Notes under the pieces: generated by a model
Told to the model about the DNA's origin: nothing
The model's input: only the letters and a program-made list of their open reading frames with translations
The model's database searches: none
Source of the DNA: an uncultured marine group I thaumarchaeote
GTDB taxonomy: Archaea > Thermoproteota > Nitrososphaeria > Nitrososphaerales > Nitrosopumilaceae
Assembly (NCBI GenBank): GCA_902606965.1
Contig: CACLIK010000003.1
Span: 1-51,821, forward strand
Direction of reading: 5' to 3'
Length of the DNA: 51,821 nt
Translations under genes and position numbers: made by a program
Part shown: positions 1 through 51,821 of the stretch, one piece after another
Layout: each line of letters starts with the position of its first letter
Position numbering within the stretch: the first letter of the stretch is position 1

Positions 1-609
1 TCTGCGTGTGGAATTGTTGTAAAAGGCGAAGTCGAACAAAAGATTGCAATAATCAAAAACTTGCTAAAACAAGTTAGAATTCTAAATATCTTTGAAGCAG
101 AGGATGCTGGAATAGAATCAAATCTGACTAAAACAGATCTTGATGTGATTGAGCAACTATTGAAGAACCCACGGGAACAGATTGATGTTGTTGCCAAAAA
201 TGCAAAGATCTCATCCAAGACAGTTACCAGATCCATAGAAAAGCTTCAGGAAAATCCTGCATTCCAATTTACTTTAACATATGATCCTGGGAAAATAAAA
301 CCATACATTTCGCATGCTGTGTTGTGTGTGGTTAACGGAGACATAAAGAATTTACTGAAAACACTGAAAAAACAATTCGAGGAACATTTTATGCAGATTC
401 CATTTATCGCAAAAAACCAGATTGCATTATTTTTGTATAGTGAAGATATATTCCAGATGGATGAGATGGTCCAGAAAGCTAACTCTGTCGAAAATGTGGT
501 TGCGGTTGAAAATTTCATGCCAAAAAGAATTAGCCTCCCACAAGACTGGATTAGGAATGGAATTAGGGAAAACCGCAAATCTGAAAGACTTCACTTAGTG
601 AGGGTATAA
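1..609 (+). CDS. Lrp/AsnC-type transcriptional regulator, 5' end outside the window
   Basis: The reading frame is open from base 1, so the gene begins upstream; 202 residues are visible. A winged-helix DNA-binding segment follows a short linker (LTKTDLDVIEQLLKNPREQI, then a recognition helix around ISSKTVTRSIEKL), and the rest resembles the alpha/beta ligand-sensing half of Lrp-family proteins. Because residues also precede the helix-turn-helix, this is probably a two-lobed Lrp-like protein with an earlier domain lost to the window edge. A TTG at 61 could serve as a start, but the open frame before it argues against that. It lies 5 nt upstream of the Nudix gene and is probably co-transcribed. 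The ligand cannot be read from the sequence. Confidence 0.7.
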   Translation, partial: SACGIVVKGEVEQKIAIIKNLLKQVRILNIFEAEDAGIESNLTKTDLDVIEQLLKNPREQIDVVAKNAKISSKTVTRSIEKLQENPAFQFTLTYDPGKIKPYISHAVLCVVNGDIKNLLKTLKKQFEEHFMQIPFIAKNQIALFLYSEDIFQMDEMVQKANSVENVVAVENFMPKRISLPQDWIRNGIRENRKSERLHLVRV

Positions 610-614
610 TGTAG

Positions 615-1130
615 ATGAAAAAAAAGACTGTGTACAAAGGAAAGCCAGTCAACATTGATGTTTATAATCTGACAGTAGAAGGCAGAAAGGTTCGCCGTGA
701 AATAATTCAGCATCCAGGTGCTGCTGCAATTTTGGCATTTGATGAAAACGGTAAGGTGATTTTAGTAAAACAGCATAGATTTCCCCATGGCTATATCCTG
801 GAAATACCTGCAGGTACACTGGAAAAACGTGAAAAACCAATCAATTGTGCATACCGTGAGATAATTGAAGAAACTGGATATGAAGCAAAAAAAATGACTA
901 AATTGATTTCTTACTTTCCATCAGTTGGCTACAACAAAGAGGAAATTCACATTTTTGTTGCGTCTGGTTTAAAAAAGAAATTTGAGTTAGAATTGGATAA
1001 TGATGAGTTTATCACGGTAACAAAAATGGATATTAAGAAACTAATTGGTATGATCAAAACTGGTAAAATAATTGATTCCAAAACAATTTGTGCAGTTATG
1101 GTATATGCTGCAAAGAAGAAACTACTGTGA
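615..1130 (+). CDS. Nudix hydrolase, ADP-ribose pyrophosphatase-like
   Basis: The 171-aa protein carries a complete Nudix box at residues 67-89 (G-x5-E-x7-REUxEExGU pattern, read as GTLEKRE...REIIEETGY), which binds the divalent metals that hydrolyse X-linked nucleoside diphosphates. A strand signature upstream (AAAILAFDENGKVILVKQHR) and the EIPAGTLE stretch are typical of the ADP-ribose pyrophosphatase subgroup, so ADP-ribose or a similar nucleotide sugar is the likely substrate; that specificity is inference. It follows the Lrp-type gene by 5 nt and ends one base before the convergent PhoU-like gene. Confidence 0.85.
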   Translation: MKKKTVYKGKPVNIDVYNLTVEGRKVRREIIQHPGAAAILAFDENGKVILVKQHRFPHGYILEIPAGTLEKREKPINCAYREIIEETGYEAKKMTKLISYFPSVGYNKEEIHIFVASGLKKKFELELDNDEFITVTKMDIKKLIGMIKTGKIIDSKTICAVMVYAAKKKLL

Positions 1131-1131
1131 G

Positions 1132-2112
1132 TTATTTTCTATAAGTTGGTTGAACTAGATCAGATATGTCTGACCAAGATTGTGCAATTTTTTCAAATGT
1201 GTAAATTAGGTTCAAAAATGCAATTGGTGCCTGTTTTTTCTGTTCAAGTGACAAGCGAGTTTTAGCGATTTTGTCCTGATACTGTCTGTGTAATTTTATT
1301 GCCTCTATTGCAAGAGAGCGGTTATTTGTGATAAATGCATCAATTGACTTTTTCTGAATTTGCTCAATATCTTTTGCAATTTCGTATATCTTCTTCTGAT
1401 CAGTGCTTGATAATGTGGTGTCAGATATGGATTTTGACAGGTCAACGATTGTGTCTCCGGCAGTCTCAAGAATGTTCCCAGCTATCCTATAATCTAGAAT
1501 ATCTATATTTTCCAGATTAAAAATTCCAGCCAATCTCCTGTCAACCATAGTACTTCTGATGAAACGAACTAGGAGGAAATATTGCCTGTTTATCTCATCA
1601 TCACGGTTTGGAATTGTCTGAAGGTTTGTACTGTCACCTGTTGTCAGTGCGGATAATGTTTCATCAAACATTCCAAGTGCAATTGAGCTCATTCTTTTGA
1701 AAATTTTTTCCGGGTTGAGCGACGTCTCATCAAGCAGGAATTGGCCTGTAATGTTTGAGGCATCTTCGTCTAGAATTTCCATGCCGACCAACCTCCTCAT
1801 TGACTCACGTATTACTTCCCTGTCTTTTACCGAGATTGTAGATTTGCCATTAATTTTGATAATGTCATATCCAAGTAGATATGCGCCAGTAATGTTAGCA
1901 GCTATGTTTTCCTCATTTGGAAGTGGATATTCTATCTCAATTTCCTTAGATAGTTTTTTGCCCTCTCCTGCGGTGATGGACAGACTATTTTCTGAAGTCT
2001 CAATCTGAACCTGTGAGCTTTTGCTTAGATTGTGTGCATCTACCCATTCCTTTGGAAGTGAAACCAAGATGCTACTACCAATCTTCTGCAGGCGTCGTGT
2101 AAATTTAGACAA
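1132..2112 (-). CDS. PhoU-like phosphate uptake regulator with AbrB/SpoVT N-terminus
   Basis: The protein has 326 aa. Residues 1-45 (RRLQKIGSSILVSLPKEWV) look like a swapped-hairpin AbrB/SpoVT DNA-binding domain, a combination common in archaeal PhoU proteins. The remainder is mostly helical, with two PhoU-type repeats (roughly 100-200 and 205-320, including REVIRESMRRLVGMEI and acidic metal-contacting helices). PhoU proteins dampen phosphate import and signalling; fusion to a DNA-binding domain suggests direct transcriptional control. No Pst transporter genes are in the window. The ATG at 2112 sits immediately beside a 14-bp palindrome, which suggests autoregulation. Confidence 0.8.
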   Translation of the reverse strand: MSKFTRRLQKIGSSILVSLPKEWVDAHNLSKSSQVQIETSENSLSITAGEGKKLSKEIEIEYPLPNEENIAANITGAYLLGYDIIKINGKSTISVKDREVIRESMRRLVGMEILDEDASNITGQFLLDETSLNPEKIFKRMSSIALGMFDETLSALTTGDSTNLQTIPNRDDEINRQYFLLVRFIRSTMVDRRLAGIFNLENIDILDYRIAGNILETAGDTIVDLSKSISDTTLSSTDQKKIYEIAKDIEQIQKKSIDAFITNNRSLAIEAIKLHRQYQDKIAKTRLSLEQKKQAPIAFLNLIYTFEKIAQSWSDISDLVQPTYRK

Positions 2113-2113
2113 T

Positions 2114-2127
2114 TTAAACTAGTTTAA
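2114..2127. promoter_or_regulatory. Perfect 14-bp palindrome in the phoU-like/pantoate kinase divergent promoter
   Basis: TTAAACTAGTTTAA reads identically on both strands and lies 2 nt outside the PhoU-like start codon, in the 63-nt gap shared with the CoA operon. A further half-site, AGTTTAA, occurs at 2161-2167 just before the pantoate kinase start. The position suits an operator bound by a dimeric regulator, plausibly the AbrB-domain PhoU-like protein itself. The gap also contains T-rich TATA-like sequence (about 2142-2160) for the rightward operon. Confidence 0.45.
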
Positions 2128-2175
2128 TTAGTATAAGCCATATTTTTATATTTTTATTTTAGTTTAAATCGATCC

Positions 2176-3072
2176 ATGATGGCAAGTGCATTTTGTCCAG
2201 CTCACATTACAGGTTTTTTCAAGGCGGAGCTTGAGGGAAAAGATCCGAATCATCTTGGTTCGCTGGGTGCTGGATTTTCAATTCAAAAGGGAGTAAAGAC
2301 AACAGTCATTCTAAGTTCTAGAAATTCTAGTAATACAACAAAATTCCATATCCAAATCAAGGGATTCAAAACTGGCGATGTTCGTGTTTCTGAATATGTG
2401 CTAAACGAGTTTCTTGCTGACAACGATGATTATTTTGTTGACGTGGTTCACGAGCTAGATGTGCCTGTGGGATATGGGCTTGGCTGTAGCGCAGCTGTTG
2501 CATTATCATTAGCACTTGCACTGAACCAGGCATTGGATGCCGGCTACTCAAAAACAGAGGTTGCACAAATCGCCCATTTGGCTGAAATAAAATGCAAGAC
2601 TGGTCTTGGTGATGTCTTGGCATCATATCATGGTGGGTTCGAGATTCGTACTAAATCTGGCGCACCTGGGGTAGGGGAGCTTGAGAAGATAGATCCCAAG
2701 GAGAAGCTGGATGCCCTGATAGTTTGCTTTAACCCAATCTCCACTAAGAAGTTCCTAGACGAGAAAATTTCCCTAGTGAATGGATTGGGAAGCAAGATGG
2801 TTCAGGAACTAATCAAGTCCAAGGACATAAACGAATTTCAGGATAAATCGATAAAATTTGCAAAATACATCAAGGTGGTGACCCCAAAAATGAGCAGGGT
2901 TGTTAGTGAGCTTCGTAAAAATGGGATAAAATGCGGCGTTGCGTTGTTTGGCGAGACAATCTTTTCATTGGTGCCTTCCAGTGAAAAAAAGAAGGTTTTA
3001 CAAATCTTAGAGAAATATGATGGCCTTATTCTTTCTTCAAAAATTGATAATTCCGGTGCCAGATTAGATTAA
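2176..3072 (+). CDS. Pantoate kinase (archaeal CoA pathway)
   Basis: A 298-aa GHMP-family kinase. The ATP-binding loop PVGYGLGCSAAVAL at residues 97-110 is the GHMP glycine/serine-rich motif, and the N-terminus (FCPAHITGFF) and C-terminus (GVALFGETIFSLVP) match archaeal pantoate kinases. It phosphorylates pantoate to 4-phosphopantoate, the archaeal alternative to bacterial PanC/PanK chemistry. It is first in a four-gene run with 4-phosphopantoate-beta-alanine ligase, PanB and CoaBC, which supports the assignment strongly. The ATG pair at 2176/2179 leaves the exact start open by one codon. Confidence 0.9.
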   Translation: MMASAFCPAHITGFFKAELEGKDPNHLGSLGAGFSIQKGVKTTVILSSRNSSNTTKFHIQIKGFKTGDVRVSEYVLNEFLADNDDYFVDVVHELDVPVGYGLGCSAAVALSLALALNQALDAGYSKTEVAQIAHLAEIKCKTGLGDVLASYHGGFEIRTKSGAPGVGELEKIDPKEKLDALIVCFNPISTKKFLDEKISLVNGLGSKMVQELIKSKDINEFQDKSIKFAKYIKVVTPKMSRVVSELRKNGIKCGVALFGETIFSLVPSSEKKKVLQILEKYDGLILSSKIDNSGARLD

Positions 3073-3089
3073 AGATTACTTGTGGTGGT

Positions 3090-3830
3090 TTGTTGAATAT
3101 TCCTAAATCTCATCCGCGCTTTGTTTCCCTCAGTATACGCGAGAAAATTGTCAAGGGGTATAACGAAGGTCTTGTTGCAAAAGAAGGTCTTTTGGCTCAC
3201 GGACGTGGTGAGGCATTTGATTATCTGATGGGAGAAAAAACTACCAAAACTGCAAAGGCTGCTATCAAGGCTGCTGCAGCCAAATTGCTATCTGCCCAAA
3301 ATCCAGTAATCTCGGTAAATGGAAATGTTGCAACACTTTGCCCAAAAGAGATTGTCCAGTTAGCCAAAACAACCAAGGCCAAGATTGAGGTAAATTTGTT
3401 CTACTATGATGAGGCTAGGAAGAAAAAGATTGAAAAATCATTGAAAAAGGCTGGTGCAAAGCAGGTTTTAGGCACGAATCAAAGGTCATATCGCAAGATT
3501 GGTGGTCTAGACAGCCCTAGACGTATAGTAGACAAGGACGGAATTTTTGTGGCAGATGTCGTATTGGTTCCACTTGAAGACGGAGACAGAACTGAAGCAT
3601 TGAAGAAGATGGGAAAAACTGTCATTACCTTTGATCTTAATCCACTTTCCAGAACTGCCCAGAAAGCAGACATTACAATAGTAGACAATATCATCCGAGG
3701 AATGAAACTTCTTGTCTCAGCTTGTAAGAAATCAAAACCAGTAAAAACCAGCTTTAACAACAGAAGGGCTTTGTCTTCTGCAGTTTCAGAAATTAAGAAT
3801 AATTTGAAGAGGAGAGGATCACTTGCATAA
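3090..3830 (+). CDS. 4-phosphopantoate-beta-alanine ligase (phosphopantothenate synthetase, PPS)
   Basis: 246 aa, full length for the archaeal PPS family. Recognisable stretches are IPKSHPRFVSLSIREKIVKG at the N-terminus, AHGRGEAFDYLMGE, VNLFYYDEARKKKIEKSLKKAGA and DLNPLSRTAQKADITIVDN near the C-terminus. It joins 4-phosphopantoate to beta-alanine with ATP, giving 4-phosphopantothenate, and works directly after the preceding kinase. Start: TTG at 3090 or 3093, preceded by a GGTGGT Shine-Dalgarno-like run; no ATG is available nearby. The 3' end overlaps panB by 8 nt. Confidence 0.9.
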   Translation: MLNIPKSHPRFVSLSIREKIVKGYNEGLVAKEGLLAHGRGEAFDYLMGEKTTKTAKAAIKAAAAKLLSAQNPVISVNGNVATLCPKEIVQLAKTTKAKIEVNLFYYDEARKKKIEKSLKKAGAKQVLGTNQRSYRKIGGLDSPRRIVDKDGIFVADVVLVPLEDGDRTEALKKMGKTVITFDLNPLSRTAQKADITIVDNIIRGMKLLVSACKKSKPVKTSFNNRRALSSAVSEIKNNLKRRGSLA

Positions 3831-4605
3831 GACTGTAAATGATATAATAGCAAAAAAGGGAAGTAAGAAGATCTCTGTAGTTACCAGTTATGACTATACC
3901 ATGGCAACACTTTGTGATCAGGTCGATATTTTGCTTGTAGGAGACAGTGCCGGAATGGTCATGCTTGGCTATGAAAATACTGCTCCTGTAACTATGGACG
4001 AAATGGTGTTGTTTACAAAGGCAGTCAGCAACGCAAGGGAAAGTGCCCTCATCGTGGCTGACCTTCCAAACAAGTCATATGAAAATGAGGCTGATGCAGT
4101 GGCCAATTCTGAGCGGCTGATTAGGGCTGGAGCAGATGCCGTAAAATTAGAAGGAAGGCTTCCAGATATCATCAAGGCAATTATTAATGCTGGAATACCT
4201 GTCATGGGGCATCTTGGGCTTTTGCCACAAACTGCCAAAAAATACACAGTTCAAGGAAAGACGGAAGAAGATGCCAAAGCGCTGGTAGCTGATGCCAAGG
4301 CATTACAAGAAGCAGGAGTCTTTAGCATCGTTTTGGAGATGGTAGCAGCTGAAACAACAAAGCACATTACAGAAGCAGTTTTTGTTCCAACAATCGGTAT
4401 AGGCTGTGGAAAATACTGTGATGGTCAGGTTTTAGTCATTCATGATATGTTAGGGCTTTTTGAGAAGATGACGCCGAAATTCGTCAAAAAATACCTCTCT
4501 TTATCAGAAGAGATCAAAAAAGCCGTGGCTGAATATATAGAAAACGTCGAAAATCGTACATTTCCAGCTGAAGAGCATACTTTCCATATGGAGGTCCAGA
4601 AATGA
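3823..4605 (+). CDS. panB: 3-methyl-2-oxobutanoate hydroxymethyltransferase (ketopantoate synthesis)
   Basis: A 260-aa TIM-barrel enzyme that adds a one-carbon unit from methylene-tetrahydrofolate or its analogue to 2-oxoisovalerate, making ketopantoate. The N-terminal metal-binding region (VTSYDYTMATLCDQ, VGDSAGMVMLGY), GHLGLLPQ in the middle, and the catalytic Glu in SIVLEMV are all present. Start is TTG at 3823, preceded by GAGGAG within the end of the PPS gene, with which it overlaps 8 nt; it overlaps coaBC by 4 nt. No ketopantoate reductase (PanE) is in the window. The nearby glyA at 26 kb could supply one-carbon units. Confidence 0.92.
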   Translation: MHKTVNDIIAKKGSKKISVVTSYDYTMATLCDQVDILLVGDSAGMVMLGYENTAPVTMDEMVLFTKAVSNARESALIVADLPNKSYENEADAVANSERLIRAGADAVKLEGRLPDIIKAIINAGIPVMGHLGLLPQTAKKYTVQGKTEEDAKALVADAKALQEAGVFSIVLEMVAAETTKHITEAVFVPTIGIGCGKYCDGQVLVIHDMLGLFEKMTPKFVKKYLSLSEEIKKAVAEYIENVENRTFPAEEHTFHMEVQK

Positions 4606-5816
4606 CCAAACACCCATCCATGGACATTGTAGAAAGCTATGGCACTGAGCTCACTGGAAAAAAGATTGTCCTGTGCGTTGCCGGCTCGGTTGCCGCATAC
4701 AAATCAATCGAACTTGCAAGATTACTGATGCGACATGGTGCCAACGTCAAATGTGTAATGAGCGGTGCCAGCACAAAGCTGATCAAACCAGATTACATGA
4801 AATGGGCGACTGGAAATCACGTCATTACCAAACTAACTGGAAACATGGAACACATTGATCTTGCGGATTACAAAAGATCTGATCTGATTATTGTTTACCC
4901 TTCAACTGCAAACACTTTGGGTAAGTTAGCAAATGGAATAGATGATACGCCAATCTCTACTGTACTCACTGTGGCGTTTGGCTCAAAGACTCCAATATTG
5001 ATGGGGTTGGCAATGCATGCATCAATGTATGAAAATGCCGCAGTTCGCAAGAATATGCAGTTTTTGAGAAAGAAGGTGGATTTCGTATCTCCGCAAATGA
5101 TTGAAGGGAAGGCAAAGGCACCAGAACCAGAAGATGTGCTGGACTTTGTTTTGAACAAGTTTGGACAGTCAAAAAAACTGAAAGGGAAGAAGGTCTTGAT
5201 AACAGCAGGTCCAACAGTTGAGAAGATTGACCCTGTCCGTGTAATGACAAATATCAGCACTGGAAAGACTGGAACCTTGTTAGCCTCAGAATTAGTCTCA
5301 GCAGGCGCCAAAGTGACAATAGTTTATGGACCTGGAACTGCCGAACCCCCAAAAGGTGCCAAAATCATTCGTGTAAAGACGGTTTCAGAGATGTTTAGTG
5401 CGGTCAAGAAGGAACTCAGGAAGAAATTTGATATTGTGATTCTGGCTGCTGCCGTATCTGACTTTATCCCAAAAAACTCAAACTCCAAGATTAAGAGCAA
5501 CAGAAGCACTGCCATCAAACTTACCAGAGCCCCAAAGATCATAGATCACATCAAAAAGATCCACAAGGGAATTCTCATAGGTTTCAAGGCTGAAGCTAAT
5601 GTATCGAAAAAGGAGCTTGTTTTCAGGGCAAGGAAGAAACTGAAAGAATCTGACGCTGACTTGATGATAGCCAATGATATTGGTTCTGGATACAATAACT
5701 CTGACTATAATGAGGTCTTTCTGGTAGACTCGAAAAATGTGGTAAAAACTGGTCGCAAAACCAAGGCTAAGATTGTAAAAATTATCCGTAAAAATATTGA
5801 GAAAAATCTTAACTAA
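4602..5816 (+). CDS. coaBC: Bifunctional phosphopantothenoylcysteine decarboxylase / phosphopantothenate-cysteine ligase
   Basis: 404 aa. Residues 1-185 form the flavin-dependent CoaC half (KIVLCVAGSVAAYKSIELAR; EHIDLADY with the probable catalytic His; ANTLGKLANGIDDT). Residues 190-404 form CoaB (LITAGPTVEKIDPVRVMTN, then ISTGKTG). The pair makes 4-phosphopantetheine from phosphopantothenate and cysteine. Two departures are visible in CoaC: the usual PAMN-type motif reads LAMHASMYEN, and the clamp segment that carries a Cys in the Escherichia coli enzyme reads QMIEGKAKAPEPED with no Cys. Last gene of the CoA operon, overlapping panB by 4 nt (ATGA). Confidence 0.92.
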   Translation: MTKHPSMDIVESYGTELTGKKIVLCVAGSVAAYKSIELARLLMRHGANVKCVMSGASTKLIKPDYMKWATGNHVITKLTGNMEHIDLADYKRSDLIIVYPSTANTLGKLANGIDDTPISTVLTVAFGSKTPILMGLAMHASMYENAAVRKNMQFLRKKVDFVSPQMIEGKAKAPEPEDVLDFVLNKFGQSKKLKGKKVLITAGPTVEKIDPVRVMTNISTGKTGTLLASELVSAGAKVTIVYGPGTAEPPKGAKIIRVKTVSEMFSAVKKELRKKFDIVILAAAVSDFIPKNSNSKIKSNRSTAIKLTRAPKIIDHIKKIHKGILIGFKAEANVSKKELVFRARKKLKESDADLMIANDIGSGYNNSDYNEVFLVDSKNVVKTGRKTKAKIVKIIRKNIEKNLN

Positions 5817-5836
5817 AAGAGAGTGATGATGATACT

Positions 5837-6010
5837 ATGGTAGGACCACAAGACGGCGGATTTGGATTTGACCAATCCAAAAAATATACGTCTGTTGACA
5901 ATATAGAAAAAGTCTGTGTTCAATGCCAAGCTGGTCAGCACAAAAATTGTCTTGCAAAGGCAAAGAAGCAACCAAGCTGTGATTGTGAGCACTGTCTAAT
6001 TTACGGTTAA
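5837..6010 (+). CDS. Small Cys-rich protein, 57 aa, function unknown
   Basis: An ATG-initiated frame of 57 codons starts 21 nt after coaBC, and its stop is 1 nt before the next gene's start, so it fits the operon without gaps. The N-terminus is Gly-rich (MVGPQDGGFGFD). The C-terminal half carries six Cys in the pattern CVQC-x6-C-x9-CDCEHC with a His, which suggests a small metal-binding knuckle. I do not recognise a family. Its spacing and the GAGTGATGATG context before the start make it a credible gene despite its size. Confidence 0.6.
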   Translation: MVGPQDGGFGFDQSKKYTSVDNIEKVCVQCQAGQHKNCLAKAKKQPSCDCEHCLIYG

Positions 6011-6011
6011 A

Positions 6012-6359
6012 ATGACAAAGCAGCCTCTGTTTTCTGCCATGACGACAGACTTTGATGCGGACATCAAAAACTTCAAGGAAATACTAAACGAGTTGGAGCT
6101 CAAGACACATACAAAGAACGGTTACAAGTTTAGCCCTGATGCCAAGATGGCCGCTGGCTGGTGGTTTTTTGAGATTTACATGGAGCAGGAATTTGCAAGA
6201 AACATAATTGAAAGTGATATGCTCAACAAAAAGAAAGGACGCGACAGAATCCTCAAGTATATTGAAGAGCAGTTGAAAAAAAGAAAGTCAAAGGCTCGAC
6301 TCAGATTCTTTGATGATTACCCTCTGATGCGCAGGTACTGGAGCTGGCTCATGAAATGA
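6012..6359 (+). CDS. Conserved hypothetical protein, 115 aa
   Basis: Mostly helical and basic, with a well-formed start 1 nt after the preceding microprotein. The middle is aromatic (KMAAGWWFFEIYMEQEFARN) and the C-terminus is rich in Lys/Arg and Trp/Tyr (KARLRFFDD..., MRRYWSWLMK), which would fit nucleic-acid or protein binding, but no motif gives a function. There are no membrane spans. Tight spacing links it to the Cys-rich gene and possibly the CoA operon upstream. The stop codon is immediately followed by a short tandem repeat. Confidence 0.6.
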   Translation: MTKQPLFSAMTTDFDADIKNFKEILNELELKTHTKNGYKFSPDAKMAAGWWFFEIYMEQEFARNIIESDMLNKKKGRDRILKYIEEQLKKRKSKARLRFFDDYPLMRRYWSWLMK

Positions 6360-6421
6360 GCTCTAAAAGCGTAAAATAGACATCTAAAAGCCCAAAATAG
6401 AGCTCAAAAAACGTAAAATAG
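6359..6421. repeat. Three tandem 21-bp degenerate repeats
   Basis: Units at 6359-6379, 6380-6400 and 6401-6421 share the frame AGC-TCT-AAA-AGC-GTA-AAA-TAG with a few substitutions (for example ACA, CCA, TCA, AAC). Each unit is exactly 21 bp and ends in TAG. A weak fourth unit may follow at 6422-6440. The array starts on the last base of the 115-aa gene's stop codon and abuts the end of a convergent small membrane-protein gene. Confidence 0.75.
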
Positions 6422-6431
6422 GAGATAAAAA

Positions 6432-6557
6432 CTAGTCAAAGAACATGAAGATTAAAACCATCACAATGATGCATGCCAGAGACAGAAAATAGAACGGTGG
6501 TAATCTCTTTGGTTTGTCAGTGGCAAAAAACGAATCCTTTCCACTGTCAGGTTTCAT
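6432..6557 (-). CDS. Single-pass membrane microprotein, 41 aa
   Basis: An ATG-started frame of 41 residues. Residues 1-20 are polar and basic (MKPDSGKDSFF, then TDKPKRLPP), and residues 22-40 form one strongly hydrophobic helix (FYFLSLACIIVMVLIFMFF) ending in Asp-stop. By the positive-inside rule the N-terminus should be cytoplasmic. Its stop overlaps the end of the tandem repeat region, and the gene converges on the 115-aa gene. Function unknown; it could be an accessory subunit of a membrane complex. Confidence 0.5.
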   Translation of the reverse strand: MKPDSGKDSFFATDKPKRLPPFYFLSLACIIVMVLIFMFFD

Positions 6558-6595
6558 AACATTATAACACGTGTCAAACATTTATCATTTCTAGA

Positions 6596-6718
6596 ATGCC
6601 GTACGGATATGATAAAACTAGATCAGAAAGAAGATGTAAGGATTGTAACAAACTGCTTTACGTTTTTGAAACTGGAGAATATTGCATAGAGTGTTCAAGA
6701 AAACAAGCAAAGACTTGA
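6596..6718 (+). CDS. Zinc-ribbon microprotein, 40 aa
   Basis: A short frame with ATG start encodes a single zinc-ribbon-like unit: CKDC at residues 14-17 and CIEC at 29-32, separated by about 11 residues (NKLLYVFETGEY), flanked by basic residues. Such stand-alone ribbons are common in archaea and usually bind nucleic acid or protein, but the partner is unknown. It is divergent from the 41-aa membrane protein and lies 37 nt before the CDGSH gene. Confidence 0.55.
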   Translation: MPYGYDKTRSERRCKDCNKLLYVFETGEYCIECSRKQAKT

Positions 6719-6755
6719 TCAGCATACTTACAAACAAGATTAACAGAAAAAAATT

Positions 6756-6998
6756 ATGACAGAACCAGAAATACCACAAAAAAGGCCATACCCAATGCAA
6801 GTTGAAGCAGGAAAAGAATATCATGTTTGTATGTGCGGAAAATCCCAGAACCAGCCACTGTGTGATGGATCTCATGCAGGATCAGGTCTTGGACCAAAAG
6901 TTTTCAAAGCTACCGAAGCAGGATTCGTTGCGTTTTGCGGATGCAAGCACAGTAAGGATGAGACAGGAAAGTGTGACGGAACCCACAGTTCATTGTAG
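6756..6998 (+). CDS. CDGSH iron-sulfur domain protein with two motifs
   Basis: 80 aa with two CDGSH-type centres. The first uses C25, C27, C36 and H40 (VCMCGKS...PLCDGSH). The second uses C61, C63, C73 and H77 (CGCKHS...KCDGTH). Each 3-Cys/1-His set binds a redox-active, labile [2Fe-2S] cluster as in mitoNEET-type proteins; tandem motifs in one chain are the usual prokaryotic arrangement. It is soluble, with no membrane anchor, and probably acts in cytosolic electron or Fe-S transfer. The ATG is preceded by an A-rich leader without a clear Shine-Dalgarno. Confidence 0.9.
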   Translation: MTEPEIPQKRPYPMQVEAGKEYHVCMCGKSQNQPLCDGSHAGSGLGPKVFKATEAGFVAFCGCKHSKDETGKCDGTHSSL

Positions 6999-7020
6999 TC
7001 AGATATACTGTAAAAAGAAA

Positions 7021-7071
7021 TTATTTTTTCTTTAGCCAATCCCATTCGGGACGCTCATCATCATCTATCAT
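7021..7071 (-). CDS. Possible 16-aa acidic/Trp peptide
   Basis: A very short frame MIDDDERPEWDWLKKK ends at a TAA next to a T-rich run. A TTG 12 nt upstream would make it 20 aa. The composition (DDDE, two Trp, terminal KKK) is not what random AT-rich sequence usually gives, but length alone cannot support a gene. It may be a microprotein, a remnant of a longer gene, or chance. Confidence 0.2.
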   Translation of the reverse strand: MIDDDERPEWDWLKKK

Positions 7072-7137
7072 AATTGGCTTCAAACATATTCTGGTTTTTA
7101 TTTTAGATAATAAATTTCACTACTCTAGAATAATGAT

Positions 7138-7302
7138 TTATTGGGATAATATTTTTCTTATTTCTTCTAACTTTTGTTCAAGTATTGCATCCTCGGGTCT
7201 GTCTTGAAACCTGATTATTTCAACAATATCGTCGAGTATTCGTAAAATGTCTTCTCTTCTTTTCCTATAATCTGCTATTTTTTCTTGCTCAGCTTCTGTC
7301 AT
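7138..7302 (-). CDS. Helical 54-aa protein coupled to the PLP-rhodanese gene
   Basis: ATG at 7302 overlaps the TGA of the upstream PLP/rhodanese gene by 4 nt (ATGA), the signature of translational coupling. The product is charged and wholly helical in character (MTEAEQEKIADYRKRRED, then ILDDIVEIIRF, then LEQKLEEIRKIL), compatible with a short helical hairpin or coiled coil. No family recognised. Coupling implies a role with the preceding enzyme, for example as a small subunit; this is inference. Confidence 0.6.
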   Translation of the reverse strand: MTEAEQEKIADYRKRREDILRILDDIVEIIRFQDRPEDAILEQKLEEIRKILSQ

Positions 7303-8828
7303 GCCTGTCTGATCAATTCAGAGAGTTGCTTGGTTTTTCCTTCTGGCAATTCCGTAATTCCGCCAATCAAGCTGTCTGTCATAACACCTTTTGTTGCAAG
7401 TACTTTAGCAGCCATAAGTGAAGTCTTTCCAGCCATACATACCAGCAGTGGCTTGCTGTCACCTTCTAGGTCTTTGCTTAGTGATTCTGGAATTTGCTGT
7501 GTTTGCAGTAGTTCCTGTGCTGTTCTTGCGTCTGGAACACAAATCTTACTTTTGTCTACGCCTAGAGATTTTGCAATCAGCTCTATTCCAGGTTCTTGTG
7601 GAGTATACTGAGCATGAATCCAAATTACCTTATCATAGCCGCTTGCGTTTGCTTCCTGTAGGGAGACCTGCATAGGGCCTTCCTGTCCAATCGTTGCAAG
7701 GTTCTTTTTGTACTTTTCAATTCCGTCACAAATCATTGCGACAAACTTTCCACCACCTTCAGCACTTGCCTTCTGCAATATGGCATAAAGTTCTAGTGCG
7801 CTGCTTTCGCCCATGTCATGACCTTTTTCTACAAAGAATTTTAGGAGTAATTTTGCCTTCTCCCAATCCATTTCTTGTTGTTCAGCGTATACCTCAGGAT
7901 TGTATAATGTCAAGCCGTCTGCGTTTGCTTTTGTCCTAATTCCCGCAACGTCTTGGTTGGTAGGTGGAAATATCACGTATACTGATTTTTTTCCGTATTT
8001 TTCAGAGATGTATTTGCTCAAACCGCCAGATGTTCCGCCTGTACCAAATGTACAGAAGATGTTGAAATTTTCTAGCGAGTCTCCGTTTTCATGTAGTTGT
8101 TGGTCAATCTCAGCTGCTGTTATAGTTCTATGCGCTTCGATGTTTAGTTGGTTATCATATTGTGCTGGACAGAAGAAACCGTAGCTCTTGGCAAGAAACT
8201 TTGCCAAGTTTATGATGTCTTGTTTAGCTAAAAGTGATTCTATTTCAGAAATTTCTTTATCGAAAATGTCAGTGTCAAAACCCAAATTAGATAATTGTGA
8301 ACGAACGTTAGCAGCAGTTGCTTTTGCAACCATAAGATTTTGTTTGCCTTCCATTCCTGGTGCAGGACAAATATCCATATCAAGATCCATGGTGCGTATG
8401 TTTCCGTTTCTTAACTCTTCAAACACTCCTTCCTGTAACTTTCTTGAAACAAGCGCAATTACAGTTAGTCCGAGTTTAGATAACAGTCCAAGTGCGATTC
8501 CAAAGTTACCTGATGTGGCTTCTATTACTGTCTGATCGCTCTTGAGCTTTCCAGTAACAATGGCATCATGTATGATGTTGGCTGCTGGTCTAACTTTGAT
8601 TGAACCTGTTAGCAGGGTAGAATCCATTTTGCCGAAAACCTTCAGGTCTGCATTGTCAAGATCCAGTTTGAAGACGGTTCTTGCACATTCCTTGAAATCT
8701 GTAGTCATGTCAACAAGTGGTGTTGCGTTGACAACCTTTGTCTCGCTTCCTTCTTCCAGATGTGGCACCTTGCTCCATACCTCTTGTTCAAAGCGCTCAA
8801 GCAGTGCACTGTCAGTACCTTCAGACAT
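7299..8828 (-). CDS. PLP-dependent fold-type II enzyme fused to a rhodanese domain
   Basis: 509 aa. Residues 30-390 match the cysteine synthase/threonine dehydratase-type beta family: Schiff-base Lys78 in GSIKVRP, substrate loop TSGNFG at 105-110, and PLP-phosphate loop GTGGTSGG at 262-269. Residues 430-500 match a single rhodanese domain, with the active-site loop CMAGKTS starting at Cys464 and the trailing IGGITEL. The likely chemistry is beta-replacement or elimination with sulfur carried as persulfide on Cys464, but the substrate cannot be read. The 54-aa gene is coupled downstream. ATG start with divergent gene at 8900. Confidence 0.8.
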   Translation of the reverse strand: MSEGTDSALLERFEQEVWSKVPHLEEGSETKVVNATPLVDMTTDFKECARTVFKLDLDNADLKVFGKMDSTLLTGSIKVRPAANIIHDAIVTGKLKSDQTVIEATSGNFGIALGLLSKLGLTVIALVSRKLQEGVFEELRNGNIRTMDLDMDICPAPGMEGKQNLMVAKATAANVRSQLSNLGFDTDIFDKEISEIESLLAKQDIINLAKFLAKSYGFFCPAQYDNQLNIEAHRTITAAEIDQQLHENGDSLENFNIFCTFGTGGTSGGLSKYISEKYGKKSVYVIFPPTNQDVAGIRTKANADGLTLYNPEVYAEQQEMDWEKAKLLLKFFVEKGHDMGESSALELYAILQKASAEGGGKFVAMICDGIEKYKKNLATIGQEGPMQVSLQEANASGYDKVIWIHAQYTPQEPGIELIAKSLGVDKSKICVPDARTAQELLQTQQIPESLSKDLEGDSKPLLVCMAGKTSLMAAKVLATKGVMTDSLIGGITELPEGKTKQLSELIRQA

Positions 8829-8899
8829 GTGATCAAAGAGATTAGAGGATCAATTTAGAACTTTACACGATTTTTATTGCTATTTTGTATGTAAAATTC

Positions 8900-9151
8900 A
8901 TGGATTTCATGCTGGAAGAGGAACTGATTGATCTCTATACATTCTGCCTACAAAATCCAGATTCACCGGAAGTAGAAGGAAAAAAGGTGCGAATCACAGA
9001 AGTTGGCAAGGAAATCTTTGATGACGGGGGAGTTGATGCTTTGGAAAATTTCTATTTTGCAATATCAAATAGGATTCAAGGTGAGATAGAGAAGGACATA
9101 GCGCCTTTCCGTCCATTATGGAATGGCTTTTCTGACGAATGGAAATACTAG
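8900..9151 (+). CDS. Hypothetical acidic protein, 83 aa
   Basis: I chose the ATG at 8900 over a TTG at 8885 because a T-rich TATA-like element (about 8870-8877) lies 25-30 nt upstream, as expected for a leaderless archaeal transcript. The protein is acidic (MDFMLEEELIDLYTF) with an aromatic C-terminus ending FRPLWNGFSDEWKY. No membrane span, metal motif or recognised family. Confidence 0.55.
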   Translation: MDFMLEEELIDLYTFCLQNPDSPEVEGKKVRITEVGKEIFDDGGVDALENFYFAISNRIQGEIEKDIAPFRPLWNGFSDEWKY

Positions 9152-9185
9152 CCAAATTAAAAACAGGCAAGTTTGTAGAATATAG

Positions 9186-9578
9186 ATGCTGAAAGAATTT
9201 TTGTCGGACATAATTAGTGTCGATGACGTTTTGCTGGTAGTCAAGTCAAACGGAGCCACTAGCGAGATGAGAAGCAATTCTCTAAGCATAAGACAAAAGG
9301 ATCAATGGATAACAATAGGAGATAACGACGGTCCGTGCCACATGCACGTTAATCCTTACATGATAAAGCATGCAGAATTCGTGATGGAAGAAAAACCAGA
9401 ACGTACAAGCTTCAGTGTAAGATTTTTCGATAACAGTAATGAAAGGGTTCTTGGTTGTTTCTTTACAAAAATGTACGATGAAAATAAAAATCTCAAGTTA
9501 GAACGGAAAAAACTTTACGACGACTTGTTGGAAAAATATGGTCAGAAGATAGAGATCAAAAGGCTAATGAATTCTTAA
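9186..9578 (+). CDS. Conserved hypothetical protein, 130 aa, possibly ChuX/HemS-like
   Basis: A mixed alpha/beta protein. The segment ITIGDNDGPCHMHVNP followed by repeated strands (SFSVRFFDNSNERVLGCFFTKMYD) is loosely reminiscent of the beta-sheet core of ChuX/HemS haem-utilisation proteins, and the downstream gene is a cobalamin/haem-type binding protein, which would fit a tetrapyrrole link. The resemblance is weak and I would not rely on it. ATG at 9186, 34 nt after the preceding gene. Confidence 0.5.
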   Translation: MLKEFLSDIISVDDVLLVVKSNGATSEMRSNSLSIRQKDQWITIGDNDGPCHMHVNPYMIKHAEFVMEEKPERTSFSVRFFDNSNERVLGCFFTKMYDENKNLKLERKKLYDDLLEKYGQKIEIKRLMNS

Positions 9579-9595
9579 GTGTGGATGGATAAGTT

Positions 9596-10516
9596 ATGGG
9601 ACCACAAAGAATTGTGACTTTTCTACCAAGCGCAACTGAGCTGATTTACAGTTTAGGTGCAGATGACAAACTTTTTGGTGTAACACATGAATGTAACTAT
9701 CCAATCAATGCGAAAACTAAACCACGAGTCATCAGTTCTGTATTTGATCCAGCTTCAATGTCAAGCAAGCAGATTGATGACAAAATTTGCCAGTTAATGA
9801 CTGATGGTAAGCAAATTTACAATCTAAACAAAGAAAATCTCCTAAACGCAAAACCAGATTTAATTATTTCCCAGAACATCTGTGAGGTCTGTTCCGCTCA
9901 TACGGAACACGTCAAAATAGCCGTGGATATGTTAGAAAAAAAGCCTGAGGTTTACACGATGGATCCTCATGATGTTGATGAGATTTTGGTGAGCATTAGA
10001 GATATCTCAAAGATGATTGGTAAGGAAAAAGAAGGTAATGAACTGGTTGATTCACTATCAAATAGACTAGAGCTTATCAAGAGTAAAACGTTTGAAGAAA
10101 GACCAAAGATTGTTGCAATAGAATGGCTGGATCCGTTTTTCACTTCAGGTCACTGGATTCCAGAGATGATTGAAAATGCAGGCGGAGAAAATCTCATAAG
10201 TACAGAAAAAATGCCATCAAGAAAAATGAAATTAGAAGAGATCAAAGAAGCAAACCCTGACATTATTGTAATGATGCCGTGCGGTTTTGATGTCAAGCGG
10301 ACTATATCTGAATACAATAACGTGTTGGCAAATAACCCAGATTGGAATGAACTGAAAGCCGTTAAGGAGAAGAATGTTTATGCAGTTGATGCAAATTCAT
10401 ATTTCAGTAAGCCAAGCCTTCGGACCATAACTGGAATTGAAATATTAGCTAAAATTATTCATCCAGATGTTTTTGGTGACTTGCAGCTACCAGAAAATTC
10501 ATTTACAAAAATCTAG
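9596..10516 (+). CDS. Periplasmic-binding-protein-fold protein, BtuF (cobalamin)-like, without signal peptide
   Basis: 306 aa in the type III (helical-backbone) binding-protein family used by cobalamin and iron-siderophore ABC importers. Characteristic parts are RIVTFLPSATELIYSLG at the start, the lobe-1 segment GVTHECNYP, LLNAKPDLIISQNICEVCSAH, and the C-terminal NPDWNELKAVKEKNVYAVDA. The protein begins directly with the first beta-strand: there is no signal peptide or lipobox, and no permease or ATPase gene is adjacent. It may be cytoplasmic. The window holds two corrin-ring methyltransferases, so a corrinoid ligand is plausible but inferred. Confidence 0.75.
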   Translation: MGPQRIVTFLPSATELIYSLGADDKLFGVTHECNYPINAKTKPRVISSVFDPASMSSKQIDDKICQLMTDGKQIYNLNKENLLNAKPDLIISQNICEVCSAHTEHVKIAVDMLEKKPEVYTMDPHDVDEILVSIRDISKMIGKEKEGNELVDSLSNRLELIKSKTFEERPKIVAIEWLDPFFTSGHWIPEMIENAGGENLISTEKMPSRKMKLEEIKEANPDIIVMMPCGFDVKRTISEYNNVLANNPDWNELKAVKEKNVYAVDANSYFSKPSLRTITGIEILAKIIHPDVFGDLQLPENSFTKI

Positions 10517-10828
10517 CTATCCTTGCTCAAATACGCGATATTCCCCAATTATTGAACTGCATTTGCCGCATGTGTACTGACCCCTCTCTTTCAGAATCAA
10601 TCCATCTGCAACTGGTTCGTTGGGACTTTCTTCTATCTGAATTTTAGGTGGACCGTCAAACTCAGACTCGCATGTCTTGCAAAAATATTTCTGCATCTTT
10701 TGCTCCTCAAGCTTACCAATTGGTGCAAGGAAGCATTTGCCTACACCAAGATCCGCCTTTTTTGCCTGTTCATCTGTAACGTCCGCAAAAATATGACCGC
10801 CAGATCCATGAAGTTCTAGTATCACCAA
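10517..10828 (-). CDS. Zinc-ribbon protein, 103 aa, unknown function
   Basis: Residues 1-45 form a compact N-terminal part (MVILELHGSGGHIFADVTDE). Two Cys pairs follow: FCKTC around 50 and YTCGKC around 86, separated by an acidic Pro-rich stretch, which together can bind one zinc. The stop abuts the stop of the convergent binding-protein gene, with no intergenic space. No family recognised. Confidence 0.6.
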   Translation of the reverse strand: MVILELHGSGGHIFADVTDEQAKKADLGVGKCFLAPIGKLEEQKMQKYFCKTCESEFDGPPKIQIEESPNEPVADGLILKERGQYTCGKCSSIIGEYRVFEQG

Positions 10829-10878
10829 ATCAAATTATATGCAAAAACTAACTAATATGAATATTTAGGGAGAACTTA

Positions 10879-11610
10879 TTGAAAAAAAATATAGTTTTAT
10901 TTTTACTGGTTTTCTGCATGTTTTTCCATGTAGATTCCGTATATGCCCATCAGCTAATCTTTTCAGATGGTAATAACACCACCATGGAAAATGCTCTCTA
11001 CATACCAGATCCTCAGATCTCATGGGCCATGTATGGTGAACTTGAAAACAATGTTTTGTTTTACAAATTTCAGGCTGAGCAAAAGGAACCACTCTATGTT
11101 AGTCTTGTAATACCTGCGTTAGATGGTTTAGAAGACTTTAGCCCATCCCTTGCAATAGTCACACAACAGCAAAACATCGCGATAATCAGCTCGCATACTG
11201 GTGAAAAAAACACTGAGGTACCTTTTGTCCTACCAGATGGATACCAAGCAATTGTTTTTGATTATGACGGTAAACCTGCAAATAATGTGTTTTACGAGCC
11301 ATTCACGCAAGTAAACTACTGGGAACGTCAAGAAATTAGAACTGAGAACATCAATCCGGGTACATATTATCTGGCAGTTTTCCATACAACTGAAAACGGA
11401 AAGTTTACGCTGGCAGTAGGAGAAATTGAAGATTTTTCAAAGGCTAACTTTTTTGATTCGTTTGTCAGGGCATGGTTTGAAACAAAAATTTTCTTTAATG
11501 ACTATCTAACGGCAGCAATTTCCATCGTTATTGTTATCATTATATTTTCAGGAATTGGATATGGAATATTCAGAGTTGTACGAAGAATTATTACGAAAAG
11601 TAAAAGATAG
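10879..11610 (+). CDS. Exported, C-terminally membrane-anchored protein, 243 aa
   Basis: Start TTG at 10879 is preceded by GGGAGAA. Residues 1-23 form a signal peptide (KKNIVLFLLVFCMFFHVDSVYA, cut after AHQ or YA). An extracellular all-beta region follows (about 25-190; YGELENNVLFYKFQAEQKEP and GTYYLAVFHTTENGKFTLAVG suggest a pre-peptidase-C-like sandwich). A single helix at about 212-232 (TAAISIVIVIIIFSGIGYGI) and a short basic tail complete it. The topology puts the sandwich outside the cell. Function unknown. Confidence 0.65.
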   Translation: MKKNIVLFLLVFCMFFHVDSVYAHQLIFSDGNNTTMENALYIPDPQISWAMYGELENNVLFYKFQAEQKEPLYVSLVIPALDGLEDFSPSLAIVTQQQNIAIISSHTGEKNTEVPFVLPDGYQAIVFDYDGKPANNVFYEPFTQVNYWERQEIRTENINPGTYYLAVFHTTENGKFTLAVGEIEDFSKANFFDSFVRAWFETKIFFNDYLTAAISIVIVIIIFSGIGYGIFRVVRRIITKSKR

Positions 11611-11615
11611 ATTTT

Positions 11616-12047
11616 ATGCCAAAATTCAGCTTTACAAAAATAGTTAATGTCGATAGGGACAAGATATTCAATGTCATAACAGATTTTGAAAATCTGGCTA
11701 AAATTTTCCCAAAATATTTCAAATCACTGAAAATAATATCAAAATCTGGTAATATCACAAAACTTGAAGAAGAATTAGAATTCTTGGGTAAAAAATTGAA
11801 TGTCACTGTAGATCATATCGTTGAAGAGCCAGACAAGCACACAGTCATAATGCTTGACGGACCAGGCAAGAATACAAAATTTGAAGAGATGTTTGAAAAA
11901 ATGCCAGAAGGAACTAAAATTACCATTGATGTAGATCTTGTGCTGAATGGCAAGTTTAAGGTAATGGGTTTCTTTGCAAAGAAGCAGATTAAAAATAAGA
12001 TGAGCCAAGCATTAGACGAATTTGCAGAGGTTGCAAAAAATAATTAG
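11616..12047 (+). CDS. SRPBCC/START-like ligand-binding protein
   Basis: 143 aa with the helix-grip fold signature: an N-terminal strand (FSFTKIVNVDRDKIFNVITD), helix (ENLAKIFPKYFKSLKII), seven-strand region and a long C-terminal helix (KNKMSQALDEFAEVAKN). These proteins bind hydrophobic ligands such as polyketides or lipids in a central cavity, and some act as cyclases. Nothing here selects a ligand. It is 5 nt after the exported protein, probably same transcript, and overlaps the convergent DoxX gene by 4 nt. Confidence 0.7.
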   Translation: MPKFSFTKIVNVDRDKIFNVITDFENLAKIFPKYFKSLKIISKSGNITKLEEELEFLGKKLNVTVDHIVEEPDKHTVIMLDGPGKNTKFEEMFEKMPEGTKITIDVDLVLNGKFKVMGFFAKKQIKNKMSQALDEFAEVAKNN

Positions 12048-12460
12048 TGTAACCAACGTGGAAGTTTCTTGATCACATGTGAGACAGAAACTCTACCAGG
12101 TCCGGCAACTATTACAACTAAACATGAGGCAAGCAATATGAGGTCGAATTCAAATCCTCCTTCTCCGTCCAAACTACCAGCCTGTTTGACATAAAATATT
12201 GCACCAAGCATAACTATCGAAAGTAGTGAAGCAGACATTCTTGTACAAATTCCTATTAGGAGCAGTATACCCGGAATCATCTCTGCTAGTGCAATTGGAA
12301 TCTGCATCTCAGCAGGAAGTCCAAGATATCCTGTCAAGAATCCAAGGAAGCCTTCGTTAAATTTGCCAGCTCCATGGACGATAAAAATAACGCCAACTGC
12401 TGCACGCATACCCATATTGGCAATGTCATGAAGTTTGTGCTGGCTTAGAGATGCCTCCAT
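12044..12460 (-). CDS. DoxX-family membrane protein
   Basis: 138 aa with four predicted membrane helices. The first carries the family hallmark RAAVGVIFIVHGAGKF, followed by GLPAEMQIPIALAEMIPGILLLIG, SASLLSIVMLGAIFYV and a last helix (LILLASCLVVIVAGPG). DoxX proteins include thiosulfate:quinone oxidoreductase subunits and many uncharacterised membrane proteins; with no partner gene nearby the role cannot be fixed. It ends within the last codons of the SRPBCC gene on the other strand. Confidence 0.8.
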   Translation of the reverse strand: MEASLSQHKLHDIANMGMRAAVGVIFIVHGAGKFNEGFLGFLTGYLGLPAEMQIPIALAEMIPGILLLIGICTRMSASLLSIVMLGAIFYVKQAGSLDGEGGFEFDLILLASCLVVIVAGPGRVSVSHVIKKLPRWLH

Positions 12461-12569
12461 GCCTGAATTTTTTGTATGGCTATAATAAACTCCATGGTAT
12501 AATGATCAAAATTTTACGAATTTAACGCCAACCGTAGGGAAAATATAGTCGGTTTTGTTGTAATCGAGC

Positions 12570-12857
12570 ATGGACGATCCCACCGGTGGAATGTGGATTT
12601 ATCTGATATTTCTAATTATTCCGCTAGCACGAATTATTCCTAGATTATTGCGCAAGTATAGGAACAAAGGCGTTATGCCAAGATCAGATCAGCAATACTC
12701 TCAGGAGGAATTTTTCACAAATCAAAAAATGCCAGAACCACCAAGATTTAGAGAACCAGAACCACAAGAACCACCAAGATTTCGAGAACCAGAACCACAA
12801 CCACAACCAAAGCCTGACAAGAAAGATGGTTGGGTTGGAAAAGACGATTTTAAGTAA
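12570..12857 (+). CDS. Membrane-anchored protein with proline/arginine repeat tail, 95 aa
   Basis: Residues 8-25 form one membrane helix (GMWIYLIFLIIPLARIIP), followed by a basic stop-transfer segment (RLLRKYRNKG). The tail has two nearly identical repeats, PPRFREPEPQ, encoded by a 30-nt direct repeat at about 12735-12795, then a PQPQPKPDKK linker and a charged end. The tail is low complexity and probably extended; it may be a scaffold or spacer. No family recognised. Confidence 0.6.
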   Translation: MDDPTGGMWIYLIFLIIPLARIIPRLLRKYRNKGVMPRSDQQYSQEEFFTNQKMPEPPRFREPEPQEPPRFREPEPQPQPKPDKKDGWVGKDDFK

Positions 12858-12866
12858 TAAAAATAG

Positions 12867-12998
12867 GGTGTGACCCCCTCACGCAAAACATCTTTTGGAG
12901 ACTACCTCCAGTTGCTCTTCCAAGAGAGTTTCAATTATTCTGTTTTGCGAGGTCACACCATTCAGTCGTAAGCCTTGTGAGCTTTCAGCATCGCAGGC
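12867..12998 (-). ncRNA. Candidate structured RNA, strand inferred
   Basis: Two 9-bp helices nest: GGTGTGACC (12867-12875) with GGTCACACC (12951-12959), and CGCAAAACA (12882-12890) with TGTTTTGCG (12941-12949). Inside them are two hairpins, TGGAG/CTCCA (12896-12910) and CTCT/AGAG (12915-12926), making a multi-branch junction. A separate hairpin pairs AGCCT (12971-12975) with AGGCT (12994-12998), extended by TGTGA/TCGCA. On the minus strand there is an AT-rich TATA-like element at about 13007-13019 and a T5 run just past 12867, so I favour that strand. Not recognised as SRP, RNase P, 5S or a box C/D RNA. A 93-bp MITE with terminal inverted repeats is the alternative. Confidence 0.55.
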
Positions 12999-13016
12999 TA
13001 TACTACTCTATAATAT

Positions 13017-13271
13017 TTAAGATTGAGAAACATCTGTCTCTTTTAGGATCAATACTTCACCGTCTAGTACATTATAGTTTACCAACGCGCGGTCCGGATC
13101 AAAATCTACATGTGGCGATTCTTCCCTGCATAATGCAAGCTTGACATCTTTTTGTAACCGAAAATGCATTCTTGAACCAAGTATAACGTCCTTTATTCTA
13201 GTGGATTTCTGAAATGTAGTTTCCCATGTTCCTTTTGACGTCTTTACATGGACAAGAACTTGATTTACCAT
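13017..13271 (-). CDS. Ubiquitin-like (beta-grasp) small protein, 84 aa
   Basis: The longer frame continues upstream into the divergent gene, so I take the ATG at 13271. The order of elements (strand VNQVLVHVKTSKGT, strand TTFQKSTRIKDVI, helix, then strands ending DPDRALVNYNVLDGEVLILKE) follows the beta-grasp fold; the last piece matches the typical ubiquitin-like pattern of a short helix, a turn and DG-hydrophobic strand. There is no C-terminal Gly-Gly, so conjugation is unlikely; a YukD-like or adaptor role is possible. Lies divergent from the nuclease gene with 57 nt between starts. Confidence 0.55.
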   Translation of the reverse strand: MVNQVLVHVKTSKGTWETTFQKSTRIKDVILGSRMHFRLQKDVKLALCREESPHVDFDPDRALVNYNVLDGEVLILKETDVSQS

Positions 13272-13328
13272 CAAAAAAAAATACTCCCAAGAAATAAAAT
13301 AGTGTTTAGTAGGCAGAATTTGTAATTC

Positions 13329-13982
13329 ATGGCTTTTACACATCTCCCTAAAAGAGAAATTCCTGAAATCAAGCAGATAAAGGTTGATGATGTAAGGCAT
13401 TATGAAACACCAGATGGTACTTTCATCAGTATCACATCACTTTTGAAGAATTACACGCCTGATGGCATATTATCATGGAGAGAGTCTGTTGGCGATGATG
13501 TTGCTGATCATGTTATGAGAACTGCAACCACTAGAGGAAATAAAGTGCATAAACTTATTGAAAATTGTCTATCAAACAAGCCTGAAACTGACCTTGTTGG
13601 TAATCATGGCGTACTCGCAGCTGGTCTTTTTCAGTTAATGATACCTGCACTAGATAAGATTGACCAAATCAGATTCTTGGAGAAGGCAATTTACAGTAAA
13701 CGTTTGCGTCTAGCTGGAACAGTTGACTGTATAGCAGAGTATGACGGCAAACTGTCCATCATTGACTTTAAGACTGCGTCAAGGAAGCGCGATGAGATAA
13801 ATGAGAATTATCTTGTGCAGGCTACCTTCTATTCTATTGCCTGGGAAGAACTCACGGATGAAAAGATTGATCAGGTCGTGATTCTTACTGTTACAGAAGA
13901 TGGAACGCTTAGTGTACACAAGGATAATCCCGCTCTATATATTGAGAAGCTAGAACAGATGGTTGCGGAACATAATTCCTAG
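13329..13982 (+). CDS. PD-(D/E)XK exonuclease, MGME1/phage-exonuclease-like
   Basis: 217 aa with the full nuclease core: RGNKVHKLIE (about 69-78, the family R-G-x-x-x-H motif), a Glu in RFLEKAIYS (119), then D133 in GTVDCIAEYDGK, D146-F-K148 in IIDFKT, and the downstream Gln in YLVQATFYS. This layout is that of the Cas4/RecB family and is closest by eye to mitochondrial MGME1 and phage single-strand exonucleases, which trim DNA ends. There are no Fe-S Cys, so it is not a canonical Cas4. No CRISPR genes are nearby. Confidence 0.75.
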   Translation: MAFTHLPKREIPEIKQIKVDDVRHYETPDGTFISITSLLKNYTPDGILSWRESVGDDVADHVMRTATTRGNKVHKLIENCLSNKPETDLVGNHGVLAAGLFQLMIPALDKIDQIRFLEKAIYSKRLRLAGTVDCIAEYDGKLSIIDFKTASRKRDEINENYLVQATFYSIAWEELTDEKIDQVVILTVTEDGTLSVHKDNPALYIEKLEQMVAEHNS

Positions 13983-14128
13983 TTTTTATGACAAGAGCAT
14001 CTGCAATTGATGTGCCATTTCTTGAACGGATTTTTTGTTAGTGGAAAATTTTGACCGTACTTTTCTGCCTTCAAATTCAAATTTTTATGCCAGTCGGCAC
14101 ATTTCTCACAAGAAATAGTTTCAGCCAA
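13979..14128 (-). CDS. Cys/His-rich microprotein, 49 aa
   Basis: The only usable start is TTG at 14128, as a stop precedes it in frame. The protein has CEKC at residues 7-10 with a following His, and a C-terminal CRCSCH cluster at 42-47, so five Cys and several His could bind one or two metals. The frame converges on the nuclease gene and overlaps its stop by 4 nt. Composition and Cys spacing favour a real gene; function unknown. Confidence 0.45.
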   Translation of the reverse strand: MAETISCEKCADWHKNLNLKAEKYGQNFPLTKNPFKKWHINCRCSCHKN

Positions 14129-14141
14129 ATCCTTTCATCTG

Positions 14142-14450
14142 CTAATCTTCTACAAAGACCTCATCTGATTCTACCGTAACTTTGTACGGCGCTAAATCCT
14201 TGAGCTGTACTCCAAATGCAACCATCTTGCCTGTCTTACAATCCCAAGTTGCTCCATGCCATGGACATGTAAGAGTGGAACCATCTAATGATCCTTCAAC
14301 AAGACTTGCACCTGCATGTGCACACGTATCGTCCATTGCGTAATAATTTCCATCAACATTAGTTATCAGAATGTCTTTCCCGTCTGCCTCTACCTTGATC
14401 ATTTTTCCGGCTGGAATGTCAGAAACCTTACCAGCTAATATTTTGGCCAT
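14142..14450 (-). CDS. Rieske-type [2Fe-2S] ferredoxin
   Basis: 102 aa, the length of soluble Rieske ferredoxins. The two cluster-binding boxes are C43-x-H45 (TCAHAG) and C62-x2-H65 (CPWHG), giving a 2-Cys/2-His [2Fe-2S] site. No membrane helix or Tat signal, so it is cytosolic, unlike the Rieske subunit of a bc complex. It could feed electrons to an oxygenase or a NirD-type reductase; no such partner is adjacent. Confidence 0.9.
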   Translation of the reverse strand: MAKILAGKVSDIPAGKMIKVEADGKDILITNVDGNYYAMDDTCAHAGASLVEGSLDGSTLTCPWHGATWDCKTGKMVAFGVQLKDLAPYKVTVESDEVFVED

Positions 14451-14479
14451 TTTATCACTTTATCATTGATTACAGATCG

Positions 14480-14563
14480 CTATCTCTTTTTCTGTTTGGC
14501 TTTTCTGCGATCAGCCTTTTGGTCTGCCCATCTCTTGTGTTTTCCTTTCTTTCGTAACGCCAT
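14480..14563 (-). CDS. Very basic microprotein, 27 aa
   Basis: ATG-started frame MALRKKGKHKRWADQKADRR continuing to KAKQKKR; more than half the residues are Lys or Arg. The composition resembles tails of ribosomal or nucleic-acid-binding proteins. A similarly basic 40-aa frame at 36393-36515 shares the string RRKAKQ. Too short for a family call. Confidence 0.4.
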   Translation of the reverse strand: MALRKKGKHKRWADQKADRRKAKQKKR

Positions 14564-14614
14564 AATTTATCAGATTTTTCTGGCTTTATGAAGTTTGCAA
14601 AAAAGATGTTTTGC

Positions 14615-14893
14615 CTAGAAAACTCCTGCCATCTTTGATGATGTAGTTGGTGCATCTTCTATTTTCGCCCGCTGCTCTCTTTTCTGAGCGCGTTTGAGTG
14701 CTCTATCTGCTGTGTTTTCACCATATTTGTCACGCAAATATCTCATAAACACAGTTGACACACGACCAGAATTTTCTGTCTTGTGGCAATTCAACTCTAT
14801 CTCGCAATCCCAATCATCGGGATTTTCTTCATGTACACTATTGTCTCTTACCTTACCATCAGAAAGGTGGTCAGGATCGTACCAATTGCTCAT
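14615..14893 (-). CDS. Hypothetical protein, 92 aa
   Basis: I start at the ATG at 14893, since the upstream extension is basic, T-rich in coding and unlike the rest. The N-terminal half is acidic and aromatic (MSNWYDPDHL, DDWDCEIELNCHK); the C-terminal half is helical and basic (STVFMRYLRDKYGENTADR, RAQKREQRAK). No membrane span or known motif. The promoter region upstream (14894-15160) contains the TGTCTCCTAA repeats. Confidence 0.55.
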   Translation of the reverse strand: MSNWYDPDHLSDGKVRDNSVHEENPDDWDCEIELNCHKTENSGRVSTVFMRYLRDKYGENTADRALKRAQKREQRAKIEDAPTTSSKMAGVF

Positions 14894-14986
14894 GGTTTCT
14901 CTGTAAAAAATTGTTAAAGGGCGAAAAAGTCGACAAAGATAGACAAAGCGGTCTGTTTTGGTTTTGTTTTTTACATGAAGAAACAA

Positions 14987-15080
14987 TGTCTCCTAATGTC
15001 TCCTAATTTCCATCCCTAGAAATTCAAATTTGAAAAATAAAGAAACCTAATTATGCTGTTTTAAGAGATTTTAGGAGACA
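14987..15080. repeat. TGTCTCCTAA tandem pair with a distant inverted copy
   Basis: TGTCTCCTAA occurs at 14987-14996 and again directly at 14997-15006; its exact reverse complement TTAGGAGACA is at 15071-15080. All three lie in the 267-nt gap between two divergent genes (the 92-aa hypothetical and prs). This is the layout of a cooperative regulator's binding sites; the inverted pair could also form a hairpin with a loop of about 64 nt. The rest of the gap holds AT-rich promoter sequence and no gene. Confidence 0.6.
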
Positions 15081-15160
15081 TTAAACAGTACTTGATTTAT
15101 TCATAACAGTTTCCTTACCATATTTTCTGAAGACTTAAGAATCTGTTTCATTGCGTTGAA

Positions 15161-16039
15161 ATGTTGGTCAAGTTTGCTGTTATTGCGGGAAGTGCATCTA
15201 AAGACCTAGGAAAACGAATTGCAAGGAGATTAAAAGCACCATATGTAGAAGCAAAAACGAGGGTTTTCCCTGATGGCGAAAGCAAGATTACATTCGGCCG
15301 TATACAAAAAAATAGTATCATACTAGTCGTACAGTCCACATATCCACCTGTTGACACAAATTTGTTACAAGCACTATCAATTATTTCTCAGGCTAGAAAT
15401 GCGTCCTCAAAGATCTATGCAGTAATACCATACATGGGCTATGCAAGGCAAGATAGACAATTTCTAAGCGGGGAAGTGGTCACCATGGCAATAGTCGCAA
15501 GAATGCTTCAGACAGCTGGTGCAAAAAAAATTGTTGTTGTTGACATACACAGCAAAATCGCACTAAATCATTTTAAAATTCCTAAAGAAAATGTTTCTGC
15601 CATTCCAGAGCTTGCCAAATATTTCAAAAAGATGAAACTGAAAAATGCGTTAGTTGTCTCACCAGACATGGGTGGAGCTTTAAGAGCAAAAAAATTTGCT
15701 GCCTTATTAAACACTGATTTTATTACATTAAAAAAATCTAGAAATAGAAAGACTGGAAAGGTACTGATTCAGTCTTCAAAGGTAGATGTTAGTGGGAAGG
15801 ATTTGATTTTGGTTGATGACATAATAAGTACGGGTGACAGTGTTATCAAAGCTGCTCAGTTTCTAAAGCGGCAAAAATGTAAACGGGTTTTTGTGGCATG
15901 TACGCATGGATTGTTTGTGGACAATGCGGAAAAGAGGATCAAAAAGGCTGGAGTTGCACGTATCATAAGTACAAATACTATACCTGGAAACACTTCAAAA
16001 GTTGATGTATCTCGCGTGATAGCAGATTCAGTTCGATAA
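15161..16039 (+). CDS. prs: Ribose-phosphate pyrophosphokinase (PRPP synthase)
   Basis: 292 aa, typical of archaeal class I-like PRPP synthases. It shows the ATP-loop region (FPDGESKITFGRIQKNSIIL), the regulatory flexible stretch (YMGYARQDRQFLSGE), VVVDIHSKIALNHF, and the PRPP signature LILVDDIISTGDSVIKAA near residue 215. It converts ribose 5-phosphate and ATP to PRPP for nucleotide, His and Trp synthesis. It is followed after 4 nt by rnz and is likely in the same transcript. ATG at 15161. Confidence 0.92.
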   Translation: MLVKFAVIAGSASKDLGKRIARRLKAPYVEAKTRVFPDGESKITFGRIQKNSIILVVQSTYPPVDTNLLQALSIISQARNASSKIYAVIPYMGYARQDRQFLSGEVVTMAIVARMLQTAGAKKIVVVDIHSKIALNHFKIPKENVSAIPELAKYFKKMKLKNALVVSPDMGGALRAKKFAALLNTDFITLKKSRNRKTGKVLIQSSKVDVSGKDLILVDDIISTGDSVIKAAQFLKRQKCKRVFVACTHGLFVDNAEKRIKKAGVARIISTNTIPGNTSKVDVSRVIADSVR

Positions 16040-16043
16040 AACC

Positions 16044-16943
16044 ATGGAACTCATTTTTTTAGGAACTGGTGGTGCACAGCCTACACTTGAACGCTCTACC
16101 ACGTGTGTTTGTTTGGTCAGAGACGGAGAAATCTTGATGTTTGATGCAGGAGAGGGTGCACAAATCTCTTACCTCAAATCAAACCTAGGGTGGAATAAAA
16201 AAATGAAAATTTTTGTTACGCATTTGCATGGGGACCATTGTATTGGTATTTTGGGATTCTTGCAGACAATGACTTTACAAAATAGAACAGAACCCATTGA
16301 GATTTATGGTCCAAAAGGAATTGAGGAATTTATTGCTGCCAACACAAAAATTATGAATTTTGGTTTGTCGTTTCCCGTTCTAATTACACCAGTTAATGAG
16401 GGAATGGTTGTAGACGAAAAAAAATACCAGGTTCATGCCTGCGAAGCAGAACATTCTGTGCCAACGTTTTCTTTTCTATTTGAGGAAAAAGAAAAGCCTG
16501 GAACATTTTATCCGGAAAAAGCTAATTCACTCGGCGTTCCAAAGGGAGAACTCTGGCATAAGTTGCAGCAGGGAGAAGAGGTTGTGGTTGAAAGTAAATC
16601 GATAAAACCTTCCGATGTTATGGGACCAAAAGTTCCTGGAAAAAAGATTGGTATATCTGGTGATACCAGACCCACAAAAAAACTAGAAGTGTTCTTTAAA
16701 AATTCTGATTATCTGGTTTTTGATTCTACTTTTTCAGATGAATTGAAAGAAAAAGCGGTGGAGTCTTGCCACTCTACCGCAAAAGAGGCTGCTACTTTTG
16801 CAAAAAACGCAAGTGTCTCTAACTTGATTTTAACACATTTTTCTGCAAGATACAAAGATGACAAGGTTTTGTTGGACGAGGCAAAGGCTGTTCATGATTC
16901 AGTGGTAGCTGCAAAGGATCAATTAAAAATTGAGATTGTGTGA
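16044..16943 (+). CDS. rnz: Ribonuclease Z (tRNA 3' endonuclease)
   Basis: 299 aa, the short-form tRNase Z. The metallo-beta-lactamase zinc motif H-x-H-x-D-H is TH60LHGDH at residues 60-65, with further ligands in CEAEHSVPTFSF, SGDTRPTKKLE and LTHFSARY near the C-terminus. The enzyme cuts the 3' trailer from pre-tRNAs so that CCA can be added; the tRNA-Pro, tRNA-Arg and tRNA-Val genes in this window encode no CCA end, which fits. The cca gene lies about 1.6 kb downstream. Confidence 0.92.
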   Translation: MELIFLGTGGAQPTLERSTTCVCLVRDGEILMFDAGEGAQISYLKSNLGWNKKMKIFVTHLHGDHCIGILGFLQTMTLQNRTEPIEIYGPKGIEEFIAANTKIMNFGLSFPVLITPVNEGMVVDEKKYQVHACEAEHSVPTFSFLFEEKEKPGTFYPEKANSLGVPKGELWHKLQQGEEVVVESKSIKPSDVMGPKVPGKKIGISGDTRPTKKLEVFFKNSDYLVFDSTFSDELKEKAVESCHSTAKEAATFAKNASVSNLILTHFSARYKDDKVLLDEAKAVHDSVVAAKDQLKIEIV

Positions 16944-17002
16944 ATAAAAAATAATTATGTTTAACTAAATCTTTACTGATTCTCTAGTATGATTAATTCT
17001 GA

Positions 17003-17404
17003 TTATTCAACATCAGATACAAGCCAATCTATCACATCTTCAATATTTTTTGAATGTAATACTACCTTAATTGGACCTAATGGTGATTGATCCTCTTCAT
17101 CGCAGAGAGCGATAACATTCGCAAAGGCGGCCTGCTTGTTAAGATAAAACCAGGTAGAGTCTTCTGTCATGTTACGCATTAGGTGGCGTCGATATGCACT
17201 TTTGATCTTTCTTGTTCTCATGGTTTCATAGATCTTTGTCAAAGATTCATAGTTGTCTGAATTCGCAGCAAAAGAATTGTCAGTTAACTTTTCATCCATA
17301 CCAGTTAGAATATTTGATACAGCTGTTCTAACCTTGTTCACGTCTTCTGATTCGTTTATGGTACAATAAACGGATATTTTACAATCTACATCTAGGGATC
17401 TCAA
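17003..17404 (-). CDS. UPF0201-type RNA-binding/exosome-associated protein
   Basis: 133 aa matching the archaeal UPF0201 family by layout: an N-terminal strand-helix (DCKISVYCTINESEDVNKVRTAVSNIL), a variable centre, an RxxL helix (KIKSAYRRHLMRNM), the FYLNKQAAFANVIAL core, and the SPLGPIKVVLHSKNIEDVIDWL end. The family is predicted to be RNA-related. It overlaps the preceding UPF0200 kinase gene by 4 nt; the two are adjacent in many archaea. Confidence 0.75.
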   Translation of the reverse strand: MRSLDVDCKISVYCTINESEDVNKVRTAVSNILTGMDEKLTDNSFAANSDNYESLTKIYETMRTRKIKSAYRRHLMRNMTEDSTWFYLNKQAAFANVIALCDEEDQSPLGPIKVVLHSKNIEDVIDWLVSDVE

Positions 17405-17970
17405 GTATCAGTCCATTTTTCAATTACTTTGTATGCTAGTTCAGTAAGTTCGTCTAGTGTAATATCGCTATTAGAAATGGTTTCATCAGCTATTGCTATG
17501 GATTCGCCAATCCCAACGCCCAACTCCCTGTTGTCGCGCTCTTCGAATTTTTCCCTTGTTGCAGGATCGTCTGAACGTCCACGTGAGCTCAAAAACTTGT
17601 AGCGAGTATCGGCTGTTGCCTCTATTGATAATAGTTTTACAGATCCAATACTCTTTAAAACTTCAATCTCTGCGGTTGATCTGACACCGTCAACAATGAT
17701 TACTTTAGATTGAGAATTTTTTATTGGCTCAGTAAGTAGTGCTGCAATAGCACCTGGACCGTTTTTCTCACGTAATTCTAACATTAGTTTGCCTAAGTTG
17801 TCTCCAGATGGTTCCAGATTACGTCTTTTTGCCTCTGCACGGACTCCATCACCTAAATTCAAAGCCTCAAAACCTCTGGTCTTTAATGCGGATACAACGG
17901 TTGATTTGCCAGAACCCGGCATGCCTGTAAGACAAACTATCAGTTTAGACAAGATAGAATTATTTACCAA
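17401..17970 (-). CDS. UPF0200-type P-loop kinase (dephospho-CoA kinase-like)
   Basis: 189 aa. Walker A is GMPGSGKST (about 16-24), followed by the nucleotide kinase elements LGDGVRAEAKRR, VIIVDGVRSTAEIEVLK (Walker-B-like) and the lid-like SSRGRSDDP with a charged REKFEERDNREL helix. Archaeal proteins of this group are annotated as UPF0200 or dephospho-CoA-kinase-like. As this genome has the rest of the CoA pathway here but a different archaeal DPCK family exists, CoA phosphorylation is only one possibility. Coupled to UPF0201 by a 4-nt overlap. Confidence 0.75.
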   Translation of the reverse strand: MVNNSILSKLIVCLTGMPGSGKSTVVSALKTRGFEALNLGDGVRAEAKRRNLEPSGDNLGKLMLELREKNGPGAIAALLTEPIKNSQSKVIIVDGVRSTAEIEVLKSIGSVKLLSIEATADTRYKFLSSRGRSDDPATREKFEERDNRELGVGIGESIAIADETISNSDITLDELTELAYKVIEKWTDT

Positions 17971-17993
17971 CTCGAGTCTATGAAGTTACCGGA

Positions 17994-18533
17994 ATGCGAA
18001 CGTTTGTTGCTATTGAAGTAAATAACAATAATGTTTTAGATTCCATTCAACAAATTCAGTCAAAATTAAACATCAAATCTAAACCAGTAGAACTTCACAA
18101 CATGCATTTTACTGTACAGTTTTTAGGAGAAGTTTCAGAAGAGATGATTAGAAAAATTTCTGATGCACTAAACAGTATAGAATTTTCTGCATTTTCAATA
18201 ACTTTTGCCGGCATTGGAGCTTTCCCTAAACCAAATTCCCCACGAGTAATTTGGGTCGGAGTTAACGATGGTATCAATGAACTTGAAAAACTAGCAGAAA
18301 TAATACGTTCTAAATTATCAGATATCGGTTTTAGTCCAGATAAAAAATTCAAACCACATGTGACTATATTTAGAGTGAAAAACAAGATTGAGAGTCTCAC
18401 AAGTAAATTAGAAAAATTTTCATCATATTCTTTTGGTAAGCAAGAAATCTCAGAAATTAAATTAAAGAAAAGCGAACTCACGCCTAATGGACCAATTTAT
18501 ACAGATCTGTTGGTTGTGAAAGGAAAGCAATGA
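17994..18533 (+). CDS. thpR: RNA 2',3'-cyclic phosphodiesterase (LigT/ThpR family)
   Basis: 179 aa with both catalytic H-x-T/S-x motifs of the 2H phosphoesterase superfamily: HFTV near residue 38 and HVTI near 122. These enzymes open 2',3'-cyclic phosphates on RNA ends or act on 2'-5' linkages. It overlaps cca by 4 nt (ATGA), placing it in an RNA-end-processing operon with CCA addition and a COG2112-type kinase. Divergent from the UPF0200 gene. Confidence 0.88.
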   Translation: MRTFVAIEVNNNNVLDSIQQIQSKLNIKSKPVELHNMHFTVQFLGEVSEEMIRKISDALNSIEFSAFSITFAGIGAFPKPNSPRVIWVGVNDGINELEKLAEIIRSKLSDIGFSPDKKFKPHVTIFRVKNKIESLTSKLEKFSSYSFGKQEISEIKLKKSELTPNGPIYTDLLVVKGKQ

Positions 18534-19858
18534 AATCAATCTTAAACTCTGCAAAAAAAGAAGCAACGCCGCCAAAAAAATTACAGGAAAAAAAGATGCG
18601 TATAGCTAAGAAAGCCTGTGATTTAATTGAACAGACGATAGAAAAACATCCACAGATAGTTGGCTTTGAGTTAGGCGGCTCATATGCTAAAGGCACATGG
18701 CTAGCAGAGAAAGCTGATATCGATGTTTTTGTTAAGTTCAACAAAAAAACATCTGAAAATGATTTTGCAAATCTTGGAACGAAGATAGGTTTTCAATCTT
18801 TAAAGAAATACAAGCCGTACACTAGATATGCAGAACACCCATTTGTAGAAGCGGTGATTGATGGAACCAAGGTGAACATTGTTCCATGCTATGATGTAAA
18901 CAAAGGAGAATGGCAGAGCGCTACAGATAGATCCATCTATCATACAAAATTCATGTCCAAAAAGTTATCAAATTCTATGAAGGAAGAGGTAAGAATCCTC
19001 AAGAAATTTTTTCATCACATAGGTGTTTACGGTGCTGAAATAGCAAAAGAAGGCTTTAGTGGTTACGTCTCAGAGGTACTAATTTCCTACTTTGGTAGCT
19101 TTGAAAAAACAATTAAAAAAATCTCAGAGTTGAAGAATGGACAAGTCATTGGAAAATCCGGGAGAAAATTTGATTCATACGTTGTAATAATCGATCCCGT
19201 TGACAGCAATCGAAATCTTGGAGCTGCAATTTCAGTAAATAATCTGGGAAAGTTTATCTTAGCAAGTAGAGCGTTCTTGAAAAAACCTTCCAAGAAATTT
19301 TTTAAAAAGCCGACTTCTAAGCGTAGTATGAAAAATACTGATAAAATCGTAGTAGTGCAGTTCGGGTTTAAAGAGAGAAGTGATGATATTATTTGGGGCC
19401 AAATAAAACGTGCATCAAATGCGCTAAAAACTCAGTTAGAGTTAGGCGGATTTTCTGTTTTAAGGAATTCGGCGGTAAAGGATGAGAGTGGAAATGCCGC
19501 ACTGATCTTCTTACTGCATGCAAAAAAAATTGAAAACAGTTTGGTTCGAAGTGGACCAGAAATCTCTAGCAAAGAGCATTGCGACAAATTCATTTCAGCT
19601 AACCTCAAAAAAAGTCAGCTTATGTGGATTAACGGTGAAGGTAAGATGCAGTCCCTGCAGAAAAGAAAACATAGCGATGTAAAATTATTTTTACGGGATA
19701 TGTTGAAGAATGATCTAAAAAATTCTGGTATACCCAAAGGTCTTGCAAAAGATTTCAAAAATGGTGTAAAAATTTTCGATGCGAGTAAAGTATCCACAAA
19801 ATCCATTAAAGAAGCAATTACAGATATCGCTGTAACAGATGAAACCGTCTTTCGTTAA
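18530..19858 (+). CDS. cca: CCA-adding enzyme, class I tRNA nucleotidyltransferase
   Basis: 442 aa, full length for the archaeal class I family. The catalytic domain has GGSYAKGTWL (49-58) and the D63-I-D65 carboxylates. The conserved YAEHPFVEAVIDGTK and VPCYDV segments follow, and the C-terminal domains (GFSGYVSEVLISYFGSFE; IDPVDSNRNLGAAIS) agree with the family. One oddity: the third carboxylate position, an Asp in VDVVPCY of the Archaeoglobus enzyme as I recall it, is Asn116 here (VNIVPCY). It adds CCA to tRNA 3' ends. Overlaps thpR by 4 nt and the kinase gene by 20 nt. Confidence 0.93.
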   Translation: MKSILNSAKKEATPPKKLQEKKMRIAKKACDLIEQTIEKHPQIVGFELGGSYAKGTWLAEKADIDVFVKFNKKTSENDFANLGTKIGFQSLKKYKPYTRYAEHPFVEAVIDGTKVNIVPCYDVNKGEWQSATDRSIYHTKFMSKKLSNSMKEEVRILKKFFHHIGVYGAEIAKEGFSGYVSEVLISYFGSFEKTIKKISELKNGQVIGKSGRKFDSYVVIIDPVDSNRNLGAAISVNNLGKFILASRAFLKKPSKKFFKKPTSKRSMKNTDKIVVVQFGFKERSDDIIWGQIKRASNALKTQLELGGFSVLRNSAVKDESGNAALIFLLHAKKIENSLVRSGPEISSKEHCDKFISANLKKSQLMWINGEGKMQSLQKRKHSDVKLFLRDMLKNDLKNSGIPKGLAKDFKNGVKIFDASKVSTKSIKEAITDIAVTDETVFR

Positions 19859-20597
19859 AATTAGAAAAATAACTGAATCTCCATATTCAGATATCTGGGC
19901 TTACCCAAAAGGAACCAAAGCACAGATAAAATCACGAATAAAGGAGTTGGGAAATCTTGGTGTAGAAAGTATTTCATTTCAAGGTAGTCTGGAACTTGGT
20001 ACCATCAACATATTGGGTAAGGGATACGTTGGAATGGTAGTTTTAGGTAAAATAGGAAGAAAAAAAGTTGCTGTGAAAATAAGACGAAATGACTCTCCTA
20101 GGGAAAATTTGAAAAAAGAAGCGGAGTTACTTAAAATAATAAACAAACACAGGATAGGACCAAAACTAGTAGCCTTTAGTAAAAATTTCCTTGTGATGGA
20201 ATATCTAGATGGTGAAAAAATTGGCAATTGGGTTAATGGGTTAAAGAAGAAAGAGGGTTCTTCACAACTCAAGCTAATAATTAAAAAAATTCTAGAAGAC
20301 TGCTACAGTCTGGACAGAATAGGTTTGGATCATGGAGAATTAAGCAATTTAACAAAACACGTGATTGTTGGCAAAAAAACAACCATTATTGATTTTGAAA
20401 GTTCTAGTATGAATAGAAAAGTTTCGAACGTTACATCTGCAACTCAAGCGCTTTGTATAGGATCGGGTATTTCAAAAATTATAGGTCATGTATATAAAAT
20501 TCCTAAAAAACAAAAAATGATTACAGTGTTACGTAGATACAAACAAGAAGAAACTAGAGAAAGTTTTGAGAGTTTGTTAGCTGTTTTGAAATTATAA
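19839..20597 (+). CDS. COG2112-type/RIO-related Ser/Thr protein kinase
   Basis: 252 aa. An N-terminal helical extension precedes a small kinase fold: nucleotide loop LGKGYVGMVVLG, the lysine in VAVKIRR, hinge FLVMEYLDGEKIG, catalytic-loop equivalent GLDHGELSNLTKHV and metal-site IIDFESS in place of DFG. This divergent set (HGEL, DFE) is characteristic of archaeal COG2112 kinases. The substrate is unknown; the 20-nt overlap with cca suggests a link to tRNA or translation. The preceding stop codon gives no alternative start closer to the domain. Confidence 0.75.
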   Translation: MKPSFVKIRKITESPYSDIWAYPKGTKAQIKSRIKELGNLGVESISFQGSLELGTINILGKGYVGMVVLGKIGRKKVAVKIRRNDSPRENLKKEAELLKIINKHRIGPKLVAFSKNFLVMEYLDGEKIGNWVNGLKKKEGSSQLKLIIKKILEDCYSLDRIGLDHGELSNLTKHVIVGKKTTIIDFESSSMNRKVSNVTSATQALCIGSGISKIIGHVYKIPKKQKMITVLRRYKQEETRESFESLLAVLKL

Positions 20598-20671
20598 TGG
20601 GACCGGCAGGATTTGAACCTGCGACCACTAGCCCCCCAGGCTAGTATCATACCAAGCTAGACTACGATCCC
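20598..20671 (-). tRNA. tRNA-Pro (GGG anticodon)
   Basis: 74 nt. The acceptor stem pairs GGGATCG with CGGTCCC; the anticodon stem CTAGC/GCTAG encloses the loop CTGGGGG with anticodon GGG; the T arm reads GCAGGTTCAAATCCTGC. Discriminator A; no encoded CCA and no intron. It sits 1 nt after the kinase stop codon on the opposite strand. Confidence 0.95.
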
Positions 20672-20724
20672 TGCTTTAGGCACTAACTGTGAAATTATTA
20701 AACCGTATGATAGTTTTGATTTTT

Positions 20725-21468
20725 TTATCGTTCTTGGGTAGTAGGTCTTACTAGAATTTCGTTTACATTCATGTGTTCTGGTGATTGTACTGCAAATAAA
20801 ATTGCATTTGCAATATCATCCGCCTTTAGTCCTTGTGTTTTTTTTGCAGTCTCAATAAAACTCTGTAGTGATTCATCAGTTATGGTGCTTAGCAATTCAG
20901 TTTCAACCACTCCAGGTTCAATACATGTAACTCTAATGTTTGAACGTGCACTAAATTCCTGCCTTAATCCCTCACTAAAAGCAGTAACAGCATGCTTTGT
21001 TGCACAATATACACTTCCAGAAGGAAACACAAGTCTACCAGCAACTGATGAAATGTTAACTATGTGACCTGATTTTTTTTCCTTCAAATGTGGAATGGCT
21101 GCCGCAGTACAAAAAAGCACGCCTTTGATATTTACATCAATCATCTGTTCCCATTCTTCAACTTTGAGGTTTTTTACAAAGCTAAGTGGCATCAGGCCTG
21201 CATTATTTACTAAAATATCAACCGTTCCCCATTTTTTTATTGTCTGAGCAACGATGGCATCACAATCATCTTTTTTCGTAACATCAAGCTTTTGCGATAA
21301 CACCTCGCCCCCGTTCTTTGTAATTTCATTTGCCAATTGATCTAGCTTATCAATTCGTCTGGCACCTATTGCAACTTTTGCACCAGCCTTCGATAGGGCT
21401 AATGCGGTCGCATAACCAATGCCACTGCTTGCTCCTGTAATAATGGCGACTTTGCCTTTTATTGTCAT
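20725..21468 (-). CDS. Short-chain dehydrogenase/reductase (classical SDR)
   Basis: 247 aa with TGASSGIG (NAD(P) binding, residues 11-18), NNAG (88-91), catalytic Ser in VNISSVAG, the YCATK motif with Tyr and Lys, and EPGVVETEL. After the first strand there is GARRIDKL, with Arg residues suggesting NADP preference; this is inference. The C-terminal region LLSTITDESLQSF resembles the YdfG/serine-dehydrogenase-like group. Substrate not identifiable. It is a lone gene with tRNA-Pro downstream. Confidence 0.85.
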   Translation of the reverse strand: MTIKGKVAIITGASSGIGYATALALSKAGAKVAIGARRIDKLDQLANEITKNGGEVLSQKLDVTKKDDCDAIVAQTIKKWGTVDILVNNAGLMPLSFVKNLKVEEWEQMIDVNIKGVLFCTAAAIPHLKEKKSGHIVNISSVAGRLVFPSGSVYCATKHAVTAFSEGLRQEFSARSNIRVTCIEPGVVETELLSTITDESLQSFIETAKKTQGLKADDIANAILFAVQSPEHMNVNEILVRPTTQER

Positions 21469-21552
21469 ATAAGGAAATTTTCAATAAACACTAAATGTGT
21501 TTTTAAAACTACATAATAGCTAATTTATTAGGAAAAAACCAAAAATTCAGCC

Positions 21553-21780
21553 ATGCTGGAAGAAAAGTGCGCCTATTGTGGTGATATGACAGATATGCCA
21601 TTTGAGTGTAATTACTGTAAAGATCCTTTCTGTGCTGAACATAGGCTACCAGAAGACCATCGCTGTGTGAAGCTTACTCAACTCAGGGCAAAAAGATTTG
21701 GTGAAAAACGAAAAATTATTCGTGATGGTGGAACTGGGAAAAAGAGTAAGTTTCGTAAAATGTTTGGCAGATTTGGTTAG
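21553..21780 (+). CDS. AN1-type zinc-finger protein, 75 aa
   Basis: Residues 6-37 follow the AN1 pattern C-x2-C-x9-C-x2-C-x4-C-x4-H-x5-H-x-C (CAYCGDMTDMPFECNYCK, then FCAEHRLPEDHRC), which binds two zincs and in eukaryotes associates with the ubiquitin/proteasome stress response. The C-terminal half is very basic (RAKRFGEKRKIIRDGG, KKSKFRKMFGRFG), suggesting nucleic-acid or ribosome contact. Starts at ATG 21553 and ends 1 nt before a convergent membrane protein. Confidence 0.85.
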   Translation: MLEEKCAYCGDMTDMPFECNYCKDPFCAEHRLPEDHRCVKLTQLRAKRFGEKRKIIRDGGTGKKSKFRKMFGRFG

Positions 21781-22110
21781 TTAGTAAAGTGACTCTTCTG
21801 GATTGGTTTTAGCTCGCCTTGCCTGAAAAAATAGAGCGCCTGCTAATGCGAGTAAGCAAAATGCAGTGATGGCATGCGGTTCAACGTTATGTGCCTTGTC
21901 TGTATTTGTAAAAAATGGCATAAAGCCAACATAAGCCACAGCAAATCCAACCATGGTTACCCCTTGTATTGATAGCCTGAGCCAAGAAGGAACTGGCTTA
22001 GATACTCTGCTAACAATCCTGCTTGAAATTTCAATGATAAATAATGCAGCTACTGGGTAAACTGTCAATAAAATAAAATCAATTATATCAACAGAGCCTG
22101 GGTGGGACAT
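21781..22110 (-). CDS. Three-helix membrane protein, 109 aa
   Basis: Hydrophobic helices lie at about 9-28 (IIDFILLTVYPVAALFIIEI), 45-67 (LRLSIQGVTMVGFAVAYVGF) and 80-97 (AITAFCLLALAGALFFQARR). The C-terminus RRAKTNPEESLY is likely cytoplasmic. A loop with His and acidic residues (TNTDKAHNVEPHA) sits between helices 2 and 3. No family recognised. Confidence 0.6.
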   Translation of the reverse strand: MSHPGSVDIIDFILLTVYPVAALFIIEISSRIVSRVSKPVPSWLRLSIQGVTMVGFAVAYVGFMPFFTNTDKAHNVEPHAITAFCLLALAGALFFQARRAKTNPEESLY

Positions 22111-22127
22111 AACATCTCTCTATTTAC

Positions 22128-22502
22128 TCATCGACTGTCCAAACTGTGTGGTTCTCCTCTCAAGATTCCAGATAGAATGGTTTCCCTCCTTTCTGCCATT
22201 TCTGCGCTAGAATCAAGAATGTATTTCTCTTCATCAAGCAAAACAGATTTGTTTGAATTTTTCAAAGTGGCTTTTTCCAGCCTTAGTTTCAACAGCGTTG
22301 ACGTTATGTCGATTATCATATCTATCATGGCTTGGTTAAGTTTTCCTTCTATCCCATCATGTTTCTCGTTTTTCAAATTTTTAAGAAACTTTGAGATCAA
22401 ATTGTAAAGATCTGAATCAATTTCTTGAACTATATCAGTTTCTAATTCCTGTAAGGCCAGTCTGTGAAGATAGTTTATGTTAATTTCGTTTTGTTGTGAC
22501 AT
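22128..22502 (-). CDS. Possible archaeal GINS (GINS51-like) replication subunit
   Basis: 124 aa, wholly helical. The pattern EIDSDLYNLISKFLKNL, about 30 residues, then a helix ending LLKLRLEKATL resembles the A-domain of GINS proteins: F/Y-helix, then the R-x-x-K helix that contacts the partner subunit. GINS joins MCM and Cdc45 in the replicative helicase. The short B-domain expected of full GINS51 is not clear, so this is a tentative call; an unrelated helical protein is possible. Divergent from glutamine synthetase, 60 nt between starts. Confidence 0.35.
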   Translation of the reverse strand: MSQQNEININYLHRLALQELETDIVQEIDSDLYNLISKFLKNLKNEKHDGIEGKLNQAMIDMIIDITSTLLKLRLEKATLKNSNKSVLLDEEKYILDSSAEMAERRETILSGILRGEPHSLDSR

Positions 22503-22562
22503 TGAAACTCATCTAATAATCCTTAAATCACGGGGTTATTTTTGTTCTGTTGAAGAAAGAAA

Positions 22563-24023
22563 TTGCCATATAAAGTCATTGGTGGTAAACCAACCAGAGT
22601 TGAATATTCTGCTGATGATGTCTTTACTAAAATTAAACACGAAGAAATAAAATTTATCGATCTTCAGTTTACCAGCTTGCCTGGTCGTTTTCATCATACC
22701 ACAATTTCTTCTAATACATTTACAACTGACCAAATGGAAGATGGGCTTCCAAAACTTGATGGTTCTTCCATTGTAGGGTTTACCAGCATTGATGATTCTG
22801 ACCTTATCCTAAAGCCAGATCCTAACTCATTTGCCATAATCCCATGGATGACGGATAAAAAATCTGCAAGAATGCTATGCGATATTTATCGTGGTGCTGG
22901 CAGGGGCAGACTAGAAACTGATCCTAGAGGCATATGTCAAAAAGCCGAAGAATATTTGAAGACGCAAGGATTTGATGAAAGTTATTGGGGTCCAGAAGTA
23001 GAATTCTTTGTTTTTGATAAAATTCATTGGGATGTATTAACTCCATACAAGGGTCAGTCATACTCAATAGAATCAAATGAAGCGCCTTGGAGTCAAGAAG
23101 GAACTGGCTATCCAATGGGATTACAAGAAGGCTACTACCCTAGCACGCCTTCTGATACATTAACCGGATATAGAAATGACTGTGTAGAAGTTTTGAACGA
23201 GAATTTTGGAATTTTATGTGATAACCATCATCATGAAGTAGCTACTGCTGGTCAATGTGAGATTGATATCAATTATGATAAAATGACCAATGCCGCAGAC
23301 AGTGCTCAATCTTACAAATATGTTGCTCGAAACATTGCGAAACAACATGGAAAAATTGCTACTATGATGCCTAAACCAATCTCAATGGATTCAGGATCTG
23401 GAATGCACACCAACGTCAGCCTTTGGAAGGCTGGAAAAAATGCATTCTATGACAAAGATGATCCAATTGAATTAAGTCAGGCAGGACGTTATTTTTGTGG
23501 TGGAATTATGGAACACGCTAAGGCATTGGCTGCAATTACAAACCCAACAACCAACTCATATCATAGACTTGTGCCAGGATATGAAGCCCCAGTTTACATT
23601 GCATGGAGTACTGCTAACAGATCAGCTACTATAAGAATTCCAGGTCACTTTAAAGGAGAAAAATATGCTCATCTGAAAAGACTGGAGTACAGAGTTCCTG
23701 ATCCATCGTCTAATCCTTATCTTGTCTTTTCTGCTGTTTTGTCTGCAGGTCTTGATGGAATAAAAAAGAAAACAGATCCTGGAGAGCCAATACATGAAGA
23801 CATCTACAAAATGTCTAGATCTCAGAGAAAAAAGCTTGGCATTGGTGTCTTGCCTGCCAATTTAGGTGTGGCTTTAGACGAACTTGAAAGTGATAGAAGT
23901 TTTCTAAATCCTATTTTTGAAGATAGTGTGGTTGATAGAATTATTGAGTTAGAAAGAAAGGATCAGCGTGAGATCTCTATCAGGCCACATCCTCACGAAT
24001 TTTATCTATATTTTGATGTCTAG
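22563..24023 (+). CDS. glnA: Glutamine synthetase, type I
   Basis: 486 aa. Diagnostic segments are LDGSSIVGF (catalytic Asp loop), the metal-ligand glutamates in WGPEVEFFVFD, HHHEVATAGQCEID, GSGMHTNVSLW, the NPTTNSYHRLVPGYEAP substrate loop and NRSATIRIP. It ligates ammonium to glutamate and is the main nitrogen assimilation enzyme of an ammonia oxidiser. The start is TTG at 22563, since there is no ATG upstream of the conserved PYKVIGGKPTRVEYS. The stop is shared within 4 nt with a convergent gene. Confidence 0.95.
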   Translation: MPYKVIGGKPTRVEYSADDVFTKIKHEEIKFIDLQFTSLPGRFHHTTISSNTFTTDQMEDGLPKLDGSSIVGFTSIDDSDLILKPDPNSFAIIPWMTDKKSARMLCDIYRGAGRGRLETDPRGICQKAEEYLKTQGFDESYWGPEVEFFVFDKIHWDVLTPYKGQSYSIESNEAPWSQEGTGYPMGLQEGYYPSTPSDTLTGYRNDCVEVLNENFGILCDNHHHEVATAGQCEIDINYDKMTNAADSAQSYKYVARNIAKQHGKIATMMPKPISMDSGSGMHTNVSLWKAGKNAFYDKDDPIELSQAGRYFCGGIMEHAKALAAITNPTTNSYHRLVPGYEAPVYIAWSTANRSATIRIPGHFKGEKYAHLKRLEYRVPDPSSNPYLVFSAVLSAGLDGIKKKTDPGEPIHEDIYKMSRSQRKKLGIGVLPANLGVALDELESDRSFLNPIFEDSVVDRIIELERKDQREISIRPHPHEFYLYFDV

Positions 24024-24487
24024 AGTTGGTAAAATTCTAACTTCCACCATTCCTGTATCATAAAAATTAACGCCAGAGACATTGCAATCAATGCAAACCC
24101 AATGGCGAAAAGAATCCCACGTTTTTTGTCTGATGTTGTAGCTTTGAATAATAATATGCCTCCAGCTAAACCTAGAAACAATATTGCTGTTCCTCCGATA
24201 ACAAAACTAAAAGCGTCATCGGCTCCAGTTGTAATTAGTGGGAAAAAAACGCCAGAAAGTAATACAAAGATTGCTATCAGGTAAACATATCTAGGAATTT
24301 GAGATAGAATTGAGTTAGAAGTTTTAGGAGTCTCAAGTTTTTGGGTTTCTTGGGAATAGTTTGTTTTGTCAGAAATTTTTTCTGGTTCAGTTGGTTTTGC
24401 TTCGTTTATTTTAGATGGAGAATTTTTTGATGCCTGCTCTGCTCTTCTTCTCTCCTTTCTTTTCCTCATACGTGCCCATTTAGTCAT
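24020..24487 (-). CDS. Membrane protein with charged N-terminus, 155 aa
   Basis: Residues 1-60 are hydrophilic, beginning with a basic block (KWARMRKRKERRRAEQASK) and then Glu/Lys/Pro-rich. Three hydrophobic helices follow at about 67-86 (YVYLIAIFVLLSGVFFPL), 93-113 (FVIGGTAILFLGLAGGIL) and 122-143 (GILFAIGFALIAMSLALIF). The basic N-terminus is probably cytoplasmic. No known family. Confidence 0.6.
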   Translation of the reverse strand: MTKWARMRKRKERRRAEQASKNSPSKINEAKPTEPEKISDKTNYSQETQKLETPKTSNSILSQIPRYVYLIAIFVLLSGVFFPLITTGADDAFSFVIGGTAILFLGLAGGILLFKATTSDKKRGILFAIGFALIAMSLALIFMIQEWWKLEFYQL

Positions 24488-24551
24488 TCAATCTGCCTCG
24501 GTTAACAATCAAAGAATAGCTTTGTAAAGTCTTTCTAATGAATTTATGAGC

Positions 24552-26249
24552 CTACATCATTCCGCCCATATCAGGCATTCCAGGTGGCATTCCGCCCATT
24601 CCGCCCATTCCACCCATTCCAGGTGGCATTCCGCCTTCCGCGCCAGGTGGTGGGCCTGCTGATTTTGCAGTTGCAATAACATCATCTATACGCAAAATCA
24701 TACATGCAGCTTCAGCTGCTGCTGAAATAATTTGGTGTTTAACTGCCAGTGGCTCAACAATATCACTAGATTTCAAATCTACCACTTTTCCCTTCATAAC
24801 GTCAATGCCTGTCCATTTGTTGCCAGCAAGCTGCTTTGAGCGAAGGGAAGCAAGTGTGTCAATTGGATCCATGCCGGCGTTTTCGCTAAGTGAAAGTGGG
24901 ATGGATTCTAAGGCCTCCGCAAATTTTTCGGCCGCAAGCTGTTCGCGTCCTTCAAGTGATTTAGACCAACTTCTAATTTTGGTTGCCGCAAATGTTTCAG
25001 GAGCTCCGCCGCCTGCTACAATTGACGGTAATTCCATAACATCTTTCACTACCATGATAGCGTCATGAACTGATCTCTCAACTTCGTCTACTACTCTTTG
25101 TGAGCCTGCTCTTAGCAAAATAGTCACAGATTTTGGGTGTTTGCATCCTTCAACAAAAACCCACCTGTCTTCTTCAATTTTTCTTTCTTCAACTAAATCC
25201 GCAGCTCCTAAATCTTTCTCAAACAAATCGTCCAGATTTGTTATTATTCTTCCTCCAGTTGCTTTTGCAAGTTTTGTTAGATCACTTTCCTTTACTCTCC
25301 TAACGGCAAGTATGCCTGCCTTGGATAGATAGTGTTGCGACATATCGTCTATCCCTTTTTGGCAAAATACTACTGACGCACCAGAACCAACAACCTTGTC
25401 AACCATCCTTTCAAGCATCTTGCTTTCTTCGTCTAGGAATGATTTCATTTGTTGTGGGTTTGAGATGTTTATCTTAGCATCAGTTTCTGTCTTGCTAATT
25501 TCTAATGCAGTGTTAATAAGTGCAATTTTTGCGCTGGTTATCTTTTTTGGCATTCCCGAATGGACTACCTCCTTGTCAAGAACAATTCCCTGTAAAATTG
25601 AAGAATCTGCAATTGAGCCGCCTGATTTTTTTTCTACTTTTATGTCATCTATGTCCACGGTATAATTACTGCCATTTTTTTCTGCAACAGCTAATACAGA
25701 TTTCACAACAATATCAGATAGTTTATCGGAATCTTTTCTTACTAGTTTTGTTTGCATGGATGTCTTTGCGATCTTTAATAGAGTTGATTTGTCGTCAGAA
25801 GCAACTTGATCAGAAATGTCTTTGATGTATTGTTTAGCTTTGTTTGCCGCCTTTCTATAACCATCAACAATTACTGTAGGGTGTACTTCCTGTAGCAAAA
25901 GTGACTCGGCTTGCTCTAACAATGCGCCAGCTAGAACCACTGCGGAAGTAGTGCCATCACCAACTTCATTGTCGGTTGATTTTGCAATCTCAACTAGCAT
26001 TTTTGCAGCTGGGTGTTGAACATCAATTTCTTTTAGAATGGTAGCGCCATCGTTTGTAATTGTAACATCTCCTAACGAGTCAACAAGCATCTTATCCATG
26101 CCTCTTGGGCCCAAACTGGTGTGTACTATATCAGATATGATTTTCGCTGCAGCGATATTGTTTTTTTGTGCGTCTCTACCTTTAGTTTGAGTTGCGCCAT
26201 CTTTGAGCAAAACAACGGGCATATTTGCCCCTGAAGCTTGAACTGCCAT
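24552..26249 (-). CDS. Thermosome (group II chaperonin) subunit
   Basis: 565 aa. Group II chaperonin hallmarks: [73 protein letters not shown] (nucleotide-binding), and [12 protein letters not shown] near the C-terminus. The C-terminal tail is rich in Gly-Met-Pro ([20 protein letters not shown]), which projects into the folding cavity. It forms the ATP-dependent double-ring folding machine of archaea. The region upstream of the ATG carries TATA-like sequence TATATTATA (26271-26279). Confidence 0.96.
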
Positions 26250-26342
26250 GTCAAAAAACTTCCTTTGCCTATATTATACCTTATTTTACTCATAGCCCAA
26301 AACAATAGGTATTTTTTAATTGGGAAAACAAATGTGGATAAC

Positions 26343-27665
26343 ATGACAAATAATTCGAATAAAGATGCTTATGATGAAGTTTTTGCGAGTCTAGAAAAAC
26401 ACAACAAATGGTTTGAAAACTCAATTCCGTTAATAGCTAGTGAGAACATTCCAAGTCCCGCCGTAAGGGAAGCAATAATCTCTGATTTTGGTAATAGGTA
26501 TGCAGAAGGCTGGCCAGGAGAGCGAGTTTATGCTGGCTGTACCTACATTGATGAGGTTGAGAGCCAATGTATGGAACTGGCTAAAAAATTATTCAAATCT
26601 GAGTTTGCAGACGTAAGACCTATTTCAGGAGTTGTTGCTAATCTAGCAATTTATTCAGCCTTTTCAAACCCAGGTGATGTAATGCTTGCTCCATCAATTC
26701 CAGCTGGTGGTCATATCTCACATGGTAAAAAAGAACATTCTGGAACTGCTGGCCTTGTACATGGTTTAGAAATTGAGTTTTTCGCATTTGATTCTGAAGA
26801 GATGAATATTGATGTTGAAAAAACAAAGGCAAAAGTTGAAGAATTAAAAAAGCAAGATAGGTTACCCAAGATAGCAATGTTTGGTGGTTCTGTGTTTTTG
26901 TTTCCACATCCAGTTAAGGAACTAGCTGACTTTTTGAAAGGGCATAACATGCACATCAACTATGACGCTGCACATGTTGCTGGATTAATAGCTGGAGGTG
27001 AGTTTCAGGATCCATTAAGAGAAGGTGTAGACACCATGACAATGAGCACACATAAAACATTGTTTGGTCCACAAGGAGGACTTGTTTTAGCGTTTGAAAA
27101 GAATGCTGAAGTAATTAAAAAAGCAACGTTCCCAGGATTAACAAGCTCCCACCACATTCACCATATGGCTGCAAAGGCCATTACATTCGCTGAGGCTCTA
27201 GAATTTGGAAAGGATTATGCTGCTCAAACTGTTAAGAATGCGAAGGCTTTGGCTGTCGCATTAAATGACTCGGGCTTCAAAGTTTTGGGTGAAAAAAAAG
27301 GTTTCACACAGTCCCACCAAGCTGTTGTAAACGTGCTTGATTATGGTGATGGTGGTAAAATCGAAGCAGATTTGGAGAAGGCAAACATAATTGTAAACCG
27401 ACAGCTGATTCCTGGCGACCTAAAAGCCAAGAGGCATTACATGCATCCAGGAGGAATTAGGCTTGGATCTTCCGAGGTTACGCGTTTAGGTATGAAAGAA
27501 TCAGAAATGCAACAAATTGCCTCATTCATTAAACAAGTAGTCATTGATAAAAAAGATGCAAAGGAAGTTGCAAAGGAAGTTGCAGAGTTCCGAAAGAATT
27601 TCCAGAAAACCCAATATTGTTTTGATAACAAGCTTGGTGCATATGAATATGTTAAATTAAGATAA
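26343..27665 (+). CDS. glyA: Serine hydroxymethyltransferase
   Basis: 440 aa from ATG 26343; the open frame extends upstream to 26238, but those codons overlap the thermosome promoter and the extra residues are not SHMT-like. Key parts: LIASENIPSPAVREA, NRYAEGWPGERVYAGC, NYDAAHVAGLIAGG and the PLP-Lys motif MSTHKTLFGPQGG. The C-terminus ends with a lysine/alanine-rich helix. It interconverts serine and glycine with a tetrahydrofolate-type carrier, feeding one-carbon units to PanB. Divergent from the thermosome gene. Confidence 0.95.
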   Translation: MTNNSNKDAYDEVFASLEKHNKWFENSIPLIASENIPSPAVREAIISDFGNRYAEGWPGERVYAGCTYIDEVESQCMELAKKLFKSEFADVRPISGVVANLAIYSAFSNPGDVMLAPSIPAGGHISHGKKEHSGTAGLVHGLEIEFFAFDSEEMNIDVEKTKAKVEELKKQDRLPKIAMFGGSVFLFPHPVKELADFLKGHNMHINYDAAHVAGLIAGGEFQDPLREGVDTMTMSTHKTLFGPQGGLVLAFEKNAEVIKKATFPGLTSSHHIHHMAAKAITFAEALEFGKDYAAQTVKNAKALAVALNDSGFKVLGEKKGFTQSHQAVVNVLDYGDGGKIEADLEKANIIVNRQLIPGDLKAKRHYMHPGGIRLGSSEVTRLGMKESEMQQIASFIKQVVIDKKDAKEVAKEVAEFRKNFQKTQYCFDNKLGAYEYVKLR

Positions 27666-27667
27666 AT

Positions 27668-27859
27668 TTAGCCAGCAGATACGTTTCTGTTCTTTCGGTT
27701 TCTAGTTTTAGTTATTCCCCATGTATTCTTCTTGGTCTGAGTTTTTGAGTCCTTACCATGTGCCTTCTCAGCATGACGTTCTAATCGCTCTGGCGAAGAA
27801 AACTCTAAATCACATTTCTTACATTTTGTCTCATTATCCTTTTTGCCAAAGAAGCCCAT
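27668..27859 (-). CDS. C2H2 zinc-finger protein, 63 aa
   Basis: One classical finger: C-x2-C-x12-H-x4-H (CKKCDLEFSSPERLERHAEKAH, residues about 13-34). The C-terminal half is basic (TQTKKNTWGITKTRNRKNRN), likely nucleic-acid contacting. ATG at 27859 is favoured over a TTG two codons upstream. It converges on glyA with a 2-nt gap. Confidence 0.75.
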   Translation of the reverse strand: MGFFGKKDNETKCKKCDLEFSSPERLERHAEKAHGKDSKTQTKKNTWGITKTRNRKNRNVSAG

Positions 27860-27905
27860 GCTCAATTAGTATGGATTTAGTTTCAAATAAAGTGGATCAT
27901 TAAGA

Positions 27906-28226
27906 CTAAACGCCTGAGGTTTCAGCCTTTGTGAGATCTAAGTAGACTTTGTCGCCTACTGAAAGACCCAATTTTTTGTATTCAATCATATCTAGTTTTA
28001 TGGATGTTGTGTTACCCATCATGCCCATTCCGCCAGACATCATTTTGTTAAGCTCCTTGGCCATGTCATTCATGTTAGAGAATCCCATAACATTGGATTT
28101 GCCAAATGGAGAAGATAGTGGTCCGTTGTTATCCTGTACATCCTTTTTGGATGATAATGAAACAACCACATAAGGCGCAGCGTCTGGTGCGGCGTCAATG
28201 CGTACTACAACATACTCTTTTCTCAT
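27906..28226 (-). CDS. Hypothetical protein, 106 aa, Met/Gly-rich centre
   Basis: The N-terminal part (MRKEYVVVRIDAAPDAAPYV) and C-terminal part (SIKLDMIEYKKLGLSVGDKV, YLDLTK) look like beta-strands of an AbrB- or OB-like small barrel; the centre (MAKELNKMMSGGMGMMGN) is Met-rich and flexible. No family call. The ATG is followed by a positively charged residue and is 26 nt from the start of the exported cyclophilin gene's 3' end on the same strand, so they may be co-transcribed. Confidence 0.55.
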   Translation of the reverse strand: MRKEYVVVRIDAAPDAAPYVVVSLSSKKDVQDNNGPLSSPFGKSNVMGFSNMNDMAKELNKMMSGGMGMMGNTTSIKLDMIEYKKLGLSVGDKVYLDLTKAETSGV

Positions 28227-28251
28227 ACAGACAATATTGTTTTTGAGTATT

Positions 28252-29937
28252 TTATTGTAACTTGTAAAAACTTCTAATCTTCGTTATCAGAACAGCTGGA
28301 GCGATAAAATACATGCCTATGTTGAGCAGTATGAGCCCCATACCATATACCAACATTTCATGCTCAGAGTCAATGTCAGTATATTGTAGCAGAGTTAGTG
28401 ATGCCAATAGAGGAGTAAGCGTGAGTTTTACAGCTTCCTTGAAGATCACATTCTCTCTTTCATAATCAGCTACTGTTGGGCTGAAGGAGTAATAAAATTG
28501 GTTGAAACCAGTCATGAATACAGAACCAGAGTTTGTTTGGAGTACAGTGTTGTCACGAATTTCTCTCAAGAATTGGACTTGGGGCGCTAGTTCAGAACCA
28601 AATGTTGCTGTTGCAATGAGGCAGCCGCCGTCTATTCTCACAGGTGGTAATGGTTCAGGTTCCGGTTTTACTTTTGCGTCCTTGATCAGTTGTTGAAAAA
28701 CCGGGCTTTCGTCAAATTCCAACGGTTGCATTCTTCCGTCAATCATAATTTCAAAGTTGTCTGCTGTTTGAACAAAAGAGTTAACCTCGTATCTAAACCA
28801 CTCCGCTAGGTTAACATGTATTATGGCATAGTTTGTCTCTGAATCATTGAAGTGCATTTGTATTATTTTAAACTGGTTTCGTTCCGTTGATGTTCCTACA
28901 TTTTGCGTTGTAATCATCAAATGTGCCTGCTGGCCTGCTTCATTTTCAAAGATATAATTGCTTAAAACTTTAGGGTCGTCTCCGCCTGCTATTGAAAAGA
29001 ATCCGGTGCTAAGAAGGTCATTCGCAATTTCCGTATCAGTTCTTGGTTCTGTGCGCACCAAAACCAGTGGTTCAAATCCAGTCTGTTGTATTAGTTGCTG
29101 TGCGTTATGTTCCTGCAAAGAAGGTTTCATTTGTATGTCTAGGTTTACTCCTGTTCCTTCGATAATATCCCATCTGTAAGGAATGTCAAACTCGACTTCG
29201 TTTTGTCCGTTAGAGTATACTCTGACCTCACCGCCGCCTCTTTGAAGATTTTTTATTATTGAGATGTTCTTCTCCGGTTCACCGAATGGAGAGCTAAAAG
29301 GTTCGATAACACCGGCTTTTTGTATTGTAGCCTTGTAAACATCGAGTGGTCTATCTCGATCATCCGTTTCAAGTTCTGCAATGGCGTTAAGTCCCTGTGG
29401 CAAGCCCGGTACTAATCTTCCAAAGGCGGTATACTTACCATCAAGTGCTGGTGAGTTTTGGTGTACGATAAAAAATTGTGAGCCGGCGCTGTCTGGATGG
29501 TGTGACCTTGCCATAGAAACAATTCCCTCTTTGTGCATTATTGTGTTAAACTCTTGCTTAATGCTATATCCAGGACCGCCTTGCCCCCAACGCGTTTGAT
29601 CACTGTCTGAACCCTTGGTGTTTGGATCACCAGCCTGGATCATAAAGCCCGGTATGATTCGGTGAAAAACTATACCATCATAGTACCCGCTTTCGACTAA
29701 TTTCAAAAAATTGTGGACTGTATTGGGTGCGTCTTCAGGAAAGAACTCTATTGTGAATGTTCCCTCATGCATGTAAATAATGACCGCTTTCTGTTTCATA
29801 TCATCTATCTCCGCTTGTGTGAATTCTTTCTCCACGCTGGTGGATTGTGCGAAGGCAGTGCCTACCAAAGCGGATGCTAATATTATTGAGATTGTAAGAA
29901 TTACAAAATTCATGTTTGGGGATTTTTTTATCTTCAA
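28252..29937 (-). CDS. Exported cyclophilin-type peptidyl-prolyl isomerase with CFI-box C-terminus
   Basis: 561 aa. Signal peptide at about 8-30 (NFVILTISIILASALVGTAFA, cleaved after AFA/AQ). Cyclophilin domain at 48-205 with FHRIIPGFMIQAGDP, SMARSHHPDSAGSQFFI and LDGKYTAFGRL, carrying the catalytic Arg and the Gln of the active site. A beta-rich region follows (about 230-430), then CLIATATFGSELAPQVQFLR with REIRDNTVL, the conserved CFI-box-type segment, and a final membrane helix (about 525-548). It probably assists folding on the cell surface. A second, cytosolic cyclophilin is at 49946-50428. Confidence 0.85.
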   Translation of the reverse strand: MKIKKSPNMNFVILTISIILASALVGTAFAQSTSVEKEFTQAEIDDMKQKAVIIYMHEGTFTIEFFPEDAPNTVHNFLKLVESGYYDGIVFHRIIPGFMIQAGDPNTKGSDSDQTRWGQGGPGYSIKQEFNTIMHKEGIVSMARSHHPDSAGSQFFIVHQNSPALDGKYTAFGRLVPGLPQGLNAIAELETDDRDRPLDVYKATIQKAGVIEPFSSPFGEPEKNISIIKNLQRGGGEVRVYSNGQNEVEFDIPYRWDIIEGTGVNLDIQMKPSLQEHNAQQLIQQTGFEPLVLVRTEPRTDTEIANDLLSTGFFSIAGGDDPKVLSNYIFENEAGQQAHLMITTQNVGTSTERNQFKIIQMHFNDSETNYAIIHVNLAEWFRYEVNSFVQTADNFEIMIDGRMQPLEFDESPVFQQLIKDAKVKPEPEPLPPVRIDGGCLIATATFGSELAPQVQFLREIRDNTVLQTNSGSVFMTGFNQFYYSFSPTVADYERENVIFKEAVKLTLTPLLASLTLLQYTDIDSEHEMLVYGMGLILLNIGMYFIAPAVLITKIRSFYKLQ

Positions 29938-29994
29938 TAAAAGCTGTTCCTAGCATTAGTTTTTATCAAGTTGTTGTTATATTCACTTATAGAC

Positions 29995-30480
29995 ATGGAA
30001 GAAGAAATTCAAGCTCACATTCTTTCTGTATGGAAAGAAGCCAGAGGATTTTTCAGTGGTAAAGGAAGTGAAGGTATGTTAATTCTAACTGACAAACGTT
30101 TGTTGTTCATCAAAAAAACAGAGGCGCCGATGAAATGGTGGGGTGCCATCAGAACTAGGCAGATTGTTAGGTTATTACAGAATAAAGACGTGATGTTTAC
30201 AGAAGATGGATATGATGCAACAAACTTGGAAATAGATTTGGAAAATAAGAAGAACCAAAAAATTAGTTTCAATAACATTTTACAAATTGAAGTAAAGGAG
30301 AAGGTCTGGGGCAGTGTGTTGTTTTTGGATGTAATGGAGGATGCAAAGGAAAAAAAGTTTCAGTTTTCCATTGTGCAGGACTGGGTAAAATATCCGCTTA
30401 GTGCACCAACTAAATTCTTGAAGGTGGACTGGTCAGGGTTTGTAAAGTATATTAAAGATAAACAAATTGTGACGAATTAA
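29995..30480 (+). CDS. PH-like/GRAM-type domain protein, 161 aa
   Basis: I take the ATG at 29995; the open frame begins at 29971 but the earlier codons are a hydrophobic stretch in promoter sequence. The strands SEGMLILTDKRLLFIKK, NLEIDLENKK and ISFNNILQIEVKEK match the prokaryotic PH-like pattern in which a tryptophan/arginine-flanked sheet ends in a helix (LKVDWSGFVKYIKDK). No membrane helix. Ligand unknown. It is 1 nt upstream of cbiE. Confidence 0.5.
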   Translation: MEEEIQAHILSVWKEARGFFSGKGSEGMLILTDKRLLFIKKTEAPMKWWGAIRTRQIVRLLQNKDVMFTEDGYDATNLEIDLENKKNQKISFNNILQIEVKEKVWGSVLFLDVMEDAKEKKFQFSIVQDWVKYPLSAPTKFLKVDWSGFVKYIKDKQIVTN

Positions 30481-30481
30481 A

Positions 30482-31180
30482 ATGGGTAAGGTTTTTGCTG
30501 TTGGTGTTGGTCCGGGATCCAAAAGTTATGTAACGGAAACAGTAAGAAAAACTGTGGAAAATGCAGATATTGTCGTGGGCTACAAGTACACACTTGAAGC
30601 TATATCCGATTTGATTAAAGATAAAAAAACTCATGTAATCACGATGACGGATCAGGAACAAACATACCAAAATGTTAAGGAAGAATTGGGGGATAGAAGT
30701 TTGGTTGTTCCATTCACTGGTGATGTGAACTTTTCTGAATCTGAAGTTGTAGATAGGTTAGTTGAAATTTTTGGTGATGTTGAGTTGGTGCCTGGAATTA
30801 GTTCTATCCAAGTTGCTGCATCAAAAGCCAGAGTGCCGCTAGACAAATCTAAAGTAATTACAATGCATGTAACCACATCAATTGAAGAAAAGAAGTTGGA
30901 GCTTCAAAAAGCAATAATCGATGGGCAAAATATTATACTAATTCCTAGGCCTTGGCCAAAGGAACCCAAAAAACATTTCATGCCGTCAGAGGTCGCATTT
31001 TATCTCAAGAATAATGGTTTTGAGACTTCAAAGATCCCAGTTTATGTTTTCGAGTCTCTGACTAATGGAAAAGAACAAACGTTTTCTGGGTTTGTCTCTG
31101 AATTGGAAGGAAAGGAATTTTCTGACCTATCAGTAATGGTAATCAGCCAAACAAAGCCGGAATCCTACATTAATTTGTGA
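30482..31180 (+). CDS. cbiE: Cobalt-precorrin C5-methyltransferase, CbiE-type
   Basis: 232 aa of the tetrapyrrole methylase fold. The N-terminal GVGPGSKSYVTETVRK and central LVPGISSIQVAASKARVP are the family's SAM-binding loops. The overall length and the lack of a CbiT-like tail indicate the single-domain CbiE rather than the CobL fusion. It methylates precorrin-7-type intermediates at C5 during cobalamin ring construction. Another ring methylase is at 44444-45238. It converges on orc1/cdc6 with no gap. Confidence 0.82.
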   Translation: MGKVFAVGVGPGSKSYVTETVRKTVENADIVVGYKYTLEAISDLIKDKKTHVITMTDQEQTYQNVKEELGDRSLVVPFTGDVNFSESEVVDRLVEIFGDVELVPGISSIQVAASKARVPLDKSKVITMHVTTSIEEKKLELQKAIIDGQNIILIPRPWPKEPKKHFMPSEVAFYLKNNGFETSKIPVYVFESLTNGKEQTFSGFVSELEGKEFSDLSVMVISQTKPESYINL

Positions 31181-32416
31181 TTATAAGACGTCTACGAGTA
31201 TTTCGTCAGATTTGAGAGTGTTTTTGACTAAATCTGGAGTAATTGTGAGGTTGAATTTCTTTGTATTTCCATGAATTCCTTGGTGTATCATTTTACCAGT
31301 AATGAGACCGGATAGCTCTATTTCATTAAGCATTTGTGTAACACGCCTCTGTGTGAGTGTGTTTTGGTGAGTTGTTTTACAAAGTGATTTGTAGCCAGCG
31401 TAGATGTCACCAGTTGAGATGTTTGGTGATTTCATTACAGTGATTACAAGTAACTTCTCGTGTAATGAAAACGCGTTAAGTTGTTGTGATTCCTTATCTA
31501 TCTCAATTCTTTGAGATGCCAAACGTATGTGTTCGTCCGTTATGGATTTGTCCTGTTTGAGTTCTGCAGTCTTTGCAGCCACATCTAATAGTTTTATTGC
31601 CCTTCTGGCGTCACCGTGTTCTCTACATGCAATAGAAGCACATAGATTCAAAGCTCCACTTGAGACTGCGTCTTCCTCGAATGCTAATGGTATTCTATCC
31701 TCTAAGATTTCTTTAATCTCGTTTGTCTCATATGCTGGAAAAACAAGTTCTTCCTCACTAAGTGTGCTAATCACTCTTGGGTCTAGTTCGTCTTTGAATC
31801 TCACATCGTTAGAAATTCCAATTAGGGATAACGAGCCGTTTTTTAGTTTTAAGTTTGCTCTGGTAATTGAGTAAAGAACGTCTTTACCAGTCTTGTCAAC
31901 AAGTTTAGCAAGATGATCAATTTCATCTATTACAAAAACAGAATTAATTTTGTTTTTATCAATAATGTAAAGAATGCGATTGAAGACTTCACTGATTGAC
32001 AATCCTGTGTTTGGTAACCAAAGTTTGTCGTCAGGCGTCTTTTTTGATTTGAGACCAAGTTGTCTACCCAAGTCAACTAACACGTTGTAAAGATTTGATT
32101 GGTCTTTTGCGTTTGTCGTTGCTATTTTAATTTGGTGCGAATTCTTGTCTACCCTGTTTTGAATTTGGCCTAATACTTTTTTTATTACAAGAGTCTTGCC
32201 AGTTCCTGGTTTGCCGTAGACTAGTAAGTTTGGTGGTATTGATTTTTTGTATAGTGGGATTAATGATTGTGTTACTAGTTCCTGTTGCTTGTCTCTGTGT
32301 AAAATTCGTTCTGGAATGTAATCATGGCGTAATACGTTGGGGTTTTTGATTAACAAGTTACCTTGCTCTGCGTTATCAAGCAGTCTTTCCACTGGATCTA
32401 AAGTCGTTGTACTCAT
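31181..32416 (-). CDS. orc1: Replication initiator Orc1/Cdc6
   Basis: 411 aa from ATG 32416 (a GTG at 32527 would add 37 residues rich in Asn/Ser that do not look like the family). Walker A YGKPGTGKT at 67-75, Walker B VFVIDEIDHLAK, sensor regions around LIGISNDVRFKDELD, and a C-terminal winged helix (TQRRVTQMLNEIELSGLITG). It binds ORB elements at the origin and loads MCM. The 530-nt region upstream carries repeats of the origin type, so this copy likely sits at oriC. Confidence 0.93.
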   Translation of the reverse strand: MSTTTLDPVERLLDNAEQGNLLIKNPNVLRHDYIPERILHRDKQQELVTQSLIPLYKKSIPPNLLVYGKPGTGKTLVIKKVLGQIQNRVDKNSHQIKIATTNAKDQSNLYNVLVDLGRQLGLKSKKTPDDKLWLPNTGLSISEVFNRILYIIDKNKINSVFVIDEIDHLAKLVDKTGKDVLYSITRANLKLKNGSLSLIGISNDVRFKDELDPRVISTLSEEELVFPAYETNEIKEILEDRIPLAFEEDAVSSGALNLCASIACREHGDARRAIKLLDVAAKTAELKQDKSITDEHIRLASQRIEIDKESQQLNAFSLHEKLLVITVMKSPNISTGDIYAGYKSLCKTTHQNTLTQRRVTQMLNEIELSGLITGKMIHQGIHGNTKKFNLTITPDLVKNTLKSDEILVDVL

Positions 32417-32948
32417 TTTGAGATCATTCTCTATCGTAATTCGGCACTTGAATGGATCCAGTAGTTCGTTTTCACCATATTGATCGTTCTGGTTGACATT
32501 CTCTGATCGACCTGATCGATGACACACACACCATCATTTCTAATCTATTTTAGAAATAATGTGTTATTTTGATTTGATTCTTGTTAGTTTGTTAATGTCA
32601 TAAAAAATTTTTTTAAAACAAAAAGACTAGAAACGAAGGTGTGTGGGTTCATAACAAAAAGATTTGTTAATTATGAGTTATAGTTTTACCAAAGAAGGCA
32701 AAAACAGGCTTATTTGGCTGTTAGGGGTGTTAATAAGACCCTTAACAACTGTTAACGGACCAAAAATACCCCCCAGTTTCCACTCTAGGCATAAAGCCAG
32801 ACCTTACCCCCCTATTTCCAGTCCAGCCTCTGTTAACAACTAAAAACACCCCAGCGTGGGCTAGGCAGTCAATCTTAACACATTTGTTTGTTAACAAAAC
32901 TTGTAGGATCCATTGAAGTGTTAACACAAGATCCTCATAGATCTCGAT
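32417..32948. other. Putative replication origin (oriC) beside orc1/cdc6
   Basis: About 530 nt between orc1/cdc6 and a winged-helix-like gene. From left: direct repeats CTGATCGA at 32503-32510 and 32512-32519; an inverted repeat ATTTCTAA/TTAGAAAT (32536-32557); an AT-rich tract 32560-32625 that could unwind; an ORB-like element at 32625-32647; and two further ORB-like elements in the other orientation at 32767-32788 and 32805-32826. Seven TGTTAA(C/T) copies run through it. I see no convincing gene. Confidence 0.75.
32590..32925. repeat. Origin repeats: ORB-like elements and TGTTAA(C/T) motifs
   Basis: The two right-hand elements share CCCCCC followed by a 2-nt spacer and TTTCCA with TC shortly after (32769-32785 and 32807-32823), the reverse of the archaeal ORB shape TGGAAA-spacer-GGGGG. 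The left one, at 32625-32647, is plus-oriented with GAAACGAAGG and GTGTGGG. TGTTAAC occurs at 32750-32756, 32831-32837, 32889-32895 and 32919-32925; TGTTAAT at 32590, 32665 and 32728. They are close to half-sites of the palindrome GTTAAC. Confidence 0.7.
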
Positions 32949-33332
32949 ATGAAACAGAAAAGGATACGAATAAACCTGGAGGACACTGAAGGTGCCAAAT
33001 TCAAGTTTGACATTGAGGGTAACGTCACCAAGGACAAAGTCCTAAAACTATTCGAATTAATGGATTTAATGAATATAGAGGAAGAACAGGCCCCAGACTT
33101 GGACTCTGTAGGAGGCAAGATCTGGAATGTTGTAGAGGGCCACTTCCCTGCAGGCAAATTCACCTCCTCAGACGTGCTTGAAAAGTACGAAGATGAGTAC
33201 AATGAGCCTATCAAACTAAGCATAGTTTCTACCTATCTGGCAAGGTTCGCTTCACGAAACAGGATTGAGCGTGCACGTGTAGGAAGGGAATGGTCATACC
33301 AAATCATTCGTATAGCCCAAAAACATCCTTAA
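32949..33332 (+). CDS. Small winged-helix-type protein next to the origin, 127 aa
   Basis: The N-terminal third (KRIRINLEDTEGAKFKFDIE) has alternating charged/beta residues; the central helix KDKVLKLFELMDLMNIEE is acidic; the C-terminal half (FTSSDVLEKYEDEYNEPIKL, then STYLARFASRNRIERARVGR, then EWSYQI) has the helix-helix-wing order of a winged helix. ATG at 32949 lies 23 nt downstream of the last TGTTAAC copy. Function unknown; origin-proximal location suggests replication, which is inference. Confidence 0.6.
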   Translation: MKQKRIRINLEDTEGAKFKFDIEGNVTKDKVLKLFELMDLMNIEEEQAPDLDSVGGKIWNVVEGHFPAGKFTSSDVLEKYEDEYNEPIKLSIVSTYLARFASRNRIERARVGREWSYQIIRIAQKHP

Positions 33333-33336
33333 TCGC

Positions 33337-33912
33337 TTACTGCGATACTGCGTAAACAACATCGCCTTCACCAGAACCAACCCGTTCTCTACCTTTATCG
33401 GTAATTGTATACCTATAAGGCCTGGCAGAAGTGTCTCTATTAACAAAACCATCCTCAAACAACTTTTTCATCAACCTTGAAACATGTTCACGTGATTTTC
33501 CAAACGTCACTTCAATGTCACGTGATGTCATCGGACCCTGTGTGATTTTTTCCAACACAAATGTAACCGACTCTTCAAAGCTCATGTTGGGAACTCGTGC
33601 AGCCGCTTTTGGTTTCGGAGCAACAAACTCTGGTTCCTTTACTTCTGGCGTATCGAACGACTTGACTTTTTTCGTTGGCAAGTCAGGTTTGGTGTATTCT
33701 TCACCATCTAACTCCATAGCATCTAGGCGTATTTTCATGTCAATCAACTCCTTTTCATAGTAATCAACACGTTCTGAGTTTGTTGGAGCAATCTTTTCTG
33801 ACACTCCAACTGATCGTGTCTTGTTGTACAAGTACAAAGTTACAAGACCGCTAAGAAACGCTAGCACTGCAACCAATATGATGCCCGCATCTGGAATGTC
33901 AATTATCATCAC
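33337..33912 (-). CDS. Membrane-anchored winged-helix regulator, 191 aa
   Basis: Residues 8-28 form one membrane helix (AGIILVAVLAFLSGLVTLYL). A short coiled-coil-like segment (SERVDYYEKELIDMKIRLDAM) and a Pro/Lys linker follow. Residues 105-180 hold a winged helix: SFEESVTFVLEKITQGPMTS, RDIEVTFGKSREHVSRLMKK, LFEDGFVNRD and the wing YRYTITDKGRERVG. A DNA-binding domain tethered to the membrane beside the origin is unusual. Two ATG codons at 33912/33909. Confidence 0.7.
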   Translation of the reverse strand: MMIIDIPDAGIILVAVLAFLSGLVTLYLYNKTRSVGVSEKIAPTNSERVDYYEKELIDMKIRLDAMELDGEEYTKPDLPTKKVKSFDTPEVKEPEFVAPKPKAAARVPNMSFEESVTFVLEKITQGPMTSRDIEVTFGKSREHVSRLMKKLFEDGFVNRDTSARPYRYTITDKGRERVGSGEGDVVYAVSQ

Positions 33913-34021
33913 AACAAACTAACTACGAAATGATTTATCATGACGGGACAACAATAGTTTACAATTTACGAATAAAAAATCATAACATCACAAATTTTGT
34001 TAACTAAACTCACAAACAAAA

Positions 34022-34381
34022 TCACAGGTTAACTAACTGTTTCACTGCTTGTTGTATGACATCCATAATCTGACCTTCATTTTCAGGCGTAAAGTCACTC
34101 TCTTTCATCACATTAAGCTGTTCTGCGAGCCTAAACATCACATCACTCTCAGGAAGTATCACATCGTACGCCTGCAGGAGTAATATTGTGTAGTACAGAC
34201 TCTCAATCTTACTTCGTGCTTGGCCCAGCTGTCTGTAGTAGGCGCCCTTAGACACACCAAACTCTACCTGTAACATTTTCTTCTGTTTTAGAATAATTTC
34301 AATTTGTCGCTCTGTAAACAGTGATTTTTTGATAATTTCTTGCATAATTGTATTAAAATTGGATTTAATGGGGTCGCTCAT
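34022..34381 (-). CDS. Helix-turn-helix protein, 119 aa
   Basis: I start at ATG 34381; the upstream extension lies in the divergent promoter. The segment LFTERQIEIILKQKKMLQVE followed by FGVSKGAYYRQLGQARSKIE resembles a sigma-region-4 or LuxR-like helix-turn-helix, and the rest is helical (LYYTILLLQAYDVILPESDV). It could be a small transcription factor. It is divergent from GGGP synthase with 40 nt between starts. Confidence 0.6.
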   Translation of the reverse strand: MSDPIKSNFNTIMQEIIKKSLFTERQIEIILKQKKMLQVEFGVSKGAYYRQLGQARSKIESLYYTILLLQAYDVILPESDVMFRLAEQLNVMKESDFTPENEGQIMDVIQQAVKQLVNL

Positions 34382-34421
34382 AGCTATACAAAACAGTATA
34401 GCTTCTTTCAATTAAGTTTTA

Positions 34422-35207
34422 ATGCTACGTTTCGATCGTACCGTAGGTATGCGAAATAAGGTCGAAACTAGGCTAAAAAAGTGTAAAAAGGGGGGTAAAA
34501 CGGCAATATTTTTGCTGGTTGATTCTGAGAACTTTAGCTCTACATCCAGTGTTGAAAAGACGGCAAAGGAACTCTTCAATGCCACCAAAAACATCAAGGA
34601 CTTTTACCCCGTAATTCTGGTTGGAGGGTCATCCGCCACTGATCAAATGGGGATGGATAAGGCAGTCAGAATATTGAGAAGAAGGACCAAATTGGACATT
34701 GTCCTATTTCCTGGAAACATTACCGGAGTAGTCCCAAAAGCACACGCAATTCTGTTCAGTTGTTTGATGAACTCGGAGAACCCATATTACATCACCCAGG
34801 CCCAAGCGCTTGGAGCGCCTCTGGTGAGGAAGATGAAATTGGAGGCTCTTCCAACAGCATATCTAATAATTGGAGAAGGCACATCAGCTTGGTTCTTTGG
34901 CAACGCCAGAGGCATACCTTTTGACAAGCCAAAGATCGCCGCAGCTTACGCAATGGCCGCCCAATACATGGGTATGAGATTCGTATATTTAGAAGCGGGA
35001 TCCGGAGCTAAGCAAAACGTCACCCCAGAGATGGTTCAGACAGTCAGAGCCGTATTTGACGGATTTATCATGGTTGGGGGAGGCATTAGATCGGCAAAAA
35101 CGGCCAGCTCCCTGATCAAGGCCGGAGCAGACGGATTGGTGATCGGAACGTTGTTGGAGCAAACTGGCGGTCTAAAAAAATTCACAGATATGCTCAAATC
35201 AATCTGA
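34422..35207 (+). CDS. Geranylgeranylglyceryl phosphate synthase
   Basis: 261 aa, a TIM-barrel prenyltransferase. Recognisable segments are FLLVDSENF near the first strand, VGGSSATDQMGMDKAVRI, LFPGNITGVVPKAHAILF, FVYLEAGSGA and MVGGGIRSAKTASSLIKAGADGLVIGT at the phosphate-binding end. It makes the first ether bond of archaeal membrane lipids, joining geranylgeranyl diphosphate to glycerol 1-phosphate. ATG at 34422; a second ATG 27 nt later is possible. Confidence 0.94.
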   Translation: MLRFDRTVGMRNKVETRLKKCKKGGKTAIFLLVDSENFSSTSSVEKTAKELFNATKNIKDFYPVILVGGSSATDQMGMDKAVRILRRRTKLDIVLFPGNITGVVPKAHAILFSCLMNSENPYYITQAQALGAPLVRKMKLEALPTAYLIIGEGTSAWFFGNARGIPFDKPKIAAAYAMAAQYMGMRFVYLEAGSGAKQNVTPEMVQTVRAVFDGFIMVGGGIRSAKTASSLIKAGADGLVIGTLLEQTGGLKKFTDMLKSI

Positions 35208-35230
35208 GAATAATACCAACTGGGAGTATT

Positions 35231-35497
35231 ATGATTTGTAAAAAATGTGGTCTAGACGGTCATTTCACATGGGACAACCAACATTTTGAAAACACCGGAC
35301 AATGGAGACTTTTCGATCTTAACATGGAAAGACCACATAATTGTCCTGGGATGAAAGTTGAAGAAGCTTCTCTGGAAACAACAGCACCAAGACCACTTGT
35401 AAAATGTCCACAATGTGATCCTTTGAAGGACAGCTCTTGGATCAAACGCGAAAAGTTCCAGGACCATATCAAGACCGCACATTTCGGTTTTTGGTAG
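35231..35497 (+). CDS. Zinc-finger protein with knuckle and C2H2-like ends, 88 aa
   Basis: N-terminus ICKKCGLDGHFTWDNQHF resembles a CCHC-type knuckle (C-x2-C-x4-H). The C-terminus CPQCDPLKDSSWIKREKF followed by QDHIKTAH gives a C-x2-C ... H-x4-H set, like a C2H2 finger with a longer loop. A lone NC at 41 adds another potential ligand. Likely RNA- or DNA-binding; not a known named family to me. ATG at 35231. Confidence 0.6.
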   Translation: MICKKCGLDGHFTWDNQHFENTGQWRLFDLNMERPHNCPGMKVEEASLETTAPRPLVKCPQCDPLKDSSWIKREKFQDHIKTAHFGFW

Positions 35498-35601
35498 CTT
35501 TTACGCCTAGATTTGGTACAAAAAACAGCTTATTTTGGTAGTTTTTGACATATTTTATATGTTAAAATGTTATATTATTACATATAATTTACATACAAAT
35601 C

Positions 35602-35646
35602 ATGCCTAGATCAGACTTAATTGAAATAAAACGATCTTCAGGTTGA
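35602..35646 (+). CDS. Possible 14-aa leader peptide before the thermonuclease gene
   Basis: ATG at 35602 starts MPRSDLIEIKRSSG, and its TGA (35644-35646) overlaps the next gene's ATG as TGATG. A TATA-like stretch (ATATTATTACATATAATTTA, about 35572-35591) lies upstream, so the transcript may start close to this ATG. It may couple translation of the nuclease or be chance. Confidence 0.3.
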   Translation: MPRSDLIEIKRSSG

Positions 35647-36077
35647 TGAACCCAATTCGCAAATACTATGTTGTTCCGATTGTAATTACTATTGTTTCTA
35701 TCATCGCGGTCTTCGGATTTGGATCATCAGATATCCATGAAAGCCAAATTACCAGAGTAATTGATGGTGATACACTCATAATTGATCTAACAACAATCAG
35801 GCTTTCCCTAGTAGACACTCCGGAACGCGGCGAACCAGGATATCAGGAGGCAAAGGACTTTGCATCAACTGTTTGCCCAGTTGGGTCTAACGCTGAATTT
35901 ATCGAGGACTCGTGGCAGAAAGAAGACAAGTATGGAAGATCACTTGGATTGGTTTTCTGTAACGACATGTTTCTGAACGAACTACTTCTAACAAGCGGCC
36001 ATGCGAAGATTTTAACAGGTTTTTGTGACAAGAGTGAATTTGGCACAGAAGATTGGGCTAGAGCATACGGTTGTTAA
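35646..36077 (+). CDS. Thermonuclease (SNase-like), secreted or membrane-anchored
   Basis: 143 aa from ATG 35646 (a TTG sits just before). Residues 9-26 form a hydrophobic helix (YVVPIVITIVSIIAVFGF), a signal anchor or signal peptide. The staphylococcal-nuclease-type OB fold follows: TRVIDGDTLIID with the metal Asp, LSLVDTPERGEPGYQEA with the catalytic Arg and Glu, and EDKYGRSLGLVF with the second Arg. The likely role is external DNA/RNA degradation for nutrients. The 3' end abuts a 14-bp palindrome. Confidence 0.85.
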   Translation: MNPIRKYYVVPIVITIVSIIAVFGFGSSDIHESQITRVIDGDTLIIDLTTIRLSLVDTPERGEPGYQEAKDFASTVCPVGSNAEFIEDSWQKEDKYGRSLGLVFCNDMFLNELLLTSGHAKILTGFCDKSEFGTEDWARAYGC

Positions 36078-36392
36078 TGCATGCATTATGCATACATATC
36101 ATTACTGTCTTCGTTGCTGATTTCTCAGACGAGATGCCTCTAGGCGAGCTAGGAAACTTTGATGTTCCCGCAAATACTCCTGGTGTCTGTTATAGTAAGA
36201 GGTGTTAGCCATAACTTACCATACAAAATTTGTATTTAAGACAAGATTTGAACCATTTTTCTACATACATTATACATGCATTTCATACCTAGATCATATT
36301 CTAGTAATTTACGTAGAGTATGAAGCCGACAACACCGGCTATTACGATAAATATTTCTCTATAATATTTGCGAATTGGGGAAGTCATACTCC
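36075..36392. other. Gene-poor stretch with a 14-bp palindrome
   Basis: The palindrome TAATGCATGCATTA (36075-36088) begins on the nuclease stop codon and may act as part of a terminator or protein-binding site. A frame of 43 codons (36077-36208) and a longer AT-rich frame at 36202-36405 look like chance: composition is poor and neither has a clear start signal. I see no RNA gene. Confidence 0.5.
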
Positions 36393-36515
36393 TCACTTTC
36401 TATGAGCTTGTTTATCTTTGTGTTTTCGTTTGTGTTTTTTACTCACTTGTGACTTAGCAGATGATCTACGATTTTGTTTTGCTTTTCTTCTTTTGTTTAT
36501 CTCATGTTTTCGCAT
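36393..36515 (-). CDS. Very basic microprotein, 40 aa
   Basis: ATG at 36515 encodes MRKHEINKRRKAKQNRRSSA and then a Lys/His/Arg-rich tail (SKKHKRKHKDK). About half the residues are basic and there is no hydrophobic core, so it is probably disordered unless bound to nucleic acid. It shares RRKAKQ with the 27-aa frame at 14480-14563. The assignment is from composition only. Confidence 0.4.
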   Translation of the reverse strand: MRKHEINKRRKAKQNRRSSAKSQVSKKHKRKHKDKQAHRK

Positions 36516-36623
36516 TATTCATCACACTCGTCTTCTATCATAACTATGCCGATTTTCTTACTTTGACATAAAACAGCTAATTTTACTGCTTTTTAGACAC
36601 TTTTTTGTCCAAAAACACTAGTT

Positions 36624-36848
36624 TTAGACACTTTTTGGGATGGCTTCCTGTAGAGAGTCTACCATCATCTGTTTGAGTCCTTTTCGTCTTGGACCGGCTC
36701 GAAGTTTTGTTGCGCAGCATGGACATCTGACACCTTCCCAATGAATGAAAAGGTCACAGTTTTGACAACGTTTCTGACCATTCAAATATCTCATACCGCC
36801 GACTGGCTTCTTTGCCCTATAATCTTCACAGATGTTTCTACACACCAT
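36624..36848 (-). CDS. Zinc-ribbon protein, 74 aa
   Basis: CQNC near residue 28 and CPCC near 42 form a ribbon; a further CRNIC at the N-terminus (residues 3-7) may add ligands. The C-terminal tail is basic then amphipathic (RRKGLKQMMVDSLQEAI). Its ATG lies inside the last codons of the upstream ACT-domain gene (11-nt overlap), so the two are translated together. Looks like a nucleic-acid-binding partner. Confidence 0.65.
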   Translation of the reverse strand: MVCRNICEDYRAKKPVGGMRYLNGQKRCQNCDLFIHWEGVRCPCCATKLRAGPRRKGLKQMMVDSLQEAIPKSV

Positions 36849-37521
36849 TTTCTTTTGCCCTCGGAATCTCGGTTCTAAGTTTTTCGTATGCTATTGGAGC
36901 TTGATCTTCTTTCAATATCAATACAATGCCATCTCGGCTAAATAACGCGTCAACCAGGTCTATGCCGTTTCTATGCAAAATCTCTGTTACATAAGAAACG
37001 ACATCTGCTCTATTTTGCTCCGGCACTTGGATTCTGATTTTTGCCAGCCCGGAACTGTACACATTTTCTTTTGGAAAGTTTTGGAATATTCTTCTGGTAA
37101 CATCAGAGTCGTCAGCTAAAATTCTAAAGGAATCACCTAACCTGAAAAACTCTGAATTGGAAAGTGCCTTTTCAGCTTCTCCCAACATCCTGGCCATATC
37201 CTGATCAAGAAGATCTTTCAGTGTCCACTGCATTCCCATGATTCTGTCTGTCATCGAAAGTCTTGCATCTTTCAAAACTGGCTCGTCTACAACTTCCTCG
37301 TTTTTCTCATATGCATCTGCGTATCGTTTAATCGCTACAACGATGGTATTCAGATGAATTGGATTGCCAATCTGTCTTTGAACTTCTGGTTGGATTTTGA
37401 CAGCTAGGGCCGTATAGTTAATGACATCCATAGCCATACAGTCATGGATTGATCTGTTTCTGGTAATTATCTCACGCACAACATCAGGAACAGATAGGCC
37501 TACAGTTCTCATAAAAACCAT
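36838..37521 (-). CDS. ACT-domain regulatory protein, 227 aa
   Basis: The N-terminal part is helical (VPDVVREIITRNRSIHDCMA, then TIVVAIKRYADAYEKNEE) and resembles a degenerate winged helix. The C-terminal region (about 165-225: LAKIRIQVPEQNRADVVSYV, TEILHRNGIDLVDALF, DGIVLILKEDQ) has the beta-alpha-beta order of ACT domains, which bind amino acids. Function is unknown; likely a ligand-sensing transcription factor. It is divergent from hsp20 and coupled to the zinc ribbon. Confidence 0.65.
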   Translation of the reverse strand: MVFMRTVGLSVPDVVREIITRNRSIHDCMAMDVINYTALAVKIQPEVQRQIGNPIHLNTIVVAIKRYADAYEKNEEVVDEPVLKDARLSMTDRIMGMQWTLKDLLDQDMARMLGEAEKALSNSEFFRLGDSFRILADDSDVTRRIFQNFPKENVYSSGLAKIRIQVPEQNRADVVSYVTEILHRNGIDLVDALFSRDGIVLILKEDQAPIAYEKLRTEIPRAKENGV

Positions 37522-37562
37522 ATATTATGTCAGGTATATTAATATTATGTAATAATAGTAGA

Positions 37563-37609
37563 ATGAGTGTAATATTACTCATTAATAAGAAATAAACTAT
37601 ATATAATGT
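37563..37609 (+). promoter_or_regulatory. Hsp20 promoter: inverted repeat and TATA box
   Basis: ATGAGT and ACTCAT form 6-bp inverted arms with an 8-nt spacer (37563-37582), followed by a TATA box CTATATATAATG (37598-37609), about 28-39 nt before the hsp20 start at 37637. The repeat sits upstream of the box in the gap shared with the divergent ACT-domain gene, a plausible operator for heat-shock control. Confidence 0.5.
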
Positions 37610-37636
37610 CATAACTATTACATACTTAGGTGAAAT

Positions 37637-38137
37637 ATGACAATGTTCCACGATGATGAGTTCGACAGGATCTTTAAACAGATGTCTGGTTCGTTCGTGA
37701 ACCTAGACGATGTTTTTGAGATGCTAAAGAATGCAGGAAATGTTTCGGGTCCAGTCTTTTATGGTTATACCATGACAACTGGTCCTGACGGCAAGCCTGT
37801 AACACAAGAGTACGGAAATGTCCAGCCAGACAGACTTCCAACTGAAAACAAAAGAGAACCATTGATTGACACTCTAGTTGACGAGAAAGAAAAGACACTG
37901 AAGATTGTCGCAGAAATGCCAGGTGTCGAGAAAAAGGACGTCAGCGTAGTTGTGGGAGATGACAAAGTAATTCACATTGACGCAGAACGTGGTGAGAAAA
38001 ATTACCACGTAAAAGTGCCAATCAAGCACAAAGTTGATGCAGAATCTCCCAAGGCCACGTACAAGAACGGAATACTTGAACTAGTGTTCAAGTTAGAAGA
38101 CGAGAAATCAAAGGGAAAATCTATAGACGTACTCTAA
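37637..38137 (+). CDS. Small heat-shock protein, Hsp20/alpha-crystallin family
   Basis: 166 aa. Residues 1-70 are a variable N-terminal arm; the alpha-crystallin domain spans about 75-155 (LIDTLVDEKEKTLKIVAEMP, GVEKKDVSVVVGDDKVIHID, YHVKVPIKHKVDAESPKATY, KNGILELVFKL). The C-terminal part contains a beta-strand motif and a short charged tail SKGKSIDVL. It holds unfolding proteins under stress, before thermosome refolding. ATG at 37637 with a GGTGAAAT leader. Confidence 0.92.
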   Translation: MTMFHDDEFDRIFKQMSGSFVNLDDVFEMLKNAGNVSGPVFYGYTMTTGPDGKPVTQEYGNVQPDRLPTENKREPLIDTLVDEKEKTLKIVAEMPGVEKKDVSVVVGDDKVIHIDAERGEKNYHVKVPIKHKVDAESPKATYKNGILELVFKLEDEKSKGKSIDVL

Positions 38138-38141
38138 ACTC

Positions 38142-38149
38142 TTTTTTTT
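38142..38149 (+). terminator. Oligo-T terminator of hsp20
   Basis: A run of eight T residues starts 5 nt after the hsp20 stop codon, the usual archaeal intrinsic termination signal. It overlaps the end of the convergent cyclase gene. Confidence 0.55.
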
Positions 38150-38795
38150 ATTCTACAAACGCAATAGCCCTAACCGGCGAACCTGTTGCGTTTTTCAATT
38201 TTAAAGGCAAAACAACTAGGTGAAATTTTGATGATTTTATTTTGTCTAGATTTGCTAAATTTTCAACAATTAACATTCCTTTTTTTGCAAATATTTGGTG
38301 GACGGAAAATTTGGAATCTTTGCCCAAGTCAATACTTGGAGAATCAATACCAACCAAACTGATTTTTTTAGATGCAAGATATTTTGCAGCTGAAACTGAC
38401 AATCCGGGGTTCTTAGTAAAGTAGTATTTTTTTTGTAAATTTATCTGCCAGCCAGTTAGAAAAATTACGGAAGAAAAATTCTCAATTTTTCCATGCTTTT
38501 TTTCAAATTTTTGGATGTCTGTTTTTGTAATGGATTGGCCACTGCTTTTTCTGCATTGTATCAAAGCCGCTTCTGATACCAATTTTTTGAGGCTAATTTC
38601 ATGAATTTTTGCTGCCTTTTCGAGGAAGTGGTGTGGTGCATCCATGTGTGTTCCCGTGTGCGAGCTCAAAAACAAAAGTTCTAGGTTATAGCCATCTTCT
38701 TTGATATTTTCCCACGGAATGAAACTGGGCGGTGGTGAGCCAGGAAACGTGGGGATCTTGTCTGAAACAGTCAAAGTTAGATCTACAATTTTCAT
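38148..38795 (-). CDS. Cyclase-family metal hydrolase (kynurenine-formamidase-like)
   Basis: 215 aa. The zinc motif HTGTHMDAPHHF (about 46-57) is the cyclase-family signature H-x-G-T-H-x-D-x-P-x-H. Other parts match: VDLTLTVSDKIPTFPGSPP at the start, SLVGIDSPSIDLGKDSKFSV and VHQIFAKKGMLIVENLAN near the end. Members hydrolyse N-formylkynurenine, isatin or act as polyketide cyclases; the window gives no metabolic context. Divergent from the RAM-domain gene. Confidence 0.85.
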   Translation of the reverse strand: MKIVDLTLTVSDKIPTFPGSPPPSFIPWENIKEDGYNLELLFLSSHTGTHMDAPHHFLEKAAKIHEISLKKLVSEAALIQCRKSSGQSITKTDIQKFEKKHGKIENFSSVIFLTGWQINLQKKYYFTKNPGLSVSAAKYLASKKISLVGIDSPSIDLGKDSKFSVHQIFAKKGMLIVENLANLDKIKSSKFHLVVLPLKLKNATGSPVRAIAFVE

Positions 38796-38842
38796 AACAA
38801 AGAACCAACGATCTCTTAAATATCATTTTACTAATTTTTAGT

Positions 38843-39103
38843 GTGCCAACCTCATACATTCTCATTAATTCTGATCTCGGTACCGACGAATCAATAATCA
38901 CAAAAATCAAAGAAATACTAGCTGATGAGAAAGACACACAGTACGAAATCCAAGGCGTGTATGGAGTTTATGACATTGTGCTAAAACTAAGCTCAGACGA
39001 CATTGATTCTTTGAGGTCTACCATTACAAACAAAATTAGGAAAATTACCTCAGTTCAGTCAACGCTTACTATGATGGTTATAGAAGAACAGGAAAAATCA
39101 TAG
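38843..39103 (+). CDS. Stand-alone Lrp/AsnC ligand-binding (RAM) domain protein
   Basis: 86 aa from GTG 38843. The order strand-helix-strand-strand-helix-strand (YILINSDLGTDESIITKIKE, YEIQGVYGVYDIVLKL, STITNKIRKITSVQSTLTMM) with GVYGVYD is the RAM/Lrp effector domain without a DNA-binding half. Such proteins form oligomers and may bind amino acids or modulate full-length Lrp proteins. The next gene, a RecA-like protein, is 25 nt downstream. Confidence 0.8.
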   Translation: MPTSYILINSDLGTDESIITKIKEILADEKDTQYEIQGVYGVYDIVLKLSSDDIDSLRSTITNKIRKITSVQSTLTMMVIEEQEKS

Positions 39104-39128
39104 TTTATTTCTGAAAAGCCCAGCAGAC

Positions 39129-39707
39129 ATGGATTCCAAAAAACCAACTATTCAAAACATACTGGAACAAAACACGGCAAACATGATTTTCTACGAGGAT
39201 TCATTTACAAAAACGTCCTTTTTTACAAGAGAAATTTCAAAATGGCAAGTTCCCATATTTTACTTTGATTTTGATTTGCAATACACCGGCTTTGTCAGAT
39301 CTGGGATGACACCAGAAATGAAAAACCTGACATTGCTTAGCCCAGAGAACGGAAGCCTACGCGAAACTTTGAAAGCAGTAATTGAGAAAGTTTCGACGGA
39401 ACGATCACTGATAATCATAGACTCGCTAAATGGGTTCTTCAATATACTAGAAGCCAACAAAGATCTTGCACGCCTAATTAACTCATTTTTGATGCTGCTT
39501 GTTTCAGCTGCAAGAAACACTAAATCAACTGTAATGGTGGGAATTTTGTCAAAACTAAATGAAGACAAATGGGTGTTGTACAATACTGGTAGGAGCGTGA
39601 TAGACAATTCACATTTTACAAAAATTCAACTAACAAGAAAGGAGAACAACATGTTCGTTACTTTGCTTAATGCTGATAATTCAAGCAACTCAGATCTTAT
39701 TCTATAA
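39129..39707 (+). CDS. RecA/KaiC-like protein with degenerate P-loop, 192 aa
   Basis: The strand-helix order resembles RecA/KaiC-type ATPases: a strand ending where Walker A should be (MIFYEDSFTKTSFF, residues 19-32, without G-x4-GKT), then VPIFYFDFDLQYTG, and the Walker-B-like strand SLIIIDSLNGFF (93-104). It probably cannot hydrolyse ATP in the usual way. The assignment by pattern is tentative. It follows the RAM-domain gene by 25 nt, so they may form a unit. Confidence 0.5.
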   Translation: MDSKKPTIQNILEQNTANMIFYEDSFTKTSFFTREISKWQVPIFYFDFDLQYTGFVRSGMTPEMKNLTLLSPENGSLRETLKAVIEKVSTERSLIIIDSLNGFFNILEANKDLARLINSFLMLLVSAARNTKSTVMVGILSKLNEDKWVLYNTGRSVIDNSHFTKIQLTRKENNMFVTLLNADNSSNSDLIL

Positions 39708-39802
39708 ACTTAGAATAAGAGAGTGAGCGATCAAAAATAACCCAAACAGCGTTATAGTTTTAGGGGAAATTATATTAAGCTTGAATTTTCAGTTTAATTA
39801 CA

Positions 39803-40102
39803 ATGCCAGTAGCAATACTACCAGACATCAGTGAGCAGATGTGTATCGGATGTGCACTTTGTGTAGAAATCTGTACAACTTTGGGACCTGACGTTTTAAG
39901 AGTAAAACCAGTCGAAGGCTGGAAACGGGGCAAAGCATTTGTATTTTATCCAGAGAGATGTATCTCTGATGGTGCATGCATAGGTGTATGCCCAACAAAG
40001 GCAATCTTTTGGATGAGACCAATGGACTTTACTGTAGGTCAACCAGTACCACTTTACAAGAACTCAGTTTTCGTAAAAGGCTGGACTGAACTAATAGACT
40101 AA
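39803..40102 (+). CDS. Dicluster-type ferredoxin with seven Cys, 99 aa
   Basis: Cys at 14, 17, 20 and 24 (CIGCALCVEIC) and at 53, 59 and 63 (CISDGACIGVCP). The second set has the C-x5-C-x3-CP spacing typical of the 3Fe or labile site of archaeal zinc-type ferredoxins, so one [4Fe-4S] and one [3Fe-4S] or labile cluster are likely. It is a small soluble electron carrier. The C-terminal tail (FTVGQPVPLYKNSVFVKGW) is longer than in minimal ferredoxins. TATA-like AAATTATATTAAG lies upstream. Confidence 0.85.
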   Translation: MPVAILPDISEQMCIGCALCVEICTTLGPDVLRVKPVEGWKRGKAFVFYPERCISDGACIGVCPTKAIFWMRPMDFTVGQPVPLYKNSVFVKGWTELID

Positions 40103-40169
40103 ATCCCCTTTAACTTCTTTTTATTATTTGACTAACCAATCTTATATTACAAATTCATTATTTTTTGAT

Positions 40170-40658
40170 ATGACAAAGATTGGAGATGTTAAGCGTAAAC
40201 TTCATGGAAAAATCTGGAAAAAACCTGATAACTTTTCTTGGATTATTGAAGGAAAACTTGCTGGAAGTGCAATCCCAACTTCAACAGATGAGGTGGAGTG
40301 GACAATTGAGCAAGGCGTAAAATCCATTGTTACAATTAAGGAGCAACCACTTGACGACAATTGGACAAAAGACGTCAATTATCTTCATGTGCATTCAAAC
40401 GATATGGGGGTTCCTGAATTTGCTGATCTCGTTTCAGCCGTGGATTTTATTCACGAAAGAATAACAAACAACGAACCAGTGATGGTTCACTGTCTAGCGG
40501 GCTTGGGAAGAACTGGAACCATTTTAGCTTCTTACCTTGTAAAATATCAAAAAATGTCTGCGGATGAAGCCATACAAAAGATACGTGAAGAAAGACCAGG
40601 CTCTATTCAATCATACCCGCAAGAAGAAATAATTTTCCAGTTTGCAAAATCTCTTTAA
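40170..40658 (+). CDS. Dual-specificity/tyrosine protein phosphatase
   Basis: 162 aa from ATG 40170; an upstream TTG at 40128 is less likely because the promoter-like AT block lies around it. The P-loop HCLAGLGRTGT holds the catalytic Cys-x5-Arg, and the general-acid Asp is in VHSNDMGVPEF. Archaeal proteins of this type remove phosphate from Ser, Thr or Tyr. No membrane helix. It converges on the 50-aa gene at 40662. Confidence 0.88.
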   Translation: MTKIGDVKRKLHGKIWKKPDNFSWIIEGKLAGSAIPTSTDEVEWTIEQGVKSIVTIKEQPLDDNWTKDVNYLHVHSNDMGVPEFADLVSAVDFIHERITNNEPVMVHCLAGLGRTGTILASYLVKYQKMSADEAIQKIREERPGSIQSYPQEEIIFQFAKSL

Positions 40659-40661
40659 AGC

Positions 40662-40814
40662 TTATTCTGGTACTGATTCGGTGACAATCTTTCCATCAAC
40701 TACTTTTACGTGAAGGAATTTGTTTTCTTTAAAGACAAGTGTGATGCCTCCATCCTTGTCTGGATCCTGCACTTCAACAAGATCAGCCATTCGTATCCCG
40801 TCAAACTTTGCCAT
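40662..40814 (-). CDS. 50-aa paralogue B of a tandem pair
   Basis: ATG at 40814 (an upstream in-frame extension to 40859 overlaps the other gene and is not homologous). MAKFDGIRMADLVEVQDPDK is followed by DGGITLVFKENKFLHVKV and ends TESVPE. It aligns without gaps to the product of the upstream gene (40819-40971), 28 of 50 residues identical. The pattern of alternating strands suggests a small beta-barrel or beta-hairpin fold. A GGAGTGA site spans the gap to its start. Function unknown. Confidence 0.6.
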   Translation of the reverse strand: MAKFDGIRMADLVEVQDPDKDGGITLVFKENKFLHVKVVDGKIVTESVPE

Positions 40815-40818
40815 AAAA

Positions 40819-40971
40819 TCACTCCGGAATTGAAATGGTAGACAATTTACCATCTTCAACTTTAATAAATAAAAATCTGTTATCTTTGAAAATCAAAGTA
40901 ACACCGCCCTCCTTATCTGGCTCTTCTACTTCTAAAAGCGGCTGACCTAACAAACCATCATACTTTACCAT
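40819..40971 (-). CDS. 50-aa paralogue A of a tandem pair
   Basis: ATG at 40971, 50 residues: MVKYDGLLGQPLLEVEEPDK, EGGVTLIFKDNRFLFIKV, ending STISIPE. It matches the next gene in length and in 28 of 50 positions, notably EV..PDK.GG.TL.FK.N.FL..KV.DGK. Its TGA lies 4 nt before the downstream ATG, so the two are coupled. The duplication suggests a hetero-oligomer or gene amplification. Too short for default gene callers. Confidence 0.6.
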   Translation of the reverse strand: MVKYDGLLGQPLLEVEEPDKEGGVTLIFKDNRFLFIKVEDGKLSTISIPE

Positions 40972-41001
40972 GTCAAGTTTTGAAAGTTCGTACTTATATC
41001 C

Positions 41002-41535
41002 CTAATTAATTTCAATTTCAATTTCTTCTGACTGTATTTTTTCTTCATTTTTGTCAATGTATTCATGTTTGTTCCATGAGGCAAAAACCTCTGCACTGAC
41101 TTTGTGTTTTCCTTGTCCAAGGTCTGACGCGTTCAAAACAATTGGCTCGTCGAAATCAAACAACTCCTTTTGGACATCTTCCTCTGTTAATTTTATTATA
41201 GGTTCAAAGTTTTTTGCCACCTGAACCCAAATCCTTTTTTCTTTCATCGGGTTTACAAGCTTGGGATTTCTAGTCCAAAAGATAGATGCTTTTCTATAAG
41301 TATCAATTGGCTTTACGATATCATGCTTTCTCAATCCACTGGAGACCAGCTTGATTCCATACTTTAGCTTGAATTGGTTATCATTCTTTTCGTAAGCGTC
41401 AGTCCAGTTTTTTTCAGAAAAGGAATTACGAATATCACCATTTAGCGAGAATTTAACATTTATTGTAATGCTATCATCAGACGCATACACGTCTTTATCC
41501 TTAACCAAGTTTAGGTTCGAAATCTCGCTGGCCAA
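41002..41535 (-). CDS. Hypothetical beta-rich protein, 177 aa
   Basis: Start TTG at 41535, since no ATG fits. The protein is mostly beta in pattern (DDSITINVKFSLNGDIRNSF, FKLKYGIKLVSSGLRKHDIV, KRIWVQVAKNFEPIIKLTEE, GKHKVSAEVFASWNKHEYID) and ends in an acidic tail (KIQSEEIEIEIN). No signal peptide or membrane helix. It could be an immunoglobulin-like scaffold. Divergent from rpoL, 49 nt between starts. Confidence 0.55.
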   Translation of the reverse strand: MASEISNLNLVKDKDVYASDDSITINVKFSLNGDIRNSFSEKNWTDAYEKNDNQFKLKYGIKLVSSGLRKHDIVKPIDTYRKASIFWTRNPKLVNPMKEKRIWVQVAKNFEPIIKLTEEDVQKELFDFDEPIVLNASDLGQGKHKVSAEVFASWNKHEYIDKNEEKIQSEEIEIEIN

Positions 41536-41584
41536 TTCTGTACTTATAATGATTTATATCCGCAATAAGTTGTTTTTCGCTTGG

Positions 41585-41860
41585 ATGGAAGTTCAGCTAA
41601 GAGAATTAACCAAAAAAGAGGCTAATTTATCAATACTTGGTGGGGATATTGGCATTTTGTATATCATACAGAATGAGCTGCTAAAGAATTCTAGCACTGA
41701 ATTTGCTGGCGTGATAACTAGACATCCACTGACTGACGAGTTATGGATGCGGGTAGTTTCAAACACTCCACTAAAAGACATAGCAAAGGCTACAAACACT
41801 GCAATCGAAGAAGCAGCTGAATTAAAAAAATTGTTGGCTTCTAAGATAAAGGTAAACTGA
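41585..41860 (+). CDS. rpoL: RNA polymerase subunit L (Rpb11/Rpb3 partner)
   Basis: 91 aa from ATG 41585; a longer open frame to 41468 runs into the promoter and lacks homology. VQLRELTKKEANLSILGGDI and LYIIQNELLKNS match Rpb11-like heterodimerisation elements that pair with Rpb3-like RpoD. A TATA element (TTTATATC, 41553-41560) sits 25 nt upstream, supporting a short leader. First gene of rpoL-tfs-pcn, a typical archaeal informational cluster. Confidence 0.85.
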   Translation: MEVQLRELTKKEANLSILGGDIGILYIIQNELLKNSSTEFAGVITRHPLTDELWMRVVSNTPLKDIAKATNTAIEEAAELKKLLASKIKVN

Positions 41861-42184
41861 ATGGATTTTTGCCCAAAGTGTGAATCACGACTAAAAAAAA
41901 ACAGCGATGGGTTACTCGCTTGCCCAAAATGTGAATTTGTTAAGGAAGGAGCTGTCAAAGAAGACGTAAAGAAATCAGAAGGAGCTGATTCTGAATTTCT
42001 AGTCATGGATGAATCTGATATGAATCAAGCAAAAGGATTAGAATCAACTGTACCGATTGACTGTGAGAAGTGTCATAACAAGGAAGGAGTTTCGTGGACA
42101 TTTCAGACACGCAGTGCCGATGAACCTGAAACTAAATTTTATAGATGTACGAAATGTAATCACACCTGGCGAGATTATACATAA
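41861..42184 (+). CDS. Transcription elongation factor TFS (TFIIS/RPA12-like)
   Basis: 107 aa. N-terminal ribbon CPKCESRL with a second CPKC; C-terminal zinc ribbon with CEKCHNKE and YRCTKCNHTW, and the RSADEPETK loop carrying the Asp-Glu acidic tip that reaches the polymerase active site. It stimulates transcript cleavage and rescue of stalled polymerase. The stop-start spacing to rpoL is 0 nt (adjacent), and the start ATG abuts the rpoL stop. Confidence 0.93.
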   Translation: MDFCPKCESRLKKNSDGLLACPKCEFVKEGAVKEDVKKSEGADSEFLVMDESDMNQAKGLESTVPIDCEKCHNKEGVSWTFQTRSADEPETKFYRCTKCNHTWRDYT

Positions 42185-42218
42185 CTTTTAACTCTGACAT
42201 TGTAGTTATTTGATTAAA

Positions 42219-42965
42219 ATGGAATTTTCAGCTAAAACAAATACTTCTGATGAATGGAAGGCCATAATATCTGCGATATCAACTCTGGTGGAGGAAGCGA
42301 CTTTTGAAGCAACGGTTGAAGGAGTGTCGTTTCGAGGAATGGATCCATCACATGTTGCACTGATAGATATTTCCTGGCCCAACTCTGCGTTTGAAAAATA
42401 CAGTTGTGATGGTGACATAAAATTTGGGGTTCGCATTGATGAATTTTCCAAACTGATCAAACGTGCCGAAAAGAGCGATGGAATTGAAATTAACATATCT
42501 GACGATAATATGCTACGCGTGTCTATAGGGAAAAACAAAAAATACAAAATGAGACTGATTGAAAGTTCTGCTTCTGACACGCCACTGCCAAAAATTTCTT
42601 ATGATTCAAAAATTACTTTGTTATCATCTAGACTTGATAAAATTTTAGGCGATATTGATGTAGTGTCAGATTATTTGTCGATAAAAACAACGCCAAAAAA
42701 TGTCGAGTTCTCTGGAAAGGGAGATGCCGGAGAAGCAACCATAAGTCTTGAAAAAGGCACAGAGGAATTACAGGAGATCTCTGTAAGTCAGGAAAGCTCG
42801 GGTACCTATAGCCTAGAATACCTAGACCCGATAGTAAAGGCGGTAGGCGGCACTGCTGATTCGATAATATGCGAATTTTCTACTGAAAAACCACTACGAA
42901 TTGAATTTAAGGTTACCAATATTGGGAGAATCCACTTCTATTTGGCGCCACGTGTTGAAAGTTAA
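42219..42965 (+). CDS. pcn: DNA polymerase sliding clamp (PCNA)
   Basis: 248 aa from ATG 42219 (a TTG at 42210 would add three residues). Two PCNA-fold repeats: residues 1-125 (SFRGMDPSHVALIDISWPNS, FGVRIDEFSKLIKRA, RMLRVSIGKNKKYKMRL in part) and 130-248 (PKISYDSKITLLSSRLDKIL, DYLSIKTTPKNVEFSGKGDA, RIHFYLAPRV). It forms a trimeric ring that tethers replication enzymes. Follows TFS by 34 nt, a gene order found in several archaea. Confidence 0.94.
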   Translation: MEFSAKTNTSDEWKAIISAISTLVEEATFEATVEGVSFRGMDPSHVALIDISWPNSAFEKYSCDGDIKFGVRIDEFSKLIKRAEKSDGIEINISDDNMLRVSIGKNKKYKMRLIESSASDTPLPKISYDSKITLLSSRLDKILGDIDVVSDYLSIKTTPKNVEFSGKGDAGEATISLEKGTEELQEISVSQESSGTYSLEYLDPIVKAVGGTADSIICEFSTEKPLRIEFKVTNIGRIHFYLAPRVES

Positions 42966-42999
42966 CGAATTTATTGATTAACAAGGCAGGTATACTACT

Positions 43000-44403
43000 T
43001 TGAAACTAGTGCTAAAATTTGGCGGTACATCGCTTGCATCTCCCAAGGACATTACGAATGTTGCAAAAACCGTTGCTTCATTCTCAAAGGGAAACCAGAT
43101 TGTCGTAGTTTGCTCCGCAGTTGATGGCGTAACTGATTCTCTAATTCTAATTTCAAGAATGATTGAACAGAGAAAGAAAAAGGACGTTGCAAAGGTGCTA
43201 GATGAACTAATCAAAAAACATAGAAAACTTGCTGACCAGACAATAAAAAATTCTGTGATAAAAAAGCAACTTATAACAAAACTGGATGACGATGTTTCTG
43301 AGCTACAGGAATTGGTACGCGGACTGACACTGCTAAAGGAAGTGTCGGCGCGTTCATTAGATTATTTGATATCTTTTGGTGAACGTCTTTCTGACGATTT
43401 AGTATCATTTGCGCTACAAGATCTTAAGAAAGAATCTACAGCACTAAATGGTAAAGAGGTTGGCATAGTTACTGATTCTAATTTTGGTGAGTCAAGACCA
43501 TTGATGGATACCACTAGAATCCGTATTTCTAAGACGTTAGGTTCTTTGTTATCAAAAAAAGTAATTCCCGTTGTAGGCGGCTTTGCAGGAGCTGATCAAC
43601 ATGGTAACGTAACCACATTCGGTAGGGGCGGCTCAGATTATACCGCGACAATAATTGCTTCTAGCATAAATGCAGATGAAGTTTGGCTAATGAGTGATGT
43701 TGATGGTTTGATGACAGCTGATCCTAAACTTGTAAAGAGTGCAAAGTTACTCAAAGAAGTTTCATATGCAGAAGCAATTGAAATGGCACAATTTGGAGCA
43801 AAACAGATACATCCTAAAACATTTGAGCCGTTGTTATCCAAAAAAATTCCCATGCGAATTAGAAGCACGTTTGATGTAAAGAACACTGGGACACTAGTAA
43901 CTCCATCTCCCTCTGCAGCAACTAAGAAAACTGTCAAGTGTGTTTCTGCACTTCGAAACATAGGACTGATGGATCTAAGTGGAGGCATATTGTTTGCTGC
44001 GCCAGGTTCAGCCGCAAAAATATTCACAATTTTAGCAGAAAAAAACATCAATGTATTGATGGTCTCTTCTAACCCATCAGAGGCAAGCATCTCAATAATT
44101 GTCAGAAAATCTGATCTTGCAAAGTCGATCAATGCACTTGAAATGAATTTGTTGGGAAAAATGGTTAAAAAAATTGAAGGAACATCAAACGCTTCAATAA
44201 TAGCCGTTATTGGCTCAGGCATGAAAGGCACGGTAGGCGTCGCTGCCAAAGTATTTTCTGCCGCACAAAAACGAGATGTTAACGTAATGATGATAGCGCA
44301 GGGATCATCAGAGCTTAATTTGGCATTTGTTGTAAAGGATTCAGACTGTAAATCTGTTCTACAATCGCTTCATGAAGAATTTCATCTGGATAAAATCAAC
44401 TGA
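43000..44403 (+). CDS. lysC: Aspartate kinase
   Basis: 467 aa. LVLKFGGTSLASPKDI at the start is the KFGGTS motif; FTERLS-like GERLSDDLVSFAL, the GRGGSDYTATIIA phosphate loop and EVWLMSDVDGLMTADP follow. Two ACT domains at about 315-390 and 395-467 (MDLSGGILFAAPGSAAKIF; IAVIGSGMKGTVGVAAKVF) form the allosteric amino-acid site. It makes aspartyl phosphate, the entry to Lys, Thr and Met. Start TTG at 43000 with a GGCAGGTATAC upstream; no ATG is in range. Confidence 0.93.
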   Translation: MKLVLKFGGTSLASPKDITNVAKTVASFSKGNQIVVVCSAVDGVTDSLILISRMIEQRKKKDVAKVLDELIKKHRKLADQTIKNSVIKKQLITKLDDDVSELQELVRGLTLLKEVSARSLDYLISFGERLSDDLVSFALQDLKKESTALNGKEVGIVTDSNFGESRPLMDTTRIRISKTLGSLLSKKVIPVVGGFAGADQHGNVTTFGRGGSDYTATIIASSINADEVWLMSDVDGLMTADPKLVKSAKLLKEVSYAEAIEMAQFGAKQIHPKTFEPLLSKKIPMRIRSTFDVKNTGTLVTPSPSAATKKTVKCVSALRNIGLMDLSGGILFAAPGSAAKIFTILAEKNINVLMVSSNPSEASISIIVRKSDLAKSINALEMNLLGKMVKKIEGTSNASIIAVIGSGMKGTVGVAAKVFSAAQKRDVNVMMIAQGSSELNLAFVVKDSDCKSVLQSLHEEFHLDKIN

Positions 44404-44443
44404 GTGTTGAAAGAGATAAATTAATTGTAAATTCATTAATGAT

Positions 44444-45238
44444 ATGACAGGTAAGTTATACGTAGTAGGCGTTGGACCTGGTCACCACGATCACATGACT
44501 TTTCGCGCAAAACAAGTAATTGAAGAAAGCGACACTATTGTTGGCTATTCTACGTATGTAAATCTGGTTGAAGATCTGATAGATGGAAAAGATGTTTACA
44601 AATATGATATGACACAAGAAGTTGAGAGAGCCCAACAATGCATTAAATCAGCTAAAGATGGGAAAATTGTTTCACTAGTTTCTAGTGGAGATCCCGGAAT
44701 CTATGGCATGGCAGGACTAATTTTTGAGATACTTGCAGAATCCGGTTGGGATCCTAAAACAGGACTGCAGGTAGAGATAGTGCCGGGTGTTTCTGCACTA
44801 AATTCTTGTGCATCATTAATCGGCTCACCTTTGATGACAGACTTTGCGGTAGTAAGTATGAGTGACCTTCTTGTTCCTTGGGAAATAATTGTTAAGAGAG
44901 TAGAAGCAGCAGCAAAAGGCGATTATGTTATAGTGATTTACAATCCTTCAAGCAAAAAAAGAATACATCAGTTACAGGACACCAGGAAACTTTTGTTAGA
45001 ACATCGTTCCCCACAAACACCAGTAGCAATAATCAAAGGTGCATACAGAGAATCTCAATCCATAACTATCACTGATCTAGAACATATGGAGGAATATGCT
45101 GACAAACTAGGCATGATTAGCACTGTTATTGTCGGAAACTCATCAACCTACAACTTTAACGATCTGATGATTAATCCAAGAGGATACAAATCAAAATACA
45201 GCCTTCAGGCACAGGCAGAACAAAAAATACAGAACTAG
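44444..45238 (+). CDS. cbiH: Precorrin-3B C17-methyltransferase, CbiH/CobJ-type
   Basis: 264 aa. YVVGVGPGHHDHMTFRAKQV, the VSSGDPGIYGMAGLIFEIL SAM-loop and VPGVSALNSCASLIGSPL are the family hallmarks, and GDYVIVIYNPSSKKR matches CbiH/CobJ. It contracts the corrin ring with methylation at C17. With CbiE at 30 kb it shows that cobalamin genes are dispersed, not clustered. It overlaps the convergent tyrS by 4 nt. Confidence 0.87.
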   Translation: MTGKLYVVGVGPGHHDHMTFRAKQVIEESDTIVGYSTYVNLVEDLIDGKDVYKYDMTQEVERAQQCIKSAKDGKIVSLVSSGDPGIYGMAGLIFEILAESGWDPKTGLQVEIVPGVSALNSCASLIGSPLMTDFAVVSMSDLLVPWEIIVKRVEAAAKGDYVIVIYNPSSKKRIHQLQDTRKLLLEHRSPQTPVAIIKGAYRESQSITITDLEHMEEYADKLGMISTVIVGNSSTYNFNDLMINPRGYKSKYSLQAQAEQKIQN

Positions 45239-46281
45239 TAACTATTTTTAATTAAATCAGACAGCTCATCACTCAATGCCAATTTATCTCTAATTGGAGA
45301 CACTATCTTGACCAAAGACTCCCCAACAGCCTGCTTTAGGTCAGCAGGATGAAGTTTCTTTTGTGAAAAATCAGACTCCAAACTTTCAAAACTATCATAG
45401 CTGACATTACCACCAAACTTTTCAGGCCGTTCAACAGATACGGTATCAAATTCATGAAACACTACATGCTTTGCAATTTCTAATATTGGGTTATTTTCTA
45501 TAATTCCTTCATCACAGAATCCCTTCTTAATTTTAGTTCTAATTTCATCGTCTGAATTGTGGATGAAAACTCCAGCATTGGGGTCAGACTTGCTCATCTT
45601 TGCTACTTCACCATCAGGTTTTACTTCTGTTGGTTTGGTTAGACCAGGCAATAATTTATGATGAACAGCTACCGGAACCTTCCATTTCATTTTTGGAAAT
45701 ACATCCTTTACTAACATGTGAATTTTTCTTTGATCCATTCCTGCATGAACAATGTCCAAATCAAGCGAGTGTATATCAGCTGCTTGCATTGCAGGATAGA
45801 TGAGCTTTGCAAGATCAACCTTTTCATCCCTCTCTGATCTTCCCATTATTGTAAGGGTTCGCATGGTTCTAGCCAACGACATGTGTTTTGCGATATGTAC
45901 AAGCTCAGACCAATATTCTTTTTTGGAATCATAAAGGTCAGTTCCTAAAACCACGTTTACCTCAGGGCAAACCAGCCTAAACGCATCCTCATAATATTTT
46001 GAAACTTTCCTTATAGTTTCAAAACTCCCTCCCATCTTTTCATTCAATAAGGTGTGCCAATCTGCTAAAAATACAGTGCAGTCTGCACCAGCCTTAACAA
46101 AGTCATTTATCTTGAAACCAGTGCTTATCAGGCTACCCAGATGCAAGAAGCCAGAAATTTCAATACCTATGTAGTGTTTTGGTTTTGAGTTTGTTTTGAA
46201 TAATTCCAACAGCTCTTCCTTTGTGACAACCTCCTCAGTAGGCGGTCTTGATACTAAGTTAACCTTTTCAGTTACATCCAT
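45235..46281 (-). CDS. tyrS: Tyrosyl-tRNA synthetase
   Basis: 348 aa, the archaeal/eukaryotic class I form. The HIGH-type motif is GFLHLGSL (about 45-52) and the KMSKS motif is AKMSKSDP (about 229-236). YPAMQAADI and GMDQRKIHML line the Tyr pocket. It charges tRNA-Tyr. There is no C-terminal S4 domain. ATG at 46281. Confidence 0.93.
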   Translation of the reverse strand: MDVTEKVNLVSRPPTEEVVTKEELLELFKTNSKPKHYIGIEISGFLHLGSLISTGFKINDFVKAGADCTVFLADWHTLLNEKMGGSFETIRKVSKYYEDAFRLVCPEVNVVLGTDLYDSKKEYWSELVHIAKHMSLARTMRTLTIMGRSERDEKVDLAKLIYPAMQAADIHSLDLDIVHAGMDQRKIHMLVKDVFPKMKWKVPVAVHHKLLPGLTKPTEVKPDGEVAKMSKSDPNAGVFIHNSDDEIRTKIKKGFCDEGIIENNPILEIAKHVVFHEFDTVSVERPEKFGGNVSYDSFESLESDFSQKKLHPADLKQAVGESLVKIVSPIRDKLALSDELSDLIKNSY

Positions 46282-46345
46282 TTTAATTGAAGTTTTTTTT
46301 GAAAGCCTATAAAGTTTGCAGATTGTTGATAATACTAAATTATGA

Positions 46346-46909
46346 TTATAGATCTTCTAATGCTTTTCTTGGTTTTGTACTAAGATAGAATGCATGACCA
46401 CTAATTATAGCACCAGCAAGCCAAATCTTTGTTGCAAAAATTAGGTTCCATGGTCGTAGGACGTCTGGATAGTGCACTGCAAGAGCATCAATATCTGGCG
46501 TCTGTCCGCTGATGATCATTTGTGAAGTAATTTCAGCATTCAATATTGTAAAAGTCCATAATATCTCATACAAGCAAATTATAGTAAATCCTAGTAACAT
46601 TATCTGAAGAAGCCCCATTCTGTAGGAACGCAAATTTGTTGTCTTTTTCCAACCAATTCTAGAAACACAATACCAGCCTATTACGCAAGAAAAGAAGAGC
46701 CAAGTCGATAGATTTGCAAAATTTTCAAAAGGAACTTGGGTTTGGACCAGAATATCTCCCATAATGAATGTCCCTTCTTCGTTCCAGTCTTGTGCCATAG
46801 AGTAAACACCGAAGAATGTTATGGAAGCCATCACAACAGCACATGCATAGAAAACATAGAGAAATACCTTATACTGTCTGTCATGTTCCTGCAGATGTCG
46901 CCTTTCCAT
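46346..46909 (-). CDS. Four-helix membrane protein, 187 aa
   Basis: Hydrophobic helices at about 14-37 (KVFLYVFYACAVVMASITFF), 64-84 (LSTWLFFSCVIGWYCVSRI), 97-122 (MGLLQIMLLGFTIICLYEIL) and 153-175 (LIFATKIWLAGAIISGHAFY). The N-terminal RRHLQEHDRQYK is probably cytoplasmic. Several Trp and His residues sit at helix ends; no heme or metal pattern is certain. No family recognised. Confidence 0.65.
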   Translation of the reverse strand: MERRHLQEHDRQYKVFLYVFYACAVVMASITFFGVYSMAQDWNEEGTFIMGDILVQTQVPFENFANLSTWLFFSCVIGWYCVSRIGWKKTTNLRSYRMGLLQIMLLGFTIICLYEILWTFTILNAEITSQMIISGQTPDIDALAVHYPDVLRPWNLIFATKIWLAGAIISGHAFYLSTKPRKALEDL

Positions 46910-46993
46910 TCACTGCGCTAAGAATAATCACTATAAAAACTCATAGAATTTCTCAATGAAATTTATTAAAGAAGTAGCTGCCAAATCCACTAA

Positions 46994-48067
46994 TTGAAAA
47001 TTCCTATAAATATTCCTGACATTGGCAAGGAAGAAATTCGTGAGGTCACTGCAGTTTTATCAGAAAAATCATTAACTTCACCCTCATTTGATGGAGGAAA
47101 ACGAGTCCAACAATTTGAAAAACTATTATCAAAATTTGTCAAATCGAAGTTTGCGGTAGCAGTTAATTCTGGAACCGCAGCACTCCAAGCTTCTCTATAT
47201 GCAATTGATATCAAACCTGGAGATGAAGTGTTAGTACCATCATTTACTTTCGTAGCTACTGCAAATTCAGTCAAGTCTGTAGGAGCAAAGCCTGTTTTTG
47301 TTGATATTCTAAAAGACAACTATACAATGGATCCAAACGATTTGAGAAAGAAAATTACAAGACGAACCAAGGCAATAATTCCAGTCCACCTTTATGGTCA
47401 TATGGCTTACATAGATGAGATTCTAGAGATAGCAAAAAAGAAACACATCAAAATCATTGAAGATGCATCACAATCATTAGGCTCAAAATTGAGCAGCAAA
47501 CACTCCGGCACTTTTTCACATCTTGGGTGTTTTAGCATGTATGCTGGCAAAGTTATTACATCTGGCGAGGGAGGTGCCGTTGTAACAAATGACAAAAAAC
47601 TATTTGAAAAACTAAAGCAGATCCGCAACCACGGTCTAGCCAAAAATAATTTAACAACCACACTAGGTCTAAATTTTAGACTTTCTGAGATTGGTGCTGC
47701 TATAGCAAAAATTCAAATGAAAAAATTACCACATCTATTAAGCGAACGAAAAAAGAATGCGCAGATCCTCACTGAACTTTTAAAAAAGTACGATATTGTT
47801 TTACCAGTACAGCGCAAGAATGAAACTGTAAATTGGTATTTGTATACCATTGCTATAAAGAATAGAAATAAAATGATGAAGGATCTGAATGCCGCCGGAA
47901 TTGGTGCGAGAGTTTACTATTATCCTCCTATTCACAAAACACCATACTACAAAACCAAAATACATCTTCCAAATACAGAGTGGGCAGCATCTCATGTCAT
48001 AAGCTTACCAGTACATCCAAAAGTAAGAAAACGAGATTTGAGAAAAATGAGGAATATTATCTCATAA
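46994..48067 (+). CDS. DegT/DnrJ/EryC1-family aminotransferase
   Basis: 357 aa. NSGTAALQASLYAIDIKPGD and EVLVPSFTFVATANSVKSVG bind PLP phosphate; the Asp-carrying IEDASQSLGSKLSSKH and the Schiff-base Lys in SMYAGKVITSGEGGAVV complete the site. Members transfer amino groups to nucleotide-linked keto-sugars for glycans or cell-surface saccharides, or to keto-acids. No sugar biosynthesis gene cluster is beside it. Start TTG at 46994. Confidence 0.88.
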   Translation: MKIPINIPDIGKEEIREVTAVLSEKSLTSPSFDGGKRVQQFEKLLSKFVKSKFAVAVNSGTAALQASLYAIDIKPGDEVLVPSFTFVATANSVKSVGAKPVFVDILKDNYTMDPNDLRKKITRRTKAIIPVHLYGHMAYIDEILEIAKKKHIKIIEDASQSLGSKLSSKHSGTFSHLGCFSMYAGKVITSGEGGAVVTNDKKLFEKLKQIRNHGLAKNNLTTTLGLNFRLSEIGAAIAKIQMKKLPHLLSERKKNAQILTELLKKYDIVLPVQRKNETVNWYLYTIAIKNRNKMMKDLNAAGIGARVYYYPPIHKTPYYKTKIHLPNTEWAASHVISLPVHPKVRKRDLRKMRNIIS

Positions 48068-48080
48068 AGCAGAAACTAAT

Positions 48081-48413
48081 CTAATAACCATCTTTTTGGC
48101 GCTGTCTGTTGATCTCATTTTTCCTTTGATATTCTTTTAAAATATCTTCTGGGGTCAGACCTAGCTCTAACGAGGCTTGGATCAGGAAGTGCCAAATGTC
48201 TGCTAGTTCCTCCCTAGCTTCCTCCCTGTTGAATTCTGTTTGTTTTTTCCACCATTTCCAGTTTGTAGTACGTTGCAGCTCTACCGCCTCGTGAATCATT
48301 GCGGTACATAAAGCAGAAATCCTGCCCTCAACATCATCTGGGTATCTATCCAAATTCATCATTTCAGTTAATCCTTTTTGAAGAGAAAAAATTTCTTCTA
48401 GCTTATCTTCCAT
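48081..48413 (-). CDS. dUTPase/MazG-superfamily NTP pyrophosphatase
   Basis: 110 aa from ATG 48413 (an upstream ATG adds three residues). The helical all-alpha NTP-PPase motifs are HEAVELQRTTNWKWWK and EELADIWHFLIQASLELGL, with E-x2-E and E-x2-D metal ligands. This layout is closest to dimeric dUTPase or MazG proteins that keep dUTP or modified nucleotides out of DNA. Lies 14 nt from the end of the DegT gene, convergent. Confidence 0.82.
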   Translation of the reverse strand: MEDKLEEIFSLQKGLTEMMNLDRYPDDVEGRISALCTAMIHEAVELQRTTNWKWWKKQTEFNREEAREELADIWHFLIQASLELGLTPEDILKEYQRKNEINRQRQKDGY

Positions 48414-48445
48414 ATCACACAAATCATGTTAACATGTATAACTTT

Positions 48446-49342
48446 TCAGAAACGAGTCATTTTTTCATACTGTGTTACTCTTTTCTTGATGTCTGATTTT
48501 TTTATTCGTAATAATACATCCGGACCATATCCCTCAACCGTGAACGAACCCATGACGTTACCATAAACAATGGATTTTTTAATCGTGGTGAGATTTGTTT
48601 TGTTCTTACTTGACAGATATCCCATCATGGCGCCAGCAAACGAGTCACCCGCACCTGTAGGATCCACAATTTTTTCTAAAGAAAACGCGGGAGAAGGGAA
48701 AATGACATCCTCAAAGAACAGAAGAGATCCGTGCTCACCCTTTTTGATAATGACGTATTTTGTTCCCCAGTCCATTATTTTTTTTGCACATTTTATTAGA
48801 TTGAATTCCTTGGTTAGTAGTTTTGCTTCCTCATCATTAATCACCACTGCATCAACAGTTTTGAACATCTTTATCACAGATGCTCTCTTAGTAGATATCC
48901 AAAAATCTATTGTGTCACACATGGAAAATTTTACGTTGTCAAACTCTTTAATCAGAGATTTATTTTGATCAGGATCATTGTTAGCAAGATACACAAAACT
49001 AGATTTTTTATAATCTTCTGGTACAGTAGGCTTGAAGTCCTTTAGCACATTTAGATCTGTACGTAGTGTAGTCCTCAAGCTCAGTGTATTATCATATCTT
49101 CCCGAATATCGAAAAGTTTTACCGTTCTTTATAGATAAACCACTCAAGTCTAAGCGTTTGGCTAAAATTCTGTGATACTTTTTTGGAAAGTCTTTTCCTA
49201 CAACCGCAATCAATCCAGGTTTTACAAAAAAGCTAGCTGAAATACTAGCAAATGTTGCAGCTCCTCCAAGTACATCCTTTAACACTCTGGTTGGCGTTCT
49301 AATAGTATCAAGTGCGGTAGAGCCAAAAACGGTTAACATCAT
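48446..49342 (-). CDS. PfkB-family sugar/nucleoside kinase
   Basis: 298 aa. The ATP/catalytic signature DPTGAGDSFAGAMMGYLS (about 225-243) has the base Asp; the glycine pair near the start is LGGAATFASISAS. The segment YLANNDPDQNKSL and VVINDEEAKLLTKEFN match the ribokinase-like fold. Substrate unresolved: ribose, adenosine or sugar phosphate. Two ATG codons at 49342/49339. Confidence 0.88.
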   Translation of the reverse strand: MMLTVFGSTALDTIRTPTRVLKDVLGGAATFASISASFFVKPGLIAVVGKDFPKKYHRILAKRLDLSGLSIKNGKTFRYSGRYDNTLSLRTTLRTDLNVLKDFKPTVPEDYKKSSFVYLANNDPDQNKSLIKEFDNVKFSMCDTIDFWISTKRASVIKMFKTVDAVVINDEEAKLLTKEFNLIKCAKKIMDWGTKYVIIKKGEHGSLLFFEDVIFPSPAFSLEKIVDPTGAGDSFAGAMMGYLSSKNKTNLTTIKKSIVYGNVMGSFTVEGYGPDVLLRIKKSDIKKRVTQYEKMTRF

Positions 49343-49471
49343 CTATCGTGGCTTGTTATTTCGTATAAATCCCTTTCAAATGAATCTAGACGTAATGTGT
49401 AAAAATTTTGATGAATTCTTTAAGCTACTTAGAGCTACCAAAATAAATGAAAATTTAAGACTATTATCTCA

Positions 49472-49939
49472 TTGGCTAAAATTAGACTTAGAGTTGGAGA
49501 TAGCGAAATTGAAATTGACTCCCGAGATTTTTACGTAGATAATAATACAATAAGAAAAGTCATTGCAGACATTTCTTCGCTTTTACAAGAAAGTAATGCA
49601 AGAATTCTACCATATTCAAATGAACCCAACCCCGAAGAAAATAATGCACTTGATTCACTCGAAAATGCTGAGGTTTACGAGCCAGAGTTTGGAGAACCAG
49701 TTTTTGTACCAATAAAAGAATTACGTGGGAAGCTAACAATTCTATCAAAAAATTCCTTTTTTGATAAACCAAGAACTGTATCAGAAACCGTCAATGAGTT
49801 GAGGGAACACGGATGGGTTGTAAACCCACTGGATGTATCTAAGATACTTGCCGAGATGGCATTTAGCAAGGAACTCAGAAAAGGAAAGCAGGCTGATAGG
49901 AGCTTTTACTTTGTCCAAAAGGAATTATTAACTAATTAG
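49472..49939 (+). CDS. Hypothetical protein with C-terminal winged-helix-like half, 155 aa
   Basis: Start TTG at 49472. The N-terminal part (KIRLRVGDSEIEIDSRDFYV) is beta-rich, then a helix (VIADISSLLQES) and a disordered acidic linker. The C-terminal part (SETVNELREHGWVVNPLDVS, KILAEMAFSKELRKGKQADR, SFYFVQ) resembles a winged helix. Could be a DNA-binding regulator. Convergent with the cyclophilin gene. Confidence 0.6.
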   Translation: MAKIRLRVGDSEIEIDSRDFYVDNNTIRKVIADISSLLQESNARILPYSNEPNPEENNALDSLENAEVYEPEFGEPVFVPIKELRGKLTILSKNSFFDKPRTVSETVNELREHGWVVNPLDVSKILAEMAFSKELRKGKQADRSFYFVQKELLTN

Positions 49940-49945
49940 GCTCTA

Positions 49946-50428
49946 TTACTCTGATGTTGTAACTTCAAGCATTTTTGCTTCCTGTTCTGGGCAATCATTA
50001 CCATCTCTAGGAAGGTTAACGATTTTATCTGCAACATCCATACCTTCAGTAACTTCTCCAAATACAGTATATTGCTTATCTAGGAATGTACTATCGCTGG
50101 TTACAATGAAAAACTGTGAGCCAGCACTATCTGGGTCTGCCGCTCTAGCCATTGACACAATTCCACGAAGATGAGATCTTGAATTGAATTCAGCCTTTAA
50201 ATTGTATCCAGGTCCACCTTGTCCCCACACAGTTTTGTCAGGTGTTTTGGTATTAGGATCTCCTCCTTGAATCATAAATCCTGGTATTACTCGATGGAAT
50301 AATGTTTCGTTATAAAATCCAGATTTTACTAATTTTGAAAAATTTCTAACCGTCTCGGGCGCTAACTCTGGCAGCAGACTGAATTTTATACTTCCTAGAT
50401 TTGTTTTAATTGTTACCTCTTCAGGCAT
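49946..50428 (-). CDS. Cyclophilin-type peptidyl-prolyl isomerase, cytosolic
   Basis: 160 aa, single domain. FHRVIPGFMIQGGDPN with catalytic Arg, GYNLKAEFNSRSHLRGIVSM, ARAADPDSAGSQFFIV and YTVFGEVTEGMDVADKIV. It lacks a signal peptide, unlike the cyclophilin at 28252-29937; the sequences share the same motif set. It speeds prolyl cis-trans isomerisation during folding. ATG at 50428 in an AT-rich leader. Confidence 0.94.
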   Translation of the reverse strand: MPEEVTIKTNLGSIKFSLLPELAPETVRNFSKLVKSGFYNETLFHRVIPGFMIQGGDPNTKTPDKTVWGQGGPGYNLKAEFNSRSHLRGIVSMARAADPDSAGSQFFIVTSDSTFLDKQYTVFGEVTEGMDVADKIVNLPRDGNDCPEQEAKMLEVTTSE

Positions 50429-50556
50429 TTTATTTTAATTTTTAATTTAGGTTAAGAGTCTTTGGGATCTGTACCAATGGCACTTCCTAAAATAAATAAC
50501 TATCTCTGCCAGATTTTTAAAACTAGTCTTATATAGAACAATAAAAGATAACTTTT

Positions 50557-50778
50557 GTGAATCGTACAAATCAAAGCACAGTTATCAAAGAAGCAATCAA
50601 CTCTTTGCTTGACGAAGGAATTACAGATAAACAAGATATCTATTCGCAAGTTGTGGATAAGCTAGGAGTTCCAAGACCAACAGTAAGACGTGTGGCTAGA
50701 GATCTTAGAAACGAATTGCTTACAAAAATCAAAATATTACAATCAGAAACCCAGCAATCTACGGTTCCTGCTCTTTAA
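50557..50778 (+). CDS. Small helix-turn-helix regulator, 73 aa
   Basis: GTG start at 50557, 21 nt after a TATA box (CTTATATAG, 50528-50536), so near-leaderless. VIKEAINSLLDEGITDKQDI then YSQVVDKLGVPRPTVRRVAR gives a helix-turn-helix with recognition helix RPTVRRVARDL. It is probably a DNA-binding factor acting alone; no ligand domain. Divergent from the cyclophilin gene. Confidence 0.7.
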   Translation: MNRTNQSTVIKEAINSLLDEGITDKQDIYSQVVDKLGVPRPTVRRVARDLRNELLTKIKILQSETQQSTVPAL

Positions 50779-50856
50779 GATATTCGCTAGGGCCTATTTT
50801 TCATAGTTCTAAAAATTTATCACTACCATTATATTCATCCAATTTTTTTGGATCAT

Positions 50857-51141
50857 ATGGGCTTATTCTATAATCAGTTAGCCACTCTAGTTTGCGCCGT
50901 CTTTGCGGCAGTTTTGACTTTTCTATGGCCAATGTTCGTAGATTATGCTGAAGTTTTTGATTTGGTATTCCTGCTAGCTGTGCCAATTATGTGGTTCTTG
51001 ACAGCGGTATGTTTTGTAGCACAAATAAGCGCAGATTATGCGCACGGCGGTCACAAACCTAGTAAAAAACCTAGTAAAAAGTCCAATAAAAAATTAGGCA
51101 AACAAGTTGTTTATACCGCTGACGGAAGAATAGCTGAATAA
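50857..51141 (+). CDS. Two-helix membrane protein with lysine-rich tail, 94 aa
   Basis: I start at ATG 50857 over a TTG at 50848. Two hydrophobic helices at about 7-27 (LATLVCAVFAAVLTFLWPMF) and 33-56 (VFDLVFLLAVPIMWFLTAVC). The C-terminal tail has a repeated KPSKK motif and many Lys (KPSKKPSKKSNKKLGK), probably cytoplasmic. Function unknown. Confidence 0.6.
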   Translation: MGLFYNQLATLVCAVFAAVLTFLWPMFVDYAEVFDLVFLLAVPIMWFLTAVCFVAQISADYAHGGHKPSKKPSKKSNKKLGKQVVYTADGRIAE

Positions 51142-51145
51142 AATA

Positions 51146-51256
51146 TCATTTACAATGTTCACACTTGTGTCCATCTTGGTGGTTATCTTTGCAGCCGGGA
51201 CAGCTAACAGCACCACCTAAATGGCATTTGCAGAGACAAGCATTGGATTTATCCAT
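51146..51256 (-). CDS. Metallothionein-like Cys-rich microprotein, 36 aa
   Basis: ATG at 51256 encodes 36 residues with seven Cys at 7, 9, 11, 19, 22, 32 and 35 and four His: ACLCKCHLGG, CPGC, HKCEHCK. The spacing (C-x-C-x-C, C-x2-C, C-x2-C) is like metallothioneins or small metal carriers. The frame is intact between two genes and converges on the membrane protein gene. No family call is possible by eye. Confidence 0.55.
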   Translation of the reverse strand: MDKSNACLCKCHLGGAVSCPGCKDNHQDGHKCEHCK

Positions 51257-51314
51257 ATGCTGAGATGTACAATTATCCTAATAGGTTTTGAATTTTAAAA
51301 TGTGGATCCAAAAA

Positions 51315-51389
51315 CGGGCTTGGAGGGCTTCGATCCCTCGACCTGCAACTTAGGAGGCTACCACGCTATCCATACTGCGCCACAAGCCC
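51315..51389 (-). tRNA. tRNA-Arg (CCT anticodon)
   Basis: 75 nt. Acceptor stem GGGCTTG/CAAGCCC; anticodon stem GTAGC/GTTGC around loop CTCCTAA with anticodon CCT, reading AGG; T arm GAGGG/CCCTC. Discriminator G and no encoded CCA. No intron. Confidence 0.93.
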
Positions 51390-51482
51390 AGCAAAAAAAA
51401 CACATGTAACAATTTAAGCGTATCAAGATTTACTAATTTTTTGTTAAACGTTAATAATCCAGCAATAATGTTTGGCTGACAT

Positions 51483-51556
51483 GGGCCGATGGTCTAGTTG
51501 GTTAGGATACTGCCTCGACACGGCAGTGGTCGAGAGTTCGAATCTCTCTCGGCCCA
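51483..51556 (+). tRNA. tRNA-Val (GAC anticodon)
   Basis: 74 nt. Acceptor stem GGGCCGA/TCGGCCC; anticodon stem CTGCC/GGCAG around TCGACAC with anticodon GAC; T arm GAGAGTTCGAATCTCTC. Discriminator A; no encoded CCA. No intron. Confidence 0.95.
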
Positions 51557-51584
51557 TTTGTTTTACTACAAATTTAATAAAAAA

Positions 51585-51821
51585 CTAAATTGAACTATCA
51601 AACTGTATATCAATTACCTGCCAAGCAGTTTCGATTGTGTACTGGCCAATTACCCTATAATTCAGACTTTCTCCGGCAGCAATTGCTTCGTAGACATCTT
51701 TTATATCATCAGTTTGGCTAACTGTTATTTCTCCCACTAGTGGTACTTGTAATCCAGAAGTCAACAAAGCTCTCCCTGTCAACGGAATATCCGAAACAGA
51801 ATATGAAGAAGCACCAAGCGA
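51585..51821 (-). CDS. Hypothetical protein, C-terminal part only (cut by window end)
   Basis: The frame is open to the right edge (78 residues visible) and ends at 51585. The visible part is a beta-rich segment (SLGASSYSVSDIPLTGRALL, VPLVGEITVSQTDDIKDVYE, YRVIGQYTIETAWQVIDIQF), which could be the end of an Ig-like or LEA-like extracellular domain. No family assigned; the N-terminus lies outside the window. Confidence 0.55.
   Translation of the reverse strand, partial: SLGASSYSVSDIPLTGRALLTSGLQVPLVGEITVSQTDDIKDVYEAIAAGESLNYRVIGQYTIETAWQVIDIQFDSSI

Follow-up and report, generated by a model that had tools for sequence, protein, structure and literature searches.

The window analysed here, a 51,821-nucleotide stretch of DNA from an uncultured marine group I thaumarchaeote of the family Nitrosopumilaceae, contains on its minus strand a folded RNA gene of about 135 nt, with a three-way-junction fold, its own TATA box and a T tract. 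The features of the locus, in the order in which the minus strand is read, are the following:

13017..13271, minus strand: 84-aa ORF without a Pfam match, upstream of the RNA and on the same strand
13014..13020, minus strand: TATA box TTAAATA, with its first base 29 nt 5' of the micro-ORF start
12962..12991, minus strand: predicted leaderless micro-ORF ATGCTGAAAGCTCACAAGGCTTACGACTGA, encoding MLKAHKAYD*, nine codons plus TGA
12967..12987, minus strand: P1 hairpin, within the micro-ORF
12949..12958, minus strand: P2 5' strand GTGTGACCTC, beginning 3 nt past the stop codon
12942..12948, minus strand: P3 5' strand GCAAAAC
12915..12926, minus strand: P4 hairpin CTCTT-GG-AAGAG, of variable sequence, with compensatory changes
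12896..12910, minus strand: P5, a conserved hairpin, TGGAG-GTAGT-CTCCA (family consensus GAGAG-GNAAU-CUCUC)
12883..12889, minus strand: P3 3' strand GTTTTGC
12878..12882, minus strand: GTGAG, a one-sided 5-nt bulge separating P3 and P2
12868..12877, minus strand: P2 3' strand GGGGTCACAC
12859..12863, minus strand: T5 tract, the likely 3' end of the transcript
12570..12857, plus strand: 95-aa ORF without a Pfam match, convergent and tail to tail with the RNA

The stop codon of the upstream 84-aa ORF overlaps the TATA box of the RNA. P2 can be extended by one pair (12959/12867), and P3, in which 12948-12942 pair with 12889-12883, can be extended to 9 bp. T-rich tails are found 3' of P2 in most members of the family. 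The original prediction, made from the letters of the stretch alone, posited two helices separated by an asymmetric loop, two internal hairpins, a flanking hairpin, a TATA-like element and a T5 tract. The two helices are P2 and P3, both on the minus strand and separated by the one-sided bulge of 5 nt at 12882-12878; the internal hairpins correspond to P4 and P5; and the TATA-like element (13020-13014) and T5 (12863-12859) are both present. The flanking hairpin (12987-12967) exists as well but forms the interior of a nine-codon ORF that had been missed; the first description was right about the structured RNA but incomplete with respect to its 5' part, which is a conserved, apparently leaderless micro-ORF.

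Folding alone sets the element apart only moderately (z = -3.1 on the minus and -5.9 on the plus strand), so that comparison with relatives was needed. In the alignment of relatives, substitutions in the outer stem turn A-U into G.U when read on the minus strand and into A.C when read on the plus strand, and hence the RNA was assigned to the minus strand; an RNA on the plus strand, despite its better z-score, was rejected on the same grounds. The alignment used for the analysis of covariation (A4) includes 37 distinct, diverse homologues, in which 95.4% of the cells are paired and 15 of the 27 pairs are altered on both sides. Double-sided changes occupy 75 cells compared to 16.0 in shuffles, none of the 500 shuffles scores as high on any of the five covariation measures, and sliding the partner columns by 1-3 positions reduces pairing from 95% to 34-53%; the helices put forward originally are thus decisively supported by covariation. 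The consensus is a 17-bp helix made up of P2 (10 bp) and P3 (7 bp), bulged on its 3' side only; it encloses the variable hairpin P4 and the conserved hairpin P5. P1 is more weakly supported (79% of cells paired; 17 double changes vs 7.8) and is present in most members but weak or absent in some. Given that P1 covaries, part of the ORF region is constrained as structure, too. On this comparative evidence, the element is almost certainly a conserved structured RNA gene.

Additional structural features were considered. A pseudoknot formed by the P3/P4 linker with the 3' tail showed some promise within one clade but is unsupported across tail types. By inspection, no tandem G.A/A.G pairs that would indicate a kink-turn were found at the P2/P3 bulge. 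In the window's genus, P5 (12896-12910) holds GGAGGU, a perfect Shine-Dalgarno-like sequence within a hairpin; elsewhere, the sequence is usually GAGAGG. Pairing of this GGAGGU to the 3' end of 16S rRNA was rejected as a general property because P5 is different in one class of copies. Members of a diverged class (L216, L236, L238, L223, L225 and L226) have another P5, of the GGCAAGAGAAUGCUUUUGCC type, together with the same micro-ORF and P2.

No Rfam 15 family matches the element at either gathering or permissive thresholds; the best E-values at the element, to unrelated lncRNAs, are 2.4 or worse, and only tRNAs were detected elsewhere. The archaeal RNase P RNA (RF00373) and SRP RNA (RF01857) are encoded by separate genes, found in 33 and 35, respectively, of 41 genomes (the SRP RNA of the window's own genome is located at G000:C2:47302-47613), and no box C/D was identified in the element by inspection. 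All these results agree with the initial statement that the RNA does not match tRNA, 5S, SRP, RNase P or box C/D patterns. Its designation as an unassigned multi-branch structured RNA of the minus strand is borne out by the lack of an Rfam match, the compensatory changes throughout and the TATA spacing of 155 of the 158 members.

A DNA search of 61 genomes gave strong matches, with E-values of 5.4e-23 or better, in six other genomes of the window's genus, one of these with two copies. Further copies in the window's own genome, another check suggested at the outset, did not materialise: only a single copy was found, in an assembly that is 63% complete. A first covariance model (R1) recovered full-length members in distant genera, with E-values down to 4e-17, and a pattern scan of named genomes yielded records of Nitrosopumilus, Nitrosarchaeum, Marine Group I and Nitrosopumilaceae. 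The refined model (R2), built from the 37 diverse members of A4, matches 209 of the 400 genomes sampled from the order and 44 of the 300 sampled across the phylum. Every one of these genomes belongs to Nitrosopumilaceae, those from the order representing 18 genera, and no match was obtained in any other family among those sampled in these two sets. Genomes that carry the RNA have one to five copies. Of the near-complete Nitrosopumilaceae genomes, which number at most 131, no fewer than 127 have the RNA, or at least 97% (127 being the near-complete genomes with the RNA in the order sample and 131 the total of near-complete genomes for the family). The covariance search gave no match in four genera of the family (g5, g30, g32 and g33), which implies that the RNA is either dispensable or unrecognisable there. 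Exact-pattern scans of viral contigs produced no match. The Nitrosopumilaceae RNA pattern also occurs at four loci (L138, L141, L086 and L097) in records named Hyphomicrobiales, Chitinophagaceae or Nitrososphaeraceae, an indication that these metagenome contigs were mis-binned or misnamed.

At its commonest locus, the RNA is flanked on one side by a divergent gene for a short-chain dehydrogenase, identified by a Pfam match, and on the other by a convergent ORF of membrane type, about 143 aa long. Other copies, including that in the window, occupy different loci with unrelated neighbours. In 137 of the 150 copies, the first ORF downstream is convergent and thus encoded on the opposite strand, so that most copies are stand-alone genes with no gene behind them to regulate. 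At most of the loci in the window's relatives, the flanking genes are shared, and the loci are inherited across genera, which argues against a mobile element. In several relatives of the window, the RNA is closely preceded, on its own strand, by a gene for an Lrp/AsnC ligand-binding domain; this is the case at L042 (-278 to -41 relative to the ORF) and also at L043, L044, L048 and L057; one genome (G030) has such a gene at both of its copies, and the window has none. Genome G026 carries, besides a full copy, a remnant (L041, G026:C3:44352-44443) that lacks the 5' half and consists of P5, the 3' strands of P3 and P2, and the T tract. At L227 (G271:C184), two full copies, 3001-3121 and 3310-3429, share one orientation at a distance of about 300 bp; their ORFs differ, encoding MPMIVTPIN (nine codons) and MPIVPTVD (eight codons).

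The distance from the TATA box to the micro-ORF start is 29 nt in 138 members and 26-30 nt in all 155 of the 158. In these genomes, the TATA-like hexamers upstream of 496 long protein-coding ORFs are most frequent at -26 to -30 relative to the ATG; as the spacing in the RNA equals this gene-wide peak, the micro-ORF occupies the position of a leaderless gene. The spacing expected of leaderless genes is met, and location of the transcript 5' end at the start codon is inferred from it. Transcription from the RNA's own promoter into a minus-strand transcript of about 130-140 nt is likewise an inference, no RNA-seq data being available.

The micro-ORF itself is defined by start, length and stop. 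When aligned at the TATA boxes, the initial 87 sequences conform to this rule without exception, and in the complete set it is met by 155 of the 158 members (146 with nine codons and nine with eight). Among 89 distinct ORFs, the start codon is ATG in 83, GTG in five and TTG in one; the stop codon is TAA in 49, TAG in 23 and TGA in 17, and never TGG; 81 have nine codons and eight have eight. The stop codon is separated from P2 by 3-4 nt in 143 of the 155 members. A shuffled sequence passes the identical acceptance rule in 1.9% of trials, and all 23 groups with ORF interiors less than 70% identical retain the micro-ORF, as do members with weak or little P1. The groups are only partly independent of one another, and membership was itself decided by the acceptance rule; even so, the contrast between 155 of 158 and the 1.9% chance level is large. 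The encoded peptide shows no sign of conservation: the 89 distinct ORFs specify 81 different peptides, and among ORF pairs that differ by a single substitution, the changes are distributed over codon positions 1, 2 and 3 as 4/8/3, without an excess at third positions. Three members lack the standard ORF. In L229, the stop codon has mutated to CGA, and the frame runs on to 12 codons; L052 is a diverged member with a four-codon frame; and L221 (G143:C1:696135-696258) occupies the ancestral dehydrogenase locus but is A+T-rich and decayed, with both the ORF and the helix broken. The same genome (G143) has a second, intact copy, so that L221 provides a natural pseudogene control. Taken together, the comparisons make it highly probable that selection acts on the start, length and stop of the ORF and not on the peptide. 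Preservation of the boundaries and length without preservation of the peptide suggests a role for translation itself.

How translation might contribute can be outlined as follows. The RNA would be made from its own promoter, with transcription starting at or beside the start codon, and the archaeal ribosome would initiate directly on the leaderless AUG, an inference for which neither a transcript nor a footprint has been seen. The ribosome would open P1 while translating the micro-ORF and, upon reaching the stop codon, its leading edge would lie against the base of P2, leaving the folded domain intact; this geometry is derived from what is generally known about ribosome footprints. Because the ribosome would reach the stop at the base of P2, the micro-ORF can be viewed as a device that loads and positions the ribosome. 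The folded domain would then be an effector in trans, acting on the ribosome or from it; it might, for example, delay release or recycling, divert leaderless initiation as a decoy, or recruit a protein to the ribosome. This positioning mechanism falls somewhat short of an even chance, considering that translation is inferred from conservation alone and no phenotype has been seen. As an explanation of the whole, a trans-acting RNA whose leaderless mini-ORF loads a ribosome that terminates against the fold is the best available and is about equally likely to be right or wrong.

The strongest competitor, which is unlikely but remains a serious possibility, is a trans-acting structured RNA that needs the micro-ORF only to be stable or to fold. 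A ribosome translating it, or parked on it, would protect the 5' end against 5'-3' decay, and a stop this early would spare from unfolding an effector domain that acts elsewhere, for instance, by binding a protein. A stop located just before P2 and an unconserved peptide fit such a shield equally well; however, the RNase P and SRP RNAs in these genomes are ordinary structured RNAs, matched over their full length, so that a shield is not generally required. Loading and positioning of the ribosome is rated the most likely role of translation, with a protective or folding role close behind.

The possibility that the RNA is not translated at all, with the AUG and the UAR/UGA triplet merely coincidental to a transcription-start motif and to P1, is improbable. 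Covariation of P1 is compatible with it, and the constraint on ATG could partly reflect an initiator effect, but the stop codons interchange, GTG and TTG starts occur, lengths vary by whole codons, and the ORF is retained where P1 is reduced or missing. Even less weight can be given to a dual-function RNA or mini-mRNA in which the peptide of 8-9 residues would be the active product (a signal, toxin or arrest peptide) and the fold a 3' UTR. The translation signals are indeed conserved, and dual-function sRNAs of the SgrS/SgrT type or the RNAIII type with delta-haemolysin similarly combine an ORF and a functional RNA in one transcript; in the present family, by contrast, the peptide is minute and unconserved (see the peptide counts and codon-position distribution above), the fold is strongly conserved, and no match exists outside the family in the genomes sampled. 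The least probable but one is a cis-acting role, either as a leader-peptide attenuator or as a 3' antisense regulator of the neighbouring gene. A short ORF directly preceding a stable fold is the anatomy of attenuators of the trp and tna type, and the RNA ends beside the 3' end of a convergent gene; yet, unlike attenuators, the RNA stands alone, the downstream gene is convergent in most copies, neighbours are unrelated between copy classes, and the diverse peptides and the codon-position counts reveal neither conserved regulatory codons nor an arrest peptide. Finally, an inverted-repeat mobile element (MITE), originally named as the main alternative, is rejected as hardly conceivable on account of copy number, synteny and inheritance: up to five copies per genome, the 3'-half remnant in G026 and the pair at L227 could be construed in its favour, but the window's genome has a single copy, flanks are syntenic, loci are inherited across genera, helices show compensatory evolution, and promoter and ORF are kept at fixed distances (target-site duplications were not systematically searched).

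Among known systems, the ribosome-positioning reading brings to mind the bacterial tmRNA (ssrA), which is likewise structured and engages the ribosome through a very short frame that ends beside a helix. The window RNA differs in having no tRNA-like domain and no Rfam tmRNA match; tmRNA has such a domain, which is charged with alanine, and a resume codon without a start, whereas the archaeal family has an ATG, GTG or TTG start in 155 of its 158 members, with the ORF beginning at the predicted 5' end of the transcript and encoding an unconserved peptide. The trans-acting candidates of Weinberg et al. 2010 (PMC2864571) are similarly lineage-specific, covarying RNAs of unknown function. In the Downstream-peptide motif from the same study (PMC2864571), a fold is paired with a short peptide gene; in the Nitrosopumilaceae RNA, by contrast, a leaderless ORF of fixed length precedes the fold. 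Nitrosopumilus, Cenarchaeum and Thaumarchaeota are absent from the text of that paper (PMC2864571), and a 2020 paper on ribosomal leaders makes no mention of these organisms. No description of the RNA was found in the literature, with the caveat that subscription papers, such as early work on small RNAs in the ocean, were outside the search, so that an earlier, unnamed sighting is possible. Since there is neither an Rfam match nor a description that could be found, and each of the resembling classes fails a tested defining feature, the RNA is considered a new class. It is rated categorically new as a class of RNA; novelty of the mechanism has not been shown.

Altogether, the Nitrosopumilaceae, which drive nitrification in the sea, rank among the most abundant archaea, and a strongly covarying RNA that is nearly universal in this family, often multicopy and not represented in Rfam amounts to a gap in the basic knowledge of these organisms. 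Conservation of ORF boundaries and length without conservation of the peptide is unusual and points to translation itself. A tentative proposal, which is plausible but more likely to fail than to stand, is that the RNA belongs to a ribosome-engaging class that acts in trans to control how ribosomes are released, recycled or made available, by way of a mini-ORF, leaderless, constant in length and independent of its peptide, that loads a ribosome and leads it to terminate at the conserved fold. If this is true, it would be a new class of ribosome-engaging RNA, nearly universal in one of the most abundant archaeal families of the ocean.

Follow-up and report, generated by a model that had tools for sequence, protein, structure and literature searches.

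A putative chromosomal replication origin of a marine ammonia-oxidising archaeon with ORBs and a second, interleaved box array

Sequence comparison leaves little doubt that the intergenic region between the divergent genes for the initiator Orc1/Cdc6 and for P0002, a small predicted winged-helix protein, is where chromosome replication starts in a marine ammonia-oxidising archaeon. It carries three ORBs together with an array of TTAACA/TGTTAA boxes. We find it reasonably likely that this Orc1/ORB origin carries a further nucleoprotein array at fixed positions, to which P0002 probably binds and which would be analogous and apparently unrelated to the ucm/UBP system of Sulfolobus. Ammonia-oxidising archaea are abundant in the sea, and the analysis yields a candidate protein, a putative site and a candidate specificity residue for them and for much of the Thermoproteota.

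The locus, its ORBs and the skew of relatives

The host genome comprises 733 kb, is 63% complete and consists of 46 contigs, the third of which is the window (the whole stretch of 51,821 nucleotides that was analysed). The named relatives closest to it are uncultured Marine Group I thaumarchaeotes, and the genus also includes Candidatus Nitrosopelagicus records. The genes, the ORBs and the AT-rich tract of the locus are as follows.

31181 to 32416, minus strand: orc1/cdc6 initiator gene, 411 aa
32417 to 32948, no strand: putative origin region in the gap between the divergent genes cdc6 and P0002; unique in its own genome
32596 to 32629, no strand: AT-rich tract directly outside ORB1, candidate unwinding element
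32630 to 32647, plus strand: ORB1, GAAACGAAGGTGTGTGGG (family consensus GAGTGGAAATATTGGTGTGTGGG)
32769 to 32785, minus strand: ORB2, with its G-string on the minus strand, facing ORB1
32807 to 32823, minus strand: ORB3, oriented as ORB2; at -142 from the P0002 ATG, a clade-specific position
32949 to 33332, plus strand: P0002, 127 aa, predicted beta-beta-alpha part and winged helix; candidate box-binding protein
33337 to 33912, minus strand: P0003, predicted membrane-anchored winged-helix protein, tail-to-tail with P0002 (Pfam HTH_27, 1.2e-05)

The orc1/cdc6 product matches the Pfam families Cdc6_lid (1.4e-20) and Cdc6_C (3.3e-15) and reaches 335.8 bits with NCBIfam TIGR02928, for which the cutoff is 181.3. 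Only one match, hence a single copy, was found in the incomplete genome, and the gene adjoins this region in 79 of 80 relatives. Every element that the initial annotation had named is in its place, including the CCCCCC-spacer-TTTCCA pair 38 nt apart. The ORB core CCCCNNNTTTCCA occurs twice in the entire window, at 32770 and 32808 (again 38 nt apart; expected 0.12), and GAAACGAAGG lies within ORB1 at 32630-32639. The G-strings of ORB1 and of ORB2/3 point inward, as multiple inverted ORBs. The family consensus, CTGGAnTGGAAATAAAGGGGT, drawn from 150 sites, agrees with the published common archaeal ORB motif, TCCA[CG]T[TG]GAAA[TC][GA]AAGGGGT (PMC4164010). AT content is 90% at 32600-32629, and the mean of 79 family loci peaks at the equivalent place, at 87%. 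With the P0002 ATG as reference, the ORBs of this clade have shifted from -242 and -181 to -180 and -142. One genus falls into two sharply separated groups by Cdc6 identity (91-96% versus 61-62%, for the locus at 32417-32948 against L018-L030), and this division coincides with the ORB relocation from -242 to -142.

As the genome is in 46 contigs, skew was read from three complete relatives, using third-position skew corrected for transcription and gene strand; the raw GC skew of the window was uninformative. In two of the three, G025 (same genus) and G301 (same family), the corrected skew flips at the locus and near the antipode. G025 is a single contig with the cdc6-P0002 gap at 0/1232 kb, and its corrected GC3 skew stays below zero over the first ~565 kb and is mostly above zero from 626 kb onwards. 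A raw-skew inflection near 470 kb in this genome was due to gene-strand bias, and correction placed it at ~600 kb, near the antipode. The AT3 skew of G301 changes sign between 650 and 700 kb, with the origin at 675.5 kb, and a second time at ~1630-1725 kb, close to the antipode (1636 kb). The third relative, G109, gave no usable corrected skew pattern, so that the inflection sought as a check on the initial annotation is found in G025 and G301 and not in G109.

The identification as an origin is made because cdc6 adjoins the region, the ORBs match the published motif and the skew flips in G025 and G301. It supports the earlier proposal of a putative origin beside orc1/cdc6, against which neither the skew nor the conservation of the repeats has spoken. 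Skew alone cannot distinguish an origin from a terminus. This, and the lack of a skew pattern in G109, leaves room for a locus that is a decayed or minor origin, or for a skew that marks the terminus; both seem very improbable, however, given how strongly ORBs and boxes are conserved together with Orc1 at the locus and given the single origin of N. maritimus, mapped by marker frequency according to passages in PMC4010727 and PMC5333045 that cite Pelve 2013.

The box array and its conservation

Counted as merged TTAACA/TGTTAA sites, nine boxes fall within the 532 bp of the region, whereas 532-bp stretches elsewhere in the window hold 0.42 on average and never more than 3. TGTTAAY shows no overall enrichment across the whole window (30 matches versus 25.4 expected); in the region it is located at 32590, 32665, 32728, 32750, 32831, 32889 and 32919. 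The 600 bp upstream of cdc6 contain 9 boxes against 0.85 expected (p ~0.003 in a shuffle test, the floor of 300 shuffles), and other TTAACA clusters inspected in the same genome hold at most 3 boxes per 350 bp. Chance clustering of TGTTAA was ruled out by these shuffles together with positional conservation. The initial annotation had listed seven TGTTAA(C/T) repeats: all are present and six are conserved, but even the four closest relatives do not share the one at 32590, and the minus-strand TTAACA boxes at 32742 and 32875 had been missed. The boxes are listed below with their distance from the P0002 ATG.

32665 to 32670, plus strand: box TGTTAA (B2), ~-284; in 5/5 closest genomes; bin filled in 58/79 family loci
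32728 to 32733, plus strand: box TGTTAA, -221; mainly in its own clade; in 4/5 closest genomes
32742 to 32747, minus strand: box TTAACA (B4), -207; bin filled in 78/79 loci
32750 to 32756, plus strand: box TGTTAAC (B5), -199; in 5/5 closest genomes; bin filled in 39/79
32831 to 32838, no strand: palindromic box TGTTAACA (B6), -118; bin filled in 74/79
32875 to 32880, minus strand: box TTAACA (B7), -74; 79/79; first half of a 16-bp direct repeat
32889 to 32896, no strand: palindromic box TGTTAACA (B8), -60/-58; 76/79
32919 to 32926, no strand: palindromic box TGTTAACA (B9), -30/-28; 71/79

B4 and the box at 32750 together form TTAACA-AC-TGTTAA, the sole exact TTAACANNTGTTAA in the window. Across the whole genome G000, TGTTAAC occurs about half as often as the reversed sequence used as control (56 and 54 against 105 and 111 on the two strands), a shortage that looks like selection against it away from the origin.

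Positions were compared over 79 Nitrosopumilaceae loci in which cdc6 adjoins P0002. Boxes recur at nine positions, approximately -294, -285, -274, -208, -200, -119, -75, -59 and -29 from the P0002 ATG, each filled in 39 to 79 of the 79 loci. The conservation in relatives that was to be checked is borne out, as ORBs and boxes are kept at every one of the 79 loci that have an upstream region and also far outside this family. The arrangement TTAACA-N10-TTAACA, made up of the boxes at -75 and -59, is present in 19 of 20 tested genomes, each time at the origin, and is rare elsewhere. As for the layout, most boxes keep their place and the position of the ORB pair is clade-specific: in the clade of this genome B4 to B9 are unmoved although the ORBs were relocated, which argues that the two sets are under separate constraint. 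We consider the boxes very likely to be a component of the origin.

Boxes and P0002 across the Thermoproteota

P0002 homologues were found in 187 of 299 sampled Thermoproteota genomes, and cdc6 and P0002 are mostly divergent neighbours throughout the order and in many other families and classes. The box is of the TTAACA type or, in most lineages outside the ammonia oxidisers, TTCACA. Combined as TTMACA, in which the M was chosen after data inspection, it is enriched over dinucleotide shuffles at 27 of the 28 origins from genomes with P0002 and at none of the 7 regions upstream of orc1 from genomes that lack it, with the limits that these control genomes may have one common ancestor and that the phylum samples share ancestry.

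In several lineages P0002 was relocated away from the origin. Distances of 2.8 kb to ~60 kb separate it from cdc6 in L226 (family f2), G068, G083 and G149, and there the boxes lie upstream of cdc6, with none or few at P0002; over all separated pairs they are on the cdc6 side in 4/5 cases. In G210, ORB-like sites and boxes adjoin P0002, 3.4 kb from cdc6. Most further P0002 genes that do not adjoin cdc6 have 0-2 boxes upstream. These arrangements bear on the view that the locus is an ordinary Orc1/ORB origin and that the TTMACA boxes are operators of a transcription factor controlling cdc6 and/or P0002. Such a role would fit the position of B7-B9 within ~80 bp of the P0002 start and the fact that winged-helix-turn-helix proteins are often repressors. 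We nevertheless regard it as quite unlikely, since the P0002 promoter is without boxes in four of the five separations, so the boxes are not its operator; since they are not tied to cdc6 either, G210 having them with the ORBs beside P0002; and since they interleave with the ORBs across ~300 bp at fixed spacing. An autoregulatory operator of P0002 as the sole explanation was ruled out by the rearranged loci. Overall, the boxes appear to travel with the origin and not with one promoter.

Some rearranged loci differ in further respects. The cdc6-P0002 pair of family f2 (L226:1420-3244 in G053, and the relative G037) is split by ~2.8 kb holding, as judged by eye, a HEAT-like-looking repeat protein and a DHH/RecJ phosphoesterase-looking ORF. 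In L288 (G048; family f13, genus g19) origin, P0002 and cdc6 follow one another in this order, with both genes on a single strand and not divergent. Apparent P0003 homologues adjoin P0002 at L226:99-518 and lie directly upstream of the origin in G048 (L288); P0003 of the window (33337-33912) has a membrane-like stretch at its N-terminus.

Database searches with P0002 gave no significant match in Pfam, NCBIfam or PHROG, no PDB sequence match below E 0.1 and, for its model in Foldseek, no PDB match below 1e-3; viral relatives were searched for and none were found. The fold matches are generic winged helices, including the Cdt1 C-terminal domain 3a4c at E 1e-2, and VIA-align likewise returned generic winged helices such as Fur (Z 11.4), RosR and A. 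pernix Orc1. None of these matches to the predicted structure names the function of P0002. The literature searched, which comprised papers available without subscription, contained no report of TTAACA boxes or P0002. In the model, which has a mean pLDDT of 77, a beta-beta-alpha part is followed by the winged helix; the ten-residue blocks from 51 to 120 reach pLDDT 83-94, and the predicted recognition helix spans residues 90-102.

Within this helix, position 92 is occupied by Thr in 54 of the 55 genomes with TTCACA boxes and by I, V, L, M or A in each of the 19 with TTAACA boxes. No other column of P0002 cleanly separates the two types on the full set. The TTAACA type is found in two separate classes, represented by the ammonia oxidisers in one and by family f26 in the other, and the correlation depends on these two lineages. 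Exceptions are G061, which has Ala with TTCACA, and genus g19, which has Val with mixed or TTCACA boxes; L135 relatives have Val with mixed boxes. In a control on a smaller set, 2 of 412 columns of Cdc6 were separating as well, versus 2 of 136 in P0002, so the correlation is suggestive and not proof.

Given synteny, phylogenetic profile, box placement and the correlation of the putative specificity residue, P0002 is favoured as the candidate reader and probably binds the boxes, in line with the earlier suggestion that a second factor, possibly an adjacent winged-helix protein, could bind TGTTAA(C/T). The boxes could also be an origin component read by another binder, be it a nucleoid protein, P0003 or Orc1 itself, with P0002 just syntenic. 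P0003 is a second winged-helix neighbour, and the Sulfolobus ucm-binding protein, which was identified through affinity purification, has hundreds of further binding sites (PMC12141716); the profile, synteny and recognition-helix correlation, however, favour P0002, and we hold another binder to be unlikely.

In the preferred reading, Orc1/Cdc6 would sit on the three ORBs with inward-facing G-strings, beside the AT-rich tract, as the sequence suggests and as is established for other archaeal origins. In other archaea, Orc1 at ORBs recruits MCM. The second array, TTAACA/TGTTAA here and TTMACA phylum-wide, is interleaved with the ORBs at fixed distances, and its boxes would be read by the predicted recognition helix, so that P0002 could form a fixed complex interleaved with Orc1 and act as a structural or regulatory origin factor. 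For many Thermoproteota we lean slightly towards an ancient two-part origin, with Orc1 on ORBs and the winged-helix P0002 family on TTMACA boxes, in which specificity would have switched at least two times via one recognition-helix residue. More tentatively, and by analogy with UBP on ucm, P0002 may recognise its sites by sequence and serve in origin architecture or licensing, positioning DNA and helicase around Orc1.

Comparison with known origin systems

As in other archaeal Orc1/Cdc6-ORB origins, an orc1-adjacent intergenic region contains inverted ORBs with G-strings and an AT-rich tract. Unlike in those origins, the locus has 8-9 TTMACA boxes in addition, arrayed at fixed positions, and its highest-AT tract lies outside ORB1, not between the inverted ORBs. 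Accessory architectural sites interleaved with initiator boxes are also known from bacterial oriC, where Fis and IHF sites offer a functional analogy (PMC12141716), although the proteins and sequences differ from those here. WhiP at Sulfolobus oriC3 resembles P0002 in being a winged-helix protein encoded beside an origin. WhiP is described as a Cdt1 relative and acts at an origin without ORBs (PMC4010727, PMC5333045), whereas ORBs are present at the locus described here.

The closest parallel is ucm/UBP, in which a non-ORB motif inside the origin is likewise conserved with the origin across a clade and the reader is likewise a small DNA-binding protein, UBP having 111 aa as the actual reader and P0002 127 aa as the candidate. 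The ucm element lies midway between inverted ORBs and is needed for firing, and UBP contacts MCM (PMC12141716). The sequence of ucm differs from the boxes here. UBP touches DNA by beta-hairpins, its free dimer is strand-swapped, and the authors regard ubp as having been acquired relatively recently in Desulfurococcales and Sulfolobales (PMC12141716). Because UBP as described binds through beta-hairpins and has no winged helix, which sets it apart from the predicted winged helix of P0002, P0002 would be its analogue.
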